Below, piece after piece: positions 1 through 64,000 of a stretch of DNA of 64,000 bases (positions are counted from its first letter, which is position 1; every line of letters begins with the position of its first letter). The position numbers were made by a program, and so were the translations under genes. The stretch comes from Thermococcus peptonophilus (GTDB taxonomy: Archaea; Methanobacteriota_B; Thermococci; Thermococcales; Thermococcaceae), in the NCBI RefSeq assembly GCF_001592435.1, contig NZ_CP014750.1, forward strand, positions 124,001 through 188,000, written 5' to 3'. Under the pieces are notes generated by a model that was not told the DNA's origin, searched no databases, and worked only from the letters and a program-made list of their open reading frames with translations.

Positions 1-812
1 TCAATGGTCTCAACTGGCGTCGGCGGAAGGTGGAGGAGCTTGTAGTGCGGGAAGAAGCGGGAGAAATGAACTGGAGTGTCATCGCCGAGCTCATCAACGA
101 CCCAGCGGGCGAAGGCACGGATCTCTTCTTCTTTGTCGTTCAGCGTCGGGATTATGAGATAAGTTAGCTCGACGTGAATCCCGAACTCTTTCTTCGCTAT
201 CACAGCCGTTTTCCTGCTCGGCTCCCCACTTGGGACACTGGCTATCTTCATGTAGAACTCATCGTTGAAAGCCTTGATGTCAATGTTCATTGCGTCTATA
301 TAGGGAGCCAGCTCTCTGAAAGGTTCTTCGTTGATGTAGCCGTTGGTTATCATAAGGTTGTAGAGACCTTCCTTTTTGGCCAGCTTTGCCGTGTCTAGGA
401 CGAATTCGTACCAGATTGTAGGTTCATTATAAGTGTAGGCTATGCTCTCACAGCCGTACTTCTTCGCCATTGTAACGATCATTTCAGGTGTCATGTCGTG
501 GAGGTATGGGAAACTTTCGTCAGCCTGGCTTATCTCCCAGTTCTGGCAGTGCTTGCAGTGCATGTTGCATCCAACGGTGGCTATTGAGAATGCACACGAA
601 CCCGGCCAGAAGTGAAAAAGCGGCTTCTTCTCAACGGGGTCGGTCGCTATCGAGGAGACCTTTCCATAGTTGAGCGTGTAGAGCTTTCCACCCATGTTCT
701 TCCTAACTTTACAGGAGCCCCTCTTACCTTCGTCTATGATGCAGTTGAGGGGACAGAGCTTACATCTCACGCGGTTGTTTTCGAGCGGCTCCCACCACAT
801 TGCCTCGCGCAT
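1..812 (-). CDS. amrS: AmmeMemoRadiSam-type radical SAM enzyme (3' part outside window)
   Basis: Radical SAM protein of the pyruvate-formate-lyase-activase-like group that co-occurs with MEMO1 and AMMECR1 proteins; its substrate is not settled. The frame is open from the start at 812 to the window edge, giving about 270 residues with the C-terminus missing. An N-terminal cysteine cluster (C-K-L-C-P-L-N-C, then a fourth Cys) precedes the radical SAM motif CNMHCKHC near residue 74, followed by YNEPT and NIDIKAF, typical of the family. ATG 812 is chosen because GGTGAG lies 3 nt upstream; an in-frame GTG about 30 nt further upstream is the alternative. It is last in a minus-strand chain, 16 nt after the deacetylase stop. 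Neither AMMECR1 nor MEMO genes are in view. Confidence 0.85.
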   Translation of the reverse strand, partial: MREAMWWEPLENNRVRCKLCPLNCIIDEGKRGSCKVRKNMGGKLYTLNYGKVSSIATDPVEKKPLFHFWPGSCAFSIATVGCNMHCKHCQNWEISQADESFPYLHDMTPEMIVTMAKKYGCESIAYTYNEPTIWYEFVLDTAKLAKKEGLYNLMITNGYINEEPFRELAPYIDAMNIDIKAFNDEFYMKIASVPSGEPSRKTAVIAKKEFGIHVELTYLIIPTLNDKEEEIRAFARWVVDELGDDTPVHFSRFFPHYKLLHLPPTPVETI

Positions 813-828
813 GTTCTCACCCAGTTTT

Positions 829-1557
829 TCATAGCTCCCCTTCACGTTTAAGCTTTTGGTATTCGTGGTAGAATTCCCCGAGGGTAAGGAATTCGGCATC
901 CCTTGAAAGGTGGAACTCTATCAGCCTGTGGAGGTTCTCGAGGGCGTTCTTACCAGTCCCAACCCAGCAGTCCGGCCTAAGCCTCCTGCTCATTCTCACG
1001 AATTCCCACGGGTGGAATATGTAAACGATGGGGTCTTCAAAGCGTTTGTGAAAGGTTTTTTGGAGTGTCCATGGGAGCCGAGTGACTATAGAGGTCGTAG
1101 TTGCAGGGACTTCTAGCAGGCCCGAAATCTCTGAGACCCCCCCTTTCCAGCCCTTGTGTTTTGCCTTCGTTGAATCGACCAAAAATCCAAGCTCTTTGAG
1201 TATTGGATAATACTCATCTGGAAACTGAAAGTTAGGAGCTCTAAATGAAACTATTTCCCCAAACCGGGAGAGAATCTCTCTCGCTTCAGAAAGCCGGCGT
1301 CTGACCTCATCTCTGGGGAGTCTGTCAAACCTCTCATGCTCAAAACCATGGCAGCCAAGTTCATGGTTTTTTACCGCCCTTTTGGCCAGCTCTGGGAACT
1401 CCTCTGCCATTCTTCCAGTAAATAGAAACGTCCCTCTAATCCCTTTGTCTTCCAGGAGATCCATGACCAGCGGCAGGCCTTCCTCCATCCCTCTGGTGGA
1501 CGAGGCAAACGGTGGACAGTCCTGCTCGACGTCAAACGTGAGGATAACCCGAACCAT
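829..1557 (-). CDS. Polysaccharide deacetylase family protein (NodB domain)
   Basis: Predicted metal-dependent deacetylase of N-acetylated sugars (carbohydrate esterase 4 fold), 242 residues. The N-terminal TFDVEQD carries the catalytic/metal aspartates, HGFEH matches the H-x3-H metal motif, and RAPNFQFP matches the conserved R-x-P segment. There is no signal peptide, so it probably acts in the cytoplasm or at the inner face of the membrane. ATG 1557 is preferred over an upstream in-frame start because GGAGGCGGAAAAGG sits just before it and the domain begins there. It overlaps the end of the glycosyltransferase by 26 nt, so the two are probably translated from one mRNA and may act on the same glycan or glycolipid (inference). 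Confidence 0.8.
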   Translation of the reverse strand: MVRVILTFDVEQDCPPFASSTRGMEEGLPLVMDLLEDKGIRGTFLFTGRMAEEFPELAKRAVKNHELGCHGFEHERFDRLPRDEVRRRLSEAREILSRFGEIVSFRAPNFQFPDEYYPILKELGFLVDSTKAKHKGWKGGVSEISGLLEVPATTTSIVTRLPWTLQKTFHKRFEDPIVYIFHPWEFVRMSRRLRPDCWVGTGKNALENLHRLIEFHLSRDAEFLTLGEFYHEYQKLKREGEL

Positions 1558-2695
1558 CCTTTTCCGCCTCCTCCATGGCCTCACGGTAAACCCTCTCAAC
1601 GGACTTCACGACGACTCTCCAGTCGTAAACTCGTTCCACCCGGCGCTTTCCGAGTTTTCCAAGTTTTTTCTCCAGGTTCTGATTGTTTAAGATTTCGTTG
1701 ATGGCACTGCTGAGCGCCCTGGCGTTTCCTGGAGGGACTAATATGCCGCAACCGTCCACAATCTCGGGAATACCGCCGACTTTTGTCCCTACTATAGGTG
1801 TCCCGCTTGCCATTGCCTCTAGGAGGACTATTCCGAAGGCCTCGCTCAGGCTTGGGAGAACGAAGACATCGCTCGCGCGGTAGTAGAGGGGGAGTATCGA
1901 ATAGCTGACTGTGCCGAGGAACTTTACCCTGTGGGATATCCCAAGGAGCTTTGCCTTGTTGCGGAGAACGGGCAGCATGCTCCCTGAACCGGCCACCAAG
2001 AGGGTCGCATCTACCTCTTTCATGGCTGATATCAGGGTTCCCACTCCCTTTCTAGGTTCAAGACGCCCGACGTAGAGAACAACTTTTCTATTCAGGTTTA
2101 GAAGCTCCTTGGCCTCCTCCTTGCCCACTGGAATATCGAATCTTTTGATATTGACCCCGTTGGGAACTATTCTCACCGGTACTCTTGTGAACCTCTTTAT
2201 GAACTCTCTGGCGGCCTTGCTGACTGCTATTATCCTGTGGGGGCACTTTAAGTGATAGCGGTAGTAGGGATAGCTCATCTTGGACAGGGCACGTATAACG
2301 GAGGAGTTCTCGTAGTTTATGCTGTGTGTTGTTACAACACTGCCTTTGCCGAGTTTTCTTGCTGCCATTGCAGCCTTCAGGGAAAGGGGAGTAAACGCAT
2401 GATGCCCGTGAACGACGTCGTAGTCCTGGATTAACGGCTCGAGCAGGCCGTAACCCTTCGCAAAGGCAGAGATGTTTAGGCTTGCACTAGGAAAAATCTT
2501 ACCAGGAACTTTGACGAGCCCGATGCCGAGTTCCCTTAGCTCCTCCTCCTTTCCAGTCTTTCTGTCGTTCGTGATTATATCAACCTCATGACCCTTCTCG
2601 CGCAGGTACAAGGCAAGATCATGCATATGGACGGCTACACCACCGAGTTTTGGATAGTACCAGTCGCTGACGAGTGCTATTTTGAGGGTCTCCAT
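1532..2695 (-). CDS. GT4-type glycosyltransferase (PIG-A/MshA-like)
   Basis: Retaining glycosyltransferase with GT-B fold, 387 residues from METLKIALV. The N-terminal domain has the glycine-rich PKLGGVAVH nucleotide-sugar loop. The C-terminal domain has YVGRLEPRKG and the acidic E-x7-E motif in SEAFGIVLLEAMASG, where the sugar-nucleotide ribose is held. The family includes enzymes that transfer GlcNAc or similar sugars to lipid or inositol acceptors; the real substrate cannot be read from sequence. The neighbouring deacetylase suggests an N-acetylhexosamine pathway such as surface glycan or phosphoinositol glycolipid synthesis (inference). The longer reading frame to 2770 overlaps thiL and is not favoured. 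Confidence 0.85.
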   Translation of the reverse strand: METLKIALVSDWYYPKLGGVAVHMHDLALYLREKGHEVDIITNDRKTGKEEELRELGIGLVKVPGKIFPSASLNISAFAKGYGLLEPLIQDYDVVHGHHAFTPLSLKAAMAARKLGKGSVVTTHSINYENSSVIRALSKMSYPYYRYHLKCPHRIIAVSKAAREFIKRFTRVPVRIVPNGVNIKRFDIPVGKEEAKELLNLNRKVVLYVGRLEPRKGVGTLISAMKEVDATLLVAGSGSMLPVLRNKAKLLGISHRVKFLGTVSYSILPLYYRASDVFVLPSLSEAFGIVLLEAMASGTPIVGTKVGGIPEIVDGCGILVPPGNARALSSAINEILNNQNLEKKLGKLGKRRVERVYDWRVVVKSVERVYREAMEEAEKDGSGYPHV

Positions 2696-2729
2696 TTTAC
2701 CCCGACCTGCAACATCTAGTGCGGACCTT

Positions 2730-3668
2730 TTAAAACATTTTAATCCTATTTGAAAAATGCTCCCACCCAAGGGGGAAAAGCGGCTCTCCGTCTATATAAA
2801 CTCCTTTCCCCTCCTTAACCTGCCCAATAACAGTGAAATCAACCTCAAGCTCTGAAATCTTCTCCGATGGCACGGTAAAGAGAAGCTCAAATTCCTCCCC
2901 GCTTGCGAGGGCTATCTCAACGGGACTCTTACCAATGGCTTCTGCCACTTCCCACACTTCCTCACGTATCGGAAGCTTCCAGGAGCTTATCTCAATCCTA
3001 ACCCCACTCATTTTAGAGATCAAATGAAGTTCCTTTGAGAGGCCATCGCTTATGTCTATAGCCGAGTTCGCAGATTTGCTGAGGAGAATCCCTTCCTCAA
3101 CCCGTGCCCTGGGTTCAAGGAACTTTTCGTAGAGGGCTTTTCTGGTGCTCTCAGGCACTTTGAGGCCGTACTTCCATGCAAGATAGCCGGCGAACGCCCG
3201 CCCGATATCTCCGGTAACACACACAAGATCGCCGGGCTTCGCACCCGACCGAGTCAACAGTCGTTTAGTTCTTCCAAGGGCAATACCGTCTATTATCAGG
3301 TCATCCGCCTCATTGGTGTCCGCACTTAGAACGGGGATTTCATAGTAATCGATGGCCTTTCCTATGCCCCTGGCGATTCCTTCAAGGTAGTCCTCGTCTA
3401 ATCCCCGAGGGAGTCCAAGAGAGAATAGAAAACCGATTGGTTCAGCCCCCATAGCTGCAACGTCGCTCACGTTCATGGTCACGGCTTTGAACCCAGCCTG
3501 TTCGGGCGTCATTATGTCTGGAACATCTGTTCTACTAACGAGCATGTCATTCGTGGCAACGAGCCATCCGTCCCCAATTTTTAGTGCGCCGGCATCGTCT
3601 CCAAGGGGAAGCTCACCCTGCCTTTTAAGGTGCTTGAGGAAGAGGGCTATGATTTCTGATTCCCTCAA
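2730..3668 (-). CDS. thiL: Thiamine-monophosphate kinase
   Basis: Phosphorylates thiamine monophosphate to thiamine diphosphate with ATP, the last step of cofactor synthesis, in the cytoplasm. The 312-residue length is normal. Family motifs are present: LPLGDDAGAL near the N-terminus, NVSDVAAMGAEP around residue 66, the SADTNEADD segment, VTGDIGRAFAGY, AIDISDGLSKEL and the late SGEEFELLF. These match the PurM/ThiL fold with its aspartate metal ligands. It starts 4 nt inside the EndoQ gene (ATGA overlap), indicating translational coupling. No other thiamine genes are in the window. Confidence 0.93.
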   Translation of the reverse strand: MRESEIIALFLKHLKRQGELPLGDDAGALKIGDGWLVATNDMLVSRTDVPDIMTPEQAGFKAVTMNVSDVAAMGAEPIGFLFSLGLPRGLDEDYLEGIARGIGKAIDYYEIPVLSADTNEADDLIIDGIALGRTKRLLTRSGAKPGDLVCVTGDIGRAFAGYLAWKYGLKVPESTRKALYEKFLEPRARVEEGILLSKSANSAIDISDGLSKELHLISKMSGVRIEISSWKLPIREEVWEVAEAIGKSPVEIALASGEEFELLFTVPSEKISELEVDFTVIGQVKEGKGVYIDGEPLFPLGWEHFSNRIKMF

Positions 3669-4927
3669 CGTTTCACCCCCAGGAACTCAGTTATGCTCCT
3701 CTGTTTGGGCTTTTCTTCAACATCGGGGACTTCAACCTCGATGGTTTCTAGGTCTTCAATTCTCGCGTTCTTGATTTCCTCAGGAAGCAGTATTTCACCG
3801 TACTTCCCGCCACCGCCGGGAATTACTACCAGCTTTCTATTCCTGTACGCCCAGACTGCTTTTGCAACATCCTCGTGGATCTTGGCAAGCTCCTCAACAG
3901 GGGCATCAACCAGAACACTTATCTCACTCCCAAACTCTCTCAGAAACCTCTCCCAGACGAGCCTAACGGCCTTGGTCTCGACTCCTTTGTCGAGAACCAT
4001 CGCAATAATCTCTGCGAGGGGAGCAAGGTGCAGGTAGGGCGGTCTATCTTTTGGCCGTTTCGTGGTGTCTGCAAGCTCAAGGATTCTGTCCCTCACACCC
4101 TTCTTTATTCTCCCGCCGCACTTTGGACACTTCCAGTGGTAAGCCTTTGCTTCTTCCAGGGTATACTTCGTGTAACAGCGGGAGCACGCGGTGAGGTGGT
4201 ACTTGCCGAGCCTGGGGTCGAGACCCGCGTTGAGGACGATCTTTCTCCTGCGCTTCAGTATTGCCTTCCGAATTTCTTCGAAGGTCGCGTCCTTGACCTC
4301 AAAGCGGTTGAACTCCCTTCCAAGCCTGTGAGGCATCGGTGAGTGAGCGTCGCTGTTGCTCAGGTAGGTAAGTTTGTGGTGGGCCTTTATCATATCTGCC
4401 ATCTCGCTGTCCGCCGAGAGGCCTAGCTCGAGATAGTGAATTTTCGCTCCATTGTACGCCTCCTTCAGAGAATCATACTCCTTGTAGAGGCTTGTCCAGG
4501 GAGTGAATGCATGGGCAGGGCCTATCAAAACATCAAGTTCGTTGGCTAAATCGGCAATCTCCGCCGCCGAAAGAGTGAGATGGGGTCTTCCCTCGCTCTC
4601 GATGTCGGAGGAATAGGACTTAAGCCTCTCCCTCATCTCGCGGACGGTTTCGATGCTCGGGAAAATAAGAACGTGATGAACCCTTCGGCTATCTTCAACC
4701 TCTGTCGTGAGGAGAAACCTGATGCCGTTCCTCTCGTAGGTTCCCTCATCAACTTTTTTAACGTATTTGAGGAGTTCTTTTTCCCAGTGAGGGTTGAGGA
4801 TGTCTCCAGTGCCCACAATTTCAAGCCCCTTAAAGCGGGCGTTTTCGGCTAAGTTGGGAATAGTCATTGCTTTTGAGACAGCCTTCGAGTAGTGTGAGTG
4901 TATGTGAAGGTCGGCATCGATTATCAT
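3665..4927 (-). CDS. endQ: Endonuclease Q-like PHP-domain nuclease with PIP box
   Basis: EndoQ nicks DNA 5' of deaminated bases (uracil, hypoxanthine, xanthine) and abasic sites, starting a repair route typical of Thermococcales. The 420-residue protein has an N-terminal PHP phosphoesterase domain (DLHIHSHYS metal motif, later GPAHAFTPW and SNSDAHSP), then a zinc finger (CSRCYTKY and CPKC, residues about 248-275), a helical domain, and a C-terminal QRSITEFLGVKR that fits the PCNA-interacting consensus Q-x2-I-x2-F-L. The PIP box implies recruitment to the sliding clamp. It is first in the run EndoQ-thiL-GT-deacetylase-amrS, a grouping with no obvious repair logic. Confidence 0.9.
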   Translation of the reverse strand: MIIDADLHIHSHYSKAVSKAMTIPNLAENARFKGLEIVGTGDILNPHWEKELLKYVKKVDEGTYERNGIRFLLTTEVEDSRRVHHVLIFPSIETVREMRERLKSYSSDIESEGRPHLTLSAAEIADLANELDVLIGPAHAFTPWTSLYKEYDSLKEAYNGAKIHYLELGLSADSEMADMIKAHHKLTYLSNSDAHSPMPHRLGREFNRFEVKDATFEEIRKAILKRRRKIVLNAGLDPRLGKYHLTACSRCYTKYTLEEAKAYHWKCPKCGGRIKKGVRDRILELADTTKRPKDRPPYLHLAPLAEIIAMVLDKGVETKAVRLVWERFLREFGSEISVLVDAPVEELAKIHEDVAKAVWAYRNRKLVVIPGGGGKYGEILLPEEIKNARIEDLETIEVEVPDVEEKPKQRSITEFLGVKR

Positions 4928-4936
4928 AGGATCACC

Positions 4937-6658
4937 TCAGTCTATGTACATTCCCTCAAGGCCGCGGTAGTAGGCACGGTATATGTCCCTTTTGGTTACC
5001 ACACCAACAAGCTTCCTGTTGGTTGGGCTTTCCACTACTGGGAGGAGGTTCTGGTCATAGGCCATTATCTTTTCAAAGGCGTCCTCGGCCGTTTCAGTCG
5101 GGTAAGTGACGGTGTAGATTCTGTTCAAAAACCTCTCTACTTTCAACCTTTTCACAGATGAGGGTCTCTTCAGGATGTCCTTGATGCCTATTATGCCTAC
5201 AACGTTGAGGTTTTCATCAACAACAGGGAAGCAGTCATGGCCTGTCTCTCCAATTAGATGCTCAACGTCGAATAAGGTCATGTCCTTTGTTACGTAAACT
5301 GGGTTTTTGCTCATTATCTCGCCAACTGAGATCGTCTCAAGAACCACTGGCCTTCCCGTCCTAACGCGGTAGCCCTTCCTCAGGAGCTTGAGGGTGTAGA
5401 TGGACTCCCCTCTCAGGAAGAACCTCGCCGTCAGAAAGCCCATCGTGGCTGATGTCATGACTGCCGGCAGAACAGCATAGCTCCTCGTAAGTTCGGTCAC
5501 CATGAGGATCTGTGTTATCGGTGCCTGTGTCATGCCGCTGAAGAAGGCCGCCATTCCGGCGAGGGCATAAACCGTTAGGTTTGGGGCGAGGGCAGGAAAC
5601 AGATGTTTAACAAGAATGCCAAAAGCAGCTCCAAACATCGTTCCTATATAAAGACTAGGGGCAAAGACACCACCACTGTTACCTGAACCCACTGTCAGCG
5701 CCGTGGCCAGCATCTTCACTATTCCAAGTGCAATTAGAAGGCCCAAGGTGAGCTTTCCATAGAAGGCCAGCGTCATGCCGTTGTATCCTATGCCAAAGAT
5801 GCCGTAATTGGGAAATAGCATTCCGAGAAAACCAACTCCGAGGCCACCGATTACCGGCTTTAAAAGCGGGTTGACCTTCAGGTTCTCAAAGACGTCAAAA
5901 ACCCGGTAGATAAACTTTGCATAAAAAGCCGCAAGGATTCCAAGGAGCAGACCGAGGATGAAAAAGAAAGGAAGCTCGAAGAGTGTATGCCCAAGGTTCC
6001 CGGGGATTTCGACCTCAAAGGCCCGTTTGAGGATTGCCAGAGTAACGGCGTTTCCGGTGACGGCAGAGATGAATATAGGCACAAGGTTAACCGAGAAGGC
6101 ACCCATATAGACAACCTCAAGGGCGAACATTGCACCAGCCATTGGGGTATTGAAAGTCCCTGCTATTCCAGCCGCCAACCCACAGGTAACAAGGAGCTTC
6201 TTCATTTCCTTTGAGAGATTGAACCATCTAGTGAGGATTGAAGTTAGGGCGGCACCTATGAAGCCTATCGGTCCTTCCCTGCCCACGCTCCCTCCAGAAC
6301 CGATGGTTACCGCGGTTGCCACTATTTTTGCTACAGCGAAACGGCCGGGAATGTTGCCCCCTCTGAAGATAACTGCCTCAATGACCTCAGGTATGCCGTT
6401 TCCCCTTATGTCAGGGAATTTCACAACAAGGACTGTAACTAGAAGGGCACCTATGGTAGGTAAGAGGATATAACCCGGGTTCACACCATCAACTTCATAC
6501 GAGACTAGGGGCAGGAGCCGGCCAAAGAAGAACTCGCGAGTCCATGCTATTAAAACCCTGAAGATAACTGCACCTAATCCCCCAACTAATCCCGCAAGGA
6601 GAGAAAATCCGAGGACTGCAACCCACTTCCTTACGTAGTGGCCGTTTGATGTGCCCAT
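4937..6658 (-). CDS. CLC family chloride transport protein with CBS pair
   Basis: Membrane protein of 573 residues: about 10-12 CLC membrane helices (residues about 10-440) followed by two CBS domains (about 455-570) that usually bind adenine nucleotides and gate transport. The anion-pathway motifs are recognisable: GNGIPE (usually GSGIP), GREGP with the gating glutamate, and GGVFAP. Two substitutions stand out. The pore serine of GSGIP is Asn, and in NTPMAGAMFALEVV the position matching E203 of E. coli CLC-ec1, the internal proton glutamate, is Val as in CLC channels. Whether it is a channel or an exchanger is therefore open. It is divergent from the unknown gene at 6731, with a TATA-like TATAAAAG element between them. 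Confidence 0.9.
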   Translation of the reverse strand: MGTSNGHYVRKWVAVLGFSLLAGLVGGLGAVIFRVLIAWTREFFFGRLLPLVSYEVDGVNPGYILLPTIGALLVTVLVVKFPDIRGNGIPEVIEAVIFRGGNIPGRFAVAKIVATAVTIGSGGSVGREGPIGFIGAALTSILTRWFNLSKEMKKLLVTCGLAAGIAGTFNTPMAGAMFALEVVYMGAFSVNLVPIFISAVTGNAVTLAILKRAFEVEIPGNLGHTLFELPFFFILGLLLGILAAFYAKFIYRVFDVFENLKVNPLLKPVIGGLGVGFLGMLFPNYGIFGIGYNGMTLAFYGKLTLGLLIALGIVKMLATALTVGSGNSGGVFAPSLYIGTMFGAAFGILVKHLFPALAPNLTVYALAGMAAFFSGMTQAPITQILMVTELTRSYAVLPAVMTSATMGFLTARFFLRGESIYTLKLLRKGYRVRTGRPVVLETISVGEIMSKNPVYVTKDMTLFDVEHLIGETGHDCFPVVDENLNVVGIIGIKDILKRPSSVKRLKVERFLNRIYTVTYPTETAEDAFEKIMAYDQNLLPVVESPTNRKLVGVVTKRDIYRAYYRGLEGMYID

Positions 6659-6730
6659 AGCATCTATCCTTACACATCTTGGGGGCTTAAGCTTTTATAC
6701 CCACCGCCCCAACTGGTTTTGGTGAAGACT

Positions 6731-7201
6731 GTGAAAGTTGAAGGATTTGTAGCTGCACTCAGAGAAGCCGAGACGATAGGTGAGCTCTTTAAGATACTCC
6801 GGGAGAAAGGCGCCCCCGTTCTCGAACTGGACGGCCAGAAGTTCCTCATAGTTGTTGAGGGCGACTTCGAGGGCAGACCCTTCTGGACTGAGATAAACGG
6901 TGAGAAGGCCAACCAGGCGCTCGGTGATGCAATGCTCAACTCGTCGAGCTTCCCCTTCAAGTGCAAGAAGCCCTACACGGGTGGAAACGTCATATTCGTG
7001 AACTTCGAGGACATAGAGGTCGAGAAGTTCCTGGTTGCCTACCGCGACCCCGACTACGGCATCTTCTACCTCGTCGAGAACGGTGAGGCAAAGGAGATAA
7101 CAAAGGAAGAGTACGAGAAGCTCCTTCCAGAGATGCCTGAGTTCAAGATAAAGGGAATGAGCGAAGAGCAGATGGACATGATGGGTGCGTTTTTTGGATG
7201 A
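6731..7201 (+). CDS. Conserved hypothetical protein, Thermococcales type
   Basis: Soluble acidic protein of about 156 residues with no domain I can name. It has alternating beta and helix segments, for example KFLIVVEGDFEGRPF and NVIFVNFEDIEVEKF, and a C-terminal helix rich in Met and acidic residues (MSEEQMDMMGAFFG). There is no signal peptide, membrane segment or cysteine pair. GTG 6731 is preferred because GGTGA lies 5 nt upstream; TTG 6719 and GTG 6722 are in-frame alternatives. The TATA-like CTTTTATAC near 6691-6699 would put the transcript start within a few bases of these codons. Codon use resembles highly expressed neighbours (many AAG, GAG, CTC). Confidence 0.75.
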   Translation: MKVEGFVAALREAETIGELFKILREKGAPVLELDGQKFLIVVEGDFEGRPFWTEINGEKANQALGDAMLNSSSFPFKCKKPYTGGNVIFVNFEDIEVEKFLVAYRDPDYGIFYLVENGEAKEITKEEYEKLLPEMPEFKIKGMSEEQMDMMGAFFG

Positions 7202-7214
7202 AAAAGGGAAAGGC

Positions 7215-8534
7215 TCATCCGGAGCCTTTCAGCTCCTTTATCTTCTCCTTTGTCTCCTGTATCCTCCCGACCTTCTGAGCGGCTTTCTCTGCCTTTGCCT
7301 TCTCTATCTCGGCCTTGAATGCCCACTTGAGGAGCGGCGGTGTTATCAGCACTGACACTGTAATGAATATCAGCGTGGCCGCTATGAACTTGGGAGCGTC
7401 GCTTGATGGTATTGCCCCGCCGTGGATTGCTACCATGAGGTCAACGAGCGCCACTTCAGTCCTTGGAATAGACCCTATGCCCATCTGGAGCGACATCCAG
7501 AAGTTCTCCCGCGTGAAGAGGAAGTCCCTGCCCCTGCCCCATGCCGTTATCCACGCTCCAAAGCCCCTGCCAACGATCTTTCCGACTATGGCTATGACTG
7601 ATAGAACTGCCGCGAGGGTGATTGCATCGCCGTGCTCGAAAACCTTGAGGTTGAGCATGGCTCCAGTGTGGATGAAGAAGAATGGAATGAGGAGGCCGTA
7701 GCCTATCGCTCTAACGTCTTCCATTATGCGCTTACCTTCTGGGAGCTTTGAGAGTATAAGGCCCATCATGAAGGCGCCTTCAATTGCCGCTGCAAACCAC
7801 CCTTCGGCTAAAGCCGCGAAGAGGAACATCAGACCTACTGCCATTCCTAGGATGCCCTTCTCCACGTGGAGCCTCTCGGCGAACCTGATGTAGTAGTCGA
7901 TGAAGTACCACCCAAGAACACCCGTTATGATGAAGAAGACCACTATCTTGATGCTCAGTTCGAAGAGGCTCCCCGTTCCGACGGCAAATATGACAAGGGC
8001 TATGCCGAGGAAGTCGTCCATGACGCTCGCGCTCAGGGAGGCAGCTCCAACCTCGCTCCTCAAAACGCCGAGATCCATCATGACTCTCACTGTCAGTCCT
8101 ATGCTGGTCGCCGTCAGGAGAACACCGCCTGCAAATGCCTCCCTGCTCGGGTAGCCCATGGCCATGAGCGCCCACCAGCCGAGAACGAGCGGAACGAAGA
8201 CTCCGAGAACAGTAGAAACCGTCGCCGTGAGGCCAGTCTTCTTGAGCTGTTCTATGTCGGTGTCAAGAGCACCCAGAAAGAGCAGGAAGATTATACCAAG
8301 CTTCGCCAGAAACTCAGCGATTTGACTTAAGGCAGACTCATAGCCTATCCCGCTGACAATGGGCAGATAATCAGGAGCAATAATACCGAAGTAAACGAGG
8401 TTACCGAGGATCATACCCATTATAAGCTCGCCCAGGACTCCGGGGAGCTCAAAGCGCTCTATTATGCTGTCGCCGATTTTGGCCAGGATGAGGGCGATTC
8501 CTATCGTTGCCAGAAGCCAGGTTACTCCTTCCAT
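7215..8534 (-). CDS. Cation:proton antiporter, CPA2/Kef type
   Basis: Polytopic membrane protein of 439 residues with about 12-13 predicted helices, exchanging Na+ or K+ for protons. The N-terminal FELPGVLGELIMGMILGN motif is typical of Kef/NapA-type antiporters, as is SVMDDFLGIALVIFAVG, where the paired aspartates DD form the ion site. It lacks the C-terminal RCK nucleotide-binding domains found in bacterial KefB/C and ends in a charged helix. It overlaps the upstream CBS-domain gene by 13 nt, so the CBS protein is probably a separate regulatory subunit in the same operon (inference). Confidence 0.88.
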   Translation of the reverse strand: MEGVTWLLATIGIALILAKIGDSIIERFELPGVLGELIMGMILGNLVYFGIIAPDYLPIVSGIGYESALSQIAEFLAKLGIIFLLFLGALDTDIEQLKKTGLTATVSTVLGVFVPLVLGWWALMAMGYPSREAFAGGVLLTATSIGLTVRVMMDLGVLRSEVGAASLSASVMDDFLGIALVIFAVGTGSLFELSIKIVVFFIITGVLGWYFIDYYIRFAERLHVEKGILGMAVGLMFLFAALAEGWFAAAIEGAFMMGLILSKLPEGKRIMEDVRAIGYGLLIPFFFIHTGAMLNLKVFEHGDAITLAAVLSVIAIVGKIVGRGFGAWITAWGRGRDFLFTRENFWMSLQMGIGSIPRTEVALVDLMVAIHGGAIPSSDAPKFIAATLIFITVSVLITPPLLKWAFKAEIEKAKAEKAAQKVGRIQETKEKIKELKGSG

Positions 8535-9016
8535 TGGGCACCACCCACCCTCAGCAGTCTGAGGAGCTCGTCTATCAGAATCCTCAGGCTTATTTCGCCG
8601 ACCAGCCTCTCCCCTTCGACCACAGCCAGAACCTGGACCTTGTAGCGCCTCATCTTGGTTAGTGCATCGAGAACCGTCGCCTCTTCCTCAATCGTTAGAG
8701 GGTGCCTGTCTGCGACGTCCTCAGCCTTGGTCGCACCACCGAGAAGAGACCTCATGCTCCTGCTCGTCATTCCGAGCTTGAACCTGTGGGATTCTGGCGG
8801 AAGGAGGATGTCAATGACGTCCATATAGCGTATAACTCCAACCAGCTCCATGCTATCCCTGTCCTTCACGACCCAGACGTGGTGCCTCGTCCTGAGGAGC
8901 TTGAGGACGTTGAGGAGGTCAGAATCTGCGGTCACGATGGGTATGGTGTCAATCTTTGGCATTATCTCAGAGACTTTGAGTGAGTGGAACTTTTCAAGGG
9001 CCGCTTCAACATCCAT
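8522..9016 (-). CDS. CBS-domain pair protein
   Basis: Small cytoplasmic protein (164 residues) made of two CBS repeats, about residues 15-75 and 95-160 (VSEIMPKIDTIPIV and AEDVADRHPLTIEEE mark the repeat starts). CBS pairs bind AMP, ATP or related ligands and regulate attached or partner proteins. It overlaps the antiporter start by 13 nt, which suggests it senses energy state or ionic strength for that transporter. ATG 9016 is chosen because GGTGAGG lies just upstream; GTG 9025 is possible but overlaps that ribosome-binding site. The 116-nt gap upstream (9026-9141) holds only an A/T-rich promoter-like stretch. Confidence 0.85.
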   Translation of the reverse strand: MDVEAALEKFHSLKVSEIMPKIDTIPIVTADSDLLNVLKLLRTRHHVWVVKDRDSMELVGVIRYMDVIDILLPPESHRFKLGMTSRSMRSLLGGATKAEDVADRHPLTIEEEATVLDALTKMRRYKVQVLAVVEGERLVGEISLRILIDELLRLLRVGGAQWKE

Positions 9017-9141
9017 AAGCCTCACCGGAGGGAAAATTTTGAAAAAGTCCTCTTAAGGGTTTCTGAATTGTGAACAACACGGGAGCACAGAAAAATGCAT
9101 TTTTTCACGGTGATGGATACTGAAAAAAGAACGCAGAAGGT

Positions 9142-10008
9142 TTAACGGCCGAATTTTGCCATAGCACCTATGAAGTAAAAGAGAAGCTTAGCGGCTGTCA
9201 ACGCCGTCGGATCACCGAGCTTTTCACCTGCAACCTCCATTATGTCAAAGCCCGCTATCTCCTTCTTCTCGGCCAGCCACTCTATGGCCTTAACTACGTC
9301 CCAGAACCCCAGTCCTCCAGCCTCAGGAGTTCCAGTAGAGGGCACCATCGAGATGTCAAAGACGTCGATGTCTATTGAAAGGTACACCGGCTCGGGAAGG
9401 GCCTCTACGAGGTCAACGAAGGCGTCAAAGCTGTAATCCCTCGCGTGCACCCATCTTATTTCACTCTCTTCAGCGTATTCCACTTCCTCCTTCGTCCCGC
9501 TCCTTATCCCGAACATCGCCTCCCTTATTCCGAGCTCGATTATCCTTCTCGCGACGCAGGCGTGGTTGTATGGGTTGTCTTCATATGAGTCTCTCAGGTC
9601 GAGGTGGGCATCGAAGACGATGTAGCTTGCTGGCTTCAGTGCTTCAACCGCTCCAAGCGTCTGGGAATGTTCCCCGCCGAGGAGTATTGGAACGGCCTTT
9701 GGGTTTACCTTCTTAAGCTCTTCAATGGTCTCCCTAACCCTGTCGGCTGTTCTCCTCGGGTCCCCAGCTACGACTGCCACGTCTCCAATGTCGGCTATCG
9801 GAAGCTCCGCTATGTCAATGTCGTAGTCGAGGATGTAGCTCTCAAGGTTCAGGGTTGCCTGCCTTATCAGTGTCGGCCCGAAGCGTGCCCCAGCTTTGTA
9901 GCTCGTAGTCCCGTCGAAGGGAACCCCCAGCAGGACAAACCCAGCATTCTCCGGCTCCACAAGCGGGAACTCCAGCTTGAGTGTCTCGTAAGTGTAAAGG
10001 AACTCCAT
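9142..10008 (-). CDS. speB: Agmatinase / aminopropylagmatine ureohydrolase
   Basis: Ureohydrolase releasing urea from agmatine or, as shown for the T. kodakarensis relative, from N1-aminopropylagmatine to give spermidine. The 288-residue protein has the binuclear manganese motifs: GGEHS around residue 105, FDAHLDLRD around 124-131 and SIDIDVFD around 206-213, plus MEVAGEKLGD near the end. It is cytoplasmic. ATG 10008 is preferred because the family N-terminus MEFLYTYETL begins here; ATG 10026 lies 18 nt upstream. The aIF5A gene about 2.4 kb away encodes the protein whose hypusine/deoxyhypusine modification needs a polyamine, so the locus has a polyamine theme. Confidence 0.92.
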   Translation of the reverse strand: MEFLYTYETLKLEFPLVEPENAGFVLLGVPFDGTTSYKAGARFGPTLIRQATLNLESYILDYDIDIAELPIADIGDVAVVAGDPRRTADRVRETIEELKKVNPKAVPILLGGEHSQTLGAVEALKPASYIVFDAHLDLRDSYEDNPYNHACVARRIIELGIREAMFGIRSGTKEEVEYAEESEIRWVHARDYSFDAFVDLVEALPEPVYLSIDIDVFDISMVPSTGTPEAGGLGFWDVVKAIEWLAEKKEIAGFDIMEVAGEKLGDPTALTAAKLLFYFIGAMAKFGR

Positions 10009-10050
10009 TCTCTCACCTGGAAGCAAAAATAGAAGGGGGCTTAAAAGCCT

Positions 10051-10500
10051 TCACCTGACTATCATCACGGGGGGCTTTATCTCTCCTACAATGTCCTCAA
10101 GCAATGAACCTATCCTGGTCTTACCGCTTTTTCCGTACGCACCCATCACTACGAGGGAGTACTTCCCGCTGTTCGCTTCCTCAAGGACTTTCTCACGGGC
10201 GCTCCCCTCGACAATCCTGAAGGAGCAGTTGATTCCTTCCCTCTGTCCAAGCTCCAAGAGAGCGGAGATAACGTCGTGAATGCTCTTCTTCATCTCCTTC
10301 CATGCGGTCTCCTCAAATCTCTTGAGTTTTTCAACGTCGCCGCTCCTCATGGCAAGGCTTACAGCTATGGCTTGAGCTTCCCTTCTGTCGAGGGCCGAGA
10401 ACAGTATAACCTTAGCTCCTTTTTTCTTCGCCACCGAAAACGCATGAAGAGCTGCCTTCTGGCTCCACTTCGAGCCGTCCACAAGCACGAGTATCCTCAT
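10051..10500 (-). CDS. Universal stress protein (UspA family)
   Basis: Single Usp domain of 149 residues with the alpha/beta nucleotide-binding fold. The N-terminal MRILVLVDGSKWSQKAA carries the conserved Asp, and the C-terminal VVMGAYGKSGKTRIGS is a somewhat short version of the G-x2-G-x9-G(S/T) ATP-binding loop. ATG 10500 follows GAGGTGGAT, so the in-frame upstream start at 10521 is not needed. It is 10 nt downstream of the permease gene, and a second Usp gene precedes that permease, so the permease is sandwiched between two Usp proteins. Usp proteins bound to transporters are known in bacteria; a regulatory role here is inference. Confidence 0.85.
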   Translation of the reverse strand: MRILVLVDGSKWSQKAALHAFSVAKKKGAKVILFSALDRREAQAIAVSLAMRSGDVEKLKRFEETAWKEMKKSIHDVISALLELGQREGINCSFRIVEGSAREKVLEEANSGKYSLVVMGAYGKSGKTRIGSLLEDIVGEIKPPVMIVR

Positions 10501-10510
10501 ATCCACCACC

Positions 10511-11791
10511 TCACAGACCAACGTACCTCAACCAGATTATAGCCGTCCCTATGGCCACAGTCGTTATCATAATCGTCATGCCAACCTTCAGGAAGTCGTT
10601 GAACGTTATCCTTATACCCTCACGGTGGGCTATACCTATGACGACAACGTTTGCACTGGCACCTATGGCAGTACCATTCCCTCCGAGGCACGCTCCCAGT
10701 GAGAGCGCCCACCAGAGCGGGTACGTATTCAAGTGGTTGCCCATTGCCTTTATCAGAGGTATCATAGTCGCTGTGAATGGTATGTTGTCAACTACGGCGC
10801 TTGAGAACGCTGAGAACCATGAAATGGCTAGCACTGCTTCGCCTTCGCTGTGAATGTGGCTAACCATCCAGTTGGCGACCTGGGCAATCGCTCCGGTCTC
10901 TACGAGGGAGCCGACTATTATAAAGAGGCCGCCAAAGAAGAATAGTGTCGCCCATTCGACTTTCTCAAGTGCGTGTTCGGGTGACGCTCTGCTCCAGAGG
11001 AGCAGTATTGAGGCTCCGGTGAGGGCTATAACCGCTGGTTCAACGCCAAGTTTGTCGTGGAAGAAGAAGCCTATGATTACCCCTATGAGTACTACTATTG
11101 ACTTCCTAAAGAGCACTGGGTCTCTGATGGCATCGTTTTCGTCCAGCGACATTATCGTCATCCTGATGCCTTCTTCGTTCTCCTTGTGAGAGTTCATCTC
11201 AGCGCGATAAGCGAGATAAATTATGCCAACAGTTGCAAAGAGGTCAATGAACGCTATGGGCCCCATGTTGAGGATGAATTCGTTGAAGCTGAGGTTAGCT
11301 GCGGAGCCTATCATAATGTTGGGCGGGTCACCAATGAGCGTCGCTGTTCCACCGATATTCGAAGCAAACACCTCCGAGAGCAGAAACGGTATTGGGTTCA
11401 CGTCCATTTTCTTTGTTATGTACAGGAGCATTGGCGTCAGGAGAAGGACCGTTGTGACGTTGTCGAGGAACGCGCTGACGACGGCCGTTACCACCGAGAA
11501 CAGAAGGAGGACTTTCATCGGGCTTCCCTTTGAGAGTTTGGCAGTCTTTATGGCTATGTACTCAAACAGTCCGCTCTCCCTGGCCACGTTCACAACAACC
11601 ATCATTCCCGCGAGGAGGAGTATTGTGTCGAGGTCAAGATACTCTGGCACCTTTTCCCACGGAACTATCTTGATCAGGAGCACCAGGGAAGCCCCGACCA
11701 TTGCCGCTACTGTACGGTGTATCCTTTCGCTCATTATGACACCATAAACGCCTATGAATATTGCCAGCGCTATCAGTTCCATTGGCTCCAT
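10511..11791 (-). CDS. ArsB/NhaD/SLC13 superfamily permease
   Basis: Integral membrane protein of 426 residues with about 11-12 helices. The two inverted halves each have the re-entrant signature of the ion transporter superfamily: NVTTVLLLTPMLLYI with SNIGGTATLIGDPPNI in the first half, and VDNIPFTATMIPLI with GGNGTAIGASANV in the second. The second is close to the P-protein/ArsB signature. Members move arsenite, Na+/H+ or dicarboxylates; the substrate cannot be decided here. ATG 11791 follows GAGGTGGTAAAA. It sits between two universal stress protein genes with 10-nt gaps, so all three are likely co-transcribed. Confidence 0.85.
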   Translation of the reverse strand: MEPMELIALAIFIGVYGVIMSERIHRTVAAMVGASLVLLIKIVPWEKVPEYLDLDTILLLAGMMVVVNVARESGLFEYIAIKTAKLSKGSPMKVLLLFSVVTAVVSAFLDNVTTVLLLTPMLLYITKKMDVNPIPFLLSEVFASNIGGTATLIGDPPNIMIGSAANLSFNEFILNMGPIAFIDLFATVGIIYLAYRAEMNSHKENEEGIRMTIMSLDENDAIRDPVLFRKSIVVLIGVIIGFFFHDKLGVEPAVIALTGASILLLWSRASPEHALEKVEWATLFFFGGLFIIVGSLVETGAIAQVANWMVSHIHSEGEAVLAISWFSAFSSAVVDNIPFTATMIPLIKAMGNHLNTYPLWWALSLGACLGGNGTAIGASANVVVIGIAHREGIRITFNDFLKVGMTIMITTVAIGTAIIWLRYVGL

Positions 11792-11801
11792 TTTTACCAC
11801 C

Positions 11802-12347
11802 TCAGTAGAGGACTACGGGTTTTTCCACATGCTGGACTATTCTGAAGACAACGGGGCTTACACGGTGTGTTTTTGTCGCCTCCGAGCCGTACCGACGGGA
11901 AATTACGAGCAGATCATACTCCTTGGATAGGTCTTTGACATATTCAGCTTTGTCACCGAACGCAATTTTTCTGTTGAACTTGAAGTTCAGCTCATCCAGC
12001 TTCTTCTCAACGTCTCTCAGGAAAGTCTCTGCGAAAGCTATCTCTTTTTCCCTAAATTCCTCTGCTGCTTCTTCTCCGAGCGTTTCCTGTATCATTTTGA
12101 GAACACCCTCGTCGATTACGTAAACCACCTGCACGGTTGCTTCGTTGAATGCTGAAATTGTCTCATAGACCTCCTCGGAAACCTTGCAGGAAAACCTGTC
12201 AAAGGCCAGGAGAACAGAGTTTATTTCTGGAATCACTAGCTCCTCCTCGGTTAAAAAGAAGTTCTCGTAGGCCTTGAGTATTTCCTCGTAACGGGTTCCA
12301 GCGATGTTGTTAAACTTTCTAAGTATGATATCGTGAAGCCAGCCCAT
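11802..12347 (-). CDS. Universal stress protein-like protein
   Basis: Protein of 181 residues with a Usp-like fold after a 40-residue helical N-terminal extension. The core shows INSVLLAFDRFSCK (beta 1 with the Asp), then VQVVYVIDEG, FGDKAEYVKDLSKEYDLLVISR and a last strand HVEKPVVLY. The G-x2-G-x9-G ATP loop is not present, so it is probably a non-ATP-binding member. It is the first gene of the run Usp-permease-Usp(-agmatinase). The N-terminal helix could serve as a docking element for the permease (inference only). Confidence 0.75.
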   Translation of the reverse strand: MGWLHDIILRKFNNIAGTRYEEILKAYENFFLTEEELVIPEINSVLLAFDRFSCKVSEEVYETISAFNEATVQVVYVIDEGVLKMIQETLGEEAAEEFREKEIAFAETFLRDVEKKLDELNFKFNRKIAFGDKAEYVKDLSKEYDLLVISRRYGSEATKTHRVSPVVFRIVQHVEKPVVLY

Positions 12348-12437
12348 AAATACCCCCAGCTCGGGGAGAAAAAGCCCTTTTAAATGAGTTTCGTTTCAAG
12401 TTAAAACCCAAAGGGTGTGAAAGAAAAACAGAAAGGA

Positions 12438-12848
12438 TCACTCGCCCCTGATCTTCTTTATCTGTATCCTGCCGAGGGTTTCCCAGTACTCGACGGTTAT
12501 TCCCTCGGTGAGCTGATCCTTGACCTCGTCGTCAACGCCGCCCTCTATTGGGACGTCGAAGGTCTCGTAGGTTTCCATATCCATGAGCTGGACGGTGTCG
12601 GGGGTTATGGCGATAATCTGGCCGACGCGCTTGTCGATGATCGGGACGTCAACTTCAGCGCTGGTTGGCTTGACGATGCTCCTGACCTTACCGTCGAAGA
12701 TGCCGACGGCCTCAATTCTGGCCTTGGCAGAACCGTGCTTTCCGGGTGAAGAGACCGTAACGTTGACGATCCTGCACGGCTCGCCGTCTATAATTATGTA
12801 CCTGCCCGGCTTGAGCTTGCTGACCTGAACCTTAGTCTTGTCTCCCAT
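12438..12848 (-). CDS. eif5A: Translation factor aIF5A
   Basis: Archaeal homologue of eIF5A/EF-P, which rescues ribosomes at difficult peptide bonds. It has 136 residues. The N-terminal SH3-like domain carries the hypusination loop [12 protein letters not shown], with the modified lysine at about residue 37. The C-terminal domain is an OB fold ([20 protein letters not shown]). Deoxyhypusine synthase transfers an aminobutyl group from spermidine (or an agmatine route in some archaea) to this lysine. The start [15 protein letters not shown] at 12848 is the family N-terminus; the longer frame to 12866 adds six unlikely residues. It appears to be a single-gene unit. Confidence 0.96.
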
Positions 12849-12918
12849 CTCACATACCTCCCACAAACGTTCTGGCTTCCATAGGAGAGTGTATTTAAAA
12901 AATTTTTGAAAAGGGGGA

Positions 12919-14301
12919 CTACCTCTGTCTCCCTCCTCCGAGAAGTATGCCGTTAAATGCTACGGGCACTAATAGTATTAGGCCGATAATGGCTGCGAGT
13001 TTCATTGTCAGGGGACCAGTAAATGAATAGTAAAGGGAGACAAGTCCTATCACAAGCATTACTGCGGCCCCGAGAGCAGTTAAGAGCCTCTCGTTGGATT
13101 GGAGCACCTTGAGGGCCGGATAGGCTTCAAGGGCCGCCAGAAGTCCGATTATGCTGAAGGGGAGAAAACCAAGGATCTTGAAAAGCGTTTCGTTCCCTAT
13201 AACTGCAGCCGTTGCAAGGCTCAGTATCGAAACTACCGCCAGTGCGCTTCTCCTGCTGGTCTGGATAACTTCGGCTGTCATTTGGGCACCCATCTCTATA
13301 AGGACTATCACCGTTGTAAAGCCTGCCAAGTAGAGAGAAACCATCAGAAGATACACCAGAACACGGGATTTGGGGATAACCTCAAGGAGAACCGCCGGTA
13401 TTAGGTAAAAAGTTTTTATTGAGTCGTAGACGGAGACGGATGGGTTCTCCGTGTAGGTCTTCAACATCTGGAACTTCTGGTAGAATCTAAAGACCTCCTT
13501 TGAAGGCACGTTGGGGTTGTGAACCGCGTTCTCAAAGGCCTGGAAGGACGCTCCGAGGGAGTAAGCAACGGCATAGGAAGCTGCAATGCTCAGGATTATT
13601 TGAAGGACAAAGACCCCAAGTAAAACCCTGCCTATCTTCAGCTCCTCTGGGGAAAAACTTCCGATCACGTAATAAACGCCAGCGCCCAAACCGAACGCCA
13701 GTATAATTCCAGAAAGGAAGACAGTCAGTCCCTGAACATCAAGGGGGGAGTCAAGGGACCACATCTGTGAGAACACATGATCCATGTACAACTTTGCCTG
13801 CTCTGAGACTATCACTGAGGAAGCCTCGTTGCGTATCTGGAAAACAGAAACCAGTGTGAGAACTATCACAAGAACGGAGAGAGCCGCTAGAAGCTCAACA
13901 GTTCTGCCCTTTGCCATGAGCAGGAGCAGCGCCGCTATCAGGATTGTCAGGAGTGCCAGAAGTACTATAAAGCTGCTGTCCTGCCCGAGAAGGAATATCA
14001 ATGCCCATCCTGAGAGATACGAGGTAATCCCCGCGACGAAAACAAGGAACAAAACAAACGTTATCATTAACCCCGGAGTACGCGAGACCTTGAACATGAA
14101 CTCGTAGGGCAGATATCTAGTCCTTTTAGTGCTCTCGACTTCCGAGCGAATTAGGATAAGGGCAATGACGGAGACTAGTGTTCCTATCATCATCCCCTTA
14201 AGGCCGAAAATTATGCTGTATTTGGGCAGGAGAATGTAGTTCACTATTCCAATGATGTAACCGGTTATCAACAGCGCCATCAGTGCATTGATCTTTCTCA
14301 T
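12919..14301 (-). CDS. Multispanning membrane protein, NSS/LeuT-like transporter candidate
   Basis: Protein of 460 residues with about 12 hydrophobic helices. Two segments resemble sodium-coupled neurotransmitter symporters: the first helix [17 protein letters not shown], like the unwound TM1, and [18 protein letters not shown], like TM6 with its glycine-rich break followed by a charged stretch. The match is weak and I see no certain sodium-site residues, so the substrate and even the family are uncertain. It could be a divergent LeuT-fold transporter specific to Thermococcales. ATG 14301 follows AAGGTGATAAAG; the longer frame to 14355 has no such site. It is not linked to any obvious pathway. 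Confidence 0.55.
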
Positions 14302-14423
14302 CTTTATCACCTTATGGTGCTGTATATTTGATGATACATGTAGCAATTGAATCAAAAGATAAAAGCTTTTTGGGATTAGGAATCAAGAAATTTAAACCCA
14401 ATGATTACATTAATCCAGAGTGT

Positions 14424-16158
<1,735 letters not shown>

Positions 16159-16186
16159 ATCACCATCCTGACTTATGGAAGCATGG

Positions 16187-16196
16187 CCTTATAAGG
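16187..16196. promoter_or_regulatory. Symmetric TATA element serving two divergent genes
   Basis: CCTTATAAGG is a perfect 10-bp palindrome in the 86-nt gap between the dehydrogenase (minus, start 16158) and the phosphoesterase (plus, start 16245). Transcription starting about 26 bp away would begin near 16165 on the minus strand and 16217 on the plus strand, giving short leaders both ways. No other strong TATA-like element lies in the gap. A bidirectional core promoter is an inference from sequence and spacing. Confidence 0.5.
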
Positions 16197-16244
16197 TCTC
16201 CCGACGTAAATTAAGGCGAAGAAGTAAAAGGTGCCGTGCCCGCT

Positions 16245-16811
16245 ATGCTTGAGTTCCTTCGGAGAAAGCGCCTTCGAAGAGAGAACGAAGATGAAAAGGC
16301 CCTGCTCCACATAAGCGACACACCCGAGAGGGCTTACCCCAGGATAGCGCAGCTTATAGATGAGCTTCATCCGGAGTACATAGTCCACACTGGAGACCTC
16401 GTTGACAACATAAAGCTTGAGAGAAGGCCCGACCTGAAACCTCTCTACGCTGGGGGAGTTAGAAAGCTCGCGAGGATTTTGAAAGGCTCAGGGGCGGAGC
16501 TTTACGTTGTTCCGGGCAACGAGGACGATCCGGAGATCCTGAAAGAGTATTTCGAGGATTCAGTGGTAGAACCCGGCACCGTCGTCGAGATAGGGGGAGT
16601 AAAATTTGCACTTGGACACAAGCCTGAGGAAGTTGCAAGATTGAATGCAGATTTCAAGCTCTACGGCCACAACTTCAAAGTTATGCCCAGAGGGTTAAAC
16701 GGCCTCAGAAGTATCAACATCGTATTTCTTCCCTCAAAGCGGGTTGTAAAGATAAGTTATCCCCCCGGCACCGACACTCACAGGGGTTACAAGCTCTGGA
16801 GGGGATTGTGA
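16245..16811 (+). CDS. Metallophosphoesterase family protein
   Basis: Calcineurin-like phosphoesterase of about 188 residues. Metal motifs occur in order: HISDTPE (a variant of D-x-H, with the usual order changed), HTGDLVDN, VPGNEDD (GN-E in place of GNHD), then GHKPEE and YGHNFK near the end. This resembles the YfcE/MJ0936 phosphodiesterase group, but the N-terminal and GNHD motifs are altered, so activity could be changed. ATG 16245 is chosen, with AAAGGTG about 9 nt upstream; GTG 16236 is an in-frame alternative. Its stop overlaps the start of the next gene, so the two are translationally coupled. Confidence 0.75.
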   Translation: MLEFLRRKRLRRENEDEKALLHISDTPERAYPRIAQLIDELHPEYIVHTGDLVDNIKLERRPDLKPLYAGGVRKLARILKGSGAELYVVPGNEDDPEILKEYFEDSVVEPGTVVEIGGVKFALGHKPEEVARLNADFKLYGHNFKVMPRGLNGLRSINIVFLPSKRVVKISYPPGTDTHRGYKLWRGL

Positions 16812-17794
16812 TGAGGTTTATGCGGTTCGGCCCTTCAATCCTGTTTTTACGGACCCCCCACCCTGAGGCGGTCAGCGAAGGCATCACGAAGATATTCGGA
16901 GTTGAGCCAATTCCAACGGATCAGGCAATCAAGGATAGCAGTGAGTTTGAGACCCTTCTCTTTGTCACCGCCGAATGGCAGAAGGAGACGATACCTCCCG
17001 AGGTGGGGTTTTTAATAAGGGACTCTGCCCGCTCTGTTCTGGCAGCCATCATAAACAACGACCTCCCGATAGAGAAAGTCCACGTGGAGAGTACGATAAT
17101 ATTCCTTAGAGTTCCTGAAAAAGTCGAAGAAGCCCTGAAGTTCCTGTCTGAGGAGCTCAACGGCGAAGTAATGTCGCTTAGGGATGCTCTTGATGAAGGC
17201 GAAGCCCGAGACACTGTTATAGCGGTGACAAGAAAGAGACTCTCCTGTCCTATCGGACCAGAGGAAGTCGAGGGTGCAGTCCTCGTCAGGGAGCACTTCC
17301 TGAAGGTATACCGCCGCTTGAGCATAGAGGCGCCAATGCTCCTCCTCAAGCTGATGTCGGAGTGGAATGAGGTCACAATAAAGATTTATGACACAGCGAA
17401 GAGGTACGAAGAGAACATCTCAAGGCTCATGATGGTTCTCGAAGACCTCGACCTCGGTTTCGTTGTTGGCGAAGGCTGGGACTGGGATCATCCTAGGCCG
17501 TTCATGCGCGTTCCCGTTTACAAGCTCAAGCTCCTGACGTGGGAAGACCCGGTAAAGGTGAAGTTCTTCCTGAAGGGTCTCGAATACAGGGGCTACAACA
17601 GGTTCTGCGATATAGACGTCTTCGTGGGAGGGAAGAAGATAGACTGGATAAAGCTCGGGAAGTTCGACTCTAAGTTTGAGCTGGCAAAAGCCGCGAGGGA
17701 AGAGCTGGAAAAACACCTGAGCGAGGACGTAAAGAAAAGGCTGCACGAGATTGAAGAGGAGCTTTTGAAGGAAACCAAGGAGGAAAAGAGCTAG
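16811..17794 (+). CDS. Uncharacterised protein coupled to phosphoesterase
   Basis: Soluble protein of 327 residues that I do not recognise. It begins with a hydrophobic strand (FGPSILFLRT), has several charged alpha/beta segments and ends in a long, highly charged helix (residues about 285-327, rich in Glu and Lys). There are two cysteines, one in LSCPIGPEEVEG near residue 142 and one in NRFCDIDVFVGG near 262. There is no signal peptide or membrane helix. The ATG at 16811 overlaps the phosphoesterase stop (TGATG); GTG 16808 is an alternative. The 3' end overlaps the convergent RNA methyltransferase gene by 4 nt. Coupling with the phosphoesterase suggests a shared nucleotide or RNA substrate, but this is only inference. 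Confidence 0.75.
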   Translation: MRFMRFGPSILFLRTPHPEAVSEGITKIFGVEPIPTDQAIKDSSEFETLLFVTAEWQKETIPPEVGFLIRDSARSVLAAIINNDLPIEKVHVESTIIFLRVPEKVEEALKFLSEELNGEVMSLRDALDEGEARDTVIAVTRKRLSCPIGPEEVEGAVLVREHFLKVYRRLSIEAPMLLLKLMSEWNEVTIKIYDTAKRYEENISRLMMVLEDLDLGFVVGEGWDWDHPRPFMRVPVYKLKLLTWEDPVKVKFFLKGLEYRGYNRFCDIDVFVGGKKIDWIKLGKFDSKFELAKAAREELEKHLSEDVKKRLHEIEEELLKETKEEKS

Positions 17795-18720
17795 AGCTTC
17801 TTAATCTTCGCAACGAAGAAGCCGCTCGTCCCGTGCCTGTCGGGATAGAAGCGCCTTGCCTTCTTTATCTCCTCGCTCAGCTCAATGCCGAAGGGCTTTG
17901 TCAGGGCCGGCTCGCCGTACCGAAGGGGGAGAAGTTCAACATCAAAGTTGTCCAGAACCCACTGGATAACTAGCTCGTTCTCCTCGGGCTCAAGGGAGCA
18001 TGTGGAGTAAACCAGGACGCCGCCTTTTTTGAGGACACTCAGGCCCTTCTCAAGGAGCTTCATCTGGAGGCCCTGGCAGAACCTCACGTCTTCCATTGTC
18101 CTGTTGGCTTTTCTCTCAGGGTTCTTGTGGATAGTTCCAGAGCCTGTGCAGGGTGCATCGAGGAGGATTTTGTCGAACTCAATGCCTAGTTCATCTATGT
18201 GGAGAGAAGAGCTGTGGAAGAGGATTGTATTGGTAACGCCCAGCCTTGAAAGGTTGAGCCTTGTCTCCTTCAGCCTGTCCTCGCCAACATCGAAGGCGTA
18301 GATTATCCCTTCGTTCTCCATCAGCTGGGCCATGTAGGAAGTCTTCCCGCCGGGGGCGGCGGCCATATCGGCGACGACTTCACCGGGCTTTGGGTCAAGG
18401 GCAACGGGGGGATACATGGAGCTCGCTTCCTGGATGTAGAGAAGGCCGCTTAGATATTCAGGGGTCGAGGTTATCGAGAACGGCTCCCTCGTGAGGCAGA
18501 AGCCCTCCCTCGCCCAGAGGACGCGTCTGAACTGGAAGCCCTTCTTGTTGAGGAGCTTCGTGAGCTTTGGAACTTCTATCCTAAGAGTGTTAACGCGGAA
18601 GCACCTCGGCAGAGGTCTTTCCATGGCCTCAGCTATCGCTAAGGCCCTCTCGCCCCAGAGCTGATAATAGCGCTCCGCGAAGGTCTTTGAGTAGCCGAGG
18701 GAAAACAACTTTTCGAGCAT
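17791..18720 (-). CDS. RNA (cytosine-C5) methyltransferase, NOP2/RsmB/NSUN family
   Basis: SAM-dependent m5C methyltransferase of 309 residues for tRNA or rRNA. It shows the full set of family motifs: AAAPGGKTSYMAQL (SAM site), FDVGEDRLKETRLNL, DAPCTGSGTIHKNP with the release cysteine in PCTG, and VLVYSTCSLEPEENE with the catalytic cysteine in STCS. The N-terminal FRVNTLR marks the start of the RNA-binding part; no PUA domain is evident, so it resembles archaeal Trm4-type enzymes. The promoter has TTTTAAA at 18741-18747, placing the transcript start at about the ATG, so the mRNA is probably leaderless. Three phased palindromes lie just upstream of this TATA box. Confidence 0.92.
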   Translation of the reverse strand: MLEKLFSLGYSKTFAERYYQLWGERALAIAEAMERPLPRCFRVNTLRIEVPKLTKLLNKKGFQFRRVLWAREGFCLTREPFSITSTPEYLSGLLYIQEASSMYPPVALDPKPGEVVADMAAAPGGKTSYMAQLMENEGIIYAFDVGEDRLKETRLNLSRLGVTNTILFHSSSLHIDELGIEFDKILLDAPCTGSGTIHKNPERKANRTMEDVRFCQGLQMKLLEKGLSVLKKGGVLVYSTCSLEPEENELVIQWVLDNFDVELLPLRYGEPALTKPFGIELSEEIKKARRFYPDRHGTSGFFVAKIKKL

Positions 18721-18740
18721 GTTGGGAGTTGGGGAGGGGG

Positions 18741-18750
18741 TTTAAAAGGT
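18741..18750 (-). promoter_or_regulatory. TATA/BRE of the RNA methyltransferase gene
   Basis: On the minus strand ACCTTTTAAA reads as a BRE-like purine/C edge followed by a TATA box. Its centre is 24-26 bp from the ATG at 18720, the normal archaeal spacing for a leaderless transcript. The palindromic array begins 7 bp further upstream. Confidence 0.6.
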
Positions 18751-18756
18751 TCGCCG

Positions 18757-18846
18757 TTTGTGAAAGTCCCACTTTCATAAATCGGCCTATTTGTGAAAAT
18801 GCACTTTCACAGATCACGCCTTCTATGAAAGTCAACTTTCATAAAA
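18757..18846. repeat. Three phased palindromic repeats (operator-like array)
   Basis: Three copies of a dyad with arms TGAAAGT and ACTTTCA lie at 18761-18777, 18794-18809 and 18826-18841; the third extends to TATGAAAGT-CA-ACTTTCATA. Copy 2 has one arm mismatch (TGAAAATG-CACTTTCA). The left arms start 33 and then 32 bp apart, close to three DNA turns, so all copies face the same side of the helix. The flanks also repeat in part (TTTG before copies 1 and 2, ATAAA after copies 1 and 3). The array ends 7 bp upstream of the methyltransferase TATA/BRE and downstream of the small helical gene. An operator for a dimeric regulator fits best; RNA hairpins are an alternative. Confidence 0.7.
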
Positions 18847-18875
18847 CGGGCAAAAGGAGGAAGCCGCTCCGGCGT

Positions 18876-19139
18876 TCAGACCCTCCGGAGCTTGCCTAGC
18901 TCCTCCCACCTTCCCTCCCTCACCAGCTCGACCGCGTAGGTGTAGAGGCCGAGTCTAAGAAGGTTCTCCAGCGTGGGGTCTTTCCTCGAGAGCTCTTTAA
19001 CGGCGGAGGAGAGCTTTTGAAGGGCTTTCTCCCTGGTCTTCTCGGAGTAGTCGGCGAACTCGATGGCCTGGAGGACGGAGAGAACTTCGAGGAGAGTCTG
19101 TTTACCCCACTCCCTCTCGCGGTCGATGAACTCCATCAT
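18876..19139 (-). CDS. Small helical protein of unknown function
   Basis: Protein of 87 residues, almost entirely helical and charged, with no cysteines or membrane segment. The first ten residues, MMEFIDRERE, resemble the opening of archaeal AAA ATPases of the MJ-type family (F-x-D-R-E-x-E), but no Walker motifs follow. It may therefore be a truncated relic, a small partner protein, or unrelated. A clear TATA-like element TTATATATAA at about 19154-19163 would start the transcript near the ATG pair at 19139/19136. There is no overlapping partner gene, so a toxin-antitoxin arrangement is not supported. Confidence 0.65.
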   Translation of the reverse strand: MMEFIDREREWGKQTLLEVLSVLQAIEFADYSEKTREKALQKLSSAVKELSRKDPTLENLLRLGLYTYAVELVREGRWEELGKLRRV

Positions 19140-19259
19140 AATCTAATCATCATTATATATAACCTCGTTTCGATCATTGATGAATGAACGCTACTCCCCC
19201 TAATGGCAAACTCTGGAAGGACAATTGAGAGGAAAAAAGTGGCAGAAGGCAAAACTTAA

Positions 19260-20207
19260 TCAGACCTTAATCCCGCCCATGACGAGGGCCATGACTGCCT
19301 TCTGGGCGTGGAGCCTGTTCTCGGCCTCGTCGAAGACGACGCTGTTCGGGCTGTCGATGACGTCGTCCGTAACTTCCTCTCCCCTGTGGGCCGGGAGGCA
19401 GTGCATGAAGATGTAGTCCGGCTTGGCGTGCTTGACGAGGTCTTTGTTGACCTGGAAGGGCTTGAATATCTTCCTCCTCTCCTCGGCCTCGGCCTCCTGT
19501 CCCATGCTAGCCCAGACGTCGGTGTAGATGACGTCGGCGTCTTTAACCGCCTGAACTGGGTCGTGGAGGAGCTCAAAGCTTCCGCCGCTCTCGGCCGCGT
19601 TCTGCTCGGCCCACTTGACCACCTTCGGGTCTGGCTCGTATCCTTCGGGGGTAGCAACAACGACGTTAGCGCCGAGCTTGGTTCCGGCTATCATGAGGGA
19701 GTGGGCAACGTTATTTCCATCACCGACATAGACTATCTTAAGACCCTGAATCCTGCCCTTCTTCTCGAGGATAGTCTGGTAGTCAGCGAGGGCCTGGCAC
19801 GGGTGTGAGAAGTCGGAGAGGCCGTTTATGACCGGGACGCTCGCGTACTTGGCGAGATCCTCAACGTCCTTGTGGGCGTAAACCCTCGCCATAATTCCGT
19901 CAACGTACCTGCTGAGAACCCTTGCCGTATCGGCTATGGTTTCACCTCTGCGGAGCTGCAGATCCTGTGCGTTGAGGTAGAGTCCATAGCCGCCGAGCTG
20001 GTAGATGCCGACCTCGAAGGAAATTCTAGTCCTCGTAGAGGGCTTCTGGAATATCATTGCCAGGGTCTTGCCCTCGAGAACGCGGTGCGGCTTTCCAATC
20101 TTGTTCCATATCTTCATCATCTCGGCCGTCTTGAGAATCGTCTCGATCTCTTCCCTTGTAAAGTCTTGGAGGCAGAGAACGTCCCTTCCAGCTAAACTAA
20201 CCACCAT
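19260..20207 (-). CDS. argF: Ornithine carbamoyltransferase
   Basis: Makes citrulline from ornithine and carbamoyl phosphate in arginine metabolism; in Thermococcales it can also work in the reverse, arginine-degrading direction. It has 315 residues. The carbamoyl-phosphate site KPSTRTRISFE is near residue 49, HPCQALADY near residue 132, the ornithine loop follows, and the late HCLPAHRGEEV carries the catalytic cysteine. ATG 20207 is favoured, with GGTGAT 5 nt upstream; another ATG lies 6 nt before it and the frame is open to 20297. The promoter gap 20208-20426 contains a TTATTAAAC element near 20236, about 26 bp from the expected start, and otherwise nothing I can name. Confidence 0.95.
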   Translation of the reverse strand: MVVSLAGRDVLCLQDFTREEIETILKTAEMMKIWNKIGKPHRVLEGKTLAMIFQKPSTRTRISFEVGIYQLGGYGLYLNAQDLQLRRGETIADTARVLSRYVDGIMARVYAHKDVEDLAKYASVPVINGLSDFSHPCQALADYQTILEKKGRIQGLKIVYVGDGNNVAHSLMIAGTKLGANVVVATPEGYEPDPKVVKWAEQNAAESGGSFELLHDPVQAVKDADVIYTDVWASMGQEAEAEERRKIFKPFQVNKDLVKHAKPDYIFMHCLPAHRGEEVTDDVIDSPNSVVFDEAENRLHAQKAVMALVMGGIKV

Positions 20208-20426
20208 GTGCATCACCGTATAGAACTGCGGAGCGAGTTTAATAACCCTTTCGTCGAATAAAAACACTCTCCAATGAAACCTTTTGGATATAGGCATAAA
20301 AACAGTTTCTGAATGTAATGGTTATGAAACATGAGCCGATTATGAGATATATTGGCAACAGGCCTTAAGCCTTAAATATGATAAGTTTGTAATCTGAAGA
20401 TGTAAGCCGGCCCCGGTGGTCAAACC

Positions 20427-21521
20427 ATGATAGAGTACTTATCAATCATAGCAATCGGTTTATCAGCTTTCGCAATATATTACGCAAGGGATATAGCTGA
20501 GAAAGTTAAAGGGCGCTTTTTTGAGCTCAAAGACGAAACGGAGGAATCTCTCAACGAGCTTCAGAATCTCAAGAAGGAAATCCAGGAGAGAATCGATGAA
20601 CTGAGGGCCGAACTTGAGGGAATAAGGAAAACCGAAAGTGGGTCGGCCGAGGAGTGGAGAATAAAGTCCCTCTCCGAAAAGGTTGCAAAGCTTGATAACC
20701 TCGTCAAAGAGCACCTGAAGAACCTTGAGAACAAAAACGTCAAGATTGAGCACGAACTCGAAACTCTCAAGAAAGAGGTACAAGGGCTGAGAGATGATCT
20801 CATTGAGCTTAACAGGGCTGTTCTTGAGGATAGGGAGAACCTCAAAGCCCAGCTCAAGGAAGAACTCTTAAGCGAAGTCGAAGAGGAGATTGAGAGGCTG
20901 GAGGAACTGATAGAGAGAAGAAAGGAGGAGGAAGTTGAGGAGTTTCTGGACATACTTAAAACAGCGATTACAATGGATCCGGAAAAGATAAGCTCCGGCC
21001 TTTTGGAAGCGAAGAGGGCTCTCCTGTCCCTCAGAGACATCGCTAAAGTCTACGTCCTGACCGGGAAGGGCAGGGACGAGTTTCTGGCCCTAAAGGAGAA
21101 CCTGCTGGGCCTTCTCAAAAACCTGCGCAAGCTGGTTATAGTTTCGGTTCCTGATGAGGATATTTACTCAAAGTTCAGGGACGTTATAATTGAAGTAAAG
21201 CGCCTAGACCTTCCCATGAAGGACGAGAAAAGCGGTAAAGAGCTGAATCCTGAGAGGAGTTTCATAGAGATTCACAAGCTTATTTATAAGCTGGCCGGGG
21301 ATATTGATGAGATAGCCAGCATGATAAACGAGCCCGTTCCGGTTACCCCTGTTGAGAAGGAGTTCTACGAGAAGCTTCGCTATCAGTTCGAAGAATTGAG
21401 AAAGCTCGAAAAGCAGGTCGAAATGCTCATGGCGAGACTGGGGGAGAACCTTCCCGAGGCATCAACAGAAAAAGACGAGAAAAGGGAAATAGAGGATCTC
21501 CTGAGAGACTTGGGTGTGTGA
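20427..21521 (+). CDS. Membrane-anchored coiled-coil protein at the che locus
   Basis: Protein of 364 residues. One N-terminal hydrophobic helix (residues about 4-18, YLSIIAIGLSAFAIYY) is followed by a long heptad-like charged coiled coil, residues about 25-185, rich in Glu, Lys and Leu. A more globular helical part follows (about 190-355). I recognise no enzymatic motif. GGTGGT lies upstream of the ATG, and a CTTAAATATG TATA-like element near 20372 gives the promoter. It is convergent with cheW with no gap (21521/21522). Position beside the chemotaxis genes suggests a structural or scaffold role for receptor arrays or the archaellum, but this is inference from location only. Confidence 0.7.
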   Translation: MIEYLSIIAIGLSAFAIYYARDIAEKVKGRFFELKDETEESLNELQNLKKEIQERIDELRAELEGIRKTESGSAEEWRIKSLSEKVAKLDNLVKEHLKNLENKNVKIEHELETLKKEVQGLRDDLIELNRAVLEDRENLKAQLKEELLSEVEEEIERLEELIERRKEEEVEEFLDILKTAITMDPEKISSGLLEAKRALLSLRDIAKVYVLTGKGRDEFLALKENLLGLLKNLRKLVIVSVPDEDIYSKFRDVIIEVKRLDLPMKDEKSGKELNPERSFIEIHKLIYKLAGDIDEIASMINEPVPVTPVEKEFYEKLRYQFEELRKLEKQVEMLMARLGENLPEASTEKDEKREIEDLLRDLGV

Positions 21522-21959
21522 TCACCATTCCTCTCCGAGGAGCTTGTCCAAATCAACCATTATGAGCAGCCTTTCACCGTTGTTTATCTTCGCTATGCCC
21601 TTTATGAACCTGGTGTCCATTCTCGACGCGAGGGTCTTTGGCGTCGGCTCGATCTGATCTTCTGTGAGAGTGACGACATCGGAGACTGCATCCACGATTA
21701 TGCCGACGATCTCGCCCTTGACTTCTGCTATAATGATTTTCTTGTTGCTTATGTCTTCGTCGTCGTAGTATCCGAGCTTCTTCTTAAGGTTCACGACAGT
21801 GGTTATCTGACCGCGGAGGTTGATAACGCCCTCGACGTAGTCCGGTGCATTGGGGACTCTGGTTATAGGCATCATTTCTTTTATTTCCCGGACCTTAGAT
21901 ATCTCAAGGCAGAACTCCTCGTTCCCAACCCTGAAGGCAACGACTTGAATCTCGGCCAT
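21522..21959 (-). CDS. cheW: Chemotaxis adaptor CheW
   Basis: Cytoplasmic coupling protein of 145 residues linking chemoreceptors to CheA. The whole protein is one CheW domain: FRVGNEEFCLEISKVREI at the start, then ITRVPNAPDYVEGVINLRGQI, the central conserved receptor/CheA interface, and VDAVSDVVTLTEDQIEP. ATG 21959 follows AGGTGATCGAA; GTG 21968 is the longer alternative. It directly follows mcp on the minus strand (mcp stop 21965), so receptor and adaptor are one transcription unit divergent from cheR. Confidence 0.95.
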   Translation of the reverse strand: MAEIQVVAFRVGNEEFCLEISKVREIKEMMPITRVPNAPDYVEGVINLRGQITTVVNLKKKLGYYDDEDISNKKIIIAEVKGEIVGIIVDAVSDVVTLTEDQIEPTPKTLASRMDTRFIKGIAKINNGERLLIMVDLDKLLGEEW

Positions 21960-21964
21960 TTCGA

Positions 21965-23287
21965 TCACCTTTGCACCTTAATATTAGACAGCATACCTAT
22001 AAGGTTACCCATTTTTGAAATGAGGTTTCCGAGACCACTCTTTAGGGATCTAATCCTATCCATAACAGTGCTCAACGCTTCCATGGCCCTCTGGGACTGT
22101 TCTACAACCTCTGAGTTTTGGGCAGATATGTAGTCAATAGTGGTGACGAGGCTCTGTATTGAGTTTGCCTGCTGGTCTATTCCCTTGGAGATCTCGTTCA
22201 TCATAGATGCTATCTCGTTTGCCCTCCTTGCTATGTCGTCGAAGGCCGCTATCAGCTCTTGTATGGACTCCGCAACTTCCTGCGTTGCCGAAGTATTCTC
22301 GTGGATTGAGCTCACGACTTCACTAACGCTCTCCTGCATCTCTTTTATGAGGTCACCAATTTGCTTGGCGGAGCTTCTTGATTGTTCCGCAAGCTCACGG
22401 ACGCTGTCCGCAACAACCGCAAATCCTCTTCCCTGCTCACCGGCTCTAGCCGCCTCAATCGCTGCGTTGAGGGCCAGTAAGTTTGTTTGCTCGGCTATGT
22501 CCGTTATAACATCGACTATCTGACCGATCTTTTCGGAGTAGTCTGATAGTATAGCGACAGCTTTCTCCATTTCCTTGCTGACGTTGTTTATCTTCTCAAC
22601 TTTGAGCGCTGCTTCATCGGATATCTCCTTGCCCTTCTCTGCTGCACTGGCGGACTCAAAGGTGAACTCAGCAACCTGCTGGCTCTGCGTGCTTATCTCT
22701 TCTATAGCCGCGGAAAGGGCCTGTATGTGATCGTTGAGCTCGGCTATTTTAACTCCTTGATCCTCAAGGCGGTTCATGAGGTCGGTTAGGCTCTCATAGA
22801 CGTTTTCCAGCTCGTCAATTGAAGTGGAACCTTCTTTAATGTCCTTCATTGCATCTTGAATCTCTTGAAGAGTTTCCTGAATCTCCTGCAACATTTCCCT
22901 CCATCTTGTCTTGACGTCAGAGTATACCTTCAAAAGCCCCGAGGTAACTGGAACTGGGGCGCTTAAGTCTCCCTGAAGGACCCTATTCAAGTCCTGTATT
23001 AGGACGTGTGTATCGCTTCCAGAGTCGGGTTTAAGTTTGAGGAGATACTCTTTAACGTCGGCCAGCTCGGGGGGTATATAAACATCCTCCCCCCTGCTCA
23101 TCTTCCGAAGGATCTCCCTGAGCCTTGTGTACCTGTCAGATGCTCTGGATCTTGAATCAACGTACCATGCCACTAAAGCTCCTACCCCAATCCCACCAAT
23201 GAGCCCCATCGTGGCCTGACCAGAATATGCGAGTGTCCCTGTTACTATTGGCGGGATTATGACAAGCCCCAAGGTACTGGCTTTCAT
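21965..23287 (-). CDS. Methyl-accepting chemotaxis protein without large sensor domain
   Basis: Chemoreceptor of about 440 residues. The first 40 residues form two short hydrophobic segments ([18 protein letters not shown] and [14 protein letters not shown]) with almost no outside loop, so it cannot have an extracellular ligand domain. A helical linker follows (residues about 40-180), then the methylation helices and the conserved hairpin tip [30 protein letters not shown], given here only by name of the motif. It may sense membrane state or a cytoplasmic signal. ATG 23287 follows GTGGTGATGGGA; the frame is open to 23320. Its tip codons are the genome's usual mixture, unlike the second receptor. 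Confidence 0.9.
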
Positions 23288-23619
23288 TCCCATCACCACT
23301 TTTTGGATATTATCCAGCAATCCTGATCCCTAGGTAACATTATCAGCATATGTTTTGACGCCATTATTAGTCTGAAGCGCTAGGATGTTGTTCAACTTCC
23401 CAATATAAAAGGTTTTCGACCTTTATTTCGTACTAATTGTTTGAAATTTTGCCCAATACCATCTTGGTAAGGGCCTGCATATGCACCTACACAAACACAT
23501 ACACATAATAATTTTTTAATAGAAAACCCTTAAACTATGAATAGAATTCAACTTTGAATTTACTCCCCCTCAAATCGAGACTCGGAGACCAGATCAGAAA
23601 AACAAGAGCGGTGGTAGGC
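23288..23619. other. Divergent promoter region between mcp-cheW and cheR
   Basis: This 332-nt gap is A/T rich. On the minus strand CCTTTTATATTGG (about 23400-23412) is a good TATA candidate for the receptor gene, which would have a leader of roughly 90 nt. On the plus strand ATAATTTTTTAATAG (about 23509-23523) and CCTTAAACTATG (about 23528-23539) are TATA candidates for the cheR-to-cheF run. A purine-poor stretch with repeated ACACA/ATACAC (23485-23508) lies just before. I see no strong inverted repeat and no other gene, apart from the possible upstream TTG start of cheR at 23554. Confidence 0.45.
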
Positions 23620-24459
23620 GTGAACGAAGTCAATGACAGGGGATATCAGCTCATCAAACAGGAGCTGTTCAAGTATCTCAACGCGGACAGCAACGCCTAC
23701 AAGGACTCATACTTACTCAGGAGAATACGAGCCAGAATGAGGAAACTGGGCATAAACGATTTCATGGAGTACTACAGGATCATAAAAAAGAACAAGCAGG
23801 AGCTTGACGATCTACTATTAACCGTTGCAATAAACGTCACCGAGTTTTTCAGGGATCCAATAGTCTGGAAGACCATAGAGAGAAAAGTCCTCCCCGAATT
23901 GATAGAATACAAACGCAAACATTACGATACCACGATAAGAATCTGGAGTGCAGCATGTTCCACTGGCCAGGAGCCATACTCGATAGCCATGCTCTTCAGT
24001 GAATTTTTGGGAGATGATCTCAAAAGATACCGGCTCAAAATACTCGCCACTGACATTGACAGGGAGGCATTGAACACCGCCATTAGGGGGGTTTATCCTA
24101 AGGAGATCGTTGAAAAGAGTGTTCCGAAGTCGCTGATACAGAAGTACTTCCTTCCCATGGGGGACCACTACCGCATCTCGCCTCAGATACGAAGATACGT
24201 TGAGTTCAGGCGGTTCAACCTTCTCTCGGATAGATACCCAAGGGGGTTTGACATGATATTTATCAGAAACGTTCTTATATATATGACCAAGGAAGCCCAG
24301 GAGAGCGTCTTTAGAAAGCTGTACGATTCACTCGAGGATCACGGTTATCTCGTTCTCGGTAAAACCGAGACGATTCTGGGCAGTGCTGCCCGGCTGTTTA
24401 AACTCTACGACCTAGTCGCCCGTATCTACGTGAAAAGGAAGAACGTGGAGGTGAAGTGA
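23620..24459 (+). CDS. cheR: Chemotaxis protein methyltransferase CheR
   Basis: Methylates glutamates on chemoreceptors using SAM, for adaptation. About 279 residues: the N-terminal helical CheR domain (LLRRIRARMRKLGI, the receptor-methylation-site contact) and the C-terminal Rossmann domain with IWSAACSTGQEPYSIAM (SAM site) and ILATDIDREALNTAI. FIRNVLIYM matches the FCRNVLIYF family motif. GTG 23620 is preferred because GGTGGTAGGC lies before it; TTG 23554 gives a 22-residue extension. It is the first gene of the long plus-strand che run and is followed directly by cheY, with the cheY start immediately after its stop. Confidence 0.94.
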   Translation: MNEVNDRGYQLIKQELFKYLNADSNAYKDSYLLRRIRARMRKLGINDFMEYYRIIKKNKQELDDLLLTVAINVTEFFRDPIVWKTIERKVLPELIEYKRKHYDTTIRIWSAACSTGQEPYSIAMLFSEFLGDDLKRYRLKILATDIDREALNTAIRGVYPKEIVEKSVPKSLIQKYFLPMGDHYRISPQIRRYVEFRRFNLLSDRYPRGFDMIFIRNVLIYMTKEAQESVFRKLYDSLEDHGYLVLGKTETILGSAARLFKLYDLVARIYVKRKNVEVK

Positions 24460-24822
24460 ATGGCACGCGTGCTCGTTGTTGATGATGCCGCCTTTATGAG
24501 GATGCTGGTTAAGAAGATACTGACGCAGGCAGGCCATCAGGTCGTTGGGGAAGCAAGCAATGGAAAGGAAGCGATTGAGAAATACAAACAGTTGAAGCCG
24601 GATCTGGTGACCATGGACATAGTTATGCCCGAAATGGACGGAATAACCGCGGTCAAGGAAATCATGAAGATAGATCCCAACGCCAAGATAATCATGATCA
24701 CCGCCGTCGGTCAGGAGGCAAAGGTCATGGAGGCCCTCAAGAGCGGGGCTAAGGGCTACATCGTTAAACCTTTCCAGGCTCCGAAGGTTATAGAGGAGGT
24801 GAATAGGGTTCTCTCCTCTTAA
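24460..24822 (+). CDS. cheY: Chemotaxis response regulator CheY
   Basis: Single receiver domain of 120 residues that carries phosphate from CheA to the motor. All key residues are present: the acidic pair DD at 8-9, phospho-acceptor Asp53 in VTMDIVMPEMDG, Thr81 and Lys103 in YIVKPF. In archaea CheY-P acts on the archaellum through CheF and the ArlC/D/E proteins rather than FliM. It is packed between cheR and cheB with no gap upstream and 20 nt downstream. Confidence 0.97.
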   Translation: MARVLVVDDAAFMRMLVKKILTQAGHQVVGEASNGKEAIEKYKQLKPDLVTMDIVMPEMDGITAVKEIMKIDPNAKIIMITAVGQEAKVMEALKSGAKGYIVKPFQAPKVIEEVNRVLSS

Positions 24823-24842
24823 CTTTCACTTAGGGTGGTAAC

Positions 24843-25910
24843 ATGCCTTTCGGCAAAAAGATCAGAGTGATGGTGGTTGATGACTCAGCGTTCATGAGAC
24901 GGATACTCAGGGATATCTTAGAATCGGATCCTGAGATTGAGGTCTGCTGTGAGGCTCGGGATGGAATCGAGGCCATTGAAAAAGTCAAAACCGAGCGACC
25001 CGACGTGATAACTCTCGATATTGAAATGCCCAGGATGAACGGGCTTGATGCCCTCAAGTTTATTATGAGCAAGTATCCGACTCCGGTAATCATGGTGAGC
25101 GCCCTCACTCAGGAGGGTGCCGATGCAACGATAAAGGCGCTTGAATATGGGGCCATTGATTTCATTCCCAAGCCCTCTTCGTCTATCTCGATAAACATGC
25201 GCGAACTTAAGGACGAGATAATCGCCAAAGTGAAAGAAGCTGCAAAAGTTCCCAGAAGGTTCCTCCAGCTCAGACGTAGGAGGGTCTTATCGGAACAGAT
25301 GAAAAAGGCAAGGAAGGCGGCGGAGCCTGCCAGAAGGGCCGTTGCAATAGCTGCCTCAACAGGTGGCCCCCAGTCTCTTCTCAAAGTGTTTGAAAAGCTT
25401 CCCGGTGAGCTCGATGCTGCCATACTGCTGGTTCAGCATATGCCGCCCGGTTTTACCAAGTCCTTTGCCGCGAGACTTGACAGAATTTCAAAGATAAACG
25501 TTAAGGAGGCTGAGGACGGGGAGGTCGTAAACAAGGACTGGGCCTACGTTGCTCCTGGCGATTATCACATGGAGGTAACCCTGAGGAACGGAAAGCCGAC
25601 GATAAAGCTCTACAAGGGTCCGAAAATTCACGGGGTAAGACCTGCCGCTGATCCGATGATGAAGAGCGTTGCAGAGGTTTTCGGCAGAAGAACTGTCGGC
25701 GTCGTGATGACGGGAATGGGGAGGGACGGTGCAGAGGGGATAGTTGCTATTAAAAAGAAAGGCGGCATAACGATAGCCCAGGACAAAGAGACGTCGATAA
25801 TCTATGGAATGCCCAAAGCTGCGGCTGAGACTGGCATGGTGGACTACATTGTGCCGCTTGATAAAATCGCCGACACCATAGTGATGGCCCTCAGGAAGAT
25901 ACCGAGGTGA
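24843..25910 (+). CDS. cheB: Chemotaxis methylesterase/deamidase CheB
   Basis: Removes methyl groups from receptor glutamates; activated by CheA phosphorylation. It has 355 residues. The receiver domain (1-125) has phospho-acceptor Asp59 in [13 protein letters not shown] basic linker with an RRRR run precedes the methylesterase domain (165-355), which has catalytic Ser172 in AASTGGPQ, His199 in VQHMPPGFT and the conserved GMGRDGAEG. It overlaps the next gene's upstream region by a few bases; cheA begins 5 nt after its stop. Confidence 0.96.
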
Positions 25911-25915
25911 GGGTT

Positions 25916-28300
25916 ATGGAAGACATGTCCCAATATCTTGAGGAATTCCTGTCAGATGCCCGTGATAGGATTGATAGCATCAGCAATGCAGTTCTACGGC
26001 TTGAAGAGGCTGTAAAAAACGGAGATGAGGGGGCGAAAAGAGCCAGCATAGACCAGATATTCAGAGATGCCCACACCCTCAAGGGAACCGCTGCTACGAT
26101 GGGATTCATGAAGCTCAGCGAGGCCGCCCACAAAATGGAGAACCTCTTCGACGCCATAAGGAACGGTGTTGTTGAGGCGACGCCGGACGTCGTTGATCTG
26201 GTACTCGAGTTCATCGAGGCAATAGAGGAAATGCTCGACAACATAGAGGAAACCGGAAAAGAGGGAGACGTTGACGTGGATGAGCTCTTTGAAAAGGCCA
26301 ACGCCATGCTGAAAGGGTACACCGGGGGAAAGGGAACCAGAGAGGCAGGAAAAGAAAAACCAAAGGAGCCTTCGAAGCCTTCTACTGAAGAAGTTCCCCC
26401 CGAGACCCAGGAAGCCATTCCCGTGGGGGTTTCTGGGAATGTTTACCACGTAAAAGCTATCTTCTACCCAGACGCACAGCTGAGGGGTGTCAGGGCTTTT
26501 CTGATCCTCCGCGATCTTGAGGAGATAGGGGACGTCCTCGAGACAAAGCCCGAGAGATCAATTATAGAAGACGGCTCCGCCGACGTTGATGAACTGGAGT
26601 TCAAGGTTGTTACAAAAGCTTCTCCAGAGGAGATAAAGAAATTAGTCAGCAGGCATCCTGAGATAAAGGACGTTATAGTGACGCTCCTAGCTGAGGGAGC
26701 ACCAGAGCCTGCCAAAACTGAAGAAGAGACTGAAACAGTCGAAGGGCAGCCTTCTGAGAATGAAGGAATAACTTTGAGGATATTTTTAGAGAAGGACGCT
26801 CCCTTGAAAGGCATCAGGAGCTTTTTGGTCCTTCAAGAGATAGAGAAGAGAACCAAAGTTCTCTCAACCAACCCAGCAAGGTCGGACATCCAGAATGGGG
26901 ACATTATAGATGGTCATTACTTCGAAGTAACCATAGCTCCCGGTGCAGACATAGAGGAAATAAAAGAGGCTGTTCTAAAGCATCCTGACGTGGCGGATGT
27001 CGAGGTTGTCGAGCCAGGTACGAGACCCCATGAGAAACTTGTCGAAACGCAGAAAACGCCGGCAGAAGCCAAAAAGCCAGAAGCGGAGCCGAAACCAGAA
27101 GTTAAAAAACAGGCCCCCACTCCCAGGGAAAAGATAAAGATGTCGAAGCTGATCAAAGTTGACGTTTCTCACCTCGACAAGCTCATGAACCTCGTCGGTG
27201 AGCTGGTCATCAACAAAGGAAGGCTTGAGCAGATAGCCGAGCGCCTGGGTGACAGGGAACTCATTGAGACTCTCTCAACTACCTCTAGGCTAATGGCGGA
27301 GCTCCAGGATGAGATAATGCAGATGCGCCTAACTCCGGTTGCGGAGGTCTTCAACAAGTTCCCGCGCATGGTCAGGAGTCTGGCCAGAAAGGAGGGCAAG
27401 GAAGTCGAGTTCATCATGGAGGGCACCGAGATAGAGGTTGACAGGACGATCCTGGACAAGCTCGGCGACGTTCTTGTGCACCTTCTCAGAAACGCCATAG
27501 ATCATGGAATAGAACCGCCTGAAGAGAGAGAAAAGCTCGGAAAGCCGCGTAAAGGAAGGGTTGAGTTGATAGCAAAGCGTGAGAGGAGCCACGTGGTTAT
27601 TATCGTGAGGGATGACGGCAGGGGCATTGACCCAGAGAAAGTAAAGAGAAAGGCCATCGAGAAAGGATTGATATCCCCAGAGCAGGCGGCGGAGCTCAGC
27701 GACGAAGAGGCGATAAACCTGATTTTCCTGCCCGGATTCAGCACGGCAGAGAAAGTCACGGACGTTTCTGGAAGGGGCGTTGGCATGGACGTAGTTCAGG
27801 ACGTCATAAAGGCCCTCAACGGTAGTATAAGTGTCAAGACCGAAGTTGGCAAGGGAACGACCTTCATACTCAAGCTCCCGATAAGCATGGCAATCATACA
27901 GGCTCTCCTCATCAAGGTTAGGGACGAGATCTACGCCGTGCCAATAAACAACATCCTTGAGACGATAGAGGTGAAGAGAAGCGACTTAAAGTCCATAGGC
28001 GGCAGGGAGGTCATAGTCCTGAGGGGAGAGATAATCCCGATAGTCTCGCTACACGAGCTCTTCGGCCTTCCGGATTCAGAGTCGGAGGAGTTCCCAGCCA
28101 TTATCGTTGATCTCGGGGCCCAGAAGCTTGCCATAAAAGTGGACGAACTGCTGCACAAGAAGGACATAGTCATCAAGTCCCTTGGAAAGGCGCTATCCAG
28201 TGTTAGAGGATTTGCTGGGGCCACAATACTCGGTGATGGTAGCGTGATTCTGATTATTGACATAAATAGCCTGCTTGGAGGTATCGGCGGTGGACTATGA
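25916..28300 (+). CDS. cheA: Chemotaxis sensor kinase CheA with two P2-like domains
   Basis: Histidine kinase of 794 residues that phosphorylates CheY and CheB. P1 (1-130) carries the phospho-acceptor His53 in DAHTLKGTAA. Two similar domains follow, about 175-258 and 282-363, each with the pattern L/K-G-V/I-R-A/S-F-L-I/V-L near its start and a closing (R/K)HP-(E/D)-(I/V) stretch; both look like CheY-binding P2 domains. P3 dimerisation starts near 407 (KLIKVDVSHLDKLMNL). P4 has LRNAIDHGIE (N box), DDGRGID (G1) and GRGVGMDV (G2). P5 is a CheW-like domain (about 660-790). ATG 25916 follows GAGGTGAGGGTT. The duplicated P2 is the unusual part. Confidence 0.95.
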   Translation: MEDMSQYLEEFLSDARDRIDSISNAVLRLEEAVKNGDEGAKRASIDQIFRDAHTLKGTAATMGFMKLSEAAHKMENLFDAIRNGVVEATPDVVDLVLEFIEAIEEMLDNIEETGKEGDVDVDELFEKANAMLKGYTGGKGTREAGKEKPKEPSKPSTEEVPPETQEAIPVGVSGNVYHVKAIFYPDAQLRGVRAFLILRDLEEIGDVLETKPERSIIEDGSADVDELEFKVVTKASPEEIKKLVSRHPEIKDVIVTLLAEGAPEPAKTEEETETVEGQPSENEGITLRIFLEKDAPLKGIRSFLVLQEIEKRTKVLSTNPARSDIQNGDIIDGHYFEVTIAPGADIEEIKEAVLKHPDVADVEVVEPGTRPHEKLVETQKTPAEAKKPEAEPKPEVKKQAPTPREKIKMSKLIKVDVSHLDKLMNLVGELVINKGRLEQIAERLGDRELIETLSTTSRLMAELQDEIMQMRLTPVAEVFNKFPRMVRSLARKEGKEVEFIMEGTEIEVDRTILDKLGDVLVHLLRNAIDHGIEPPEEREKLGKPRKGRVELIAKRERSHVVIIVRDDGRGIDPEKVKRKAIEKGLISPEQAAELSDEEAINLIFLPGFSTAEKVTDVSGRGVGMDVVQDVIKALNGSISVKTEVGKGTTFILKLPISMAIIQALLIKVRDEIYAVPINNILETIEVKRSDLKSIGGREVIVLRGEIIPIVSLHELFGLPDSESEEFPAIIVDLGAQKLAIKVDELLHKKDIVIKSLGKALSSVRGFAGATILGDGSVILIIDINSLLGGIGGGL

Positions 28301-28913
28301 AGAGTACATAAAGAATATGAATGACTTCACCAAGAGCGCGCTTCTTGAGACGTTCAACATAGGGGCATCTAGGGCGGCTGATGCCCTGAGCGAGATGCTT
28401 GGGCACCCCGTCACAATTGAGGTGCCCCATCTGGAGATAATATCGCTGAAGACCCTTCCAGAAAAGGTTGGAGAGGACGTCAAGGTTGCCGTTTACGTTG
28501 GCCTTGGAAAGGAGTTCAGTGGGCATGCGTTCTTCATAATGGACTTCGACGACGCCACAAGGCTCTTCGACCTAATGATAATGCAGGAGCCGGGGACAAC
28601 CACGGAGATAGACGAGATTGTTAAGTCAGCGATAATGGAGATGGGCAACATACTTATCTCCGCCTATGCAAATGCACTCAGCGAGTTCCTTGGCCTCACG
28701 ATAGAGCAAACACCCCCAGAGATCGCCATTGACTTCCTCCCGGCGGTACTCGACTTCGCTTTAGCCGATATCGGCCAGTACTGCGACTACACGATGCTCC
28801 TTGGAACTGTGATAAAAGTAGAGGGCGTTGAGTTTGATGAGCACTTCTTCATTCTCCCAAAACCCGAAGATATGGTTAAAGTCCTCGAAAAGCTCACGGG
28901 GGGGATGCTATGA
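28290..28913 (+). CDS. cheC: CheC-type phosphatase (first copy)
   Basis: CheY-P phosphatase of about 207 residues. Two copies of the CheC phosphatase signature (E-x2-N with a downstream Pro) are visible: LLETFNIGASRAADAL near residue 22 and IMEMGNILISAYANAL near 120, each followed about 20 residues later by Pro (TIEVP and QTPP). The start is probably GTG 28290, preceded by GGAGGT and lying 11 nt inside cheA; TTG 28275 is an upstream alternative. It also binds CheD in known systems. Its stop overlaps the next cheC by 4 nt. Confidence 0.9.
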   Translation: MDYEEYIKNMNDFTKSALLETFNIGASRAADALSEMLGHPVTIEVPHLEIISLKTLPEKVGEDVKVAVYVGLGKEFSGHAFFIMDFDDATRLFDLMIMQEPGTTTEIDEIVKSAIMEMGNILISAYANALSEFLGLTIEQTPPEIAIDFLPAVLDFALADIGQYCDYTMLLGTVIKVEGVEFDEHFFILPKPEDMVKVLEKLTGGML

Positions 28914-29533
28914 AGCTGAACGAATGGTACAAGGACATATTCCGAGAGGCCTCCAACATAGCGATGTCTCATGCCTTAACCTCACTCTCAGAGATGGTGG
29001 GCGGGCCAATAGAGATGGAGCCGCCCGACGTTGAAGTGCTCTCCAGGGTGGAGTTCCTGAAGACACTTGCCCAGAACGGCATCTCAAAGAGCTTTGTGGT
29101 GGCGTTCGACATAACCGAGGGCCTAAACGGCATCACTGTTCTCCAGTTCCCGACGAGGAGTGCAATAAACCTGTCAGCGGCCCTGATGGGAATGGATCCA
29201 TCTGGAATGGAAGAGCTGGACGAAATGGGCAAGTCAGCCATAACCGAGGTAGGCAACATCCTTATATCGGTTTACACTGACATACTTGCAAAGCTCCTTG
29301 GGGAGCCGGTCTCCCTGAGCCCCCCAAAGCCGATAAGCTCCCTCTACGACATCGAAAAGGAACTGAACAGGCCGGATCTGAGGAATGTTGACAAGATTAT
29401 GCTCTTCAAGACGCGCTTCTATGAGGAGAACATCGGGTTTGAGAGCTTTTTCTATCTGGTACCTGACGAGACATCCTTTGAAAAGCTCGTGAAGAGGTTA
29501 GAAGCCCAGGTGAAGGAAGAGGGGGATGAGTGA
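28910..29533 (+). CDS. cheC: CheC-type phosphatase (second copy)
   Basis: Paralogue of the preceding gene, 207 residues. Both phosphatase signatures are intact: [16 protein letters not shown] near residue 12 and [16 protein letters not shown] near 111, each followed by PP. The two CheC proteins are only moderately alike, so they may divide work, one dephosphorylating CheY-P and the other pairing with CheD (inference). ATG 28910 overlaps the previous stop (ATGA), and its own end overlaps the receptor gene by 8 nt. Confidence 0.9.
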
Positions 29534-31778
29534 TATGGAGTTCAAGAAGAAGATTGTTGGCATCGTGGTAGTTGCCCTATTGCTAGTGACTGTGCTAGCC
29601 AGTGCCATGATCTTCTACACTGGCAGTCATACGTCTGCGGTTATCAAAGACAAAATGCAACCGGTTGTGGAAGATCAGGCTAGAGAGGCCGTCATGGCTA
29701 AAGCGGAGTCTTTAGCTGAGCAGTTCTCGGGGTTCTTTGATTCAGTTGAGGCCCTAGGAAGGGCAACAAAGGAGCTGACGATCATCTCGCTTAACGATCT
29801 CCAGAGCGAAGGCGTCAGCTTTGGAGACCCGGGTTATGCAGAAAAGCTGAGACCGATACTCCTGGAGCACTTTGAGGTCATAACCAAAGCCGAACCTAAA
29901 CTCAGCGCCGTCTACTTTGGGGACGTGAACGGCAATATGTTCATCTATCCGGAGCAGGAGCTCCCGCCTGACTACGATCCACGCGTCAGGCCCTGGTACC
30001 AGAAGGCAGTTCAGGTCAATGGACCAACATGGAGTGAACCCTACGAGGACGCTTCTTCAGGCAAGTGGGTTATCACCTACGCGATCCCAGTTTATTACAA
30101 CGGGAAACTCGTCGGTGTTATAGGTCTTGATGTCTTCATAGATGAGCTTACAAAAACCATAGACACCGTGAAGATCGGTCAGACTGGCTATGCATACGTT
30201 GTTGGTCAGGACGGAACGATTTACATGCATCCAAATCACGACTACATAATGAAGCTCAACGTTTTCAAGGAACCCAGCTTGAAATCCGTTGCTGACATTA
30301 TACGGAGCGGCAAAGACAAAGATGTCGCCATATACACTTTCAATGGGGTGACAGCAGTTGCCGCAGGTGTCAAAATCCCGAACACGGGCTGGTATGTCTT
30401 CGCTAAGGTCCCCGTAAGTGAGATAAGCGCACCAACCTTAAACGTGATAGAAGACACTAGACAGGCCACAAAGAAGAGCGCCCTAATGACGGCCATTTTG
30501 ATACTGGCACTGTCAGTTGCGATGATTGGAGTTGCATACAAACTAATTGATTCCTCCCTCAAGCCGCTTGTTGCGCTTAGTGTTGCTGCCCAGGCTTTGG
30601 CCGAAGGTAGGTTGAGTGAGGTTAGGGAGAAGCTCAAACAGATACAGTACCTGGAGGATGACGAAATTGGGGTACTCATCAAAGCATTTGAAGCAGTGGG
30701 AAAGGACGTTGTTGGAACACTGCAGGGAATAGCGGAGAAGCTTGAGCGCCTTGCTGAGGGCGATCTCAGCAACGGTCTAAGCGTTGAGGCGAAGGGAGAA
30801 CTGAGGGAGATTATAGAGGATGTCAAGGACATGAGCACAAAGATGAGGGAGCTCCTCGGCAACATCGTTGGCCTCACCGAGAAGCTTGAGAAGCACGCAA
30901 ACGTCCTGGCTCAGATAGCTAGTGATGTTACTGAGGCGATTAATCAGGTGAATGAGGCTGTGCAGCAGGTTAGTGTTGAAGCGCAGCGTCAGCAGGAGAA
31001 TATTAATGAGATTACTGAGGGCATGAGGTTGGTTGCTGACATGAGTGAGGAGAGCGTTAGGGCTATGGAGGAGTTTGAAGGGGCAGTGAACGAGGTTGTG
31101 AACATTGCTGAGGAAGGCAGGCAGAAGGGTGAGGTTTCAGCCCAGCAGATTCAGAGTATTCAGGAGATGATGGGTGAGATTGAGCAGGCTGTTAACAGGG
31201 TTAATGAGATGAGTAGGAGTATTGAGGAGATTACGAATGTGATTACTGGGATTGCGGAGCAGACTAATCTCTTGGCCTTGAATGCGGCTATTGAAGCGGC
31301 TAGGGCTGGTGAGGCTGGTAGGGGGTTTGCTGTGGTTGCCCAGGAGATTAGAAATCTGGCTGAGGAGAGCAAGAAGGCTGCTGACAACATTAAGGAGATT
31401 ATTGGCAGGATGACTGAGGAGATTAGGGGTGCTGTGAACGCTACCCAGAGGGGTGTGAGTGTTGTCAGTGAATCTTCAGAGACTCTCAGGGAGACGACTG
31501 AGTATCTCACTAATATTGCCGAGCTGATTAGTGAGACTGGTTCACGCCTTGGGCACGTGAAGGAGCAGATTATTAGGACGCAGGAGGAGGTTGATAAGGC
31601 TCTGAAAGCCTTGGAGAATTTGGCTGCTTCGGCGGAGGAGACGACTGCCTCGGCTGAAGAAGTCAGTTCAGCCGTTGAGGAGCAAACAGCCGCAATAGAA
31701 GAACTCAAGAGAGCAGCCGACGAGCTGAAGAACATAGTCGAGGAGCTCCGCAAACAGACGAGCACCTTCAGGCTCTGA
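29526..31778 (+). CDS. Methyl-accepting chemotaxis protein with dCache sensor
   Basis: Chemoreceptor of 750 residues. TM1 is at about residues 9-29, followed by an extracellular double-Cache domain (about 35-300; [10 protein letters not shown] and [20 protein letters not shown] are Cache landmarks), TM2 at about 316-338, HAMP (339-420) and the signalling hairpin with tip [18 protein letters not shown]. dCache domains usually bind amino acids or other small metabolites. From about 30939 to 31574 every one of 21 Ile codons is ATT, whereas both flanks use ATA/ATC; this block matches the methylation helices and tip and suggests gene conversion. ATG 29526 overlaps cheC; ATG 29535 is an alternative. 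Confidence 0.95.
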
Positions 31779-31810
31779 GGCCTTTCCTTTACCCTTTCAT
31801 TGTTTGGACG

Positions 31811-32308
31811 GTGGTGAAGGCTGTGGAGATCAAGGTCGGCATCGGTGACTACGCAGTGGCAAAGAAGACGGGGATAATAAGCACATATGGGCTAGGGTCC
31901 TGCGTAGGTATCACGCTATACGACCGTCTGACCAAAGTTGGGGGATTGCTCCACGCGCTCCTCCCGGAGAGCGCACGCTACGGGGGAAGGGGAAACCCTG
32001 CAAAGTACGTGGACACGGGACTGGAGCTCCTGATAAAGGACATGATGAAGCTGGGTGCATCACCGAAGAGACTTGAGGCAAAGCTCTTCGGGGGGGCACA
32101 CATGTTTACCAACGTCAGCAACGAGAACCTCCAGATAGGGCAAAAGAACGTAGAAGTGGCCAAGAGGGAGCTGAAGAAACGAGGCATAAGGCTGGTCGCC
32201 GAAGACACAGGTGGAAAGGGTGGGAGAACTATATATCTAGATGTCAGCACGGGTAAAGTCCGCATGAGAAAGGTCTCAAACGGTAAAGTTATCGAAGCTG
32301 TGTTTTAG
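31811..32308 (+). CDS. cheD: Chemoreceptor glutamine deamidase CheD
   Basis: Deamidates receptor glutamines and interacts with CheC, 165 residues. The papain-like catalytic triad region is visible: GLGSCVGITLYD with the cysteine, GGLLHALLPES with the histidine, then the threonine about 20 residues on. VKLFGG-type AKLFGGAHMF and the VAEDTGGKGGRTIYLDVSTGKV ending are family hallmarks. Start choice is uncertain: GTG at 31811, 31814 or 31823 are in frame, and GACGGTGGTG overlaps the first two. It begins 32 nt after the receptor, across a T-rich stretch. Confidence 0.93.
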   Translation: MVKAVEIKVGIGDYAVAKKTGIISTYGLGSCVGITLYDRLTKVGGLLHALLPESARYGGRGNPAKYVDTGLELLIKDMMKLGASPKRLEAKLFGGAHMFTNVSNENLQIGQKNVEVAKRELKKRGIRLVAEDTGGKGGRTIYLDVSTGKVRMRKVSNGKVIEAVF

Positions 32309-32319
32309 GGGGTGATAAT

Positions 32320-33075
32320 TTGGACGTGGTAACACTGGTGGTGCTCCTCGTGGGTATCGTTGTTGCCGTTGGGATTTCAGCATTCCTAGTCAGCAGGATG
32401 ATGCAGTCGTACACGAGGGAGATCTATCAGGTTCTTGAAAGCACTATTGTGGAGTCCAGAGGGGCAGCACCGGCTCAAACGGCTCCCGCTGTGGTGGAAG
32501 GCGCAAGTGAGAGAGAACTTAAGCTCAAAACACCTCAGAAGACAGGGGTTACTAAGAACGAGGAGGAGTTGCTCGAGCAGCTTAGAAACATCATAAACGA
32601 GAGGATGGGGAAGATACTCGACGAGGCGAGGGAAAAGAAGAAGCGTATACTCACACTGCTGGACTTTGCTAGGGGTTATGCCCTGGGATACGTCACGGAG
32701 GACGACTACAACGCCTTCCTCGTCAAAGTGCTCAACGAGCTTGAAGAGTTCAAGAGGCTCTGGCTCATGAAGTTCCCGACCAAAAAGGACAAGGAGCAGC
32801 TTGAGCTTATGATAACTTACGTCTCAAAGACAAAGCTTCCACTGACTATAAAGACCAAGGATAAGGGGCCAATTGTTCTGAAGCATGAGGAAGCGTTGAT
32901 AAAGATGACTGAGTACATAAACAGCGCCGTCAGCATACTCGACGACCTGATTGAAAAGCGTGGCGGAGACCCGGCGGTTACCCCGCTGGAGATAAAGCTG
33001 AGCAACGAGGTAAGGAAACTCAGGGAGAAAGTTAAAAAACTTGAGGCCCGTCTTGAGGAGTTGAGCACGATATGA
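32320..33075 (+). CDS. Membrane-anchored coiled-coil protein in the che run
   Basis: Protein of 251 residues with one N-terminal transmembrane helix (residues about 4-24, VTLVVLLVGIVVAVGIS). A Pro/Ala-rich linker (48-65), a helical middle domain (about 78-225) and a short C-terminal coiled coil (about 225-250) follow. No named domain. The probable start is TTG 32320 after GGGGTGAT. It sits between cheD and cheF with gaps of 11 and 21 nt, so it is surely part of the chemotaxis transcript. It shares the plan 'TM helix then coiled coil' with the 364-residue protein at the other end of the locus. Confidence 0.75.
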   Translation: MDVVTLVVLLVGIVVAVGISAFLVSRMMQSYTREIYQVLESTIVESRGAAPAQTAPAVVEGASERELKLKTPQKTGVTKNEEELLEQLRNIINERMGKILDEAREKKKRILTLLDFARGYALGYVTEDDYNAFLVKVLNELEEFKRLWLMKFPTKKDKEQLELMITYVSKTKLPLTIKTKDKGPIVLKHEEALIKMTEYINSAVSILDDLIEKRGGDPAVTPLEIKLSNEVRKLREKVKKLEARLEELSTI

Positions 33076-33096
33076 AACTGAAAGAGGATGAGAGCT

Positions 33097-34122
33097 ATGG
33101 CAATTGCCCAAGCTAGGGTCAAGGCTACCATACAGTCAACTTGGAAGGGATCAACCTCAATAAAGTGGAGGGATGCGATGGCCTACTTGGAAAACGACAG
33201 GATTACCCTGAAATACCTTAGAATGGGCCAGGTAGTTGGTGAGGACGTGTTTCCGTTCTCCTCATTAATTGATATTGGAATTAAAATTCCAGATGAGCTT
33301 AAGCTCGATCCCCAACTTCCGCATTTTGGCATGAAGTTCTACGTTCCCGGCTCCGGAGAGAAGACTCTCGTTCTAACCATTGGGAGCAACCTTCTGATTT
33401 ATGACGAGAAGGCCTTTAAGACTTTCATTCACAGGGTGTTCGAGGTTCTGATTAATGGGGTTAAAGTTAAGCTCCTCCTCGCGAGGATGCGCGGCGGCGC
33501 GCTCAACATGGATGCCAAGTGGGAGGATGGGACGCTCCGTATCGTGACTGTGAGATCGGTAAGGAAGAACAGACGCGAGAGGAACATCATAGTCCTGACT
33601 TCTGAAGGTAAACCAATCCCCCTCTTCTCTGATATGGAAGACCTAGACATAGAAGAGATAGAGATGGGAAACAAAAAAGTTGAGGCGTGGAAAATAAAGC
33701 ACTTCTATGAGAACGAGAGCGTCGTTTCGTACCTCTTTGTTGAGGACAAAAAGGTTCGTCTTTACATCCTGAGGTACCTCCTCACATACCGGAAGGACTA
33801 CGTTGAGCTTCTAATAAAAGCCTCTGAAGAGTTCCCAACGATCAAGGCGGAGTTCCAAGAAGAGCTTGAGAGGGAGCTCAAGGAACTCGGTGGGCTCGAT
33901 GAGATGGAGCAGCAGGTTCTCATGGCACTTTACTCTGGCATGGACCCATTAACCCTCCACGAGATGTTCGGGATAAGTGAGAAGGAGCTCGAAGAAATCT
34001 ATGACAGACTAATTGACAAGGGGCTTCTCAAGCTGGTCATGATAAGGAAGGTCGTTGACTTAACTAGGGAGGGGAGAAAGCTCGTCAACAAGCTTATGAA
34101 GTACAGCATGGGAGCCATGTAA
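33097..34122 (+). CDS. cheF: Archaeal taxis protein CheF
   Basis: Adaptor of about 341 residues that in archaea connects CheY and the CheC/CheD proteins to the archaellum motor. The N-terminal two thirds (WKDAMAYLE-type WRDAMAYLENDRITL, VFPFSSLIDIGI) are the CheF domain. The C-terminus from about 260 is a winged-helix-like part (EQQVLMALYSGMDPLTLHEMF, DKGLLKLVMIRKVVDLTREG). ATG 33097 is chosen over 33088 because GAGGATGAGAGCT precedes it. It is the last gene of the che run; a T-rich stretch follows its stop. Confidence 0.9.
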   Translation: MAIAQARVKATIQSTWKGSTSIKWRDAMAYLENDRITLKYLRMGQVVGEDVFPFSSLIDIGIKIPDELKLDPQLPHFGMKFYVPGSGEKTLVLTIGSNLLIYDEKAFKTFIHRVFEVLINGVKVKLLLARMRGGALNMDAKWEDGTLRIVTVRSVRKNRRERNIIVLTSEGKPIPLFSDMEDLDIEEIEMGNKKVEAWKIKHFYENESVVSYLFVEDKKVRLYILRYLLTYRKDYVELLIKASEEFPTIKAEFQEELERELKELGGLDEMEQQVLMALYSGMDPLTLHEMFGISEKELEEIYDRLIDKGLLKLVMIRKVVDLTREGRKLVNKLMKYSMGAM

Positions 34123-34126
34123 TGAA

Positions 34127-34149
34127 CCCTTTTTTGTTTTACTTTTTAC
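34127..34149 (+). terminator. Poly-T terminator after cheF
   Basis: A run with three T clusters (CCCTTTTTTGTTTTACTTTTTACG) begins 4-5 nt after the cheF stop. Archaeal RNA polymerase terminates at such T-rich stretches without needing a hairpin. It would separate the che run from thyX. Confidence 0.6.
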
Positions 34150-34216
34150 GGGCTTTTGATCTATCTTGTTCCCAAAACCTAATAAACCAAACATCTTTTT
34201 TGCCCGGGGGGTCATT

Positions 34217-34954
34217 ATGAGCGATGGAATCAAGGTGACTCTTGTCAATTATACAAAAAAACCTCTTGAAACTGTCACATGGGCGGCCCTCATAAGCTAC
34301 TGGGAAGGGTGGGAAACCGAAGCTTTTGAGAGGATGAGCGGCAAAGACGTCGAAATGCATCTTCCAAGGGTTCTCGGCTATGGACACGAGAGTATCCTCG
34401 AGCACGCGACGCTGACTTTCGCCATTGAGGGATGTTCCCGCGTTTGTTCCCACCAGCTCGTCAGGCACAGGCTCGCCTCTTACACTCAGCAGAGCCAGCG
34501 TTATATTGTATTAAACCCTGAAGACGTTGAGGAGACCTTCGTTATTCCCAATGGGATAAAGGAAGACCCGGAGCTTCTTGCTGAGTGGAAGGAACTCATG
34601 AAAAAGTCGATCGAGCTATACAAAAAGAGCGTTGAGCGCGGTCAGCATCAGGAAGACGCACGTTTTATCCTCCCCCAGGCTGTCAGGACGAAGATAGTCG
34701 TCACGATGAACCTCCGGGAGCTGAAGCACTTTCTGGGACTCAGGGCCTGCGAGAGGGCGCAGTGGGAGATAAGGGAAGTTGCTTGGAAGATGCTCGAGGA
34801 GATTGCAAAGAACGACGAGCTAAAACCGGTAATAAAGTGGGCGAAGCTCGGGCCAAGGTGTGTTCAGCTCGGCTACTGCCCTGAGGGAGAACTGATGCCT
34901 CCGGGATGCTGGAAGAGGACAAGGGAAAAGTGGAAAACGCTTTTTGAGGGTTAG
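34217..34954 (+). CDS. thyX: Flavin-dependent thymidylate synthase
   Basis: Makes dTMP from dUMP using methylene-folate and FAD/NADPH. It has 245 residues. The ThyX motif R-H-R-x2-S-x4-S-x-R is exact in RHRLASYTQQSQR, and CSRVCSHQLVRH and ILPQAVRTKIVVTMNLREL are further conserved parts. ATG 34217 follows GGGGGGTCATT; the in-frame start at 34166 lies in promoter sequence. It is transcribed alone; the 94-nt upstream gap contains an A/T-rich stretch after the che terminator. Confidence 0.96.
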   Translation: MSDGIKVTLVNYTKKPLETVTWAALISYWEGWETEAFERMSGKDVEMHLPRVLGYGHESILEHATLTFAIEGCSRVCSHQLVRHRLASYTQQSQRYIVLNPEDVEETFVIPNGIKEDPELLAEWKELMKKSIELYKKSVERGQHQEDARFILPQAVRTKIVVTMNLRELKHFLGLRACERAQWEIREVAWKMLEEIAKNDELKPVIKWAKLGPRCVQLGYCPEGELMPPGCWKRTREKWKTLFEG

Positions 34955-35015
34955 AAACCTTTGGTTTTAGAAACGGTTTTATTTCCCTTCTCTCACCCAA
35001 TTTTGGTGATAGTCG

Positions 35016-35708
35016 TTGAAATCACGGAGCTGGGAAGTGGAAGTTAACGTTGATTGGGACGTCCTTAAAACTATCTTGAGCGAGCCGAAAAAGACACTGC
35101 CGTTCTTCCCGTACTTTAAGGAATTCGACGATCAAAAAGTCAGGTTTGAAGTGCCCAGGTTCATATTTAATTTTGGTTATGAGTTTGAGTTAGACGTTGG
35201 GTTTGGGAACAGCGAGGCGATATATACCTTCAGAGGAGAGCGGGGAATACTCACAGTAACCTTTAAAGTCCAGAACGGTCGTCTTAAAGTAACCGCAAAC
35301 TGGGCAGGTTTTGGAGAGGCCCTGATGGGTAAGCCCCTCGAGATATTTGCAAAGGGGATAGCAGAAGCAGTGAAGGAGTTTTGTTTATCCTCCCTGTGCC
35401 CTGTAGTTAAGGTATCCTCTGAAGAGGGAGAGGTCATAAAGATAAATGCCGAGAGCGCGCCTGCCCTCTTGAAGAGGCTTTCACTTGAGTTCGGTACCAG
35501 CTTCATAGTAGAGGGGACTGCGGATGACGGAACTTACTTGGCGGCAAAGGTAGTTAACGGAAAGCTGGTTGAACTTCGTCTAAAACAGGGAACAAGGGAA
35601 TCCGTGATAAGCACTGATGTCAGCGTGGTTGAACTGGACGAGGGTCTGTTTGAAGACCTTCCCTTGGACAGAAACTTCAAAATAAAAGTGAGAAGGCTCA
35701 CTCCTTGA
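35016..35708 (+). CDS. Conserved hypothetical protein, possible START-like fold
   Basis: Protein of 230 residues of unknown function. The pattern of a helix (VDWDVLKTILSEPKKTLPFF) followed by a series of beta strands ending in a long helix near residue 115 resembles the SRPBCC/START layout for the first half; the second half (about 125-230) repeats a similar beta-rich pattern. Cysteines occur only in FCLSSLCPVV. The start is a TTG at 35016 with GGTGAT 5 nt upstream and a GTTTTATTTC TATA element near 34975-34984. Its end overlaps the convergent HIT gene by 11 nt. Confidence 0.7.
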   Translation: MKSRSWEVEVNVDWDVLKTILSEPKKTLPFFPYFKEFDDQKVRFEVPRFIFNFGYEFELDVGFGNSEAIYTFRGERGILTVTFKVQNGRLKVTANWAGFGEALMGKPLEIFAKGIAEAVKEFCLSSLCPVVKVSSEEGEVIKINAESAPALLKRLSLEFGTSFIVEGTADDGTYLAAKVVNGKLVELRLKQGTRESVISTDVSVVELDEGLFEDLPLDRNFKIKVRRLTP

Positions 35709-36189
35709 GAACTTCGTCTATCGCTTTTTTCAGCTCGTCGTAGGCTTCCTGCAGGGACTCGGGAATGACCTTCGTGTCCGCTATGACCGGCATGAAGTTG
35801 GTGTCCCCGTTCCAGCGCGGGACGATGTGAAGGTGGACGTGGTCGTCTATTCCCGCTCCGGCCACTCTCCCGAGGTTCACTCCGAGGTTGAAGCCGTCCG
35901 GGTTCATGGCCTTCTTTATCGCCTTTATCATGAGCTGAGAGAGCTTCATTATTTCCAAAAGCTCCTCATCGGTCAGGTCCTCCCATCTCCCGACGTGCCT
36001 GTATGGAGCCACCATGACGTGGCCGGGGTTGTAGGGATAGTTGTTCATTATCACGAAAGCATGCTTTCCGCGGTAGAGGATGAGCCTCTCTCTATCCCGG
36101 TTCTCTTTCGGGAAGTCGCAAAATATACAGCCATCATATTTGGGTGAGCGTATGTACTCGATTCTCCAAGGTGCCCACAGGACTTTCAT
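35698..36189 (-). CDS. HIT family nucleotide hydrolase/transferase
   Basis: Histidine-triad protein of 163 residues acting on phosphate bonds of nucleotides such as Ap4A or AMP-lysine. The triad HVHLHIVPRW is at about residues 118-127. N-terminal CIFCDFPKENRD holds a Cys pair, with NYPYNPGHVMVAPYRHVG typical of the Fhit/Ap4A-phosphorylase-like branch. ATG 36189 is preceded by GGGGGTGAGAAA. It overlaps the convergent unknown gene by 11 nt at the 3' end. Confidence 0.9.
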   Translation of the reverse strand: MKVLWAPWRIEYIRSPKYDGCIFCDFPKENRDRERLILYRGKHAFVIMNNYPYNPGHVMVAPYRHVGRWEDLTDEELLEIMKLSQLMIKAIKKAMNPDGFNLGVNLGRVAGAGIDDHVHLHIVPRWNGDTNFMPVIADTKVIPESLQEAYDELKKAIDEVLKE

Positions 36190-36234
36190 TTTCTCACCCC
36201 CAGCGGGAGAAAGAGGGGGGACTTAAAAGCTTAA

Positions 36235-37170
36235 CTAGAGCTTTGCCCCCGAAAAAAGCAAAACCAAATACACCGCATAGAGGATCAGGAAGTAAACTCC
36301 TATCCTCCTGTCGAGGCCGCCAGAGCGCTTCAGTTCAGCTATCATTGGGAGCATGGTCATGAGAACGAGCACGATGGTTAGGGTTGAGGCGCCTGTGGGA
36401 ATTGGTCTTATCAGTGAGGCCAGTCCAAGAACTACGAGGGCGTTCATTATGTTAGCTCCAATTATGTTGCCAACGCTTATGCTTCCGCGCTCCCTTACTG
36501 CCCCATAGAGGGCGTTCGTCATCTCGGGCAGGGAAGTGCCAATGGCAACAATGGTGGCACCTATGACGTACTCCGCTACCCCAAGGGCCTCGGCGATGTT
36601 TCTGCCGCCGTAAACGACAAGCCTCGCCCCAATAACCATCAGACCACCGTATATTAGGAGCAGGACGTAGTCAAGGACCGTTGCCTTGGTGTGGCGTTCA
36701 GCTCCACTTTCGCGTCCCTTTCTGAAGTGCTTCCTGTAAAGCCACCGCAGATATAGGGCATAAGCTCCGAGAAGGAGAGCACCGTCGAGTCTCGACAGAG
36801 TGCCATCAACGGAGAGCAACATAAGGAATCCAAGGGACGCCAGCATGACAAGGGAATTCTCATACGCGCCGCTTCCAGCCTCCAGTGGCCGTATAACTGA
36901 AGCAAGTCCAAGAATGAGTGCTATGTTGGCAAAGATGCTCCCGAGGGCATTTCCAAGGGCTATGCCTTCAGAACCCGTGATGCTTGCCATCGCACTGGTT
37001 GTTATCTCTGGTAGCGTCGTTGCGAGGCTTATCACCACGAGGCTTATCACTAGGGGAGAAACGCCGGCCTTCTCGGCGACCTCGACGATTTTATCCGAGA
37101 GCTTGTCTCCAAAGACAACGAGGAGTATTATTCCGACGACTATTGAACTTGCCCACGCCAGCATCTCCAC
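36235..37170 (-). CDS. CaCA family Na+/Ca2+ exchanger
   Basis: Membrane protein of 311 residues with about 10 helices arranged as two inverted repeats. Each alpha repeat is evident: SLATTLPEITTSAMASITG with GNALGSIFANIALILG, and AIGTSLPEMTNALYGAV with GNIIGANIMNALVVLG. The GTSLPE and GN-(A/I)-(L/I)-G motifs bind the cations, as in the structurally known archaeal NCX_Mj. GTG 37170 has GGTGAG 5 nt upstream. It is separate from the divergent apgM gene. Confidence 0.92.
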   Translation of the reverse strand: MEMLAWASSIVVGIILLVVFGDKLSDKIVEVAEKAGVSPLVISLVVISLATTLPEITTSAMASITGSEGIALGNALGSIFANIALILGLASVIRPLEAGSGAYENSLVMLASLGFLMLLSVDGTLSRLDGALLLGAYALYLRWLYRKHFRKGRESGAERHTKATVLDYVLLLIYGGLMVIGARLVVYGGRNIAEALGVAEYVIGATIVAIGTSLPEMTNALYGAVRERGSISVGNIIGANIMNALVVLGLASLIRPIPTGASTLTIVLVLMTMLPMIAELKRSGGLDRRIGVYFLILYAVYLVLLFSGAKL

Positions 37171-37264
37171 GTTCTCTCACCGGCGGGAGATTTGAAAGAG
37201 TGTTCATAAAGTTTTATCCAACAAACCTTTAAACCCCATGTCTTAATCACCACAGGTGATAGAC

Positions 37265-38500
37265 ATGAAGCAGAGGAAGGGACTTCTCATAATCCTGGAC
37301 GGTCTCGGAGACAGGCCGATTAAAGAGTTCGGCGGAAAGACGCCGCTTGAGTACGCTAACACCCCCAACATGGACAGGCTCGCCAGAATGGGAATACTCG
37401 GCCAGCAGGACCCGATAAAACCCGGCCAGCCGGCTGGAAGCGACACCGCTCACCTCTCAATATTTGGCTACGACCCATACAATGTCTACCGCGGAAGGGG
37501 TTTCTTAGAGGCTTTAGGAGTTGGACTCAACCTTAACGAGGATGATCTGGCCTTCCGCGTGAACTTCGCCACGATTGAGAACGGAATAATCACCGATAGA
37601 AGGGCCGGGAGAATAAGCACCGAGGAAGCCCACGAGCTGGCCAAAGCCATTCAAGAGAATGTCAAGCTCCCGGTTGACTTCATATTTGTCGGTGCAACCG
37701 GCCACAGGGCCGTTCTGGTTCTCAAGGGCATGGCCAAGGGCTACCGTGTCGGCGAGAACGACCCACACGAGGCCGGAAAGCCCCCGCACGAGTTCACCTG
37801 GGAGGACGAGGAGAGCAAGAAGGTAGCGGAAATCCTTGAGGAGTTCGTCAGACAGGCCCACGAAGTCCTAGAAAAGCACCCGATCAACGAGAAGCGCAGA
37901 AAGGAGGGCAAGCCACCGGCAAACTACCTCCTCATCCGCGGTGCTGGAACTTATCCGGACATACCGATGAAGTTCACCGAGCAGTGGAAGGTCAAGGCCG
38001 CGGCCGTTGTAGCGGTCTCGCTTGTCAAAGGCGTCGCGAGGGCGATAGGCTTCGACGTCTACACTCCAGAGGGAGCAACCGGCGAATACAACACCGACGA
38101 GATGGCCAAGGCCAAGAAGGTCGTCGAGCTCCTTAAGGATTATGACTTCGTGTTCCTGCACTTCAAACCGACCGACGCTGCTGGCCACGACAACAACCCG
38201 AAGCTCAAAGCGGAGATGATAGAGAAGGCAGACAGGATGATAGGCTACATCCTCGAGCACATCGACCTTGAAGACGTTGTCATAGCGATAACCGGCGACC
38301 ACTCAACACCATGCGAGGTCATGAACCACAGCGGCGACCCGGTTCCGCTCCTCGTCGCTGGTGGCGGGGTCAGGCCAGACTACACTGAGAGCTTTGGCGA
38401 GAGGGAGTGCATGCGCGGCGGAATCGGCAGGATTAAGGGCCACGACATAGTGCCCATCATGATGGACCTCATGAACAGGAGCGAGAAGTTCGGTGCGTGA
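37265..38500 (+). CDS. apgM: Cofactor-independent phosphoglycerate mutase, archaeal type
   Basis: Interconverts 3- and 2-phosphoglycerate in glycolysis/gluconeogenesis. It has 411 residues of the alkaline-phosphatase superfamily. The N-terminal LIILDGLGDRP gives the first metal Asp, GSDTAHLSIFGYDP carries the phospho-serine, and late DAAGHDNN and ITGDHSTPCEVMNHSGDPVPLL supply the remaining metal ligands. ATG 37265 follows AGGTGATAGAC. A T-rich stretch directly after the stop looks like a terminator. Confidence 0.95.
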   Translation: MKQRKGLLIILDGLGDRPIKEFGGKTPLEYANTPNMDRLARMGILGQQDPIKPGQPAGSDTAHLSIFGYDPYNVYRGRGFLEALGVGLNLNEDDLAFRVNFATIENGIITDRRAGRISTEEAHELAKAIQENVKLPVDFIFVGATGHRAVLVLKGMAKGYRVGENDPHEAGKPPHEFTWEDEESKKVAEILEEFVRQAHEVLEKHPINEKRRKEGKPPANYLLIRGAGTYPDIPMKFTEQWKVKAAAVVAVSLVKGVARAIGFDVYTPEGATGEYNTDEMAKAKKVVELLKDYDFVFLHFKPTDAAGHDNNPKLKAEMIEKADRMIGYILEHIDLEDVVIAITGDHSTPCEVMNHSGDPVPLLVAGGGVRPDYTESFGERECMRGGIGRIKGHDIVPIMMDLMNRSEKFGA

Positions 38501-38521
38501 TTTCCTTTTTTTCTGTTCTTA
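38501..38521 (+). terminator. Poly-T terminator after apgM
   Basis: TTTCC followed by a T8 run and TCTGTTCTT immediately follows the apgM stop codon. It is a typical archaeal intrinsic terminator and lies between convergent genes. Confidence 0.55.
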
Positions 38522-38574
38522 AAACTCCTTCTGGAAGATGCTTCTTATCAAAACAAAAGTAGGAAGAAAAGAGC

Positions 38575-39615
38575 TCAGCCCTCAACGGGGCAGCTAACTG
38601 GCTGGAAGTTGTAGCCGTAGGCCTCCGGGTGTATGAAGTAGGAGAGCTCCTCAAGGGCCTCGACGAGCCTCGGCCCCGGCCGTGATATGGCGTTGTCGTC
38701 GCTGACGAAGTATATCCTGCCGTTCTTCACTGCATCGGTATCCGCTAGCGGGCTGTTGCAGATGTCGTCAATGGTGGCCCCTGCATGGGCTGAGAGGATT
38801 ATTATCTCCGGGTTTCTGGCGACGGCTTCCTCAAGGCTGACCTGGGCCCATCCTGTAGCGTCGTGGAAGACGTTCTCACCGCCGGCGAGCCCTATGAGTG
38901 AGTCCTGGAAAGTGCCGTTGCCTGGGACGTAGAGCGGGTTCCACCAGGTTATAAAGAGAACCCTGGGTTTTGTCCTGTTGGCTACGCGGAACTGGACGTC
39001 AGCAACTTCGGCTTTCATGAACTGGACAACTCCCTCAGCTTCCCCGCTCATGTTGAGAACCTTTCCAAGGAGCTCTACGGCCTTATAGACCTCGTCCATG
39101 TTCTTTGGATCGATTATTATGACCGGCGCTATCTTCTCAAGCTGGTCGAGGTACTTGAGGTGCATCGAAGTGCCTATTATCAGGTCCGGTTCGAGTGATG
39201 CTATTACCTCGATGTTCGGGTCGCTGAAACCGCCTATTATTGTCCTTCCTTTCTGAACTCCCGGAGGATAGTCGTCGAACTTGGTGACGCCGACAACCCT
39301 GTTAAGGGCGCCGAGGAAGTAGAGGGTCTCGGTGATGCTTGGGGCGAGGGAAACAATCTTTTTCGGCTCCTTCTCGATGGTGACATTTCTGCCCGCGAAG
39401 TCTGTGATAGTTATCGGGTAGTAAGGCTTGGCCGTCGGGCACTCGCAGGAGTTTGCCGTTTCGGTCTGCGTCTGGGTCTGGCTTAAAGTTGTGCTTGGTG
39501 AGGATGTGCTTTGTGCTTTACTCTGGGTCGTTGAACTTCCCGAGCTTCCTATACACCCACTAACAAAAACAATAGCAACTAAAAGAAGTGCTCCCAGGAG
39601 TTTAGCTTTCCTCAT
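38575..39615 (-). CDS. ABC transporter substrate-binding lipoprotein (BtuF/FhuD type)
   Basis: Extracellular binding protein of 346 residues for a corrinoid, iron complex or heme-like ligand. The signal peptide ends at a lipobox VFVSGC with Cys21, followed by a Ser/Thr/Gln-rich linker (22-55) and a class III binding-protein fold. PKKIVSLAPSITETLYFLGA near residue 83 is the classical start of that fold. No permease or ATPase gene lies beside it, so it is an orphan component here; the transporter must be elsewhere. The promoter lies in the 156-nt gap to the aldo-keto reductase. Confidence 0.88.
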   Translation of the reverse strand: MRKAKLLGALLLVAIVFVSGCIGSSGSSTTQSKAQSTSSPSTTLSQTQTQTETANSCECPTAKPYYPITITDFAGRNVTIEKEPKKIVSLAPSITETLYFLGALNRVVGVTKFDDYPPGVQKGRTIIGGFSDPNIEVIASLEPDLIIGTSMHLKYLDQLEKIAPVIIIDPKNMDEVYKAVELLGKVLNMSGEAEGVVQFMKAEVADVQFRVANRTKPRVLFITWWNPLYVPGNGTFQDSLIGLAGGENVFHDATGWAQVSLEEAVARNPEIIILSAHAGATIDDICNSPLADTDAVKNGRIYFVSDDNAISRPGPRLVEALEELSYFIHPEAYGYNFQPVSCPVEG

Positions 39616-39771
39616 TTTGTACCACCTGGATTATTTGTCCGACTCTGAATTGGGCAGGAGCTTAAAAAGTTATTGGATAAAACGGCCAACAGCCTTCATT
39701 TCTTTCCCGGTTTTATCGTTCAGAGAGAAACCTTAATTAAGGTCGAGTTCCAAATCGTTTTGGTGTGAAAG

Positions 39772-40608
39772 ATGAAGAGAGTTAGGGTTTTTAATGACCT
39801 TAAGAGGATAGGCAACGACAAAGTCACCTCTATCGGTATGGGCACGTGGGGAATAGGTGGCTACGAGAGTCCAGATTATTCAAAGGACAGGGAGAGCGTT
39901 GAGGTTCTAAGGTATGGGCTTGAGCTTGGGATAAATCTCATAGACACCGCTGAGTTCTACGGGGCCGGGCACTCCGAGGAGCTTGTGGGAGAGGCCATAA
40001 GGGAATTTGAACGCGATGATATTTTCATCATCAGCAAAGTGTGGCCAACACACTTCGGCTACGAGGAAGCAAAGAGGGCCGCGAGGGCGAGCGCAAAGAG
40101 GCTGGGAACTCACATAGATCTATACCTCCTCCACTGGCCCGGAGACAGCTGGGAAAAAATCAAAGAGACGCTCCACGCCCTTGAGGATCTCGTTGATGAA
40201 GGGTTAATCCGCTACATCGGCGTTAGCAACTTCGACCTTGAACTTCTCAAGAGGAGCCAGGAGGCGATGAGGAAGTACGAGATAGTCGCCAACGAGGTCA
40301 AGTACTCTCTCAAAGACCGCTGGCCTGAGACAACTGGCCTGCTCGACTACATGAAGCGCGAAGGAATTGCACTGATAGCTTACACCCCGCTTGAAAAGGG
40401 AACCCTCGCGAGAAACGAATGCCTGGCCGAGATCGGGAAGAAGTACGGAAAAACCGCCGCCCAGGTTGCTCTTAACTATCTCATCTGGGAGGAGAATGTC
40501 ATAGCCATCCCGAAGGCTGGAAACAAGGTTCACCTCGAGGAGAACTTCGGTGCCATGGGTTGGAGACTCTCAAAGGAAGATAGAGAGAACGCAAGGAGGT
40601 GCGTCTGA
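39772..40608 (+). CDS. Aldo/keto reductase
   Basis: NAD(P)H-dependent TIM-barrel reductase of 278 residues. The catalytic tetrad is visible: Asp and Tyr in LIDTAEFYGAGHSEE, Lys in FIISKVWPTH and His in LYLLHWPGDSW. GVSNFD and ALNYLIWEENVIAIPKAG are family landmarks of the cofactor site. ATG 39772 follows GGTGTGAAAG. The stop TGATG overlaps the start of the AOR-type gene, so an aldehyde- or ketone-reducing enzyme is coupled to an aldehyde oxidoreductase; they may process the same aldehyde. Confidence 0.92.
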   Translation: MKRVRVFNDLKRIGNDKVTSIGMGTWGIGGYESPDYSKDRESVEVLRYGLELGINLIDTAEFYGAGHSEELVGEAIREFERDDIFIISKVWPTHFGYEEAKRAARASAKRLGTHIDLYLLHWPGDSWEKIKETLHALEDLVDEGLIRYIGVSNFDLELLKRSQEAMRKYEIVANEVKYSLKDRWPETTGLLDYMKREGIALIAYTPLEKGTLARNECLAEIGKKYGKTAAQVALNYLIWEENVIAIPKAGNKVHLEENFGAMGWRLSKEDRENARRCV

Positions 40609-42473
40609 TGTATGGATACAAGAATAGGATAGCGCGTGTTAACCTGACTACAGGTAAAGTTACCTACGAGGAGCTTCCTGATGAAGTTATAAGGAAGTTC
40701 ATCGGCGGAAAGGGACTCGGCTACTACATCATTTACAAAGAGGTCCCTCCAGGGACCGACCCTCTCAGCCCGGCCAACAAGTTCGTGTTCGCGGCTGGTG
40801 GATTGACGGGCCTCGTTCCGGGTTCGAGCAAGGTAATTGCCGTCAGCAAGAGCCCTGAAACGAGGCTCATCAGCGACTCAAGCGGTGGTGATGCCTTTGG
40901 TCCAAAGCTCAGGGGACATTTTGATGCGCTAATAATCGAAGGAAAGAGCGAAAAGCCCGTTTACCTCCACATCCACGACGGAAAGGTCGAGATTAAGGAC
41001 GCGGGTCATCTCTGGGGCAGGGGCAACTACGAGGTAGCTAAGGAGCTCTGGAAGGAGTATCCGACGGCGAGCATGGCGATGGTCGGCCCCGCTGGAGAGA
41101 GGCTCAGCAGGATAGCAGATGTAATCTACGACACCGAGAGGGCCAGCGGAAGGGGTGGCCTGGGAGCTGTTTTGGGAAGCAAGAAGGTCAAAGCGGTGGT
41201 AGTTGAGCCCGGCGAGAGGCCGAAGGTGGCGAATCCAGAGGGGTTCCAGAGGCTCTGGCAGGAGTACTACAACGAGTTCGCCACGAATCCAAAGTACGAG
41301 CACACGAGAACCTACGGAACGACGGATGCCCTGAGAAGCGCCGCATCGATAGGAATGAGCCCGGCCTACAATTTCTCAAGGCCCTACATCCCGGACGAGC
41401 TGGCGAGCAAGCTCGGCGGCGATGAGGTGAAGAAGTACGAGGTCGAGCCGGAGTGGTTCGTCCACGGGAAGAGCTGCCCGATAAAGTGCGCCCGCTACGT
41501 TGAGGTCGAGTATAAGGGCAGGAAATTCCGTGTCAAGCCCGAGTATGAGAGCATAGCCATGCTTGGAGCAGCCACTGGTGTCTTTGACTTTCCTGCCGTG
41601 GCATACTTCATCCACCTCGTCAACGACTATGGAATGGACAGCATAGCGACCGGAGCAACCATCGGCTGGCTCTTTGAGATGGTGGAGAGGGGATTAATCG
41701 GTGAGGATGAGATTGGCTTCCCTGTGAAGGGGTTTGGCGACGCCGAGGCCGAGGAGAGGCTCATAAAGCTGATGGCGGAGAGAAAGGGCATAGGGGCAAT
41801 TCTTGCCGATGGAGTCAAGAGAGCCTGCGAGAGGCTCGGCAGGGGTTGCGAGTTCGCCGTCCACGTCAAGGGGATGGAGAGCCCCGCCTGGGATCCTCGT
41901 GGCAGGAGGACGTACGCTCTGAGCTACGCCACCGCCGACGTCGGTGCCTCTCACCTCAGGGGCTGGCCGAGGCCGCACCAGCTCCCGAACCAGGGGCCGG
42001 CGAAGGAGCTCGTGCCGTCCCTTATTGAGGGGAGAGACGAGAGCTACATCACAGACATGCTCGGAACATGCAAGTTTGTACCCTACAAGATGGAAGACCT
42101 GGCTAAGCTCTACTCCGTAGCTACCGGTGAGGAATGGACAGTCGAGGAACTCCGGAAGAGGGCAGGGGGTGTCGAAAGCATAGCGAGGATACACGACGCG
42201 CTCGACTGGGTGACTCCCCCAATAGACGACACCATTCCGCCGCGCTGGTGGGAGCCGGAGCCGGACGGACCGGCGAAAGGAAACGCGGCGTTCATAGACT
42301 ACAACGACTTCCTCGAAGCGAGAAGGGAGTTCTACAGGCTGAGGGGCTGGCACGAGGAGCTCGGCGTCCCACTGCCGGAGACGATGGAGAAGCTCGGCCT
42401 TCCGGAATTCAAGGAGGATGCCGAGAGGGCTCTTGAGACAGTTAGAAAGAGAATGATGTTTAGCGGGCAGTGA
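40608..42473 (+). CDS. Tungsten aldehyde:ferredoxin oxidoreductase family protein
   Basis: Tungstopterin enzyme of 621 residues that oxidises an aldehyde and reduces ferredoxin. The N-terminal RVNLTTGKVTYEELP, KFIGGKGLGYYI and ISDSSGGDAFGPKLR match the AOR/FOR/WOR family. The central cysteine motif, normally C-x2-C-x3-C, reads HGKSCPIKC, so the first cysteine is absent; the fourth ligand is in LGTCKF near residue 487. That leaves three ligands and suggests a 3Fe-4S or non-Cys-ligated cluster. As I recall, P. furiosus WOR4 shows a similar loss. The substrate cannot be assigned. ATG 40608 follows GGAGGTG. Confidence 0.9.
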   Translation: MYGYKNRIARVNLTTGKVTYEELPDEVIRKFIGGKGLGYYIIYKEVPPGTDPLSPANKFVFAAGGLTGLVPGSSKVIAVSKSPETRLISDSSGGDAFGPKLRGHFDALIIEGKSEKPVYLHIHDGKVEIKDAGHLWGRGNYEVAKELWKEYPTASMAMVGPAGERLSRIADVIYDTERASGRGGLGAVLGSKKVKAVVVEPGERPKVANPEGFQRLWQEYYNEFATNPKYEHTRTYGTTDALRSAASIGMSPAYNFSRPYIPDELASKLGGDEVKKYEVEPEWFVHGKSCPIKCARYVEVEYKGRKFRVKPEYESIAMLGAATGVFDFPAVAYFIHLVNDYGMDSIATGATIGWLFEMVERGLIGEDEIGFPVKGFGDAEAEERLIKLMAERKGIGAILADGVKRACERLGRGCEFAVHVKGMESPAWDPRGRRTYALSYATADVGASHLRGWPRPHQLPNQGPAKELVPSLIEGRDESYITDMLGTCKFVPYKMEDLAKLYSVATGEEWTVEELRKRAGGVESIARIHDALDWVTPPIDDTIPPRWWEPEPDGPAKGNAAFIDYNDFLEARREFYRLRGWHEELGVPLPETMEKLGLPEFKEDAERALETVRKRMMFSGQ

Positions 42474-42602
42474 GATAATTCGTCCTCTGATTTTCTCTTT
42501 TCTTCATTGTCACGAGGTGCTTATTTTCTCCTTCGTCTTTTGAAAAAGAAAGAACGAGCGGCAAAATATTCGGAAAGAAACAACAGAACCTAAACGATAT
42601 CC

Positions 42603-43067
42603 TTATTTAGCACCAATGGAAAGTGAAAACGCTGATTTCTTCCCGATTATCTCTTCCCTGCTCTTTCCAGCCTTCAGATCCTTGATAAGCTTCAAAACAC
42701 GGCGCTTTATCTCGTCCCTCACTTCACGGTACTTCTCTATCGGCTGGCCGTAGGGGTCATCCAGCCCCCAGTCCCAGGTCTTTTCGGGCGGGGCGTAGGG
42801 GCACTTGTCGAGACAGCCCATCGTGATGACGATGTAGGCTTTATCGGCCATCTCCTCGGTGTAGAGCTTGGGGTACTGGCCCTCAAGGGAGATGCCAATT
42901 TCCTCCATGACCTTCCTCGCGAGCGGGTCTATTTCCTCAGCAGGCTCAGTCCCGGCGCTCATGGCCTTGAACCTCAGGTCGTCGTTGAAGTGGTTGAAGA
43001 AAGCCTCCGCCATCTGGCTCCTTGCAGAGTTCTTCACGCAGACGAAGAGGATGAGCTTCTCGTCCAT
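42603..43067 (-). CDS. ArsC-like low-molecular-weight phosphatase family protein
   Basis: Arsenate reductase of the thioredoxin-coupled type, or a related protein phosphatase, 154 residues. The P-loop CVKNSARSQ (Cys10, Arg16) matches C-x5-R, and a second pair Cys85/Cys89 in MGCLDKCPY resembles the redox cysteines of S. aureus ArsC (Cys82/Cys89) with tighter spacing. GLDDPYG provides the catalytic Asp. The family converts arsenate to arsenite through a disulfide cascade. No ArsR or Acr3 gene adjoins it. The 129-nt gap downstream (42474-42602) holds T-rich terminator-like sequence. Confidence 0.85.
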   Translation of the reverse strand: MDEKLILFVCVKNSARSQMAEAFFNHFNDDLRFKAMSAGTEPAEEIDPLARKVMEEIGISLEGQYPKLYTEEMADKAYIVITMGCLDKCPYAPPEKTWDWGLDDPYGQPIEKYREVRDEIKRRVLKLIKDLKAGKSREEIIGKKSAFSLSIGAK

Positions 43068-43430
43068 TTCTTCACCCTAGGGAGGGTCAGAACGGCCTTT
43101 TAAATGCCTTTTCGCAGTAGTCTATTTAGAAGTCCATAGGATACCGACTTGGTGTTAAAATGCTTCTCCAATAAATTCAATGTCCGCGGGACTCTTGAGG
43201 GCAAGAGCAACTGCCGAGTTCTGCGAGCCCCCTCTCGGCGATCCGATATAGGAGAGGACACCGGTCAGGAGTGGAATAAAGGTCAAAGTAATGCAGTACT
43301 ACAGAGAGGTTGGCTACTATGGGTACAGAATCATGAGAGGGTGCCCTTTGGGGAATCCTCTCCCGTATAACCTCATCAGAGCTTCAACCGGCTGGGTTTT
43401 CTTCCTAAACTCGTCGTGGAGGTAGTGCAG
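43068..43430 (-). pseudogene. Gap with decayed coding-like sequence on the minus strand
   Basis: This 363-nt stretch has no intact gene. On the minus strand, in frame with the Lrp-type gene beyond its TGA stop, comes a coding-like run of about 37 codons (LHYLHDEFRKKTQPVEALM at its start, then RLYGRGFPKGHPLMILYP) closed by two TAGs. After another stop a second run of about 40 codons reads IPLLTGVLSYIGSP and NSAVALALKSPADIEF, ending in TAA near 43160. Composition and residue patterns look protein-like, but there are no usable starts. This may be a broken gene downstream of the regulator; I cannot name its family. The plus-strand frame at 43149-43370 looks like an antisense shadow. Confidence 0.35.
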
Positions 43431-43988
43431 TCACTCACCCCCAAAACCCTTAAAGTAAACCGTCGCGGGGCAACCGTGGCACTTCTTGCCGTAGAGGTAG
43501 CAGCCCTTACAGACCTTTCCGCATGGAGCTACCTCCCTAACGGGGTCGAGCTTGAAGTCCACGAACTCAGGATAGGCCGGAGAGGAGCCGAGGGAGACGT
43601 CCATTTCCCTGACCTCTTCCAGCGGGCGTATTGTGTTCTCTATGGTGGCCTCAAGGGCGGAGTAGTTCTCGGCAACAAGGGCCAGGTTGAGGTTGTACTT
43701 TCCGGTCGTCGTTGCCACAAAGACCGTTCTGGGGCACCTCGCGAAGACATCGGCGAGCTTCTCCGCCTCGTCCATGCTCCTCACGCGGAGGTTCACCACA
43801 GCGGAGACGAAGCCCCTCTTCCTTATGTTGAGGAGGGCCTGAACCTTTATCTCCCCCTTTCCCTCAAGCCGCTCAAGCCTCTCCCTGGCGGAGGGGTGGC
43901 TTATCCCGAGCTCCCTCGCTATAGCGGAGACCTTCGTCCTGCCGTCCTCCCTGAGGATACGGTATATCTTTAGGTCGCGCTCGTCCAT
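43431..43988 (-). CDS. Lrp/AsnC-type regulator with C-terminal five-cysteine motif
   Basis: Transcription regulator of 185 residues. The N-terminal winged helix (about 1-50: LKIYRILREDGRTKVSAI, LGISHPSARERLERLE) is followed by a RAM-like ligand-binding domain (about 55-145). The end carries an added cysteine cluster, Cys156, 160, 163, 170 and 173, spaced C-x3-C-x2-C-x6-C-x2-C in CGKVCKGCYLYGKKCHGCP. Such a cluster could bind zinc or an Fe-S centre and make the protein redox- or metal-responsive. It is divergent from the DUF2892/cytochrome b5-like pair, and two dyads in the shared promoter suggest it controls itself and those genes (inference). Confidence 0.85.
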   Translation of the reverse strand: MDERDLKIYRILREDGRTKVSAIARELGISHPSARERLERLEGKGEIKVQALLNIRKRGFVSAVVNLRVRSMDEAEKLADVFARCPRTVFVATTTGKYNLNLALVAENYSALEATIENTIRPLEEVREMDVSLGSSPAYPEFVDFKLDPVREVAPCGKVCKGCYLYGKKCHGCPATVYFKGFGGE

Positions 43989-43995
43989 AGGATCA

Positions 43996-44010
43996 CCTTC
44001 ATTTTGAAGG
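43996..44010. promoter_or_regulatory. Dyad next to the Lrp-type gene start
   Basis: CCTTCA-TTT-TGAAGG is a perfect inverted repeat with 6-bp arms, placed just upstream of the regulator's GGTGAT ribosome-binding site and ATG (43988). It could be an operator for autorepression or a hairpin in the mRNA leader. Confidence 0.4.
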
Positions 44011-44023
44011 CTCTGTCCTAAAT

Positions 44024-44043
44024 TTTCCTGGGAAATGAATATA
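44024..44043. promoter_or_regulatory. Dyad and TATA box before the DUF2892/cytochrome b5-like pair
   Basis: TTTCC-TG-GGAAA (44024-44035) is an inverted repeat directly abutting GAATATAAG (44036-44044), a TATA-like element that fits a plus-strand start near 44066. On the minus strand the same stretch contains AAATTTAGG, which could serve the regulator gene. The dyad is well placed for the divergent Lrp-type protein to bind. Confidence 0.4.
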
Positions 44044-44080
44044 AGTCTTTTGAATCCATGGAAAAATTGAGGTGATGTCC

Positions 44081-44278
44081 ATGGAGAGGAACGAGGGAAC
44101 TGTGGATAGGGCAGTAAGGGTTCTGCTGGGTCTCATACTGCTCGGCCTCTGGGCAGCGAACAAGATACCCTATAAAACCGTGGCACTTATAGTCGGCCTT
44201 ATAGCACTCATAACGGGCCTCACGGGGTTCTGCGCCATCTACAAGCTCCTCGGAATAAACACGTGCAAGGAGTGCTGA
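44081..44278 (+). CDS. DUF2892/YgaP-type small membrane protein
   Basis: Protein of 65 residues with two transmembrane helices (about 12-28 and 34-52) in the pattern of DUF2892, as in the membrane tail of YgaP sulfurtransferase: N-terminal ERNEGTVDRAVRVLLG and TGFCAIYKLLGINTC near the end. Cysteines occur in the second helix region and in the terminal CKEC. ATG 44081 follows GAGGTGATGTCC. It lies 6 nt before the cytochrome b5-like gene, so both share a promoter. The combination of thiol-containing membrane protein and cytochrome-like protein hints at a membrane redox function (inference). Confidence 0.8.
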   Translation: MERNEGTVDRAVRVLLGLILLGLWAANKIPYKTVALIVGLIALITGLTGFCAIYKLLGINTCKEC

Positions 44279-44284
44279 GGTGAG

Positions 44285-44950
44285 ATGGTGAAGGGAACTT
44301 CCAAGATGCTTGTAATCTCGGGGGAGCTGCTCATACTGGTCAGCCTCGTCATGATGGCGACTGGGTTAGCAATGAACAGCCCATCGTCTAGCCTGGGAAG
44401 CTTTTTGGACTACTCCACGGCAAGGAGAGTTCACACTCTGACGGCGTACCTCTTCATACCCCTCATCTACGTCCACGCAACGGCCGGGTTAGCTACTGCA
44501 CTCAAAAGGGTCAGAGCATTGAAGAGCGAGAGGGCCCAAAGGGTAGTCCTCGGGGTGTGGACGGCCCTCGTTGCAGTGTTACTCCTCCTCGCGCTCGTTC
44601 CGGGGGGCTCTTCGTCACTTTCAAGCCCGGTTTCAGCATCCAACAGCACCTCCGTGGGGCTAACCCTCGAGGAAGTTGCGAAGCACAGCACGGAGAACGA
44701 CTGCTGGGTCGTTATAGGAAACGACGTCTACAACGTTACTTCGCTCATAGACACCCACAGCGGCGGCAAGGAGGCGATAATCCAGTACTGTGGAACCAAC
44801 GCCACTGATGTATTCTTCTCCAAGCACAGCCAGGGCGCCTACGAGGTTCTGCAGAGCTACTACATTGGAAGCATTGGAAACTCGCCGCGGGGCTCGTTTG
44901 GGACAGGAGCTAAAGGAGACAGAGAAAAGGGAGAAAGAGAGGACGACTAA
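44285..44950 (+). CDS. Membrane protein with cytochrome b5-like domain
   Basis: Protein of 221 residues. Three hydrophobic helices (about 8-30, 50-73, 88-106) are followed by a Ser-rich linker and a cytochrome b5-like domain (about 125-195), then a charged tail. The first part resembles small membrane heme proteins: His50 and His64 lie in helix 2. The b5 domain has LTLEEVAKHSTENDCWVVIGNDVYNV as landmark in pieces; the axial motif HPGG is HSGG (His158) and the second axial His is His181 in KHSQGAYE. Cys140 and Cys169 could form a disulfide. Thermococcales are known to lack heme synthesis, so bound heme would have to be imported, or the fold has lost it. Confidence 0.82.
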   Translation: MVKGTSKMLVISGELLILVSLVMMATGLAMNSPSSSLGSFLDYSTARRVHTLTAYLFIPLIYVHATAGLATALKRVRALKSERAQRVVLGVWTALVAVLLLLALVPGGSSSLSSPVSASNSTSVGLTLEEVAKHSTENDCWVVIGNDVYNVTSLIDTHSGGKEAIIQYCGTNATDVFFSKHSQGAYEVLQSYYIGSIGNSPRGSFGTGAKGDREKGEREDD

Positions 44951-44964
44951 TCCTCTTTACTTTT

Positions 44965-46755
44965 TCAGCGTTCGCCCGTCTGCTCCGCGTTTGAGAGCTT
45001 CCCTTCTTGGGTTCCGCTTAGGGGAAGCGAGACTACATCAACCTGGCCGTCTTCGATAAACGCTGTCGTCCTAATTCCAATGGTCCCGTCAGTGTTTAGA
45101 ACCTTGAAGGCGATTACCTTAAGTTCCTTGCCTGTCTGAGGGTCCCTGCCTGTGTAGACTTCGAGGAATACCCTGTCGAGATAGTCCGGTGCGAGTCTTG
45201 TCATGCTTGGGGCTATGGATGCAAACCTCGGCTCGACCTCTCCGAGCTCTGCATTGTTGAGTCCAGGATCGCCGATTATTACTGTTGTTCTGCCCTTGGC
45301 GTCGGTTATGGCGTAAATCATGATCTCGGTGCTAACGTTTTTGGCACTCTCCACCTGGATCGGGATGAACGGCCCGTTTCCAAAGGTGATGTTGACGACC
45401 CTCGTGTCCGGAAGCTCGTCGAAGGGCTTCTCGCCGAACTTGTCCATGAATATCCCGTCGAGGAGGGGGCTTATGGTGCATGAGCACAGCTCACTCGATG
45501 TCTGCATCGAGGCCTTCAAAGAAGGACCAGTTATAGCGCTCTGGAATGCATCGAGTGCTCTCTTTGCGTCCCTGGTCTCAAAGTGAGTGCTCCCTATTGC
45601 CATGTTAAGGTTGACGAGCTGCTCCGCCAGCTGTTTGAGGTCGGCCTTCATCGAGACCACCGTTATTGTGTACTGGCCGGGCATTAGGTAGAGGTCTTCC
45701 ATTGGAGTGGGATCATAGGGCCCGGTGTCGCTGTCTGTGGGTTCGAAGACGAAAGGTGCTATCTGGGCGTTCAAATTGCATATCGCTTGGTCTATGTCAA
45801 GGGGTTCGTCCTGGACGTCCAGGAGCTCAAGGTAGTGGTTGTCTGGGGGTAAGAGTCTGTAACAAAAGCCGTCGTCGGCTATTCCAAGGAGGGTGCTGTT
45901 TATCGGCGGGACAGTATAAACCCCGCTTTCATCTGGAGCTATCTGCATAACCGTCTCGCCCGTGTTGGGATCCACCATCTTTAAAACTCCAAAACCCTCA
46001 GTTGGGACCTTTATCTTCATACCGCTCTTGGCGTAGAGCTTTATTGAAGGATAGACTTGATCAGCTCCAATGATTCTTCCACCCTCGCGGATCGCCCTCA
46101 ATGTGCTTCCGGTTCCGATGTGGTATATCTCGAGGCTCTCCATTCGGTAGCCCCTAACCGCCATCATCTTCTCGACCATCGCCTCGCGGCTCAGCTTTGA
46201 TATCTCGCCGTTTGAAATGTAGAGGAACTCGCCACGCATGCTGTAGAAGTCCGTTATTGGCTCTCCGTTGCTGGCGTTCTCCCAGTAGGCGGTCTCGACG
46301 GCACCAACTCCCACGAGCGACCGCAGGTTCAGGGCCTCGTAGTACTTTAACTCCGCTAAGTTCTGAAGGATGTAAACCCTCTTCTCAACGTCGCTCTCGT
46401 TAGCGGCCATCTCTGAGAGAACCTGGGCAGACTTCTCCCAGTTCCGGATTTCGGGGCTTTTAAGCTCAAGGCCGAGCTTTTCGAGCTTTTCCTTCGCGCC
46501 GGTTATTTCCCTGTCGTAGAGCTCGATTAACCCTTTGAGCTTCTCCTCGTCGGCCTCCCAGTTGGGCTGGGGATTCGTCTCCGTTGGGGTGCTCGTGGTG
46601 GTTTCCTTCGGTGTTGGGGTCGTCGGGCTTGTCGTTTTTCTTGGAGTTGTGCTTGTCCCGGTTATGTTTCCCTGGTCAATGCACCCTGAAATGAACGCGC
46701 CGAGCATTACGACGCTTAAAAGCAGGGCAAAACCTGCAAGTTTTTTCGTTTTCAT
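44965..46755 (-). CDS. Large lipoprotein of unknown function
   Basis: Secreted lipoprotein of 596 residues. The signal peptide ends in lipobox FISGC with Cys25, followed by a Thr/Pro-rich linker (about 30-65) that may be glycosylated. A helical segment (about 70-165) and a long alpha/beta body without recognisable motifs follow. Cysteines near the middle (ELCSCTISP) could form a disulfide or bind metal. It is convergent with the cytochrome b5-like gene across a 14-nt gap. I do not recognise the family; it looks like a Thermococcales surface protein. Confidence 0.72.
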   Translation of the reverse strand: MKTKKLAGFALLLSVVMLGAFISGCIDQGNITGTSTTPRKTTSPTTPTPKETTTSTPTETNPQPNWEADEEKLKGLIELYDREITGAKEKLEKLGLELKSPEIRNWEKSAQVLSEMAANESDVEKRVYILQNLAELKYYEALNLRSLVGVGAVETAYWENASNGEPITDFYSMRGEFLYISNGEISKLSREAMVEKMMAVRGYRMESLEIYHIGTGSTLRAIREGGRIIGADQVYPSIKLYAKSGMKIKVPTEGFGVLKMVDPNTGETVMQIAPDESGVYTVPPINSTLLGIADDGFCYRLLPPDNHYLELLDVQDEPLDIDQAICNLNAQIAPFVFEPTDSDTGPYDPTPMEDLYLMPGQYTITVVSMKADLKQLAEQLVNLNMAIGSTHFETRDAKRALDAFQSAITGPSLKASMQTSSELCSCTISPLLDGIFMDKFGEKPFDELPDTRVVNITFGNGPFIPIQVESAKNVSTEIMIYAITDAKGRTTVIIGDPGLNNAELGEVEPRFASIAPSMTRLAPDYLDRVFLEVYTGRDPQTGKELKVIAFKVLNTDGTIGIRTTAFIEDGQVDVVSLPLSGTQEGKLSNAEQTGER

Positions 46756-46874
46756 TTTTCAAACCTTCATTGAGTCACGAAGCGGCAAAAAATCGAGAAG
46801 AAAACATCAAGTGACCTATAGGGATAGTTAGTCGAGGGGGGTTATTAACACTATCGGTTGCATATTGGAAAGAA

Positions 46875-47426
46875 TTAAGCGTTTTTGCCTCCACCTCTCA
46901 GAGCCACGAGGAGTGTGAACGTCATTACTAGCGCTATCTCGTAGGTCTCTATCAGCGCCACGGATGACCACTCCAGAAAAGTCCCAAATAGGGCGAGCAG
47001 GAATATCAAAACGGAACCGTAGCGGATTTCCCTCTTCTCACTCCCCACACCATAAATCAACGCCCCTAGGAAGAACTGGACGAAGAAGTACGTTGAAACA
47101 AAGACGTGGGGCCTCGTTCCACCGTGGAAGATCCCTATGAGAGCCAGAAATATGGCTGAAATACTGATGTAAGCCCCTCCAACCGTCTGGAGCCTGTTCT
47201 CAGAGGCCAGGATTAGGTAGATGGCAAAGGCGAGAACGAAAAGGGACGTTACTATAAGCCCATAGTTGTAGATCCAGGGTGCGGTTGCTTTCGACGGGTC
47301 TCCAAGGTCGCTGAGGGCGTTGTGGAAGAATGAAAACCACCGGTTCCTGCTTATGCTCCACGCAACGAAGAGCCAGTAGACGATGCCGCTGACGATTCCA
47401 GACCATCTCAGGCCCTCTCTCCACAT
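46875..47426 (-). CDS. DUF998-type membrane protein
   Basis: Integral membrane protein of 183 residues with six helices. FHNALSDLGDP, near residue 36, with the conserved Ser-Asp-Leu-Gly, and GIFHGGTRPHVFVS near 97 are typical of DUF998, whose function is unknown. ATG 47426 follows GGTGGAACGA; the in-frame GTG 47435 overlaps that site. The gene starts 9-10 nt after the SDR gene's stop on the minus strand, so the two are likely co-transcribed. Confidence 0.82.
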   Translation of the reverse strand: MWREGLRWSGIVSGIVYWLFVAWSISRNRWFSFFHNALSDLGDPSKATAPWIYNYGLIVTSLFVLAFAIYLILASENRLQTVGGAYISISAIFLALIGIFHGGTRPHVFVSTYFFVQFFLGALIYGVGSEKREIRYGSVLIFLLALFGTFLEWSSVALIETYEIALVMTFTLLVALRGGGKNA

Positions 47427-47435
47427 TCGTTCCAC

Positions 47436-48128
47436 CTAATATTCCGGTTTTTGATAGACGGAGCGGAGCATGAGCTCCTCGACTCTGACGTCAGATGGGA
47501 GCTTTAGCAGACAGCGTAGGGCCTCGGCAACCTCTTCGGGCTTGAGAAAGCCGTGCTCCTTAGGTTTCCCTGGCCTGCTCCCCGCGAAGTGGGTATCCAC
47601 CGCCCCAGGCCTGAGCTCCAGAAAGCGAACCTCCGGATTCTCCAGCTGGAAGGTCCTAACCAGTGCCCTCGCCGCCCACTTCGTAGCTACGTAGGCCCCT
47701 CCCCTAGGAAAAACCCTGGCGGAAACATCGGAAGTTACTGCCACAACAGTTCCCTTTCTTTTCTTCAGACTCGGGAGAAAGGCCTTCACAGTTCTCCAGA
47801 GACCGAGTGTGTTTACCTGGAGCATCTTCTCAAAGTCCTCGCCCCTAATCTCCTCAAGTCTGCCGAAGTAGCCAACGCCAGCGTTCGCAACAAGCAGGTC
47901 AACTCCTCCGAAGTGCTTAAGGGCCCTTTCGGCAAAATCATCAACACTCTCCGGCCTTGAGACGTCGAGGTAGTGGTAGAAGACCTCTGTTTCCAGCCCC
48001 TCAGCAAGTTTCTTCAGATCCTCGATGCTCCTTGCTCCAAGGGCAAGAGAATAACCTTCATCAGCCAGCATCTCCGCTATTGCCCTGCCTATTCCCTTCG
48101 AGGCACCGGTAACAACTGCCACTTTCAT
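47436..48128 (-). CDS. Short-chain dehydrogenase/reductase (SDR)
   Basis: NAD(P)-dependent oxidoreductase of 230 residues, classical SDR. The cofactor motif TGASKGIGRAIA (T-G-x3-G-x-G) is at residues 8-19, NAGVGY near 85 marks the core, and the active-site Y-x3-K is in GAYVATKWAA with Ser upstream in VTSDVSARV. The substrate is unknown. ATG 48128 is preceded by GGTGGGCAGG. It lies between the permease and the DUF998 gene on the minus strand. Confidence 0.9.
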   Translation of the reverse strand: MKVAVVTGASKGIGRAIAEMLADEGYSLALGARSIEDLKKLAEGLETEVFYHYLDVSRPESVDDFAERALKHFGGVDLLVANAGVGYFGRLEEIRGEDFEKMLQVNTLGLWRTVKAFLPSLKKRKGTVVAVTSDVSARVFPRGGAYVATKWAARALVRTFQLENPEVRFLELRPGAVDTHFAGSRPGKPKEHGFLKPEEVAEALRCLLKLPSDVRVEELMLRSVYQKPEY

Positions 48129-48199
48129 CCTGCCCACCAAGTAAGTTCTATTTGGGCAAACTTCAACGGTTTACCCAATTAAACCTTTGCCCCATCCGT

Positions 48200-49288
48200 T
48201 TAGAGGGCCAGGATCAGAGCAGAGAGAGCGGCAGTTATCATGAGAAAAGGCAGAGAATAGCGGTGGAACTCCCTTATCCCCACGTCCCCTATTCTAACGG
48301 CTATGAGGTTTGCCAGCGAGCCGATTATCAGGCCCGTTCCCCCGATGTTGACCCCGACTGCAAGGGATATCCAGTCCCTCCCACCGAGGAGGAGAACCGT
48401 CGCCGGCACGTTGCTGACTATCTGACTCAGGAGAGCGGATGTAATGAAGAGACCAAGACCGGAGTCGGGAAAAGAAATCCTCGCGGAAGAAAGAACTCGC
48501 GCAATCTCCCCAAAATCTGCAAAGATGAAGGCAAAGGTCAGGAAAAGCGCCCAGTCAAAGCCGAGGAGGACTTCCCTTCCAATCAATAACAGCGCTCCAA
48601 GGGTTATTGGGAAAGTCCAGGGCGCCTTCCCCTCCTGGGCAATGGTCATGTCTGCCGCGAGAAGGAGTATGGCGGCCCAGAGGAGAGATTTGCGAACGCT
48701 TACCGGAGGAAGCTCTCTTTGTTCAATCTCGTCTTTGAAGATGAAGTAAGCAAAGAACAACAGGAGCAGAAGCCAGAGAAAGACAAATGGGAACATACGC
48801 AGGACGAAGGAGTGGAAGGAGATCCCGTAGTAACTCCAGATTATGACGTTCTGCGGGTTTCCGATAGGGGTTAAAGCCGAGCCGACGTTTGCAGCTATAG
48901 CAGAGAGAACGATGAGGCTTCTCAAGTCCTTCCCCGAGATTTGGGACAGAGTAATCACCAAAGGGATGAAAATCAGCATGGCGGTGTCGTTCATTATGAC
49001 TGCCGAAGAGAGCGCCACCGTTGGAAGGAGGATGAAGGCCAGCTTTCTCTCGGAGCCGCCAGATAGAGAGATCAGCCTGCACGAGAGGCGCGTGAAAATT
49101 CCCGACAGTTCAAGCCCCCTTGAGACGAGTATGAGCGACCCTATCAGGGAGAGGCTCCCCCAGTCCACCAAACCGGGCGTTCCCCATAGAAGGGAGCTGT
49201 CCCGAAGAAGGAGGGCTAAGTAGAGGACCACGAGAGCGGAGAGGAACCACTCCCTCTTTAGGAAGTCCCTGACCCCTTCACATGCCAT
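48200..49288 (-). CDS. ArsB/SLC13-type permease
   Basis: Membrane protein of 362 residues with about 10-11 helices, a second member of the ion transporter superfamily in this window. The half-repeat signatures are VIMNDTAMLIFIPLV with VGSALTPIGNPQNVII, and IVSNVPATVLLL with GVNIGGTGLIIGSLANLI. It is shorter than ArsB or NhaD and may be a divergent anion or arsenite carrier. An ArsC-like gene lies 5 kb away but not in the same unit. Its start is 11 nt inside the upstream unknown gene. Confidence 0.82.
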   Translation of the reverse strand: MACEGVRDFLKREWFLSALVVLYLALLLRDSSLLWGTPGLVDWGSLSLIGSLILVSRGLELSGIFTRLSCRLISLSGGSERKLAFILLPTVALSSAVIMNDTAMLIFIPLVITLSQISGKDLRSLIVLSAIAANVGSALTPIGNPQNVIIWSYYGISFHSFVLRMFPFVFLWLLLLLFFAYFIFKDEIEQRELPPVSVRKSLLWAAILLLAADMTIAQEGKAPWTFPITLGALLLIGREVLLGFDWALFLTFAFIFADFGEIARVLSSARISFPDSGLGLFITSALLSQIVSNVPATVLLLGGRDWISLAVGVNIGGTGLIIGSLANLIAVRIGDVGIREFHRYSLPFLMITAALSALILAL

Positions 49289-49730
49289 GACGCCTTATCT
49301 CCTCCGTGAGTCCGTAGTCGGGTGCGATTTCTTTTCCATCCGCTGAGACGCGGACGTGAAGGACTACAAAGCTTCTCCACGCCACCGGAACAACCCAGCA
49401 ATTTTCTGGCTCTCTGAACTCGGCCGCCGGAAGGACCTGGACTTCCTTCAGGATTCTCTCTACTTCCTCTTTGATTCCCTCAACCCTCACCGGTCTTGAA
49501 CTCCCCGGACAGCCCTTGGGAAGCGGTATTTTCCTTTCCGGGTCGTAGTGGAGTCTGTCAACGGCAAAATTCAGGTAGAGAACTGGAACGTCAATCCCGC
49601 CGGGCTTCATGAGAGGCTTTCCCACCCTGAAGAAGGGGAGAACTTCCCTAACCAATTCAACTGCCCTCTCTGCGTTCTCAACCTCAACAACCCTACCGCA
49701 CGGTTGGCCGTGGAGGTGTGGGAGAGACAT
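49278..49730 (-). CDS. Conserved hypothetical protein upstream of permease
   Basis: Soluble protein of 150 residues I do not recognise. It begins MSLPHLHGQPCGRVVEVE and contains a central VPVLYLNFAVDRLHYDPE and a C-terminal VVLHVRVSADGKEI, suggesting a mixed alpha/beta fold. It has three cysteines and several histidines near the N-terminus that could bind metal. It overlaps the permease start by 11 nt. The upstream gap 49731-49845 carries an ACATATACACC TATA-like element on the minus strand. Confidence 0.65.
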   Translation of the reverse strand: MSLPHLHGQPCGRVVEVENAERAVELVREVLPFFRVGKPLMKPGGIDVPVLYLNFAVDRLHYDPERKIPLPKGCPGSSRPVRVEGIKEEVERILKEVQVLPAAEFREPENCWVVPVAWRSFVVLHVRVSADGKEIAPDYGLTEEIRRHGM

Positions 49731-49845
49731 ATTAGTTCACCGGATTGTGTTTGGGAAAAGGGTGTATATGTTTTGTGTTTGGAAACTCAAGGAAGCCAAA
49801 CCAACATCTGGCATCTGTTCAAAAAATGGGAATCAAAAGGAAAAA

Positions 49846-50448
49846 TCAAAGGAGCTCCTTCATTGCCTTGTAGCCGAGTTCGAAGGCCCTCACGTTGGCC
49901 TCCACCGCCTTCTCCGGCACGCTGGCCTTCACGGCCTCAAGCATCGTCTCCTTGTCTATCGGAAAGTCCGGGAGGGCCGTTAGGGCACCAACGAGGACGA
50001 CGTTCTGGGCGAGGGCCGTCCCCGCTTCTTCGGCCAGCTTGATGGCATCTATTTCGTAGAGCTTCGCCCCGGCCTTCTTGATGTTCTCAACTATCTCCTC
50101 GTAGGTCACGTACTTCTCTATTTTGCCCTTCACGAAGTTCTCCGTCTCGTATGGGTGGTGAATGAGGCGCGTGTTGGTTATGACTGTCCCTCCGGGCTTG
50201 AGGAAGTAGACGTAGCGAAGAGCCTCCATTGGCTCGAGCGCTAAAATCACGTCCGCCCCACCGTAGGGAATGAGGGGTGAGAGACCATCTCCTATGCGCT
50301 GGTGCACTATGACCGAACCGCTCCTCTGGGAGAGGCCGTGAAGCTCCCCGCTGACCACGTGGATTCCCTTCCTCGCGCAGGCCTCGCCGACTATGTTGGA
50401 CATGAGCACTATGCCCTGGCCGCCGACGCCGCAGTAGATAACGTTCAT
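49846..50448 (-). CDS. iorB: Indolepyruvate ferredoxin oxidoreductase, beta subunit
   Basis: Gamma-like subunit of 200 residues of the enzyme that oxidatively decarboxylates aryl pyruvates from aromatic amino acids to aryl-acetyl-CoA. The domain begins YCGVGGQGIVLMSNIVG, followed by SQRSGSVIVHQRIG and DVILALEPMEALR, as in the pyruvate:ferredoxin oxidoreductase gamma family. ATG 50448 overlaps the iorA stop by 4 nt. The 39-residue upstream extension of the frame lies within iorA and is not real. Confidence 0.94.
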   Translation of the reverse strand: MNVIYCGVGGQGIVLMSNIVGEACARKGIHVVSGELHGLSQRSGSVIVHQRIGDGLSPLIPYGGADVILALEPMEALRYVYFLKPGGTVITNTRLIHHPYETENFVKGKIEKYVTYEEIVENIKKAGAKLYEIDAIKLAEEAGTALAQNVVLVGALTALPDFPIDKETMLEAVKASVPEKAVEANVRAFELGYKAMKELL

Positions 50449-52448
50449 TGCCCTCCCCTCCTGAGCATTATCTGCTCCAGTTCGCGGTAGTCCTCTATCG
50501 TCACGTGGGGTTTGTCCTCGCCGCCGTAGAGAACCGCCGTCGAGTGGATTGCATTGTGGGGACACAGCTGGGCGCAGACGCCGCAGCCAACGCAGACCTC
50601 CGGAAGAATCTTCGCCTTCAGGTCGGTCTCATCTACCACTATCGCAGGACAGCCGAAGTCCCTTATGCAGTTGTAGGCCCTCTCACAGGCCTCCTTGTCA
50701 ACGAAGTAGGGGACTATCTTTCCTCCAGCGCGTCTGTATTCGCGGAAGTGGTAGAGGGCGCACTCTCCCCTCGATATGACCACGGAGAGGCCGTCGTACT
50801 TCAAAGCCTCTCTGAGCTTGCCTATGTTCTTCCTTGCCTGGAATGAGTCTATGACCACTATCTTTTCCACGCCGAGGCCCCTCAAAACGCTCTCTATGTC
50901 TATGCGCTTCTCGTAGGGGTTCACCTTCTTTGGACTGCCGGGGTGGGCCTGCTGGCCTGTCATGGCCGTGACCGCGTTGTCGAGGATTATGAGGGTCATT
51001 TTCGCGTTGTTGTGGATGGCGTTGACTATTCCGGGCAGAGCGGCGTGGAAGAACGTTGAGTCGCCTACAACGGTAACTACCCTCTCCTGGGCGGAATGTT
51101 GGACACCGTGAGCTATTCCAAGGGAAGCGCCCATCGCTAGGAGGGAATCCGTCCAACCGATGTGCTCCAAAGCCAGCATCGAGTAGCAGCCGATGTCGTT
51201 GGCCAAGTAGTAGTTCTCCGGCCTGCCCATCGCCCTCCTCAGGGCCCAGAAAGTAGCTCTGTGAGGACAGCCGGCGCAGAAGGTGGGCATCCTCGGCGGG
51301 GCGAGCTTTGCAAGCTCCCACATCCTCTTGAAGTGCCCCTCGTAGTCGAAGGGAAGCTCCCTTCCGAGAACCTCGGCGAGAACCTTAATGACTATCGGGA
51401 CGTTGTACTCGAGCATCTCAAGGAAGTGACCGCTCTTCTTGCCGATCATCTCGAGGTCTGGGTTTTTCTCCTTCGCTATTTGCCTCACGAAGCCCTCTAT
51501 GTAAGGGAAGAGCTCCTCAACAACCACGACCCTCTCAAGGCCTTCAATGAAGTCCCCGATGAGCTTCTCGGGGATTGGATTGAGGACGCCGAGCTTGAGG
51601 ACGTAGGCCTCTCTCCCGAGCTTCTGAAGGCTCTCAAGGACGTAGGAGTAGGCGACGCCTGATGTTATGATGCCGATTCCCTTTGCCTCTTCAGGCTTTG
51701 CCACCTTCACTTCCTTGCCGTCGAAGTACTCAACGCGGTTTAGGGCCAAGAACTCTGGATCTTCCTTCATCTTCGCTACCTTTTCCAGAAGCTCGGCCTT
51801 GAACTTCCTCGCGAGCGAACCCACGGTCGCGTAGCTCCTCCTGTTTTCTCTCCACGAGAGCTTATCGAAGGGCGTCCTCTTGAGCTTTCCGACCTTCACA
51901 AGGCCGCTCTGGTGGTTCACCCTCGTGGTCGTCCTCACCAAAACGACGCTGCCGTACTTCTCGCTCAGCCCGAATGCCTTCTTTACCATCTCGTAGGCTT
52001 CCTGTGGGTTGGAGGGTTCGAGCATCGGGAGGTAAGCGGTGTAGCCGAACCACCTGCCGTCCTGCTCCGACTGGGAGGAGTGGGCATATGGGTCGTCGGC
52101 TATTACAACTACCAGCCCACCCTTGACGCCAGTATAAGCGAGCGAGTAGAGGGTGTCTGAGGCGACATTTCCTCCCACGCTCTTCATCGACGTGAATCCC
52201 CTGAGGCCGACGAAAGCGGCTCCAGCAACCGTCTCAAGGGCAACCTTTTCATTGGCGGCTATCTCAACAACGAGGTCGTCGCGATAATGAGAAACCCTGT
52301 CGAAGGTATCCAAGATTTCCGTCTGCGGTGAGCCGGGGTAGAAGGCCGCAACCTTCACGTCCGCCTCCAGGGCGGCCCTGACTATGGCCTCGTTTGTCAG
52401 CATATAGCCCACGTGGGGCTCCTCTTTCAGAACTTCCTTTAGAGACAT
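50445..52448 (-). CDS. iorA: Indolepyruvate ferredoxin oxidoreductase, alpha subunit
   Basis: Catalytic subunit of 667 residues that binds thiamine diphosphate. The N-terminal pyrimidine-binding domain (AAFYPGSPQTEILDT) is followed by the TPP diphosphate region with GDSTFFHAALPGIVNAI and NAVTAMTGQQAHPG, and two C-terminal Fe-S clusters: CVGCGVCAQLCPHNAI for one and CERAYNCIRDFGCP contributing to the other. Together with IorB it feeds electrons to ferredoxin during peptide fermentation. ATG 52448 is the family start; the frame extends to 52520 without a proper site. TATA-like AACCTATATATCC lies upstream. Confidence 0.96.
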   Translation of the reverse strand: MSLKEVLKEEPHVGYMLTNEAIVRAALEADVKVAAFYPGSPQTEILDTFDRVSHYRDDLVVEIAANEKVALETVAGAAFVGLRGFTSMKSVGGNVASDTLYSLAYTGVKGGLVVVIADDPYAHSSQSEQDGRWFGYTAYLPMLEPSNPQEAYEMVKKAFGLSEKYGSVVLVRTTTRVNHQSGLVKVGKLKRTPFDKLSWRENRRSYATVGSLARKFKAELLEKVAKMKEDPEFLALNRVEYFDGKEVKVAKPEEAKGIGIITSGVAYSYVLESLQKLGREAYVLKLGVLNPIPEKLIGDFIEGLERVVVVEELFPYIEGFVRQIAKEKNPDLEMIGKKSGHFLEMLEYNVPIVIKVLAEVLGRELPFDYEGHFKRMWELAKLAPPRMPTFCAGCPHRATFWALRRAMGRPENYYLANDIGCYSMLALEHIGWTDSLLAMGASLGIAHGVQHSAQERVVTVVGDSTFFHAALPGIVNAIHNNAKMTLIILDNAVTAMTGQQAHPGSPKKVNPYEKRIDIESVLRGLGVEKIVVIDSFQARKNIGKLREALKYDGLSVVISRGECALYHFREYRRAGGKIVPYFVDKEACERAYNCIRDFGCPAIVVDETDLKAKILPEVCVGCGVCAQLCPHNAIHSTAVLYGGEDKPHVTIEDYRELEQIMLRRGGQ

Positions 52449-52552
52449 GAAAACACCATAGGGTTTAGGAAGCGAACCTATATATCCCTTTTCTGGACAG
52501 AAAAAGGCAGTGTTAAACATCTATGAGATTGAAAGTGGAAGTGCTTACGACT

Positions 52553-52560
52553 CTGTACAG
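52553..52560. promoter_or_regulatory. CTGTACAG element upstream of the nuclease gene
   Basis: Palindromic octamer within CGACTCTGTACAGCAG, about 25 bp before the nuclease TATA-like TTTTAATT (52584-52591). The same octamer occurs in a longer palindrome upstream of the convergent methylase gene. It may be a shared control site or simply chance. Confidence 0.35.
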
Positions 52561-52626
52561 CAGAAGCAAAGCTCTGCAAAACAGTTTTAATTTGTCCACG
52601 TTTTAGTTTCCTACGGGGTGAAAAGC

Positions 52627-53472
52627 ATGGAAACTAGTGTTTGTCATACTTTGAAGAGCCCTGTTATTAAGAAGTTCTGTGAGTCTATAACTGAATTGGC
52701 CAGATCATCAGGAGGATACTTTGAGCCAATCCAGAACGACTTTCTTGAAGCATATTACCAAATCGTTGAAAAGGCCCGTATTGAGGGCAGGCTTCCAGAG
52801 GGGGAGTATCGGCAGAAAGGCAATGCATTTAGGGATTTTATCAGCGAATTGATCTACGTAAGATCCGAAGGAACCTACCGTCTAACGGATAGGAGGGTTC
52901 CCGGTTATTCTGAGAGAACCCACGACGTTGATCTCGCTTATGTGAGAGATAATACCGTTTTGGTGGCCGGAGAGGTCAAGATGACAGGCAGCCCAAGGCA
53001 TAAAAGGGGAACAGGGATTCAAAAGGAGAGAAAGACGCAGAGCGATTTGGATAAAAGATTAAAAGAAGTCAAGTTCACCGCAGTGGATTTAAAACTTCGC
53101 TACACTCCCGAAGAGGCCATAATACGTGCTGTGAACTCTGAAAATACCATTTCTGAAGTTTCCAACAACAGTTGGTGGATACAGTGGATTCATGATTCCA
53201 TTCCGGGTTTTTATTCATTCTGGGCATCGAGGCTTGCCTCGGGGCGTCTTGATAGTAGAACAGGAAGGAGAGTAGACTTTGATAATCCCGATCTCCTCCT
53301 CGAAAAATTCAGGAATCTCTTAAAATACAACAATGCGGTAGGTCTTTTCATGTTCCGGGAGGAGAATAGCAGATATGTCCCCGTTGAAACTGAGAGAATC
53401 AAAAGGGAAAAGATTTCAATAGACGACGCAGTGAATGATCTCATAAAGTTCCTGGATAAGCATTTGGACTAG
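52627..53472 (+). CDS. Predicted type II restriction endonuclease (PD-(D/E)xK)
   Basis: Protein of 281 residues paired tail-to-tail with a DNA methylase, overlapping it by 4 nt. The nuclease core is THDVDLAYVRDNTVLVAGEV followed by KM: Asp100 or Asp102, then Glu116-x-Lys118, the spacing expected of PD-(D/E)xK enzymes. The N-terminal part has acidic residues (EPIQNDFLEAYY) and the basic loop SPRHKRGTGIQKERK may touch DNA. It has no similarity I can recall to the XhoI family. ATG 52627 follows GGGGTGAAAAGC. The base composition of this gene and the methylase is clearly A/T-richer than the surrounding iorA and suf genes, suggesting acquisition. Confidence 0.8.
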   Translation: METSVCHTLKSPVIKKFCESITELARSSGGYFEPIQNDFLEAYYQIVEKARIEGRLPEGEYRQKGNAFRDFISELIYVRSEGTYRLTDRRVPGYSERTHDVDLAYVRDNTVLVAGEVKMTGSPRHKRGTGIQKERKTQSDLDKRLKEVKFTAVDLKLRYTPEEAIIRAVNSENTISEVSNNSWWIQWIHDSIPGFYSFWASRLASGRLDSRTGRRVDFDNPDLLLEKFRNLLKYNNAVGLFMFREENSRYVPVETERIKREKISIDDAVNDLIKFLDKHLD

Positions 53473-55169
53473 CCAAGGCTCTTTTTTATCCTTCTTTCCT
53501 GGAGATACTTCCAAGCCTCCTCAATAACCTCAACATCCCTCTGCTTCAATCCAAGTTCCCCTTCAAGTACGACTTCATTGACAATAGCAACGGCGTCAAT
53601 GGTTCTTTTAGCCCTTAGCAGCCGGTCAACTTTCGAAGATATATTAAGAATTTCCTTCGGTTCTTCAGGCGTTGGAATTAGGATTTTCTCAGCCTCTTTT
53701 GGCTCGATCTTTAGAACACCTCCCCCGTAAAATCTCCCCACAAGCTCGGCGGAGAGCAATGTTAGAGAGTTGTAAAACAGAGTAGAGAGTAACTTCGGTT
53801 CAAGTTTTCTTTTGAGGAATATCTGATGAATTGTGTTTGTGCTCGTAGCTTTCTGGTCATTTACTATAATCTCGTTGGAAGCAATTTTGGGAACTTCATG
53901 GGACATATAGCTCATAAAAAGATCTGGGAACCTAACTCCAGGCACGGCGTACCATGTTTTCCTTATCCTCACTTTATAGCGGGATCTAACGTTAAGTTTC
54001 TCCCCTTTTTTGGTAAGGTATTCTCTCACTCCAGTCCCCAATTCATCCCACGGCTTTGTAACATATAGAAGATAGCACTTCTGGCCGAGCTTTTTGATAA
54101 GCTCCCAGTCGGAGGTCGTGACTTCAATCCCCGATATTTGTTCCGCCCTAGAGATTAAGGGTATTAGGTATTCTTTCTCAATTCCCCACAAATTTACCTC
54201 TTCCTCTGTTAGGGTAAAGAACTCGTTGCTTCCAGTCACAACTCCGATTGTTACCATTCCCACCTCTCCGAGAGGAATAGTTTTCTCTCTAACTTTGTTA
54301 AGAACTTTTGCTAGGGAATCCGCCAGACTTTGCGGGAGCATATATTTTGTCCATTTTTCATCGGGATTTGGGAGTAGCAGGAAATTCGGAGACTCCAACT
54401 TCAACCCAGAGAGCCCCTTTTCATCAGCAACTTCCACAAATCGAACCCCATAAGGCCCGGATTTACTGGCTAAGAGCAAAACTGTATCTTCGAGAATGCC
54501 TGAAAACACCCTCCTCTCAAAAGATATTATTGTGATGTTGGAAAACTTCTTCAAAAGCCATTTTCTAAATGGTTTTGCGTATCCAACGTGGAGAAGTTTC
54601 GAAGGAAGTACCATCGCGAGACGGCCATCTTTTTTAAGAAACTTCTCTGCATGGATTACGAATGGAACCCACGAGGCCGTTAGTTCAGGAAGCTTAACAC
54701 CCTCTTCGAGGGCTGTACTGAGAGCCTTCTCTCTGATTTGCCCTGAAAAAGATTGATATCTAATGTACGGAGGATTTCCAACGACCACATCTACTTTTGG
54801 AATTCTTTGGGCCTTAAGCAAGTTACTCAAGGTCTGCTGACCTCTTGGAGGTTCCAGATCAAAAAAATCGGCGTTTATTAGAGTGGGTACAAAAGAAAAC
54901 TCAGCCAAAAGAAATTTTTTAGTCTTTTCAAGCATTTCAGAATCTATTTCTACGCCATAAACCTGTTTAGATATTGATTCTGGGGAAGCCCCAAGTTCCA
55001 TCAACCGTCTGATTGCCGCCCTTAAAAAAACACCATCACCACAGCTGGGTTCGAGTACTGTATCGTTGGGGCTCTTTATTGCCCAATTAACAAGGAATTC
55101 AGCGATCTCAACAGGAGTAAGAACTTGACCCAACTTTTTTATTTTCTCAAGGGCTGGTGCTTCGGCCAT
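53469..55169 (-). CDS. DNA adenine-N6 methyltransferase of a type II R-M system
   Basis: Methylase of 566 residues. Motif order is X-I-IV (gamma class): GQVLTPVEIAEFLVNWA (X region), LEPSCGDGVFLRAA (SAM site, residues 39-52) and VVGNPPYIRY with catalytic NPPY at 132-135. The C-terminal half carries the target recognition domain. It should protect host DNA from the convergent endonuclease. ATG 55169 follows GGGTGAAAAGA; the frame upstream to 55391 crosses promoter sequence. An 18-bp palindrome lies between the TATA box and the start codon, fitting autoregulation as seen in several R-M systems (inference). Confidence 0.92.
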   Translation of the reverse strand: MAEAPALEKIKKLGQVLTPVEIAEFLVNWAIKSPNDTVLEPSCGDGVFLRAAIRRLMELGASPESISKQVYGVEIDSEMLEKTKKFLLAEFSFVPTLINADFFDLEPPRGQQTLSNLLKAQRIPKVDVVVGNPPYIRYQSFSGQIREKALSTALEEGVKLPELTASWVPFVIHAEKFLKKDGRLAMVLPSKLLHVGYAKPFRKWLLKKFSNITIISFERRVFSGILEDTVLLLASKSGPYGVRFVEVADEKGLSGLKLESPNFLLLPNPDEKWTKYMLPQSLADSLAKVLNKVREKTIPLGEVGMVTIGVVTGSNEFFTLTEEEVNLWGIEKEYLIPLISRAEQISGIEVTTSDWELIKKLGQKCYLLYVTKPWDELGTGVREYLTKKGEKLNVRSRYKVRIRKTWYAVPGVRFPDLFMSYMSHEVPKIASNEIIVNDQKATSTNTIHQIFLKRKLEPKLLSTLFYNSLTLLSAELVGRFYGGGVLKIEPKEAEKILIPTPEEPKEILNISSKVDRLLRAKRTIDAVAIVNEVVLEGELGLKQRDVEVIEEAWKYLQERRIKKSLG

Positions 55170-55180
55170 TCTTTTCACCC

Positions 55181-55198
55181 ACTCGAGTATACTCGAGT
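55181..55198. promoter_or_regulatory. Perfect 18-bp palindrome over the methylase transcription start
   Basis: ACTCGAGTATACTCGAGT is a perfect palindrome containing two CTCGAG hexamers. The minus-strand TATA box TTTTATAA at 55204-55211 predicts transcription to begin near 55182, inside the palindrome, and the methylase ATG is 12 nt beyond. A protein bound here would block initiation. If the R-M system's own target lies inside it, methylation could control expression, as reported for other R-M systems such as CfrBI. Confidence 0.6.
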
Positions 55199-55203
55199 CA
55201 TAG

Positions 55204-55211
55204 TTATAAAA
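55204..55211 (-). promoter_or_regulatory. TATA box of the methylase gene
   Basis: On the minus strand AAATTTTATAACTATG contains TTTTATAA about 26 bp from the predicted start within the palindrome, with an A/T-rich upstream side. No competing element lies nearer the ATG. Confidence 0.55.
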
Positions 55212-55260
55212 TTTTCGGGAGTAATCATGAACTCGTGGCACAGAATCGTGACTTAATTCT

Positions 55261-55274
55261 AGTCTGTACAGACT
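55261..55274. promoter_or_regulatory. 14-bp palindrome upstream of the methylase promoter
   Basis: AGTCTGTACAGACT is a perfect palindrome about 50 bp upstream of the methylase TATA box and 47 nt from the end of sufD. Its core CTGTACAG also occurs upstream of the nuclease gene (52553-52560). Confidence 0.45.
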
Positions 55275-55320
55275 GATACTCCAAACCCCAAAGCAAAAGG
55301 CAAAAACGAAAAAGAAAAAT

Positions 55321-56439
55321 TCACAGCAGCTCCTCGACGAGCTCCGCTGTGGCACTTCTTGCTTTGCTCCTGAGCCTTTCGAGGTGTTCACTTAAGGCTT
55401 CACCAATGCCGTGCACGAAGAGACTCATGGCCTCTTCCCTGCCAAGTCCGCGGGCGCGGAGGTAGAAGAGAGCATCCTCGTCGAACTGTCTGACGGAGGA
55501 CGAGTGGGCGGCGTTCTCTATCTCCCCCGTATCGACTTCAAGCATCGGCACGCTTACGCCGAGGGAGCCCTCGTCCATTATGGTCACCTCGGAGACCACG
55601 ACGCTCGAAGAGCCCTTAGCCCGCTCGAAGACCTTTGCAGTTCCTCTGTGGACTGTCCAGCCGTTTTTGTAGGAGAAGCCGTGAACCCTTGTCTCGCTCT
55701 TGCTTTCTTCACCGTACTGGAGCACGTTCGTTAGGTAGTCAACGGCCGAGCCTATAGCTAGGGGTATCCCCCTAAGTAGGAGCTCGCTTTCCTTCCCTTC
55801 GAGGGAGTAATCCTCGCGGTGGTGGCTCATCCTGCCTCCGTGAACCGCGCTGAAGGCCCTAACCCTGCTCTTCCCCGTGAGGCTGGCCCTCAGGAGGTAG
55901 TGGGAGAGTGATTTGTGCTTTCCGATCGTGAGCAACTCTATCTCGGCGTTCTTGGCTATCATCTCCACCACGAAGGATTTAGCTCCATCCTCGGCCATGT
56001 CGTAGATGATTATCGGCATTTTGGCGTTCTCAACCTCAATGCTGAGGTGGTGGCTTACGAAGGCCTTCTCTGAAAGGTGAGAGACTATCACGAGCGGCTC
56101 CGTGAGGTCTCCCCTAATCCTGAGCCTGTATGCCTTTTTGAGGGCGTAGAAGTGGAAGCCCAGAATCCTCGACTCCTCGGGCTGCGACAGTCCAAGTGTC
56201 CCCTCTGTGAGCTCGACTCCATTGGGCAGGTCAAAGCTCGCCTCGCTTCCCGAAAACGTAACGTGTCCTTTAACCGGGACCTCGCCCGCTTTAGCTTCCG
56301 TCGGGAGCTTTAAGGGGGAGTTCTCCTCGAAGAGCTTCCACTTCGTGTAACTCCTTATCGTCGGGCTGTCGCCGTACTTCTGGTAGGTGAGCCTTTCAAG
56401 GGCCTCTCTGGTTATTCTTGGAAGTTCGGCAGCCATCAT
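55321..56439 (-). CDS. sufD: Fe-S cluster assembly protein SufD
   Basis: Scaffold partner in the SufBCD complex, 372 residues. It has the beta-helix core shared with SufB (for example DMAEDGAKSFVVEMIAKNAEIELL and AVHGGRMSHHREDYSLEG) and the family C-terminus in which ENAAHSSSVRQFDEDALFYLRARG is followed by the EA-x-S-L-F-V-HG region. The active cysteine of SufB is absent as expected. ATG 56439 overlaps the sufB stop. It ends the sufC-sufB-sufD operon; the R-M module follows downstream. Confidence 0.94.
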   Translation of the reverse strand: MMAAELPRITREALERLTYQKYGDSPTIRSYTKWKLFEENSPLKLPTEAKAGEVPVKGHVTFSGSEASFDLPNGVELTEGTLGLSQPEESRILGFHFYALKKAYRLRIRGDLTEPLVIVSHLSEKAFVSHHLSIEVENAKMPIIIYDMAEDGAKSFVVEMIAKNAEIELLTIGKHKSLSHYLLRASLTGKSRVRAFSAVHGGRMSHHREDYSLEGKESELLLRGIPLAIGSAVDYLTNVLQYGEESKSETRVHGFSYKNGWTVHRGTAKVFERAKGSSSVVVSEVTIMDEGSLGVSVPMLEVDTGEIENAAHSSSVRQFDEDALFYLRARGLGREEAMSLFVHGIGEALSEHLERLRSKARSATAELVEELL

Positions 56440-57863
56440 CCAACACCCCCTACCTCGCTGAACTCAAGCTCTATGACCTTCTTGAGCACCTCCACGTACT
56501 CGAAAGGCAAGCCCTCAAGAACTTCACTGATGAAGCCCAGAACGATGAGGCTCTTGGCCTCTTCCTCGCTTATACCGCGGGAGTTCATGTAAAACAGTTT
56601 GTCCTCGCTCAGCTTTCCCGTGGTTGCCTCGTGGATTATGCTCGCTGTCGGTTCGTCGTTCTGGTTGTGCGGATAGGTGTAGGCCTTACTCTTCTCGTCG
56701 AGTATGAGCGAGTCACAGGAGACCGTTGCGGTGGAGTTTTTGGCCCCCTTCATTATCCTAACGAGGCCGCGGTAGATGTTGGTTCCCCCGTTGGCGCTTA
56801 TGCTCTTCGAGACTATCTTCGAGCTGGTGTTTGGAGCTAAATGCCAGGTTTTGGCACCGGTGTCCTTGAGGTATGGCCCGTTGCTGAGAGAGACAACGTA
56901 CTGCGCCGTTCTTGCTCCCTCCCCCTTCAGGACGCTTGACGGGTAGGTGTAGGTTATGTGGCTCCCGATGCTGCCCTCTATCCATTCAACGTAGGCGTTC
57001 TCCTCTATGATGGCGCGCTTGTTGTTGAAGTTGATGACGTTCCTGCTCCAGTTCTGTATGGTGGTGAACTTGACGGTGGCGTTCTTGTGGGCGTAAATCT
57101 CTACCATGCCGTCGTGGAAGGAGAAGCCCTTGTACATCGGTGCCGAACAGCCCTCGATGAAGTGGACGTAGCTGCCTTCGTCCGCTATGAGCAGGGTGTG
57201 CTCGAACTGGCCCTCAAGGGCCGAGCCGATGACGAAGAATGCCTCTATCGGGAAGGGGACCCTCACCCCCTTCGGGATGTAGACGAACGCTCCGCCGCTC
57301 CAGAGGGCATGGTGCAGGGCTGAAAACTTGTGCTCGCCCGGAGGAAAGACTTTCCCGAAGTACCTCTTGACGAGATCAGGGTACTTCTGGACGGCCTCCT
57401 CCATGGGGAGCATTATGATACCCTTCTTCTTGAACTCCTCTTTGAGCTGGGAATATACGCTCTCGCTGTCAAAGACGGCCGTAAGGCCCGAGAGGAACCT
57501 CTTCTCTATCTCCGGGATGTTGAGTCTCTCAAAGGTTCTCCTTATGTTCTCTGGCAGGTCATCCCAGTCCTTAATCTCGCTGCCCATCTCTGGCTTGGAG
57601 TAGAGGGAGAAGCTCTCGATGTCGAGCTCGTCTATTCCAACAACCCACTTCGGCATCGGGAGCTTCTTGAAGAGCTCGAGCGCCTTGAGCCTGTGCCTGA
57701 GCATCCACTCGGGTTCGTTCTTTATCCTCGAAATCTCCCTGATGGCATCCTCCGTAATCTCACCGCGCAGCTCGATTTCCTTCGGGTACGGCACCGCCGT
57801 TCCCAGAATTTCCTCAAGGGAGCCCGCCTTGAGTATCTCCTCAAGCCTTGACTGCTGCGCCAT
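56436..57863 (-). CDS. sufB: Fe-S cluster assembly protein SufB
   Basis: Main scaffold of the Suf system, 475 residues. Conserved blocks include HALWSGGAFVYIPKGVRVPFPIEAFF split over residues about 175-200, EGCSAPMYKGFSFHDGMVEI, TATVSCDSLILDEKSKAYTYP with the candidate cluster cysteine, and HEATTGKLSEDKLFYMNSRGISEEEA at the end. ATG 57863 follows GGTGGGTGAGA and lies inside the end of sufC (23-nt overlap). SufE and a cysteine desulfurase are not in the window, as is common in archaea that use sulfide directly. Confidence 0.96.
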   Translation of the reverse strand: MAQQSRLEEILKAGSLEEILGTAVPYPKEIELRGEITEDAIREISRIKNEPEWMLRHRLKALELFKKLPMPKWVVGIDELDIESFSLYSKPEMGSEIKDWDDLPENIRRTFERLNIPEIEKRFLSGLTAVFDSESVYSQLKEEFKKKGIIMLPMEEAVQKYPDLVKRYFGKVFPPGEHKFSALHHALWSGGAFVYIPKGVRVPFPIEAFFVIGSALEGQFEHTLLIADEGSYVHFIEGCSAPMYKGFSFHDGMVEIYAHKNATVKFTTIQNWSRNVINFNNKRAIIEENAYVEWIEGSIGSHITYTYPSSVLKGEGARTAQYVVSLSNGPYLKDTGAKTWHLAPNTSSKIVSKSISANGGTNIYRGLVRIMKGAKNSTATVSCDSLILDEKSKAYTYPHNQNDEPTASIIHEATTGKLSEDKLFYMNSRGISEEEAKSLIVLGFISEVLEGLPFEYVEVLKKVIELEFSEVGGVG

Positions 57864-58584
57864 TCTCACCCACCGCCGCGAAGCCCTTCTCTTCTATGAG
57901 TCGGACCAGCTCCATTCCGCCGGAAGCAACGAGCCTGCCTTCCTTGAGGACATGGACCCTCTGGGGATTGAGGTACTCTAAAATCCTGCCGTAGTGCGTG
58001 ATTAGGAGTATTCCCGTGCCCTCGCTATGGAGCCTCGCTATAACTCCCGCTATCACCTTAAGAGAGTCGACGTCAACGCCGCTGTCCGGCTCATCCAGAA
58101 TGAGGAGCCTGGGCTTCACGAGGTACGCCTGGAGCATTTCAAGCTTCTTCCTCTCACCGCCGGAGAAGCCGACGTTAAGTTCCCTAGATAGGATTGAGCT
58201 GTCAAAGCCAAGTTCTTCGACGGCCTTAAATATCATGTCGTAGGCCTCGATCTCGTCTATGCCCCGGAGGTTTTTCAGTACCCTTTGAAGGAAGTTGATG
58301 ACTTTAACCCCCTCGACCTCGACAGGGTGCTGAAAGCTGAGGAAGATGCCCTTCCTGACCCTTTCTTCGGGCTTTGCCTCTGTTATGTCCTCCCCATCAA
58401 AGAATATCCTGCCCTCAGTGACAGTGTACCTTGGATGGCCCGCTATGGTGAGGGCAAGTGTTGATTTTCCAGAGCCATTTGGACCCATGACAACGTGAAG
58501 TTCCCCATCGTTGATGGCAAGATCTACACCCCTCAGAATCTCCCTATCGGACACATTGACGTGGAGATTTTCCACCTTAAGCAT
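57841..58584 (-). CDS. sufC: Fe-S cluster assembly ATPase SufC
   Basis: Cytoplasmic ABC-type ATPase of 247 residues that drives SufBD. Walker A MGPNGSGKST at about residue 33, Q-loop LSFQHPVEVEG, signature GFSGGERKKLEML, Walker B LLILDEPDSGVDVD and the switch His in LLITHY are all present. The LNVGFSGGE form and the VDVD after Walker B are SufC specific. ATG 58584 follows AGAGGTGATGCTC; two more ATGs lie just upstream in frame. It is first in the operon, with promoter in 58594-58679. Confidence 0.96.
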   Translation of the reverse strand: MLKVENLHVNVSDREILRGVDLAINDGELHVVMGPNGSGKSTLALTIAGHPRYTVTEGRIFFDGEDITEAKPEERVRKGIFLSFQHPVEVEGVKVINFLQRVLKNLRGIDEIEAYDMIFKAVEELGFDSSILSRELNVGFSGGERKKLEMLQAYLVKPRLLILDEPDSGVDVDSLKVIAGVIARLHSEGTGILLITHYGRILEYLNPQRVHVLKEGRLVASGGMELVRLIEEKGFAAVGENGAAVKA

Positions 58585-58679
58585 GAGCATCACCTCTTTT
58601 TACCTACACGGTTTTGGGTAGAAGAGCACACTTTTAAAACCTTTCTTCACAGATTTGAGTAATATCCGGAAACGAAAGC

Positions 58680-59774
58680 TCACCCTCTCAACCCTGCCTC
58701 TTCAAGTGCCGCCAGAACGCGCTGGAACTCCTTGAGTTTGCCCCCTGCCACGACCCTCTCAGGCCTGAAGGGACAGTCACAGTAGGGATACTCGAGGAAA
58801 GCTTGGTACGTTCCGATCCTCCTGGCTATCGCGACTATCTCCTCCTTGTCCATCCCGAGGAGCGGTCTGTGGACTGGAAAGTTCACGCTCATGGTCTCAA
58901 AGTAGAGGTTGGCAAGGGTTTGAGAGGCAACCTGGCCGAGGCTATCTCCGGTGACTATGCCCAGGGCGCCCTTCTCCCTCGCTATCTCCGCAGCACGCCT
59001 TAGCATTGCCACCTTGCAGACAACGCACGTCCACTCGCGGAGTTTCGCCTTTGCCAGCGCGGAGACGTAGGGTTTGAGGACTTCAAAGTGGTTCTCCACG
59101 ATGAGCTCTATTGGCTCGGGTGAGTAGTCCTCCAGTATGTCGACGACCTTCTCAACTACGCTCCTCGCGTTGGTCCCCTGGTCGAAGTGGAGGGCCGTTA
59201 TCTCCGCCCCCCGCTTGAGCATGAGGAAAGCGGCCACCGGGGAATCTATGCCGCCGCTCAGGAGCACCACAACCTTTCCCTGCGTCCCAACGGGCAGGCC
59301 GCCAACTCCGGGCATCTTCTCAAAGAAGACGTAGGTCTTGCCCGAGATTATTTCGATGCCCACCGTAAGCTCAGGGTTCTCAAGATCGACCTTCCACCCG
59401 AAGTTCTCGACGATGAAGGCCCCTATCTCGCGGTTTACCTCCATCGAGGTCTTCAGAAAGGTCTTGTCGAGCCTCCGCGTTTCCACTTTGAAGCTCTTCG
59501 GGTTTAAGCCTTTGAGGGCCTCCCCCAGGTAAGCCGGAACCTCCCTGTACTCCATGACCCTCGCTGGAGAGACCGACACTACCCCGGGGACTTTGGCGAT
59601 TATCTCCGCCGCCTCATCGGGTGCATCAACGAGTATCCTGCCCCTCACAATTCTCGCCTTCCCCTCAATTCCTTTCCTCTTTAGGGTAGCCAGTATGTTG
59701 TTGCGGAGCTTTCTCTCAAACTCCCGTCTCTTCCCGCCTTTAAGTGCAATCTCGCCGTACCTCACGATTATCAC
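58680..59774 (-). CDS. thiI: tRNA 4-thiouridine sulfurtransferase
   Basis: Adds sulfur to U8 of tRNA, 364 residues. An N-terminal ferredoxin-like plus THUMP domain (IIVRYGEIALKGGKRREFERKL; RILVDAPDEAAEIIAKVPGVVSVS, given as landmarks) leads to a PP-loop domain with VVLLSGGIDSPVAAF for ATP. There is no rhodanese domain, as in many archaeal forms; C-x2-C pairs CVVC and CDC could hold a metal or persulfide. GTG 59774 is chosen, with GGGTGG 5 nt upstream; it lies 1 nt after the E1-like gene's stop, so the two are coupled. Pairing with an E1-like enzyme fits sulfur-carrier-dependent thiolation (inference). Confidence 0.93.
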   Translation of the reverse strand: MIIVRYGEIALKGGKRREFERKLRNNILATLKRKGIEGKARIVRGRILVDAPDEAAEIIAKVPGVVSVSPARVMEYREVPAYLGEALKGLNPKSFKVETRRLDKTFLKTSMEVNREIGAFIVENFGWKVDLENPELTVGIEIISGKTYVFFEKMPGVGGLPVGTQGKVVVLLSGGIDSPVAAFLMLKRGAEITALHFDQGTNARSVVEKVVDILEDYSPEPIELIVENHFEVLKPYVSALAKAKLREWTCVVCKVAMLRRAAEIAREKGALGIVTGDSLGQVASQTLANLYFETMSVNFPVHRPLLGMDKEEIVAIARRIGTYQAFLEYPYCDCPFRPERVVAGGKLKEFQRVLAALEEAGLRG

Positions 59775-59775
59775 G

Positions 59776-60744
59776 TCAACCACCCAGGTAGCGGGCGAAC
59801 ACGTTCTTGGCCTCGTTCTCGTCTTCAACGCCCCTTATCACCATCCTACCACCCTGGAAGATGAGTATCTCAAGGTAGTCGTCCTCGAACTGGATGAACT
59901 GGCTCGTCTTCAGCGGCTCGATGCCGAGCTTCTTCAGCCTTTCTTCAAGATGATCAAAGTCTATGTTCATCCTCACCGGCGGCGTCACCTGTATGGAGCC
60001 GTCGCACAGGCGCTCTATCTTGATCCGCTTTTCTAAAAACTCGAACTTCCTGAGGGAGCATGCCGGACAGTCCTCCCTCCTCGGCACCTCAACCTTCTCG
60101 AAGTCGAGGGGCTTGGTGTCGAAGAATATGAGCTCGCTCCTAACTTCCTCACCGAGGAGCATCCTGGCCGCGAGGCTCACCGCTAATGAAGCGGCCAGAG
60201 GTGGGACATAGCTCATTATTCCGGCCACTGCACAGGTCGGCATCGGGCTCTCGGGTAGCTTTGGCATGAGACAGCGGAAGCAGGCCGTCTTTCCGGGAAC
60301 TATTGGCATGACGTTGCCGTAGGTGGCCAGTACCCCCACGTAAACCCAGGGTTTGTTGTTCTTGACGGCGTAGTCGTTTATCACCTGTCTGGTGTAGATG
60401 TTGTCGGTTCCGTCGAGTATCAGGTCTGCCCCGTCGAGCAGGTTAACAGTCCCGGGGTTGAGGTCTTCAAAATAGCCCTTTACACCGAACCTCTCCTTCA
60501 GCGCTTCGACCTTGGGCTTTCCAACGTCCCCTTTCGTGTAGATCGTCCTTGGAATGTCGCTCTCGTCCACAAAGTCCCTGTCGATGACGATAATTTTCCC
60601 CACTCCGAGCTTGTGGAGGAAGTAGGCCTCCCAGCTTCCCAGCGCGCCGGCTCCCACAACGGCGACGGTGCTCTCTCCAAGCTTCCTCTGTCCCTCGATT
60701 CCAATAATAGGGAAGTGCCTCGAAAAGTCCATCTTCACCTGCAT
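59776..60744 (-). CDS. E1-like adenylyltransferase (ThiF/MoeB/HesA family)
   Basis: Activates a ubiquitin-like sulfur carrier or SAMP by C-terminal adenylation, 322 residues. VAVVGAGALGSWEAYFLHKLGVG near residue 27 is the ATP-binding Rossmann motif, IDRDFVDESDIPR follows, and LDGTDNIYTRQVINDYA has the conserved Asp. Zinc Cys pairs are FRC-type CFRC and CPAC. PTCAVAGIMSYVPP places a cysteine at the usual thioester region. About 80 C-terminal residues beyond the core may bind the partner. ATG 60744 follows GGTGAGAAC; the gene is divergent from the nitroreductase. Confidence 0.92.
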   Translation of the reverse strand: MQVKMDFSRHFPIIGIEGQRKLGESTVAVVGAGALGSWEAYFLHKLGVGKIIVIDRDFVDESDIPRTIYTKGDVGKPKVEALKERFGVKGYFEDLNPGTVNLLDGADLILDGTDNIYTRQVINDYAVKNNKPWVYVGVLATYGNVMPIVPGKTACFRCLMPKLPESPMPTCAVAGIMSYVPPLAASLAVSLAARMLLGEEVRSELIFFDTKPLDFEKVEVPRREDCPACSLRKFEFLEKRIKIERLCDGSIQVTPPVRMNIDFDHLEERLKKLGIEPLKTSQFIQFEDDYLEILIFQGGRMVIRGVEDENEAKNVFARYLGG

Positions 60745-60870
60745 GTTCTCACCATCGGGACTTTCTGCAGGGGCTCAAAAAAGGCTTTTGAAAACCAAAG
60801 GTTCTGGACAGTTCTGGGAAGAGGCGGAAGGGTATTAAACTCCCCCAAGAACTTCCACCGGTGGTGGAAC

Positions 60871-61407
60871 ATGGAGTTCTTTGAAGTCTTGAGGAAGAGG
60901 AGGAGCATAAGGCGCTTTCGGGATAAACCTGTACCGAGAGAGCTTATAGAAAAGCTCCTGGAAGCGGCTTTCCTCTTGCCCAGCTCCTACAACAGGAGGC
61001 CCTGGCACTTCATAGTCGTGGACGACAGGGAAAAGCTTGAGGCCCTTTCAAGGGCCAAACTGGGAGCATCGGGTCTCAAAACGGCGCCGCTGGCAATAGT
61101 CGTTGCCGCCGACGAGAGCAGGAGTGACGTCTGGGTTGAAGATGCTAGCATAGCGGCGGAGCACATTCAGCTGGCGGCGTTTGACCTGGGTCTAGCTTCA
61201 TTCTGGGTGCAGATAAGGAACAGGATGCACAATGAGACTAAAACAGCAGAAGAATACGTGAGGGGGCTTCTAGGAATTCCAAAAAACTACCGCGTGCTGT
61301 GCATCGTTGGGATAGGCTATCCAGCAGAGAACAAGCCGCCCCACGGCGATGAAGTCTTTGAGTGGGAGAAGGTGAGCCACAACGAATTTGGGAAGAGGTT
61401 TAAGTAG
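60871..61407 (+). CDS. Nitroreductase family protein
   Basis: FMN-dependent oxidoreductase of 178 residues. The start VLRKRRSIRRFRDKPVP carries the FMN-binding Arg pair, LLPSSYNRRPWHFIVVDD is the second conserved block, and EDASIAAEHIQLAAFDLGLASFW the third. LGIPKNYRVLCIVGIGYPAE near the end closes the FMN site. The physiological substrate is unknown. ATG 60871 follows GGTGGTGGAAC, and TATA-like GGTATTAAAC is near 60830. A 10-bp palindrome CCACCGGTGG covers its ribosome-binding site. Confidence 0.92.
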   Translation: MEFFEVLRKRRSIRRFRDKPVPRELIEKLLEAAFLLPSSYNRRPWHFIVVDDREKLEALSRAKLGASGLKTAPLAIVVAADESRSDVWVEDASIAAEHIQLAAFDLGLASFWVQIRNRMHNETKTAEEYVRGLLGIPKNYRVLCIVGIGYPAENKPPHGDEVFEWEKVSHNEFGKRFK

Positions 61408-61622
61408 CCATCAGGAGCCCAATCTCTTCAACACTTTTAAGCCATTTCTGACAAGGGTTTCTTTAGGGGAGCTTCCTACCGGGCCCAGGCTGATGCAGTC
61501 ATGGGGGCTCACGTGGTGCACCCATGTGTGCCATAAATGTTAATCCTTTTCAGAGGAATTTTCCATTTTGGAAAGGATAAGGGCCATAAGCCTGCTTTAT
61601 TAAGCACAGATCGGTGAGAGTA
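61408..61622 (+). other. Intergenic region with strong hairpin
   Basis: No ORF fits this 215-nt gap. CTTTTAAG at 61434-61441 is a TATA candidate that would start a transcript near 61463, well before the gene at 61623. At 61506-61532 GGCTCACGTGG and CCATGTGTGCC pair over 10 of 11 positions with a 5-nt loop, following GGGCCCAGGCTGATG. A second A/T-rich element CTTTATTAAG lies at 61595-61604, too close to the next ATG for its promoter unless translation starts leaderless. A small structured RNA or regulatory leader is possible; I cannot name one. Confidence 0.35.
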
Positions 61623-61829
61623 ATGGAAGCTAAGGTTTGTAAGTTCTGCGCCGGGGAGAGGCTCGACGAGGTTATGAAGCTCCTCGAAGAGAAAGGTTAC
61701 AGTGTTAGCGTTGAAGAATGCATAGGGCTCTGCGCGAAGTACGCCTGTGGCAACATAAACGTCATAGCAGGGGAAAAGGAGATATCCGTCGGGAACTTTG
61801 AGGAGTTCGTGAAGGCTCTGGAGGGGTGA
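61623..61829 (+). CDS. Small thioredoxin-like cysteine protein (DUF1450-like)
   Basis: Protein of 68 residues resembling the DUF1450/YuzB group: a VCKFCAGERLDEVM start with a C-x2-C pair, a central ECIGLCAKYACG with three cysteines, and a short closing helix. This arrangement is like thioredoxin-fold [2Fe-2S] ferredoxins, so it may bind a cluster or zinc. ATG 61623 follows GGTGAGAGTA. The next gene starts 2 nt after its stop, so it is co-transcribed with a DsrE-like protein. Confidence 0.75.
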   Translation: MEAKVCKFCAGERLDEVMKLLEEKGYSVSVEECIGLCAKYACGNINVIAGEKEISVGNFEEFVKALEG

Positions 61830-61831
61830 AA

Positions 61832-62161
61832 ATGGTGAAGGCTTTGGTGATAATCTCAAGCGACGACGAGAGTGCTTTACCGGGCTTCATGTGGGCGGCC
61901 AATGCTATCAAGCACGGCTGGGTCGAGGACGTTGAGGTTATCCTCTTCGGCCCTATAGAGAGGGCGATAGCCAATGGAGACGAGCGATTCCTTCCATGGA
62001 TTGAGAAGCTGAGAGAGCTTGGAAAACTCCCGATAGCCTGCAAGAGGATCGCGGAGTTTGAGGGGTTTGAGGTCTCCCTGCAGAGATACGTCAGGACGGA
62101 GTACGTCGGAAAAATCATAGCGGAGCACCTGGAGAAGGGCTACGTTCCGATGACCTTTTGA
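61832..62161 (+). CDS. DsrE family protein
   Basis: Small protein of 109 residues with the DsrE/TusD fold: ALVIISSDDESALPGFMWAANAIKHG at the start and EVILFGPIERAIANGD in the middle. A cysteine in GKLPIACKRIAEF (about residue 71) is at the place where DsrE-type proteins carry persulfide. It may relay sulfur or act with the neighbouring cysteine-rich protein. ATG 61832 follows GAGGGGTGAAA. It lies 52 nt before the thioredoxin-CcdA fusion gene. Confidence 0.85.
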   Translation: MVKALVIISSDDESALPGFMWAANAIKHGWVEDVEVILFGPIERAIANGDERFLPWIEKLRELGKLPIACKRIAEFEGFEVSLQRYVRTEYVGKIIAEHLEKGYVPMTF

Positions 62162-62213
62162 TGAAAAACGCTTCAAGAAAAGTCTTTTTAACGGCATTGG
62201 AGAGGCAGTTTAG

Positions 62214-63524
62214 GTGGATAAAGTGCGGAGGGCGCTCCCAGTATTCATAATGTCCCTGCTCTTCACGGGCTTCGTGGTGGCCGGTGAGGTCTCCTACGGA
62301 GGACTAAAGTTCCACGACGTTTCGAGCAAGGAAGAGCTCAACTCCCTGATATCCGCTCACGAGGGAGAGTACTTCTTCATCTTCTACCACTCTGAGAGCT
62401 GTCCCGCCTGCCAATACATGAAGGATAGCGTTTTCCCAACGGAAAAGGCCAAGAAAGCCCTCAAAGGACTTAATTTGGTCGCCGTTGACGTTTACAGAGG
62501 GAGAGAGATAACGACGCTCCGCTATCGGGTTTATGACAAGGTTCTCGTGCTCCAGCCGGACAACTCCGGCTACTACACGCCCAAGAAGCCTGGCGAGGAA
62601 ATCAGCGTTGGAGTACCTGGAACACCGACGATGGTGATATTCAAGGTCGTTAACGGGACGAAGGTTCTTAAGGGAGTGGCCGTTGGGGCGCTGAATCCTA
62701 ATGGCCTTGAATTCTTCGTAAAAACTGCTGTAGGAGACGAGCTCCAAAACACCACCGGAGCCAATGGTGCTCAAAGCGAGACGGCAGAAAAGGGAGCCTC
62801 GAAGGGAGCCCCCAACACAAACCTAAGCCTTGCCGTTCTTCTCCCGATATTCTCCGCGGGAATCGTGAGCGTGTTCTCCCCCTGCGTCCTGCCCATAATA
62901 GTGGGCACGCTCTCGCTCACCTTTGCTAGGAGAAGTGTTGAGGCCATAGTTGCGGGGATGGTGGTCTCGTTTGCACTCCTCGGTGCCCTCGTGGGGAGCC
63001 TTGGGGAGTACGCCTCCGGGATACAGGGGGCCCTCTACCTCATCGGCGGGGCGGGCTTCATAGTCGTCGGCCTCAGCTTCGTTAGTGACAGGGTGAGGAC
63101 AAGGATGGAGAGGGTTCTAAGCTTCTCCCCATCGGACAGGGTGTCCAAGAATAGCGGCCTCGCCTATGACTTCGCCCTCGGCTCTGCCCTTGGGGCAACT
63201 TGGTTAGGGTGTATAGCGCCCTACGTGGGCTTCGCAGTTCTCACGGCGGCCCTGAGTGGAGACACCCTAAGCGGAGTCGTGGTCATGGGCACTTACGGCC
63301 TCGGGATGGGGCTCACGGTTTATCTTCTCACATCCTCGAAAGACCTCGCCGAGTGGGTCAACAGGAAGTTCCTCTCAAACCGGCTTTCACTGGGGGCTTC
63401 AAAGAGGGCAAAGTGGGAAATAGCCCTCGGAGTTGCCCTCATAGCCCTCGGAGTTTTGATGCTGACCGAAGTTACGCCGCTGAAGCTGTGGAGTGCGCTC
63501 TTCGAATCGCTCTCAAAACTTTAA
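62214..63524 (+). CDS. Thioredoxin-CcdA fusion (DsbD-like)
   Basis: Membrane thiol-disulfide carrier of 436 residues. A signal-type helix (about 6-24) precedes an extracytoplasmic thioredoxin-like domain (about 30-180) with active site SCPACQYM. After a flexible linker (about 180-205) comes a CcdA/DsbD membrane core with about six helices; its redox cysteines lie in VFSPCVLPI and WLGCIAPYVGF. It should pass electrons from cytoplasmic thioredoxin to the outside. The order thioredoxin then CcdA differs from DsbD, which has the thioredoxin domain last. GTG 62214 or GTG 62223 could be the start; GGTGGAT suits the latter. Confidence 0.9.
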   Translation: MDKVRRALPVFIMSLLFTGFVVAGEVSYGGLKFHDVSSKEELNSLISAHEGEYFFIFYHSESCPACQYMKDSVFPTEKAKKALKGLNLVAVDVYRGREITTLRYRVYDKVLVLQPDNSGYYTPKKPGEEISVGVPGTPTMVIFKVVNGTKVLKGVAVGALNPNGLEFFVKTAVGDELQNTTGANGAQSETAEKGASKGAPNTNLSLAVLLPIFSAGIVSVFSPCVLPIIVGTLSLTFARRSVEAIVAGMVVSFALLGALVGSLGEYASGIQGALYLIGGAGFIVVGLSFVSDRVRTRMERVLSFSPSDRVSKNSGLAYDFALGSALGATWLGCIAPYVGFAVLTAALSGDTLSGVVVMGTYGLGMGLTVYLLTSSKDLAEWVNRKFLSNRLSLGASKRAKWEIALGVALIALGVLMLTEVTPLKLWSALFESLSKL

Positions 63525-63536
63525 GGGGGTGGTGAA

Positions 63537-63890
63537 ATGTTCAGGTACAGGAGAAAGGTTGGAATGTCCCTGAAGGAAGCCGAGGAGAAGTTTAAGGCAA
63601 GGCTTGAGGAGAAGGGCTACAAGGTGGTGCTCGAGTTCACGCCGAGCGATGTGGTTAAGGCGAAGCTCGGCGTTGAGATGGAGCCCTACAGGATTCTCTA
63701 CGTCTGCAACCCGAAGAAGTTCTACGAAATGACCAAGGTCGAGTACGAAATCGGTTCCTTTGCCCCCTGTCCGGTGCTCATCTACGAGAAGGGCGGAGAA
63801 ACTTACGTCGCCATAAACACTGCCGACGACATAGTTGAGGTTATCAAAGAACCGCTTGAGGATGTTAAAGCCGCTATTGAATCGCTTTGA
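63537..63890 (+). CDS. DUF302 family protein
   Basis: Protein of 117 residues with the DUF302 fold: a leading helix (SLKEAEEKFKARLEEKGYKVV), strand FTPSDVVKAKL, YRILYVCNPKKFYEM, and FAPCPVLIYEKGGETYVAI near the end. Function is unknown; in other organisms members occur with sulfur or redox genes. ATG 63537 follows GGGGGTGGTGAA and is 12 nt after the thioredoxin-CcdA gene, so it is in the same unit. Two cysteines (near 60 and 78) may be functional. Confidence 0.85.
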   Translation: MFRYRRKVGMSLKEAEEKFKARLEEKGYKVVLEFTPSDVVKAKLGVEMEPYRILYVCNPKKFYEMTKVEYEIGSFAPCPVLIYEKGGETYVAINTADDIVEVIKEPLEDVKAAIESL

Positions 63891-63964
63891 GCCCGTTTGT
63901 TTCTTTCCTACCTTTCCCACAATTTTAATAAGGTTGAGACGCAAATTTTAATGGGGTGATTCTC

Positions 63965-64000
63965 ATGCAGAGGGCTCTCGTGACTTTGAGGCCTTCAGAG
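63965..64000 (+). CDS. Start of a gene cut by the window edge
   Basis: Only twelve codons are present, reading MQRALVTLRPSE. GGGGTGATTCTC lies directly before the ATG and a TATA-like AATTTTAATAAGG at about 63921-63933 gives a promoter. The identity cannot be determined from this. Confidence 0.6.
   Translation, partial: MQRALVTLRPSE

Follow-up and report, generated by a model that had tools for sequence, protein, structure and literature searches.

A palindrome array before an RNA methyltransferase gene of Thermococcus peptonophilus is probably the solitary operator array of a mobile ATPase gene

Three palindromes ahead of an RNA methyltransferase gene

We analyzed a stretch of 64,000 nucleotides from the genome of Thermococcus peptonophilus (the window). 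On its reverse strand lies the gene for a 309-amino-acid RNA m5C methyltransferase of the NOL1/NOP2/sun family (17791..18720; TIGR00446, 296 bits with a cut-off of 210). The gene's promoter (18741..18753, reverse strand; BRE 18748-18753, TATA box 18741-18747) reads GAACC-TTTTAAA on the gene strand. This is the native form, which is also found in species that lack the array described below. Farther upstream on the same strand is an 87-amino-acid open reading frame (18876..19139), which is the truncated C-terminal stub of a family of proteins of ~230-350 amino acids. Profile searches matched it to no Pfam or NCBIfam family. Across this family, the C-terminal ~85 amino acids are constant and the N-terminal part is variable. 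The genome also contains a paralogue of the stub (G000:C1:1405602-1406465), a full-length relative that adjoins another ATPase gene.

Between the stop codon of the 87-amino-acid frame and the methyltransferase's BRE/TATA are three palindromes, all given for the reverse strand. Palindrome 3, the promoter-proximal one (18757..18781), has the core TGAAAGTCCCACTTTCA at 18761-18777; its extended unit on the gene strand is TTTA-TGAAAGTGGGACTTTCA-CAAA, and it corresponds to copy 3 of the ATPase arrays discussed below. Palindrome 2 (18790..18813) has one mismatch in its core (18794-18809, TGAAAATGCACTTTCA). Palindrome 1, the distal one, is at 18822..18845 (core 18826-18841, TGAAAGTCAACTTTCA). The starts of successive palindromes are separated by 33 and 32 bp and their centres by ~32 bp; ~7 bp lie between the end of the array and the BRE. 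The complete symmetric unit is ~24 bp, TTTRTGAAAG-YNNR-CTTTCAYAAA, and 8-bp gaps give it a 32-bp period; the window has three copies of this repeated unit. The preliminary description of this locus, with three TGAAAG(T)-N-ACTTTCA palindromes of which one is mismatched, had the coordinates and the spacing right. It was also right that the array does not match the TGM motif: its sequence differs from the TGM and TrmB-type operators of Thermococcales.

A whole-genome search for TGAAARTN{2,3}ACTTTCA found exclusively these three sites in the 1.9-Mb genome, and the expected number of exact matches in shuffled windows was 0. If two mismatches are allowed, the other matches in the genome are single and dispersed, and the total (7, versus 5 in a reversed control) is about background. 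A one-mismatch copy at C1:100051 appears to be due to chance, as it lies inside coding-like sequence with no gene after it. So the motif is clustered at one locus instead of being scattered at random, which would have spoken against an operator. The suggestion that the array is operator-like stands in that the array is real, periodic, symmetric at the level of DNA (see below), and kept at the orthologous locus in some relatives. But we rejected the idea of a regulon operator, because the motif is found at only one locus in this genome.

The array accompanies an AAA_14-DUF4143 ATPase gene

We inspected the neighborhoods of motif matches in 94 Thermococcaceae genomes. A related methyltransferase is present in all 94 and the motif in 42. 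Arrays with 32-bp steps occur in two settings: before the methyltransferase, or farther upstream. In 14 genomes (including the window's), the methyltransferase is immediately preceded by two or more copies, with centres near -49, -81, and -113, and two further genomes have a single copy there. In other genomes, the array is ~1.4 kb or more upstream, mostly directly before another gene. The preliminary description had suggested looking for conservation before the orthologous gene or before a common set of genes. A set of relatives does keep the array before the methyltransferase, but roughly two thirds of the genomes have no array ahead of the orthologue. And instead of a common gene set, we found a single gene, which is present in 15 of the 94 genomes.

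This gene encodes an ATPase of ~439 amino acids with AAA_14 (PF13173), winged-helix, and DUF4143 (PF13635) domains. The protein matches the PADLOC profiles for PDC-S01 (1.9e-30), which is a single-gene candidate for antiviral defence whose C-terminus is PD-(D/E)XK-like. All 15 genomes with an orthologue (at least 71% identity) have the array directly upstream of it, with the 32-bp period (in G068, just two palindromes are visible because of a contig edge). The TATA box of the ATPase gene (CTTATAAACT) sits between the last two palindromes, and the last copy ends 3-4 nt before the ATG. In six genomes (G001, G008, G009, G045, G082, and G083), the ATPase and the array are located away from the methyltransferase; the array thus accompanies the ATPase. 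A fragment of the methyltransferase's promoter is present downstream of the ATPase's stop codon in G001 and G009; therefore, the cassette moved from this locus. A relative of the ATPase from Aciduliprofundum (56% identity) has the same motif in the same place. The phage and plasmid collections yielded only remote homologues, with under 60% identity.

These comparisons change the view that the array is the operator of the RNA methyltransferase. This does not seem to be its primary role, since the array goes with the ATPase gene even at loci with no methyltransferase. Control of the methyltransferase is still possible in genomes that lack the ATPase, given how the half-sites are conserved there (see below).

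Two minor observations concern the ATPase gene itself. The Aciduliprofundum orthologue (L174 2929-4126) has stops in the aligned frame, so it is a frameshift or a pseudogene in that assembly, and its palindrome array is intact. Also, the last codons of the ATPase (AGGTCAATATGA/TAA) show few synonymous changes in 14 orthologues (L139-L152, L171, L173), and codons farther upstream are more variable. Possibly, the 3' end of the cassette is constrained at the level of DNA.

We also considered that the repeats might be RNA hairpins (a leader, a terminator, or the 3' end of argF) or a recombination site. The array often follows argF, and we take the spacer CGGCCT to resemble the core of archaeal dif sites. 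However, where argF is distant, the array remains with the ATPase or the methyltransferase, and it is separated from argF in several genomes, so it is not a 3' element of argF. Departures from symmetry would pair as A.C as often as G.U (26 vs 24; 17 vs 20), and because they show no preference for G-U over A-C, the symmetry is at the level of DNA; there is neither strand-specific wobble pairing nor a relevant match in Rfam. As for recombination, the spacer sequence is not conserved between arrays. Overall, we consider these explanations to be very improbable.

Other ATPases of the family have their own palindromes

Paralogous ATPases have other palindromes, which are arranged in the same way around the TATA boxes of these genes. 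Their half-sites include TTGGTAAT/ATTACCAA, TTGATA/TATCAA, TGAGAACT/AGTTCTCA, TTTGCAGT/ACTGCAAA, TTTGGTCATT/AATGACCAAA, TTGGTACG-type, and TTGCCGAA-type sequences, among others. Pairs of palindromes that share a half-site and are spaced by 30-36 bp precede 26 of 60 paralogues and 1 of 194 control genes (p = 7e-18, which is overstated because the paralogues are not independent, although the layout recurs in many clades). In shuffled sequences, the mean was 0.08 per 60. A stricter count that requires perfect 7-nt arms undercounts the paralogues' operators (17/60 vs 7/153), so we prefer the paired test. Homologues from Methanosarcinales have arrays of yet another palindrome, also with a 32-bp period; for instance, at least five near-identical TTTGGTAACTACGATTACCAAA palindromes precede the ATPase gene at 32-bp spacing in L177 (1-3001).

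The recognition helix of the ATPase and the half-site vary together by clade. In one clade, the change from SHV to AHT in the recognition helix accompanies the change from TTGATA to TTGATT. Together with the recurrent layout, this pairing is our main reason to propose that each ATPase binds its own promoter, and it gives indirect support for binding via the winged helix. Alternatively, an unlinked third protein could in principle bind the arrays of both the ATPase and the methyltransferase, so that the ATPase would be just another target. This might explain why arrays persist without the ATPase. However, it seems inconsistent with every ATPase clade having its own palindrome that changes with its own recognition helix, with the motif accompanying the orthologue into another archaeal phylum, and with the motif's presence at a single locus in the T. 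peptonophilus genome. We think this alternative is improbable.

The predicted structure of the ATPase (mean pLDDT of 75) has an AAA+ core, then the winged helix, and then the strands of DUF4143. We found no sequence match to the ATPase in the PDB. The best fold matches of the model are ORC/Cdc6 and RuvB, in which a DNA-binding winged helix likewise comes after an AAA+ domain. These matches are weak, with TM-scores of 0.2-0.3 over the query, and the ATPase has an additional nuclease-like DUF4143 domain. Still, the model supports this order of domains, which agrees with our proposal.

In the native setting, three to four palindromes with a 32-bp period flank the ATPase gene's own TATA box. We propose that dimers of the ATPase bind these palindromes from one face of the DNA, through the winged helix. 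Occupation of copies 3 and 4 would block the BRE/TATA and the start site, and the ATPase would repress its own promoter until it is released.

Repression of a defence locus from tandem palindromes is known. RptR represses the promoter of its own defence locus from three palindromes that overlap the -10 box (PMC12255303). Like RptR, the C-proteins of restriction-modification systems, and antitoxins, our proposal has a DNA-binding protein from a defence locus, autorepression, and tandem palindromes (PMC12255303). But those proteins are dedicated regulators, while the likely binder here is the effector ATPase itself, with an internal winged helix. Also unlike RptR-type operators, the ATPase arrays are at an archaeal TATA promoter, have a 32-bp period, and persist elsewhere as solitary arrays. 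The operators of TGM, TrmB-type, and other sugar regulons of Thermococcales are also palindromes near a BRE/TATA, but besides the difference in sequence, our array is at a single genomic locus and has no regulon.

According to PMC12988326, PDC-S01 joins an ATPase to a PD-(D/E)XK domain and ranks fourth in frequency among the defence systems of prokaryotes, and most candidates of its kind still await experimental validation. The main text of that paper does not mention palindromes or operators. The array-owning ATPase resembles this COG1373-type system in matching the PDC-S01 profiles as well as AAA_14 and DUF4143 from Pfam, while the window has the array alone, with no ATPase gene. In the open-licence literature, we found one paper that mentions DUF4143, nothing on operators of the AAA_14-DUF4143 family, and no report of the regulation or the trigger of PDC-S01-type ATPases. 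So although autorepression from tandem palindromes has a precedent in RptR, we found no prior account of such operators for PDC-S01-type ATPases. These ATPases are very widespread among archaea and bacteria. Operators at their promoters suggest that the ATPase genes are silent until a signal releases them. And because the operators are specific to each clade, they predict the DNA that each ATPase binds, which provides a basis for an in vitro assay.

Origin and present role of the solitary array

The three palindromes in the window are the counterparts of copies 1-3 in the ATPase arrays. Palindromes 2 and 3 are separated by 16 nt (CAAATAGGCCGATTTA) that recur unchanged in the ATPase array of G031 and differ at one position in that of G001. 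The array together with its 5' flank corresponds to the cassette in these two genomes, where longer relatives of the 87-amino-acid stub precede the ATPase arrays. After copy 3, the native promoter of the methyltransferase takes the place of the ATPase's TATA box. In the window, the array is not directly before an AAA_14-DUF4143 gene and has no TATA box between its last two copies. Because the ATPase gene, the fourth palindrome, and the ATPase's TATA box are missing, we view it as a solitary relative of the ATPase arrays and not as a complete one. Searches of the genome, which is 99.9% complete, gave neither an ATPase homologue at E ≤ 1e-3 nor a DUF4143 match above the cut-off. A weak match to DUF4143 (20 bits, below the cut-off) comes from a 463-amino-acid ATPase, but this protein fails to align with the orthologues.

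We propose that the array is the operator array of a mobile ATPase gene of the AAA_14-winged-helix-DUF4143 type (PDC-S01) and that it is solitary in the window because the ATPase is absent. From the genome comparisons, we give this a probability of roughly 0.78. In the most likely version, loss of the ATPase gene orphaned an autoregulatory operator, which is still under selection; copies 1-3 would have been left before the methyltransferase's native promoter. Loss is the simplest reading of the solitary state. In the tree of the methyltransferase and argF, genomes with the ATPase, with a solitary array, and with no array are intermixed. G036, which has an intact solitary array, is nested within an ATPase-bearing clade, and in G054 the ATPase is decaying and the array is eroded. 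However, solitary alleles retain the native BRE (GAACC), which most ATPase alleles at this locus lack, so simple deletion from present ATPase alleles cannot explain every solitary array. Recombination may have been involved, or the array may be older than the ATPase at this locus. Solitary arrays suggest that regulatory DNA from a mobile gene can stay behind in front of a host gene for RNA modification.

Does the solitary array have a function now? About 20 related genomes without an orthologue of the ATPase retain solitary arrays from the methyltransferase locus. A comparison of these arrays shows 6-8% divergence in the half-sites and ~50% in the inner and spacer bases (we chose copies with at most two mismatches, which biases the comparison towards conserved half-sites). 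At the same depth, fourfold sites in the methyltransferase differ at 0.3-0.6. Among four sister genomes, all with solitary arrays, 1 of 36 half-site positions changed, versus 31 of 52 other sites (p = 3e-5), and for the closest three genomes the counts are 0/36 and 10/52 (p = 0.012). So the half-sites appear to be constrained in these genomes without the ATPase. Conservation in species that lack the ATPase implies another reader or selector, or else conspecific strains that carry the ATPase.

If there is another reader, then a regulator other than the ATPase might bind the solitary array and control the methyltransferase's promoter, which is compatible with an origin from the ATPase. Besides the conserved half-sites and the many arrays kept without the ATPase, the nearly constant distance from the array to the TATA box fits this idea, as does the fact that the array stays by the methyltransferase when argF has relocated. 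But we have no candidate for the regulator, and the signal of selection could stem from the conspecific strains. Also, with the array missing before so many orthologues, control of the methyltransferase is not essential, and in G048, G067, and G059, an insertion separates the array from an intact methyltransferase gene, which argues against an essential role there. We therefore hold this view tentatively.

Or the solitary array could be leftover promoter DNA from the ATPase, with no function now. The array's presence is patchy, loss is nested inside ATPase-bearing clades, G069 and G060 have one-palindrome relics, the array in G054 is eroded, and T. peptonophilus itself has no homologue of the ATPase. 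However, the half-sites have diverged far less than the inner and spacer bases of equal depth, and arrays tend to be either intact or gone. A functionless remnant seems rather unlikely to us. More broadly, we speculate that archaeal PDC-S01 ATPases repress themselves via clade-specific, helically phased arrays that are read by their own winged helices, and that one such array was left behind and recruited, without the ATPase, before a Thermococcus m5C methyltransferase, where another factor maintains the selection; this combined scenario is doubtful as a whole.

In G041, a lone TATGAAAGTCTACTTTCATA palindrome (L020, ~1501) lies just before a gene that resembles a TrmB-type helix-turn-helix regulator, and the motif may be used independently here. 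In G067, TGAAAGTTAACTTTCA (L027, ~726) is composed of the last part of a CRISPR-like repeat (GTTGCAATAAGACTCTATGAGAATTGAAAG) and its spacer and is unrelated to the array.
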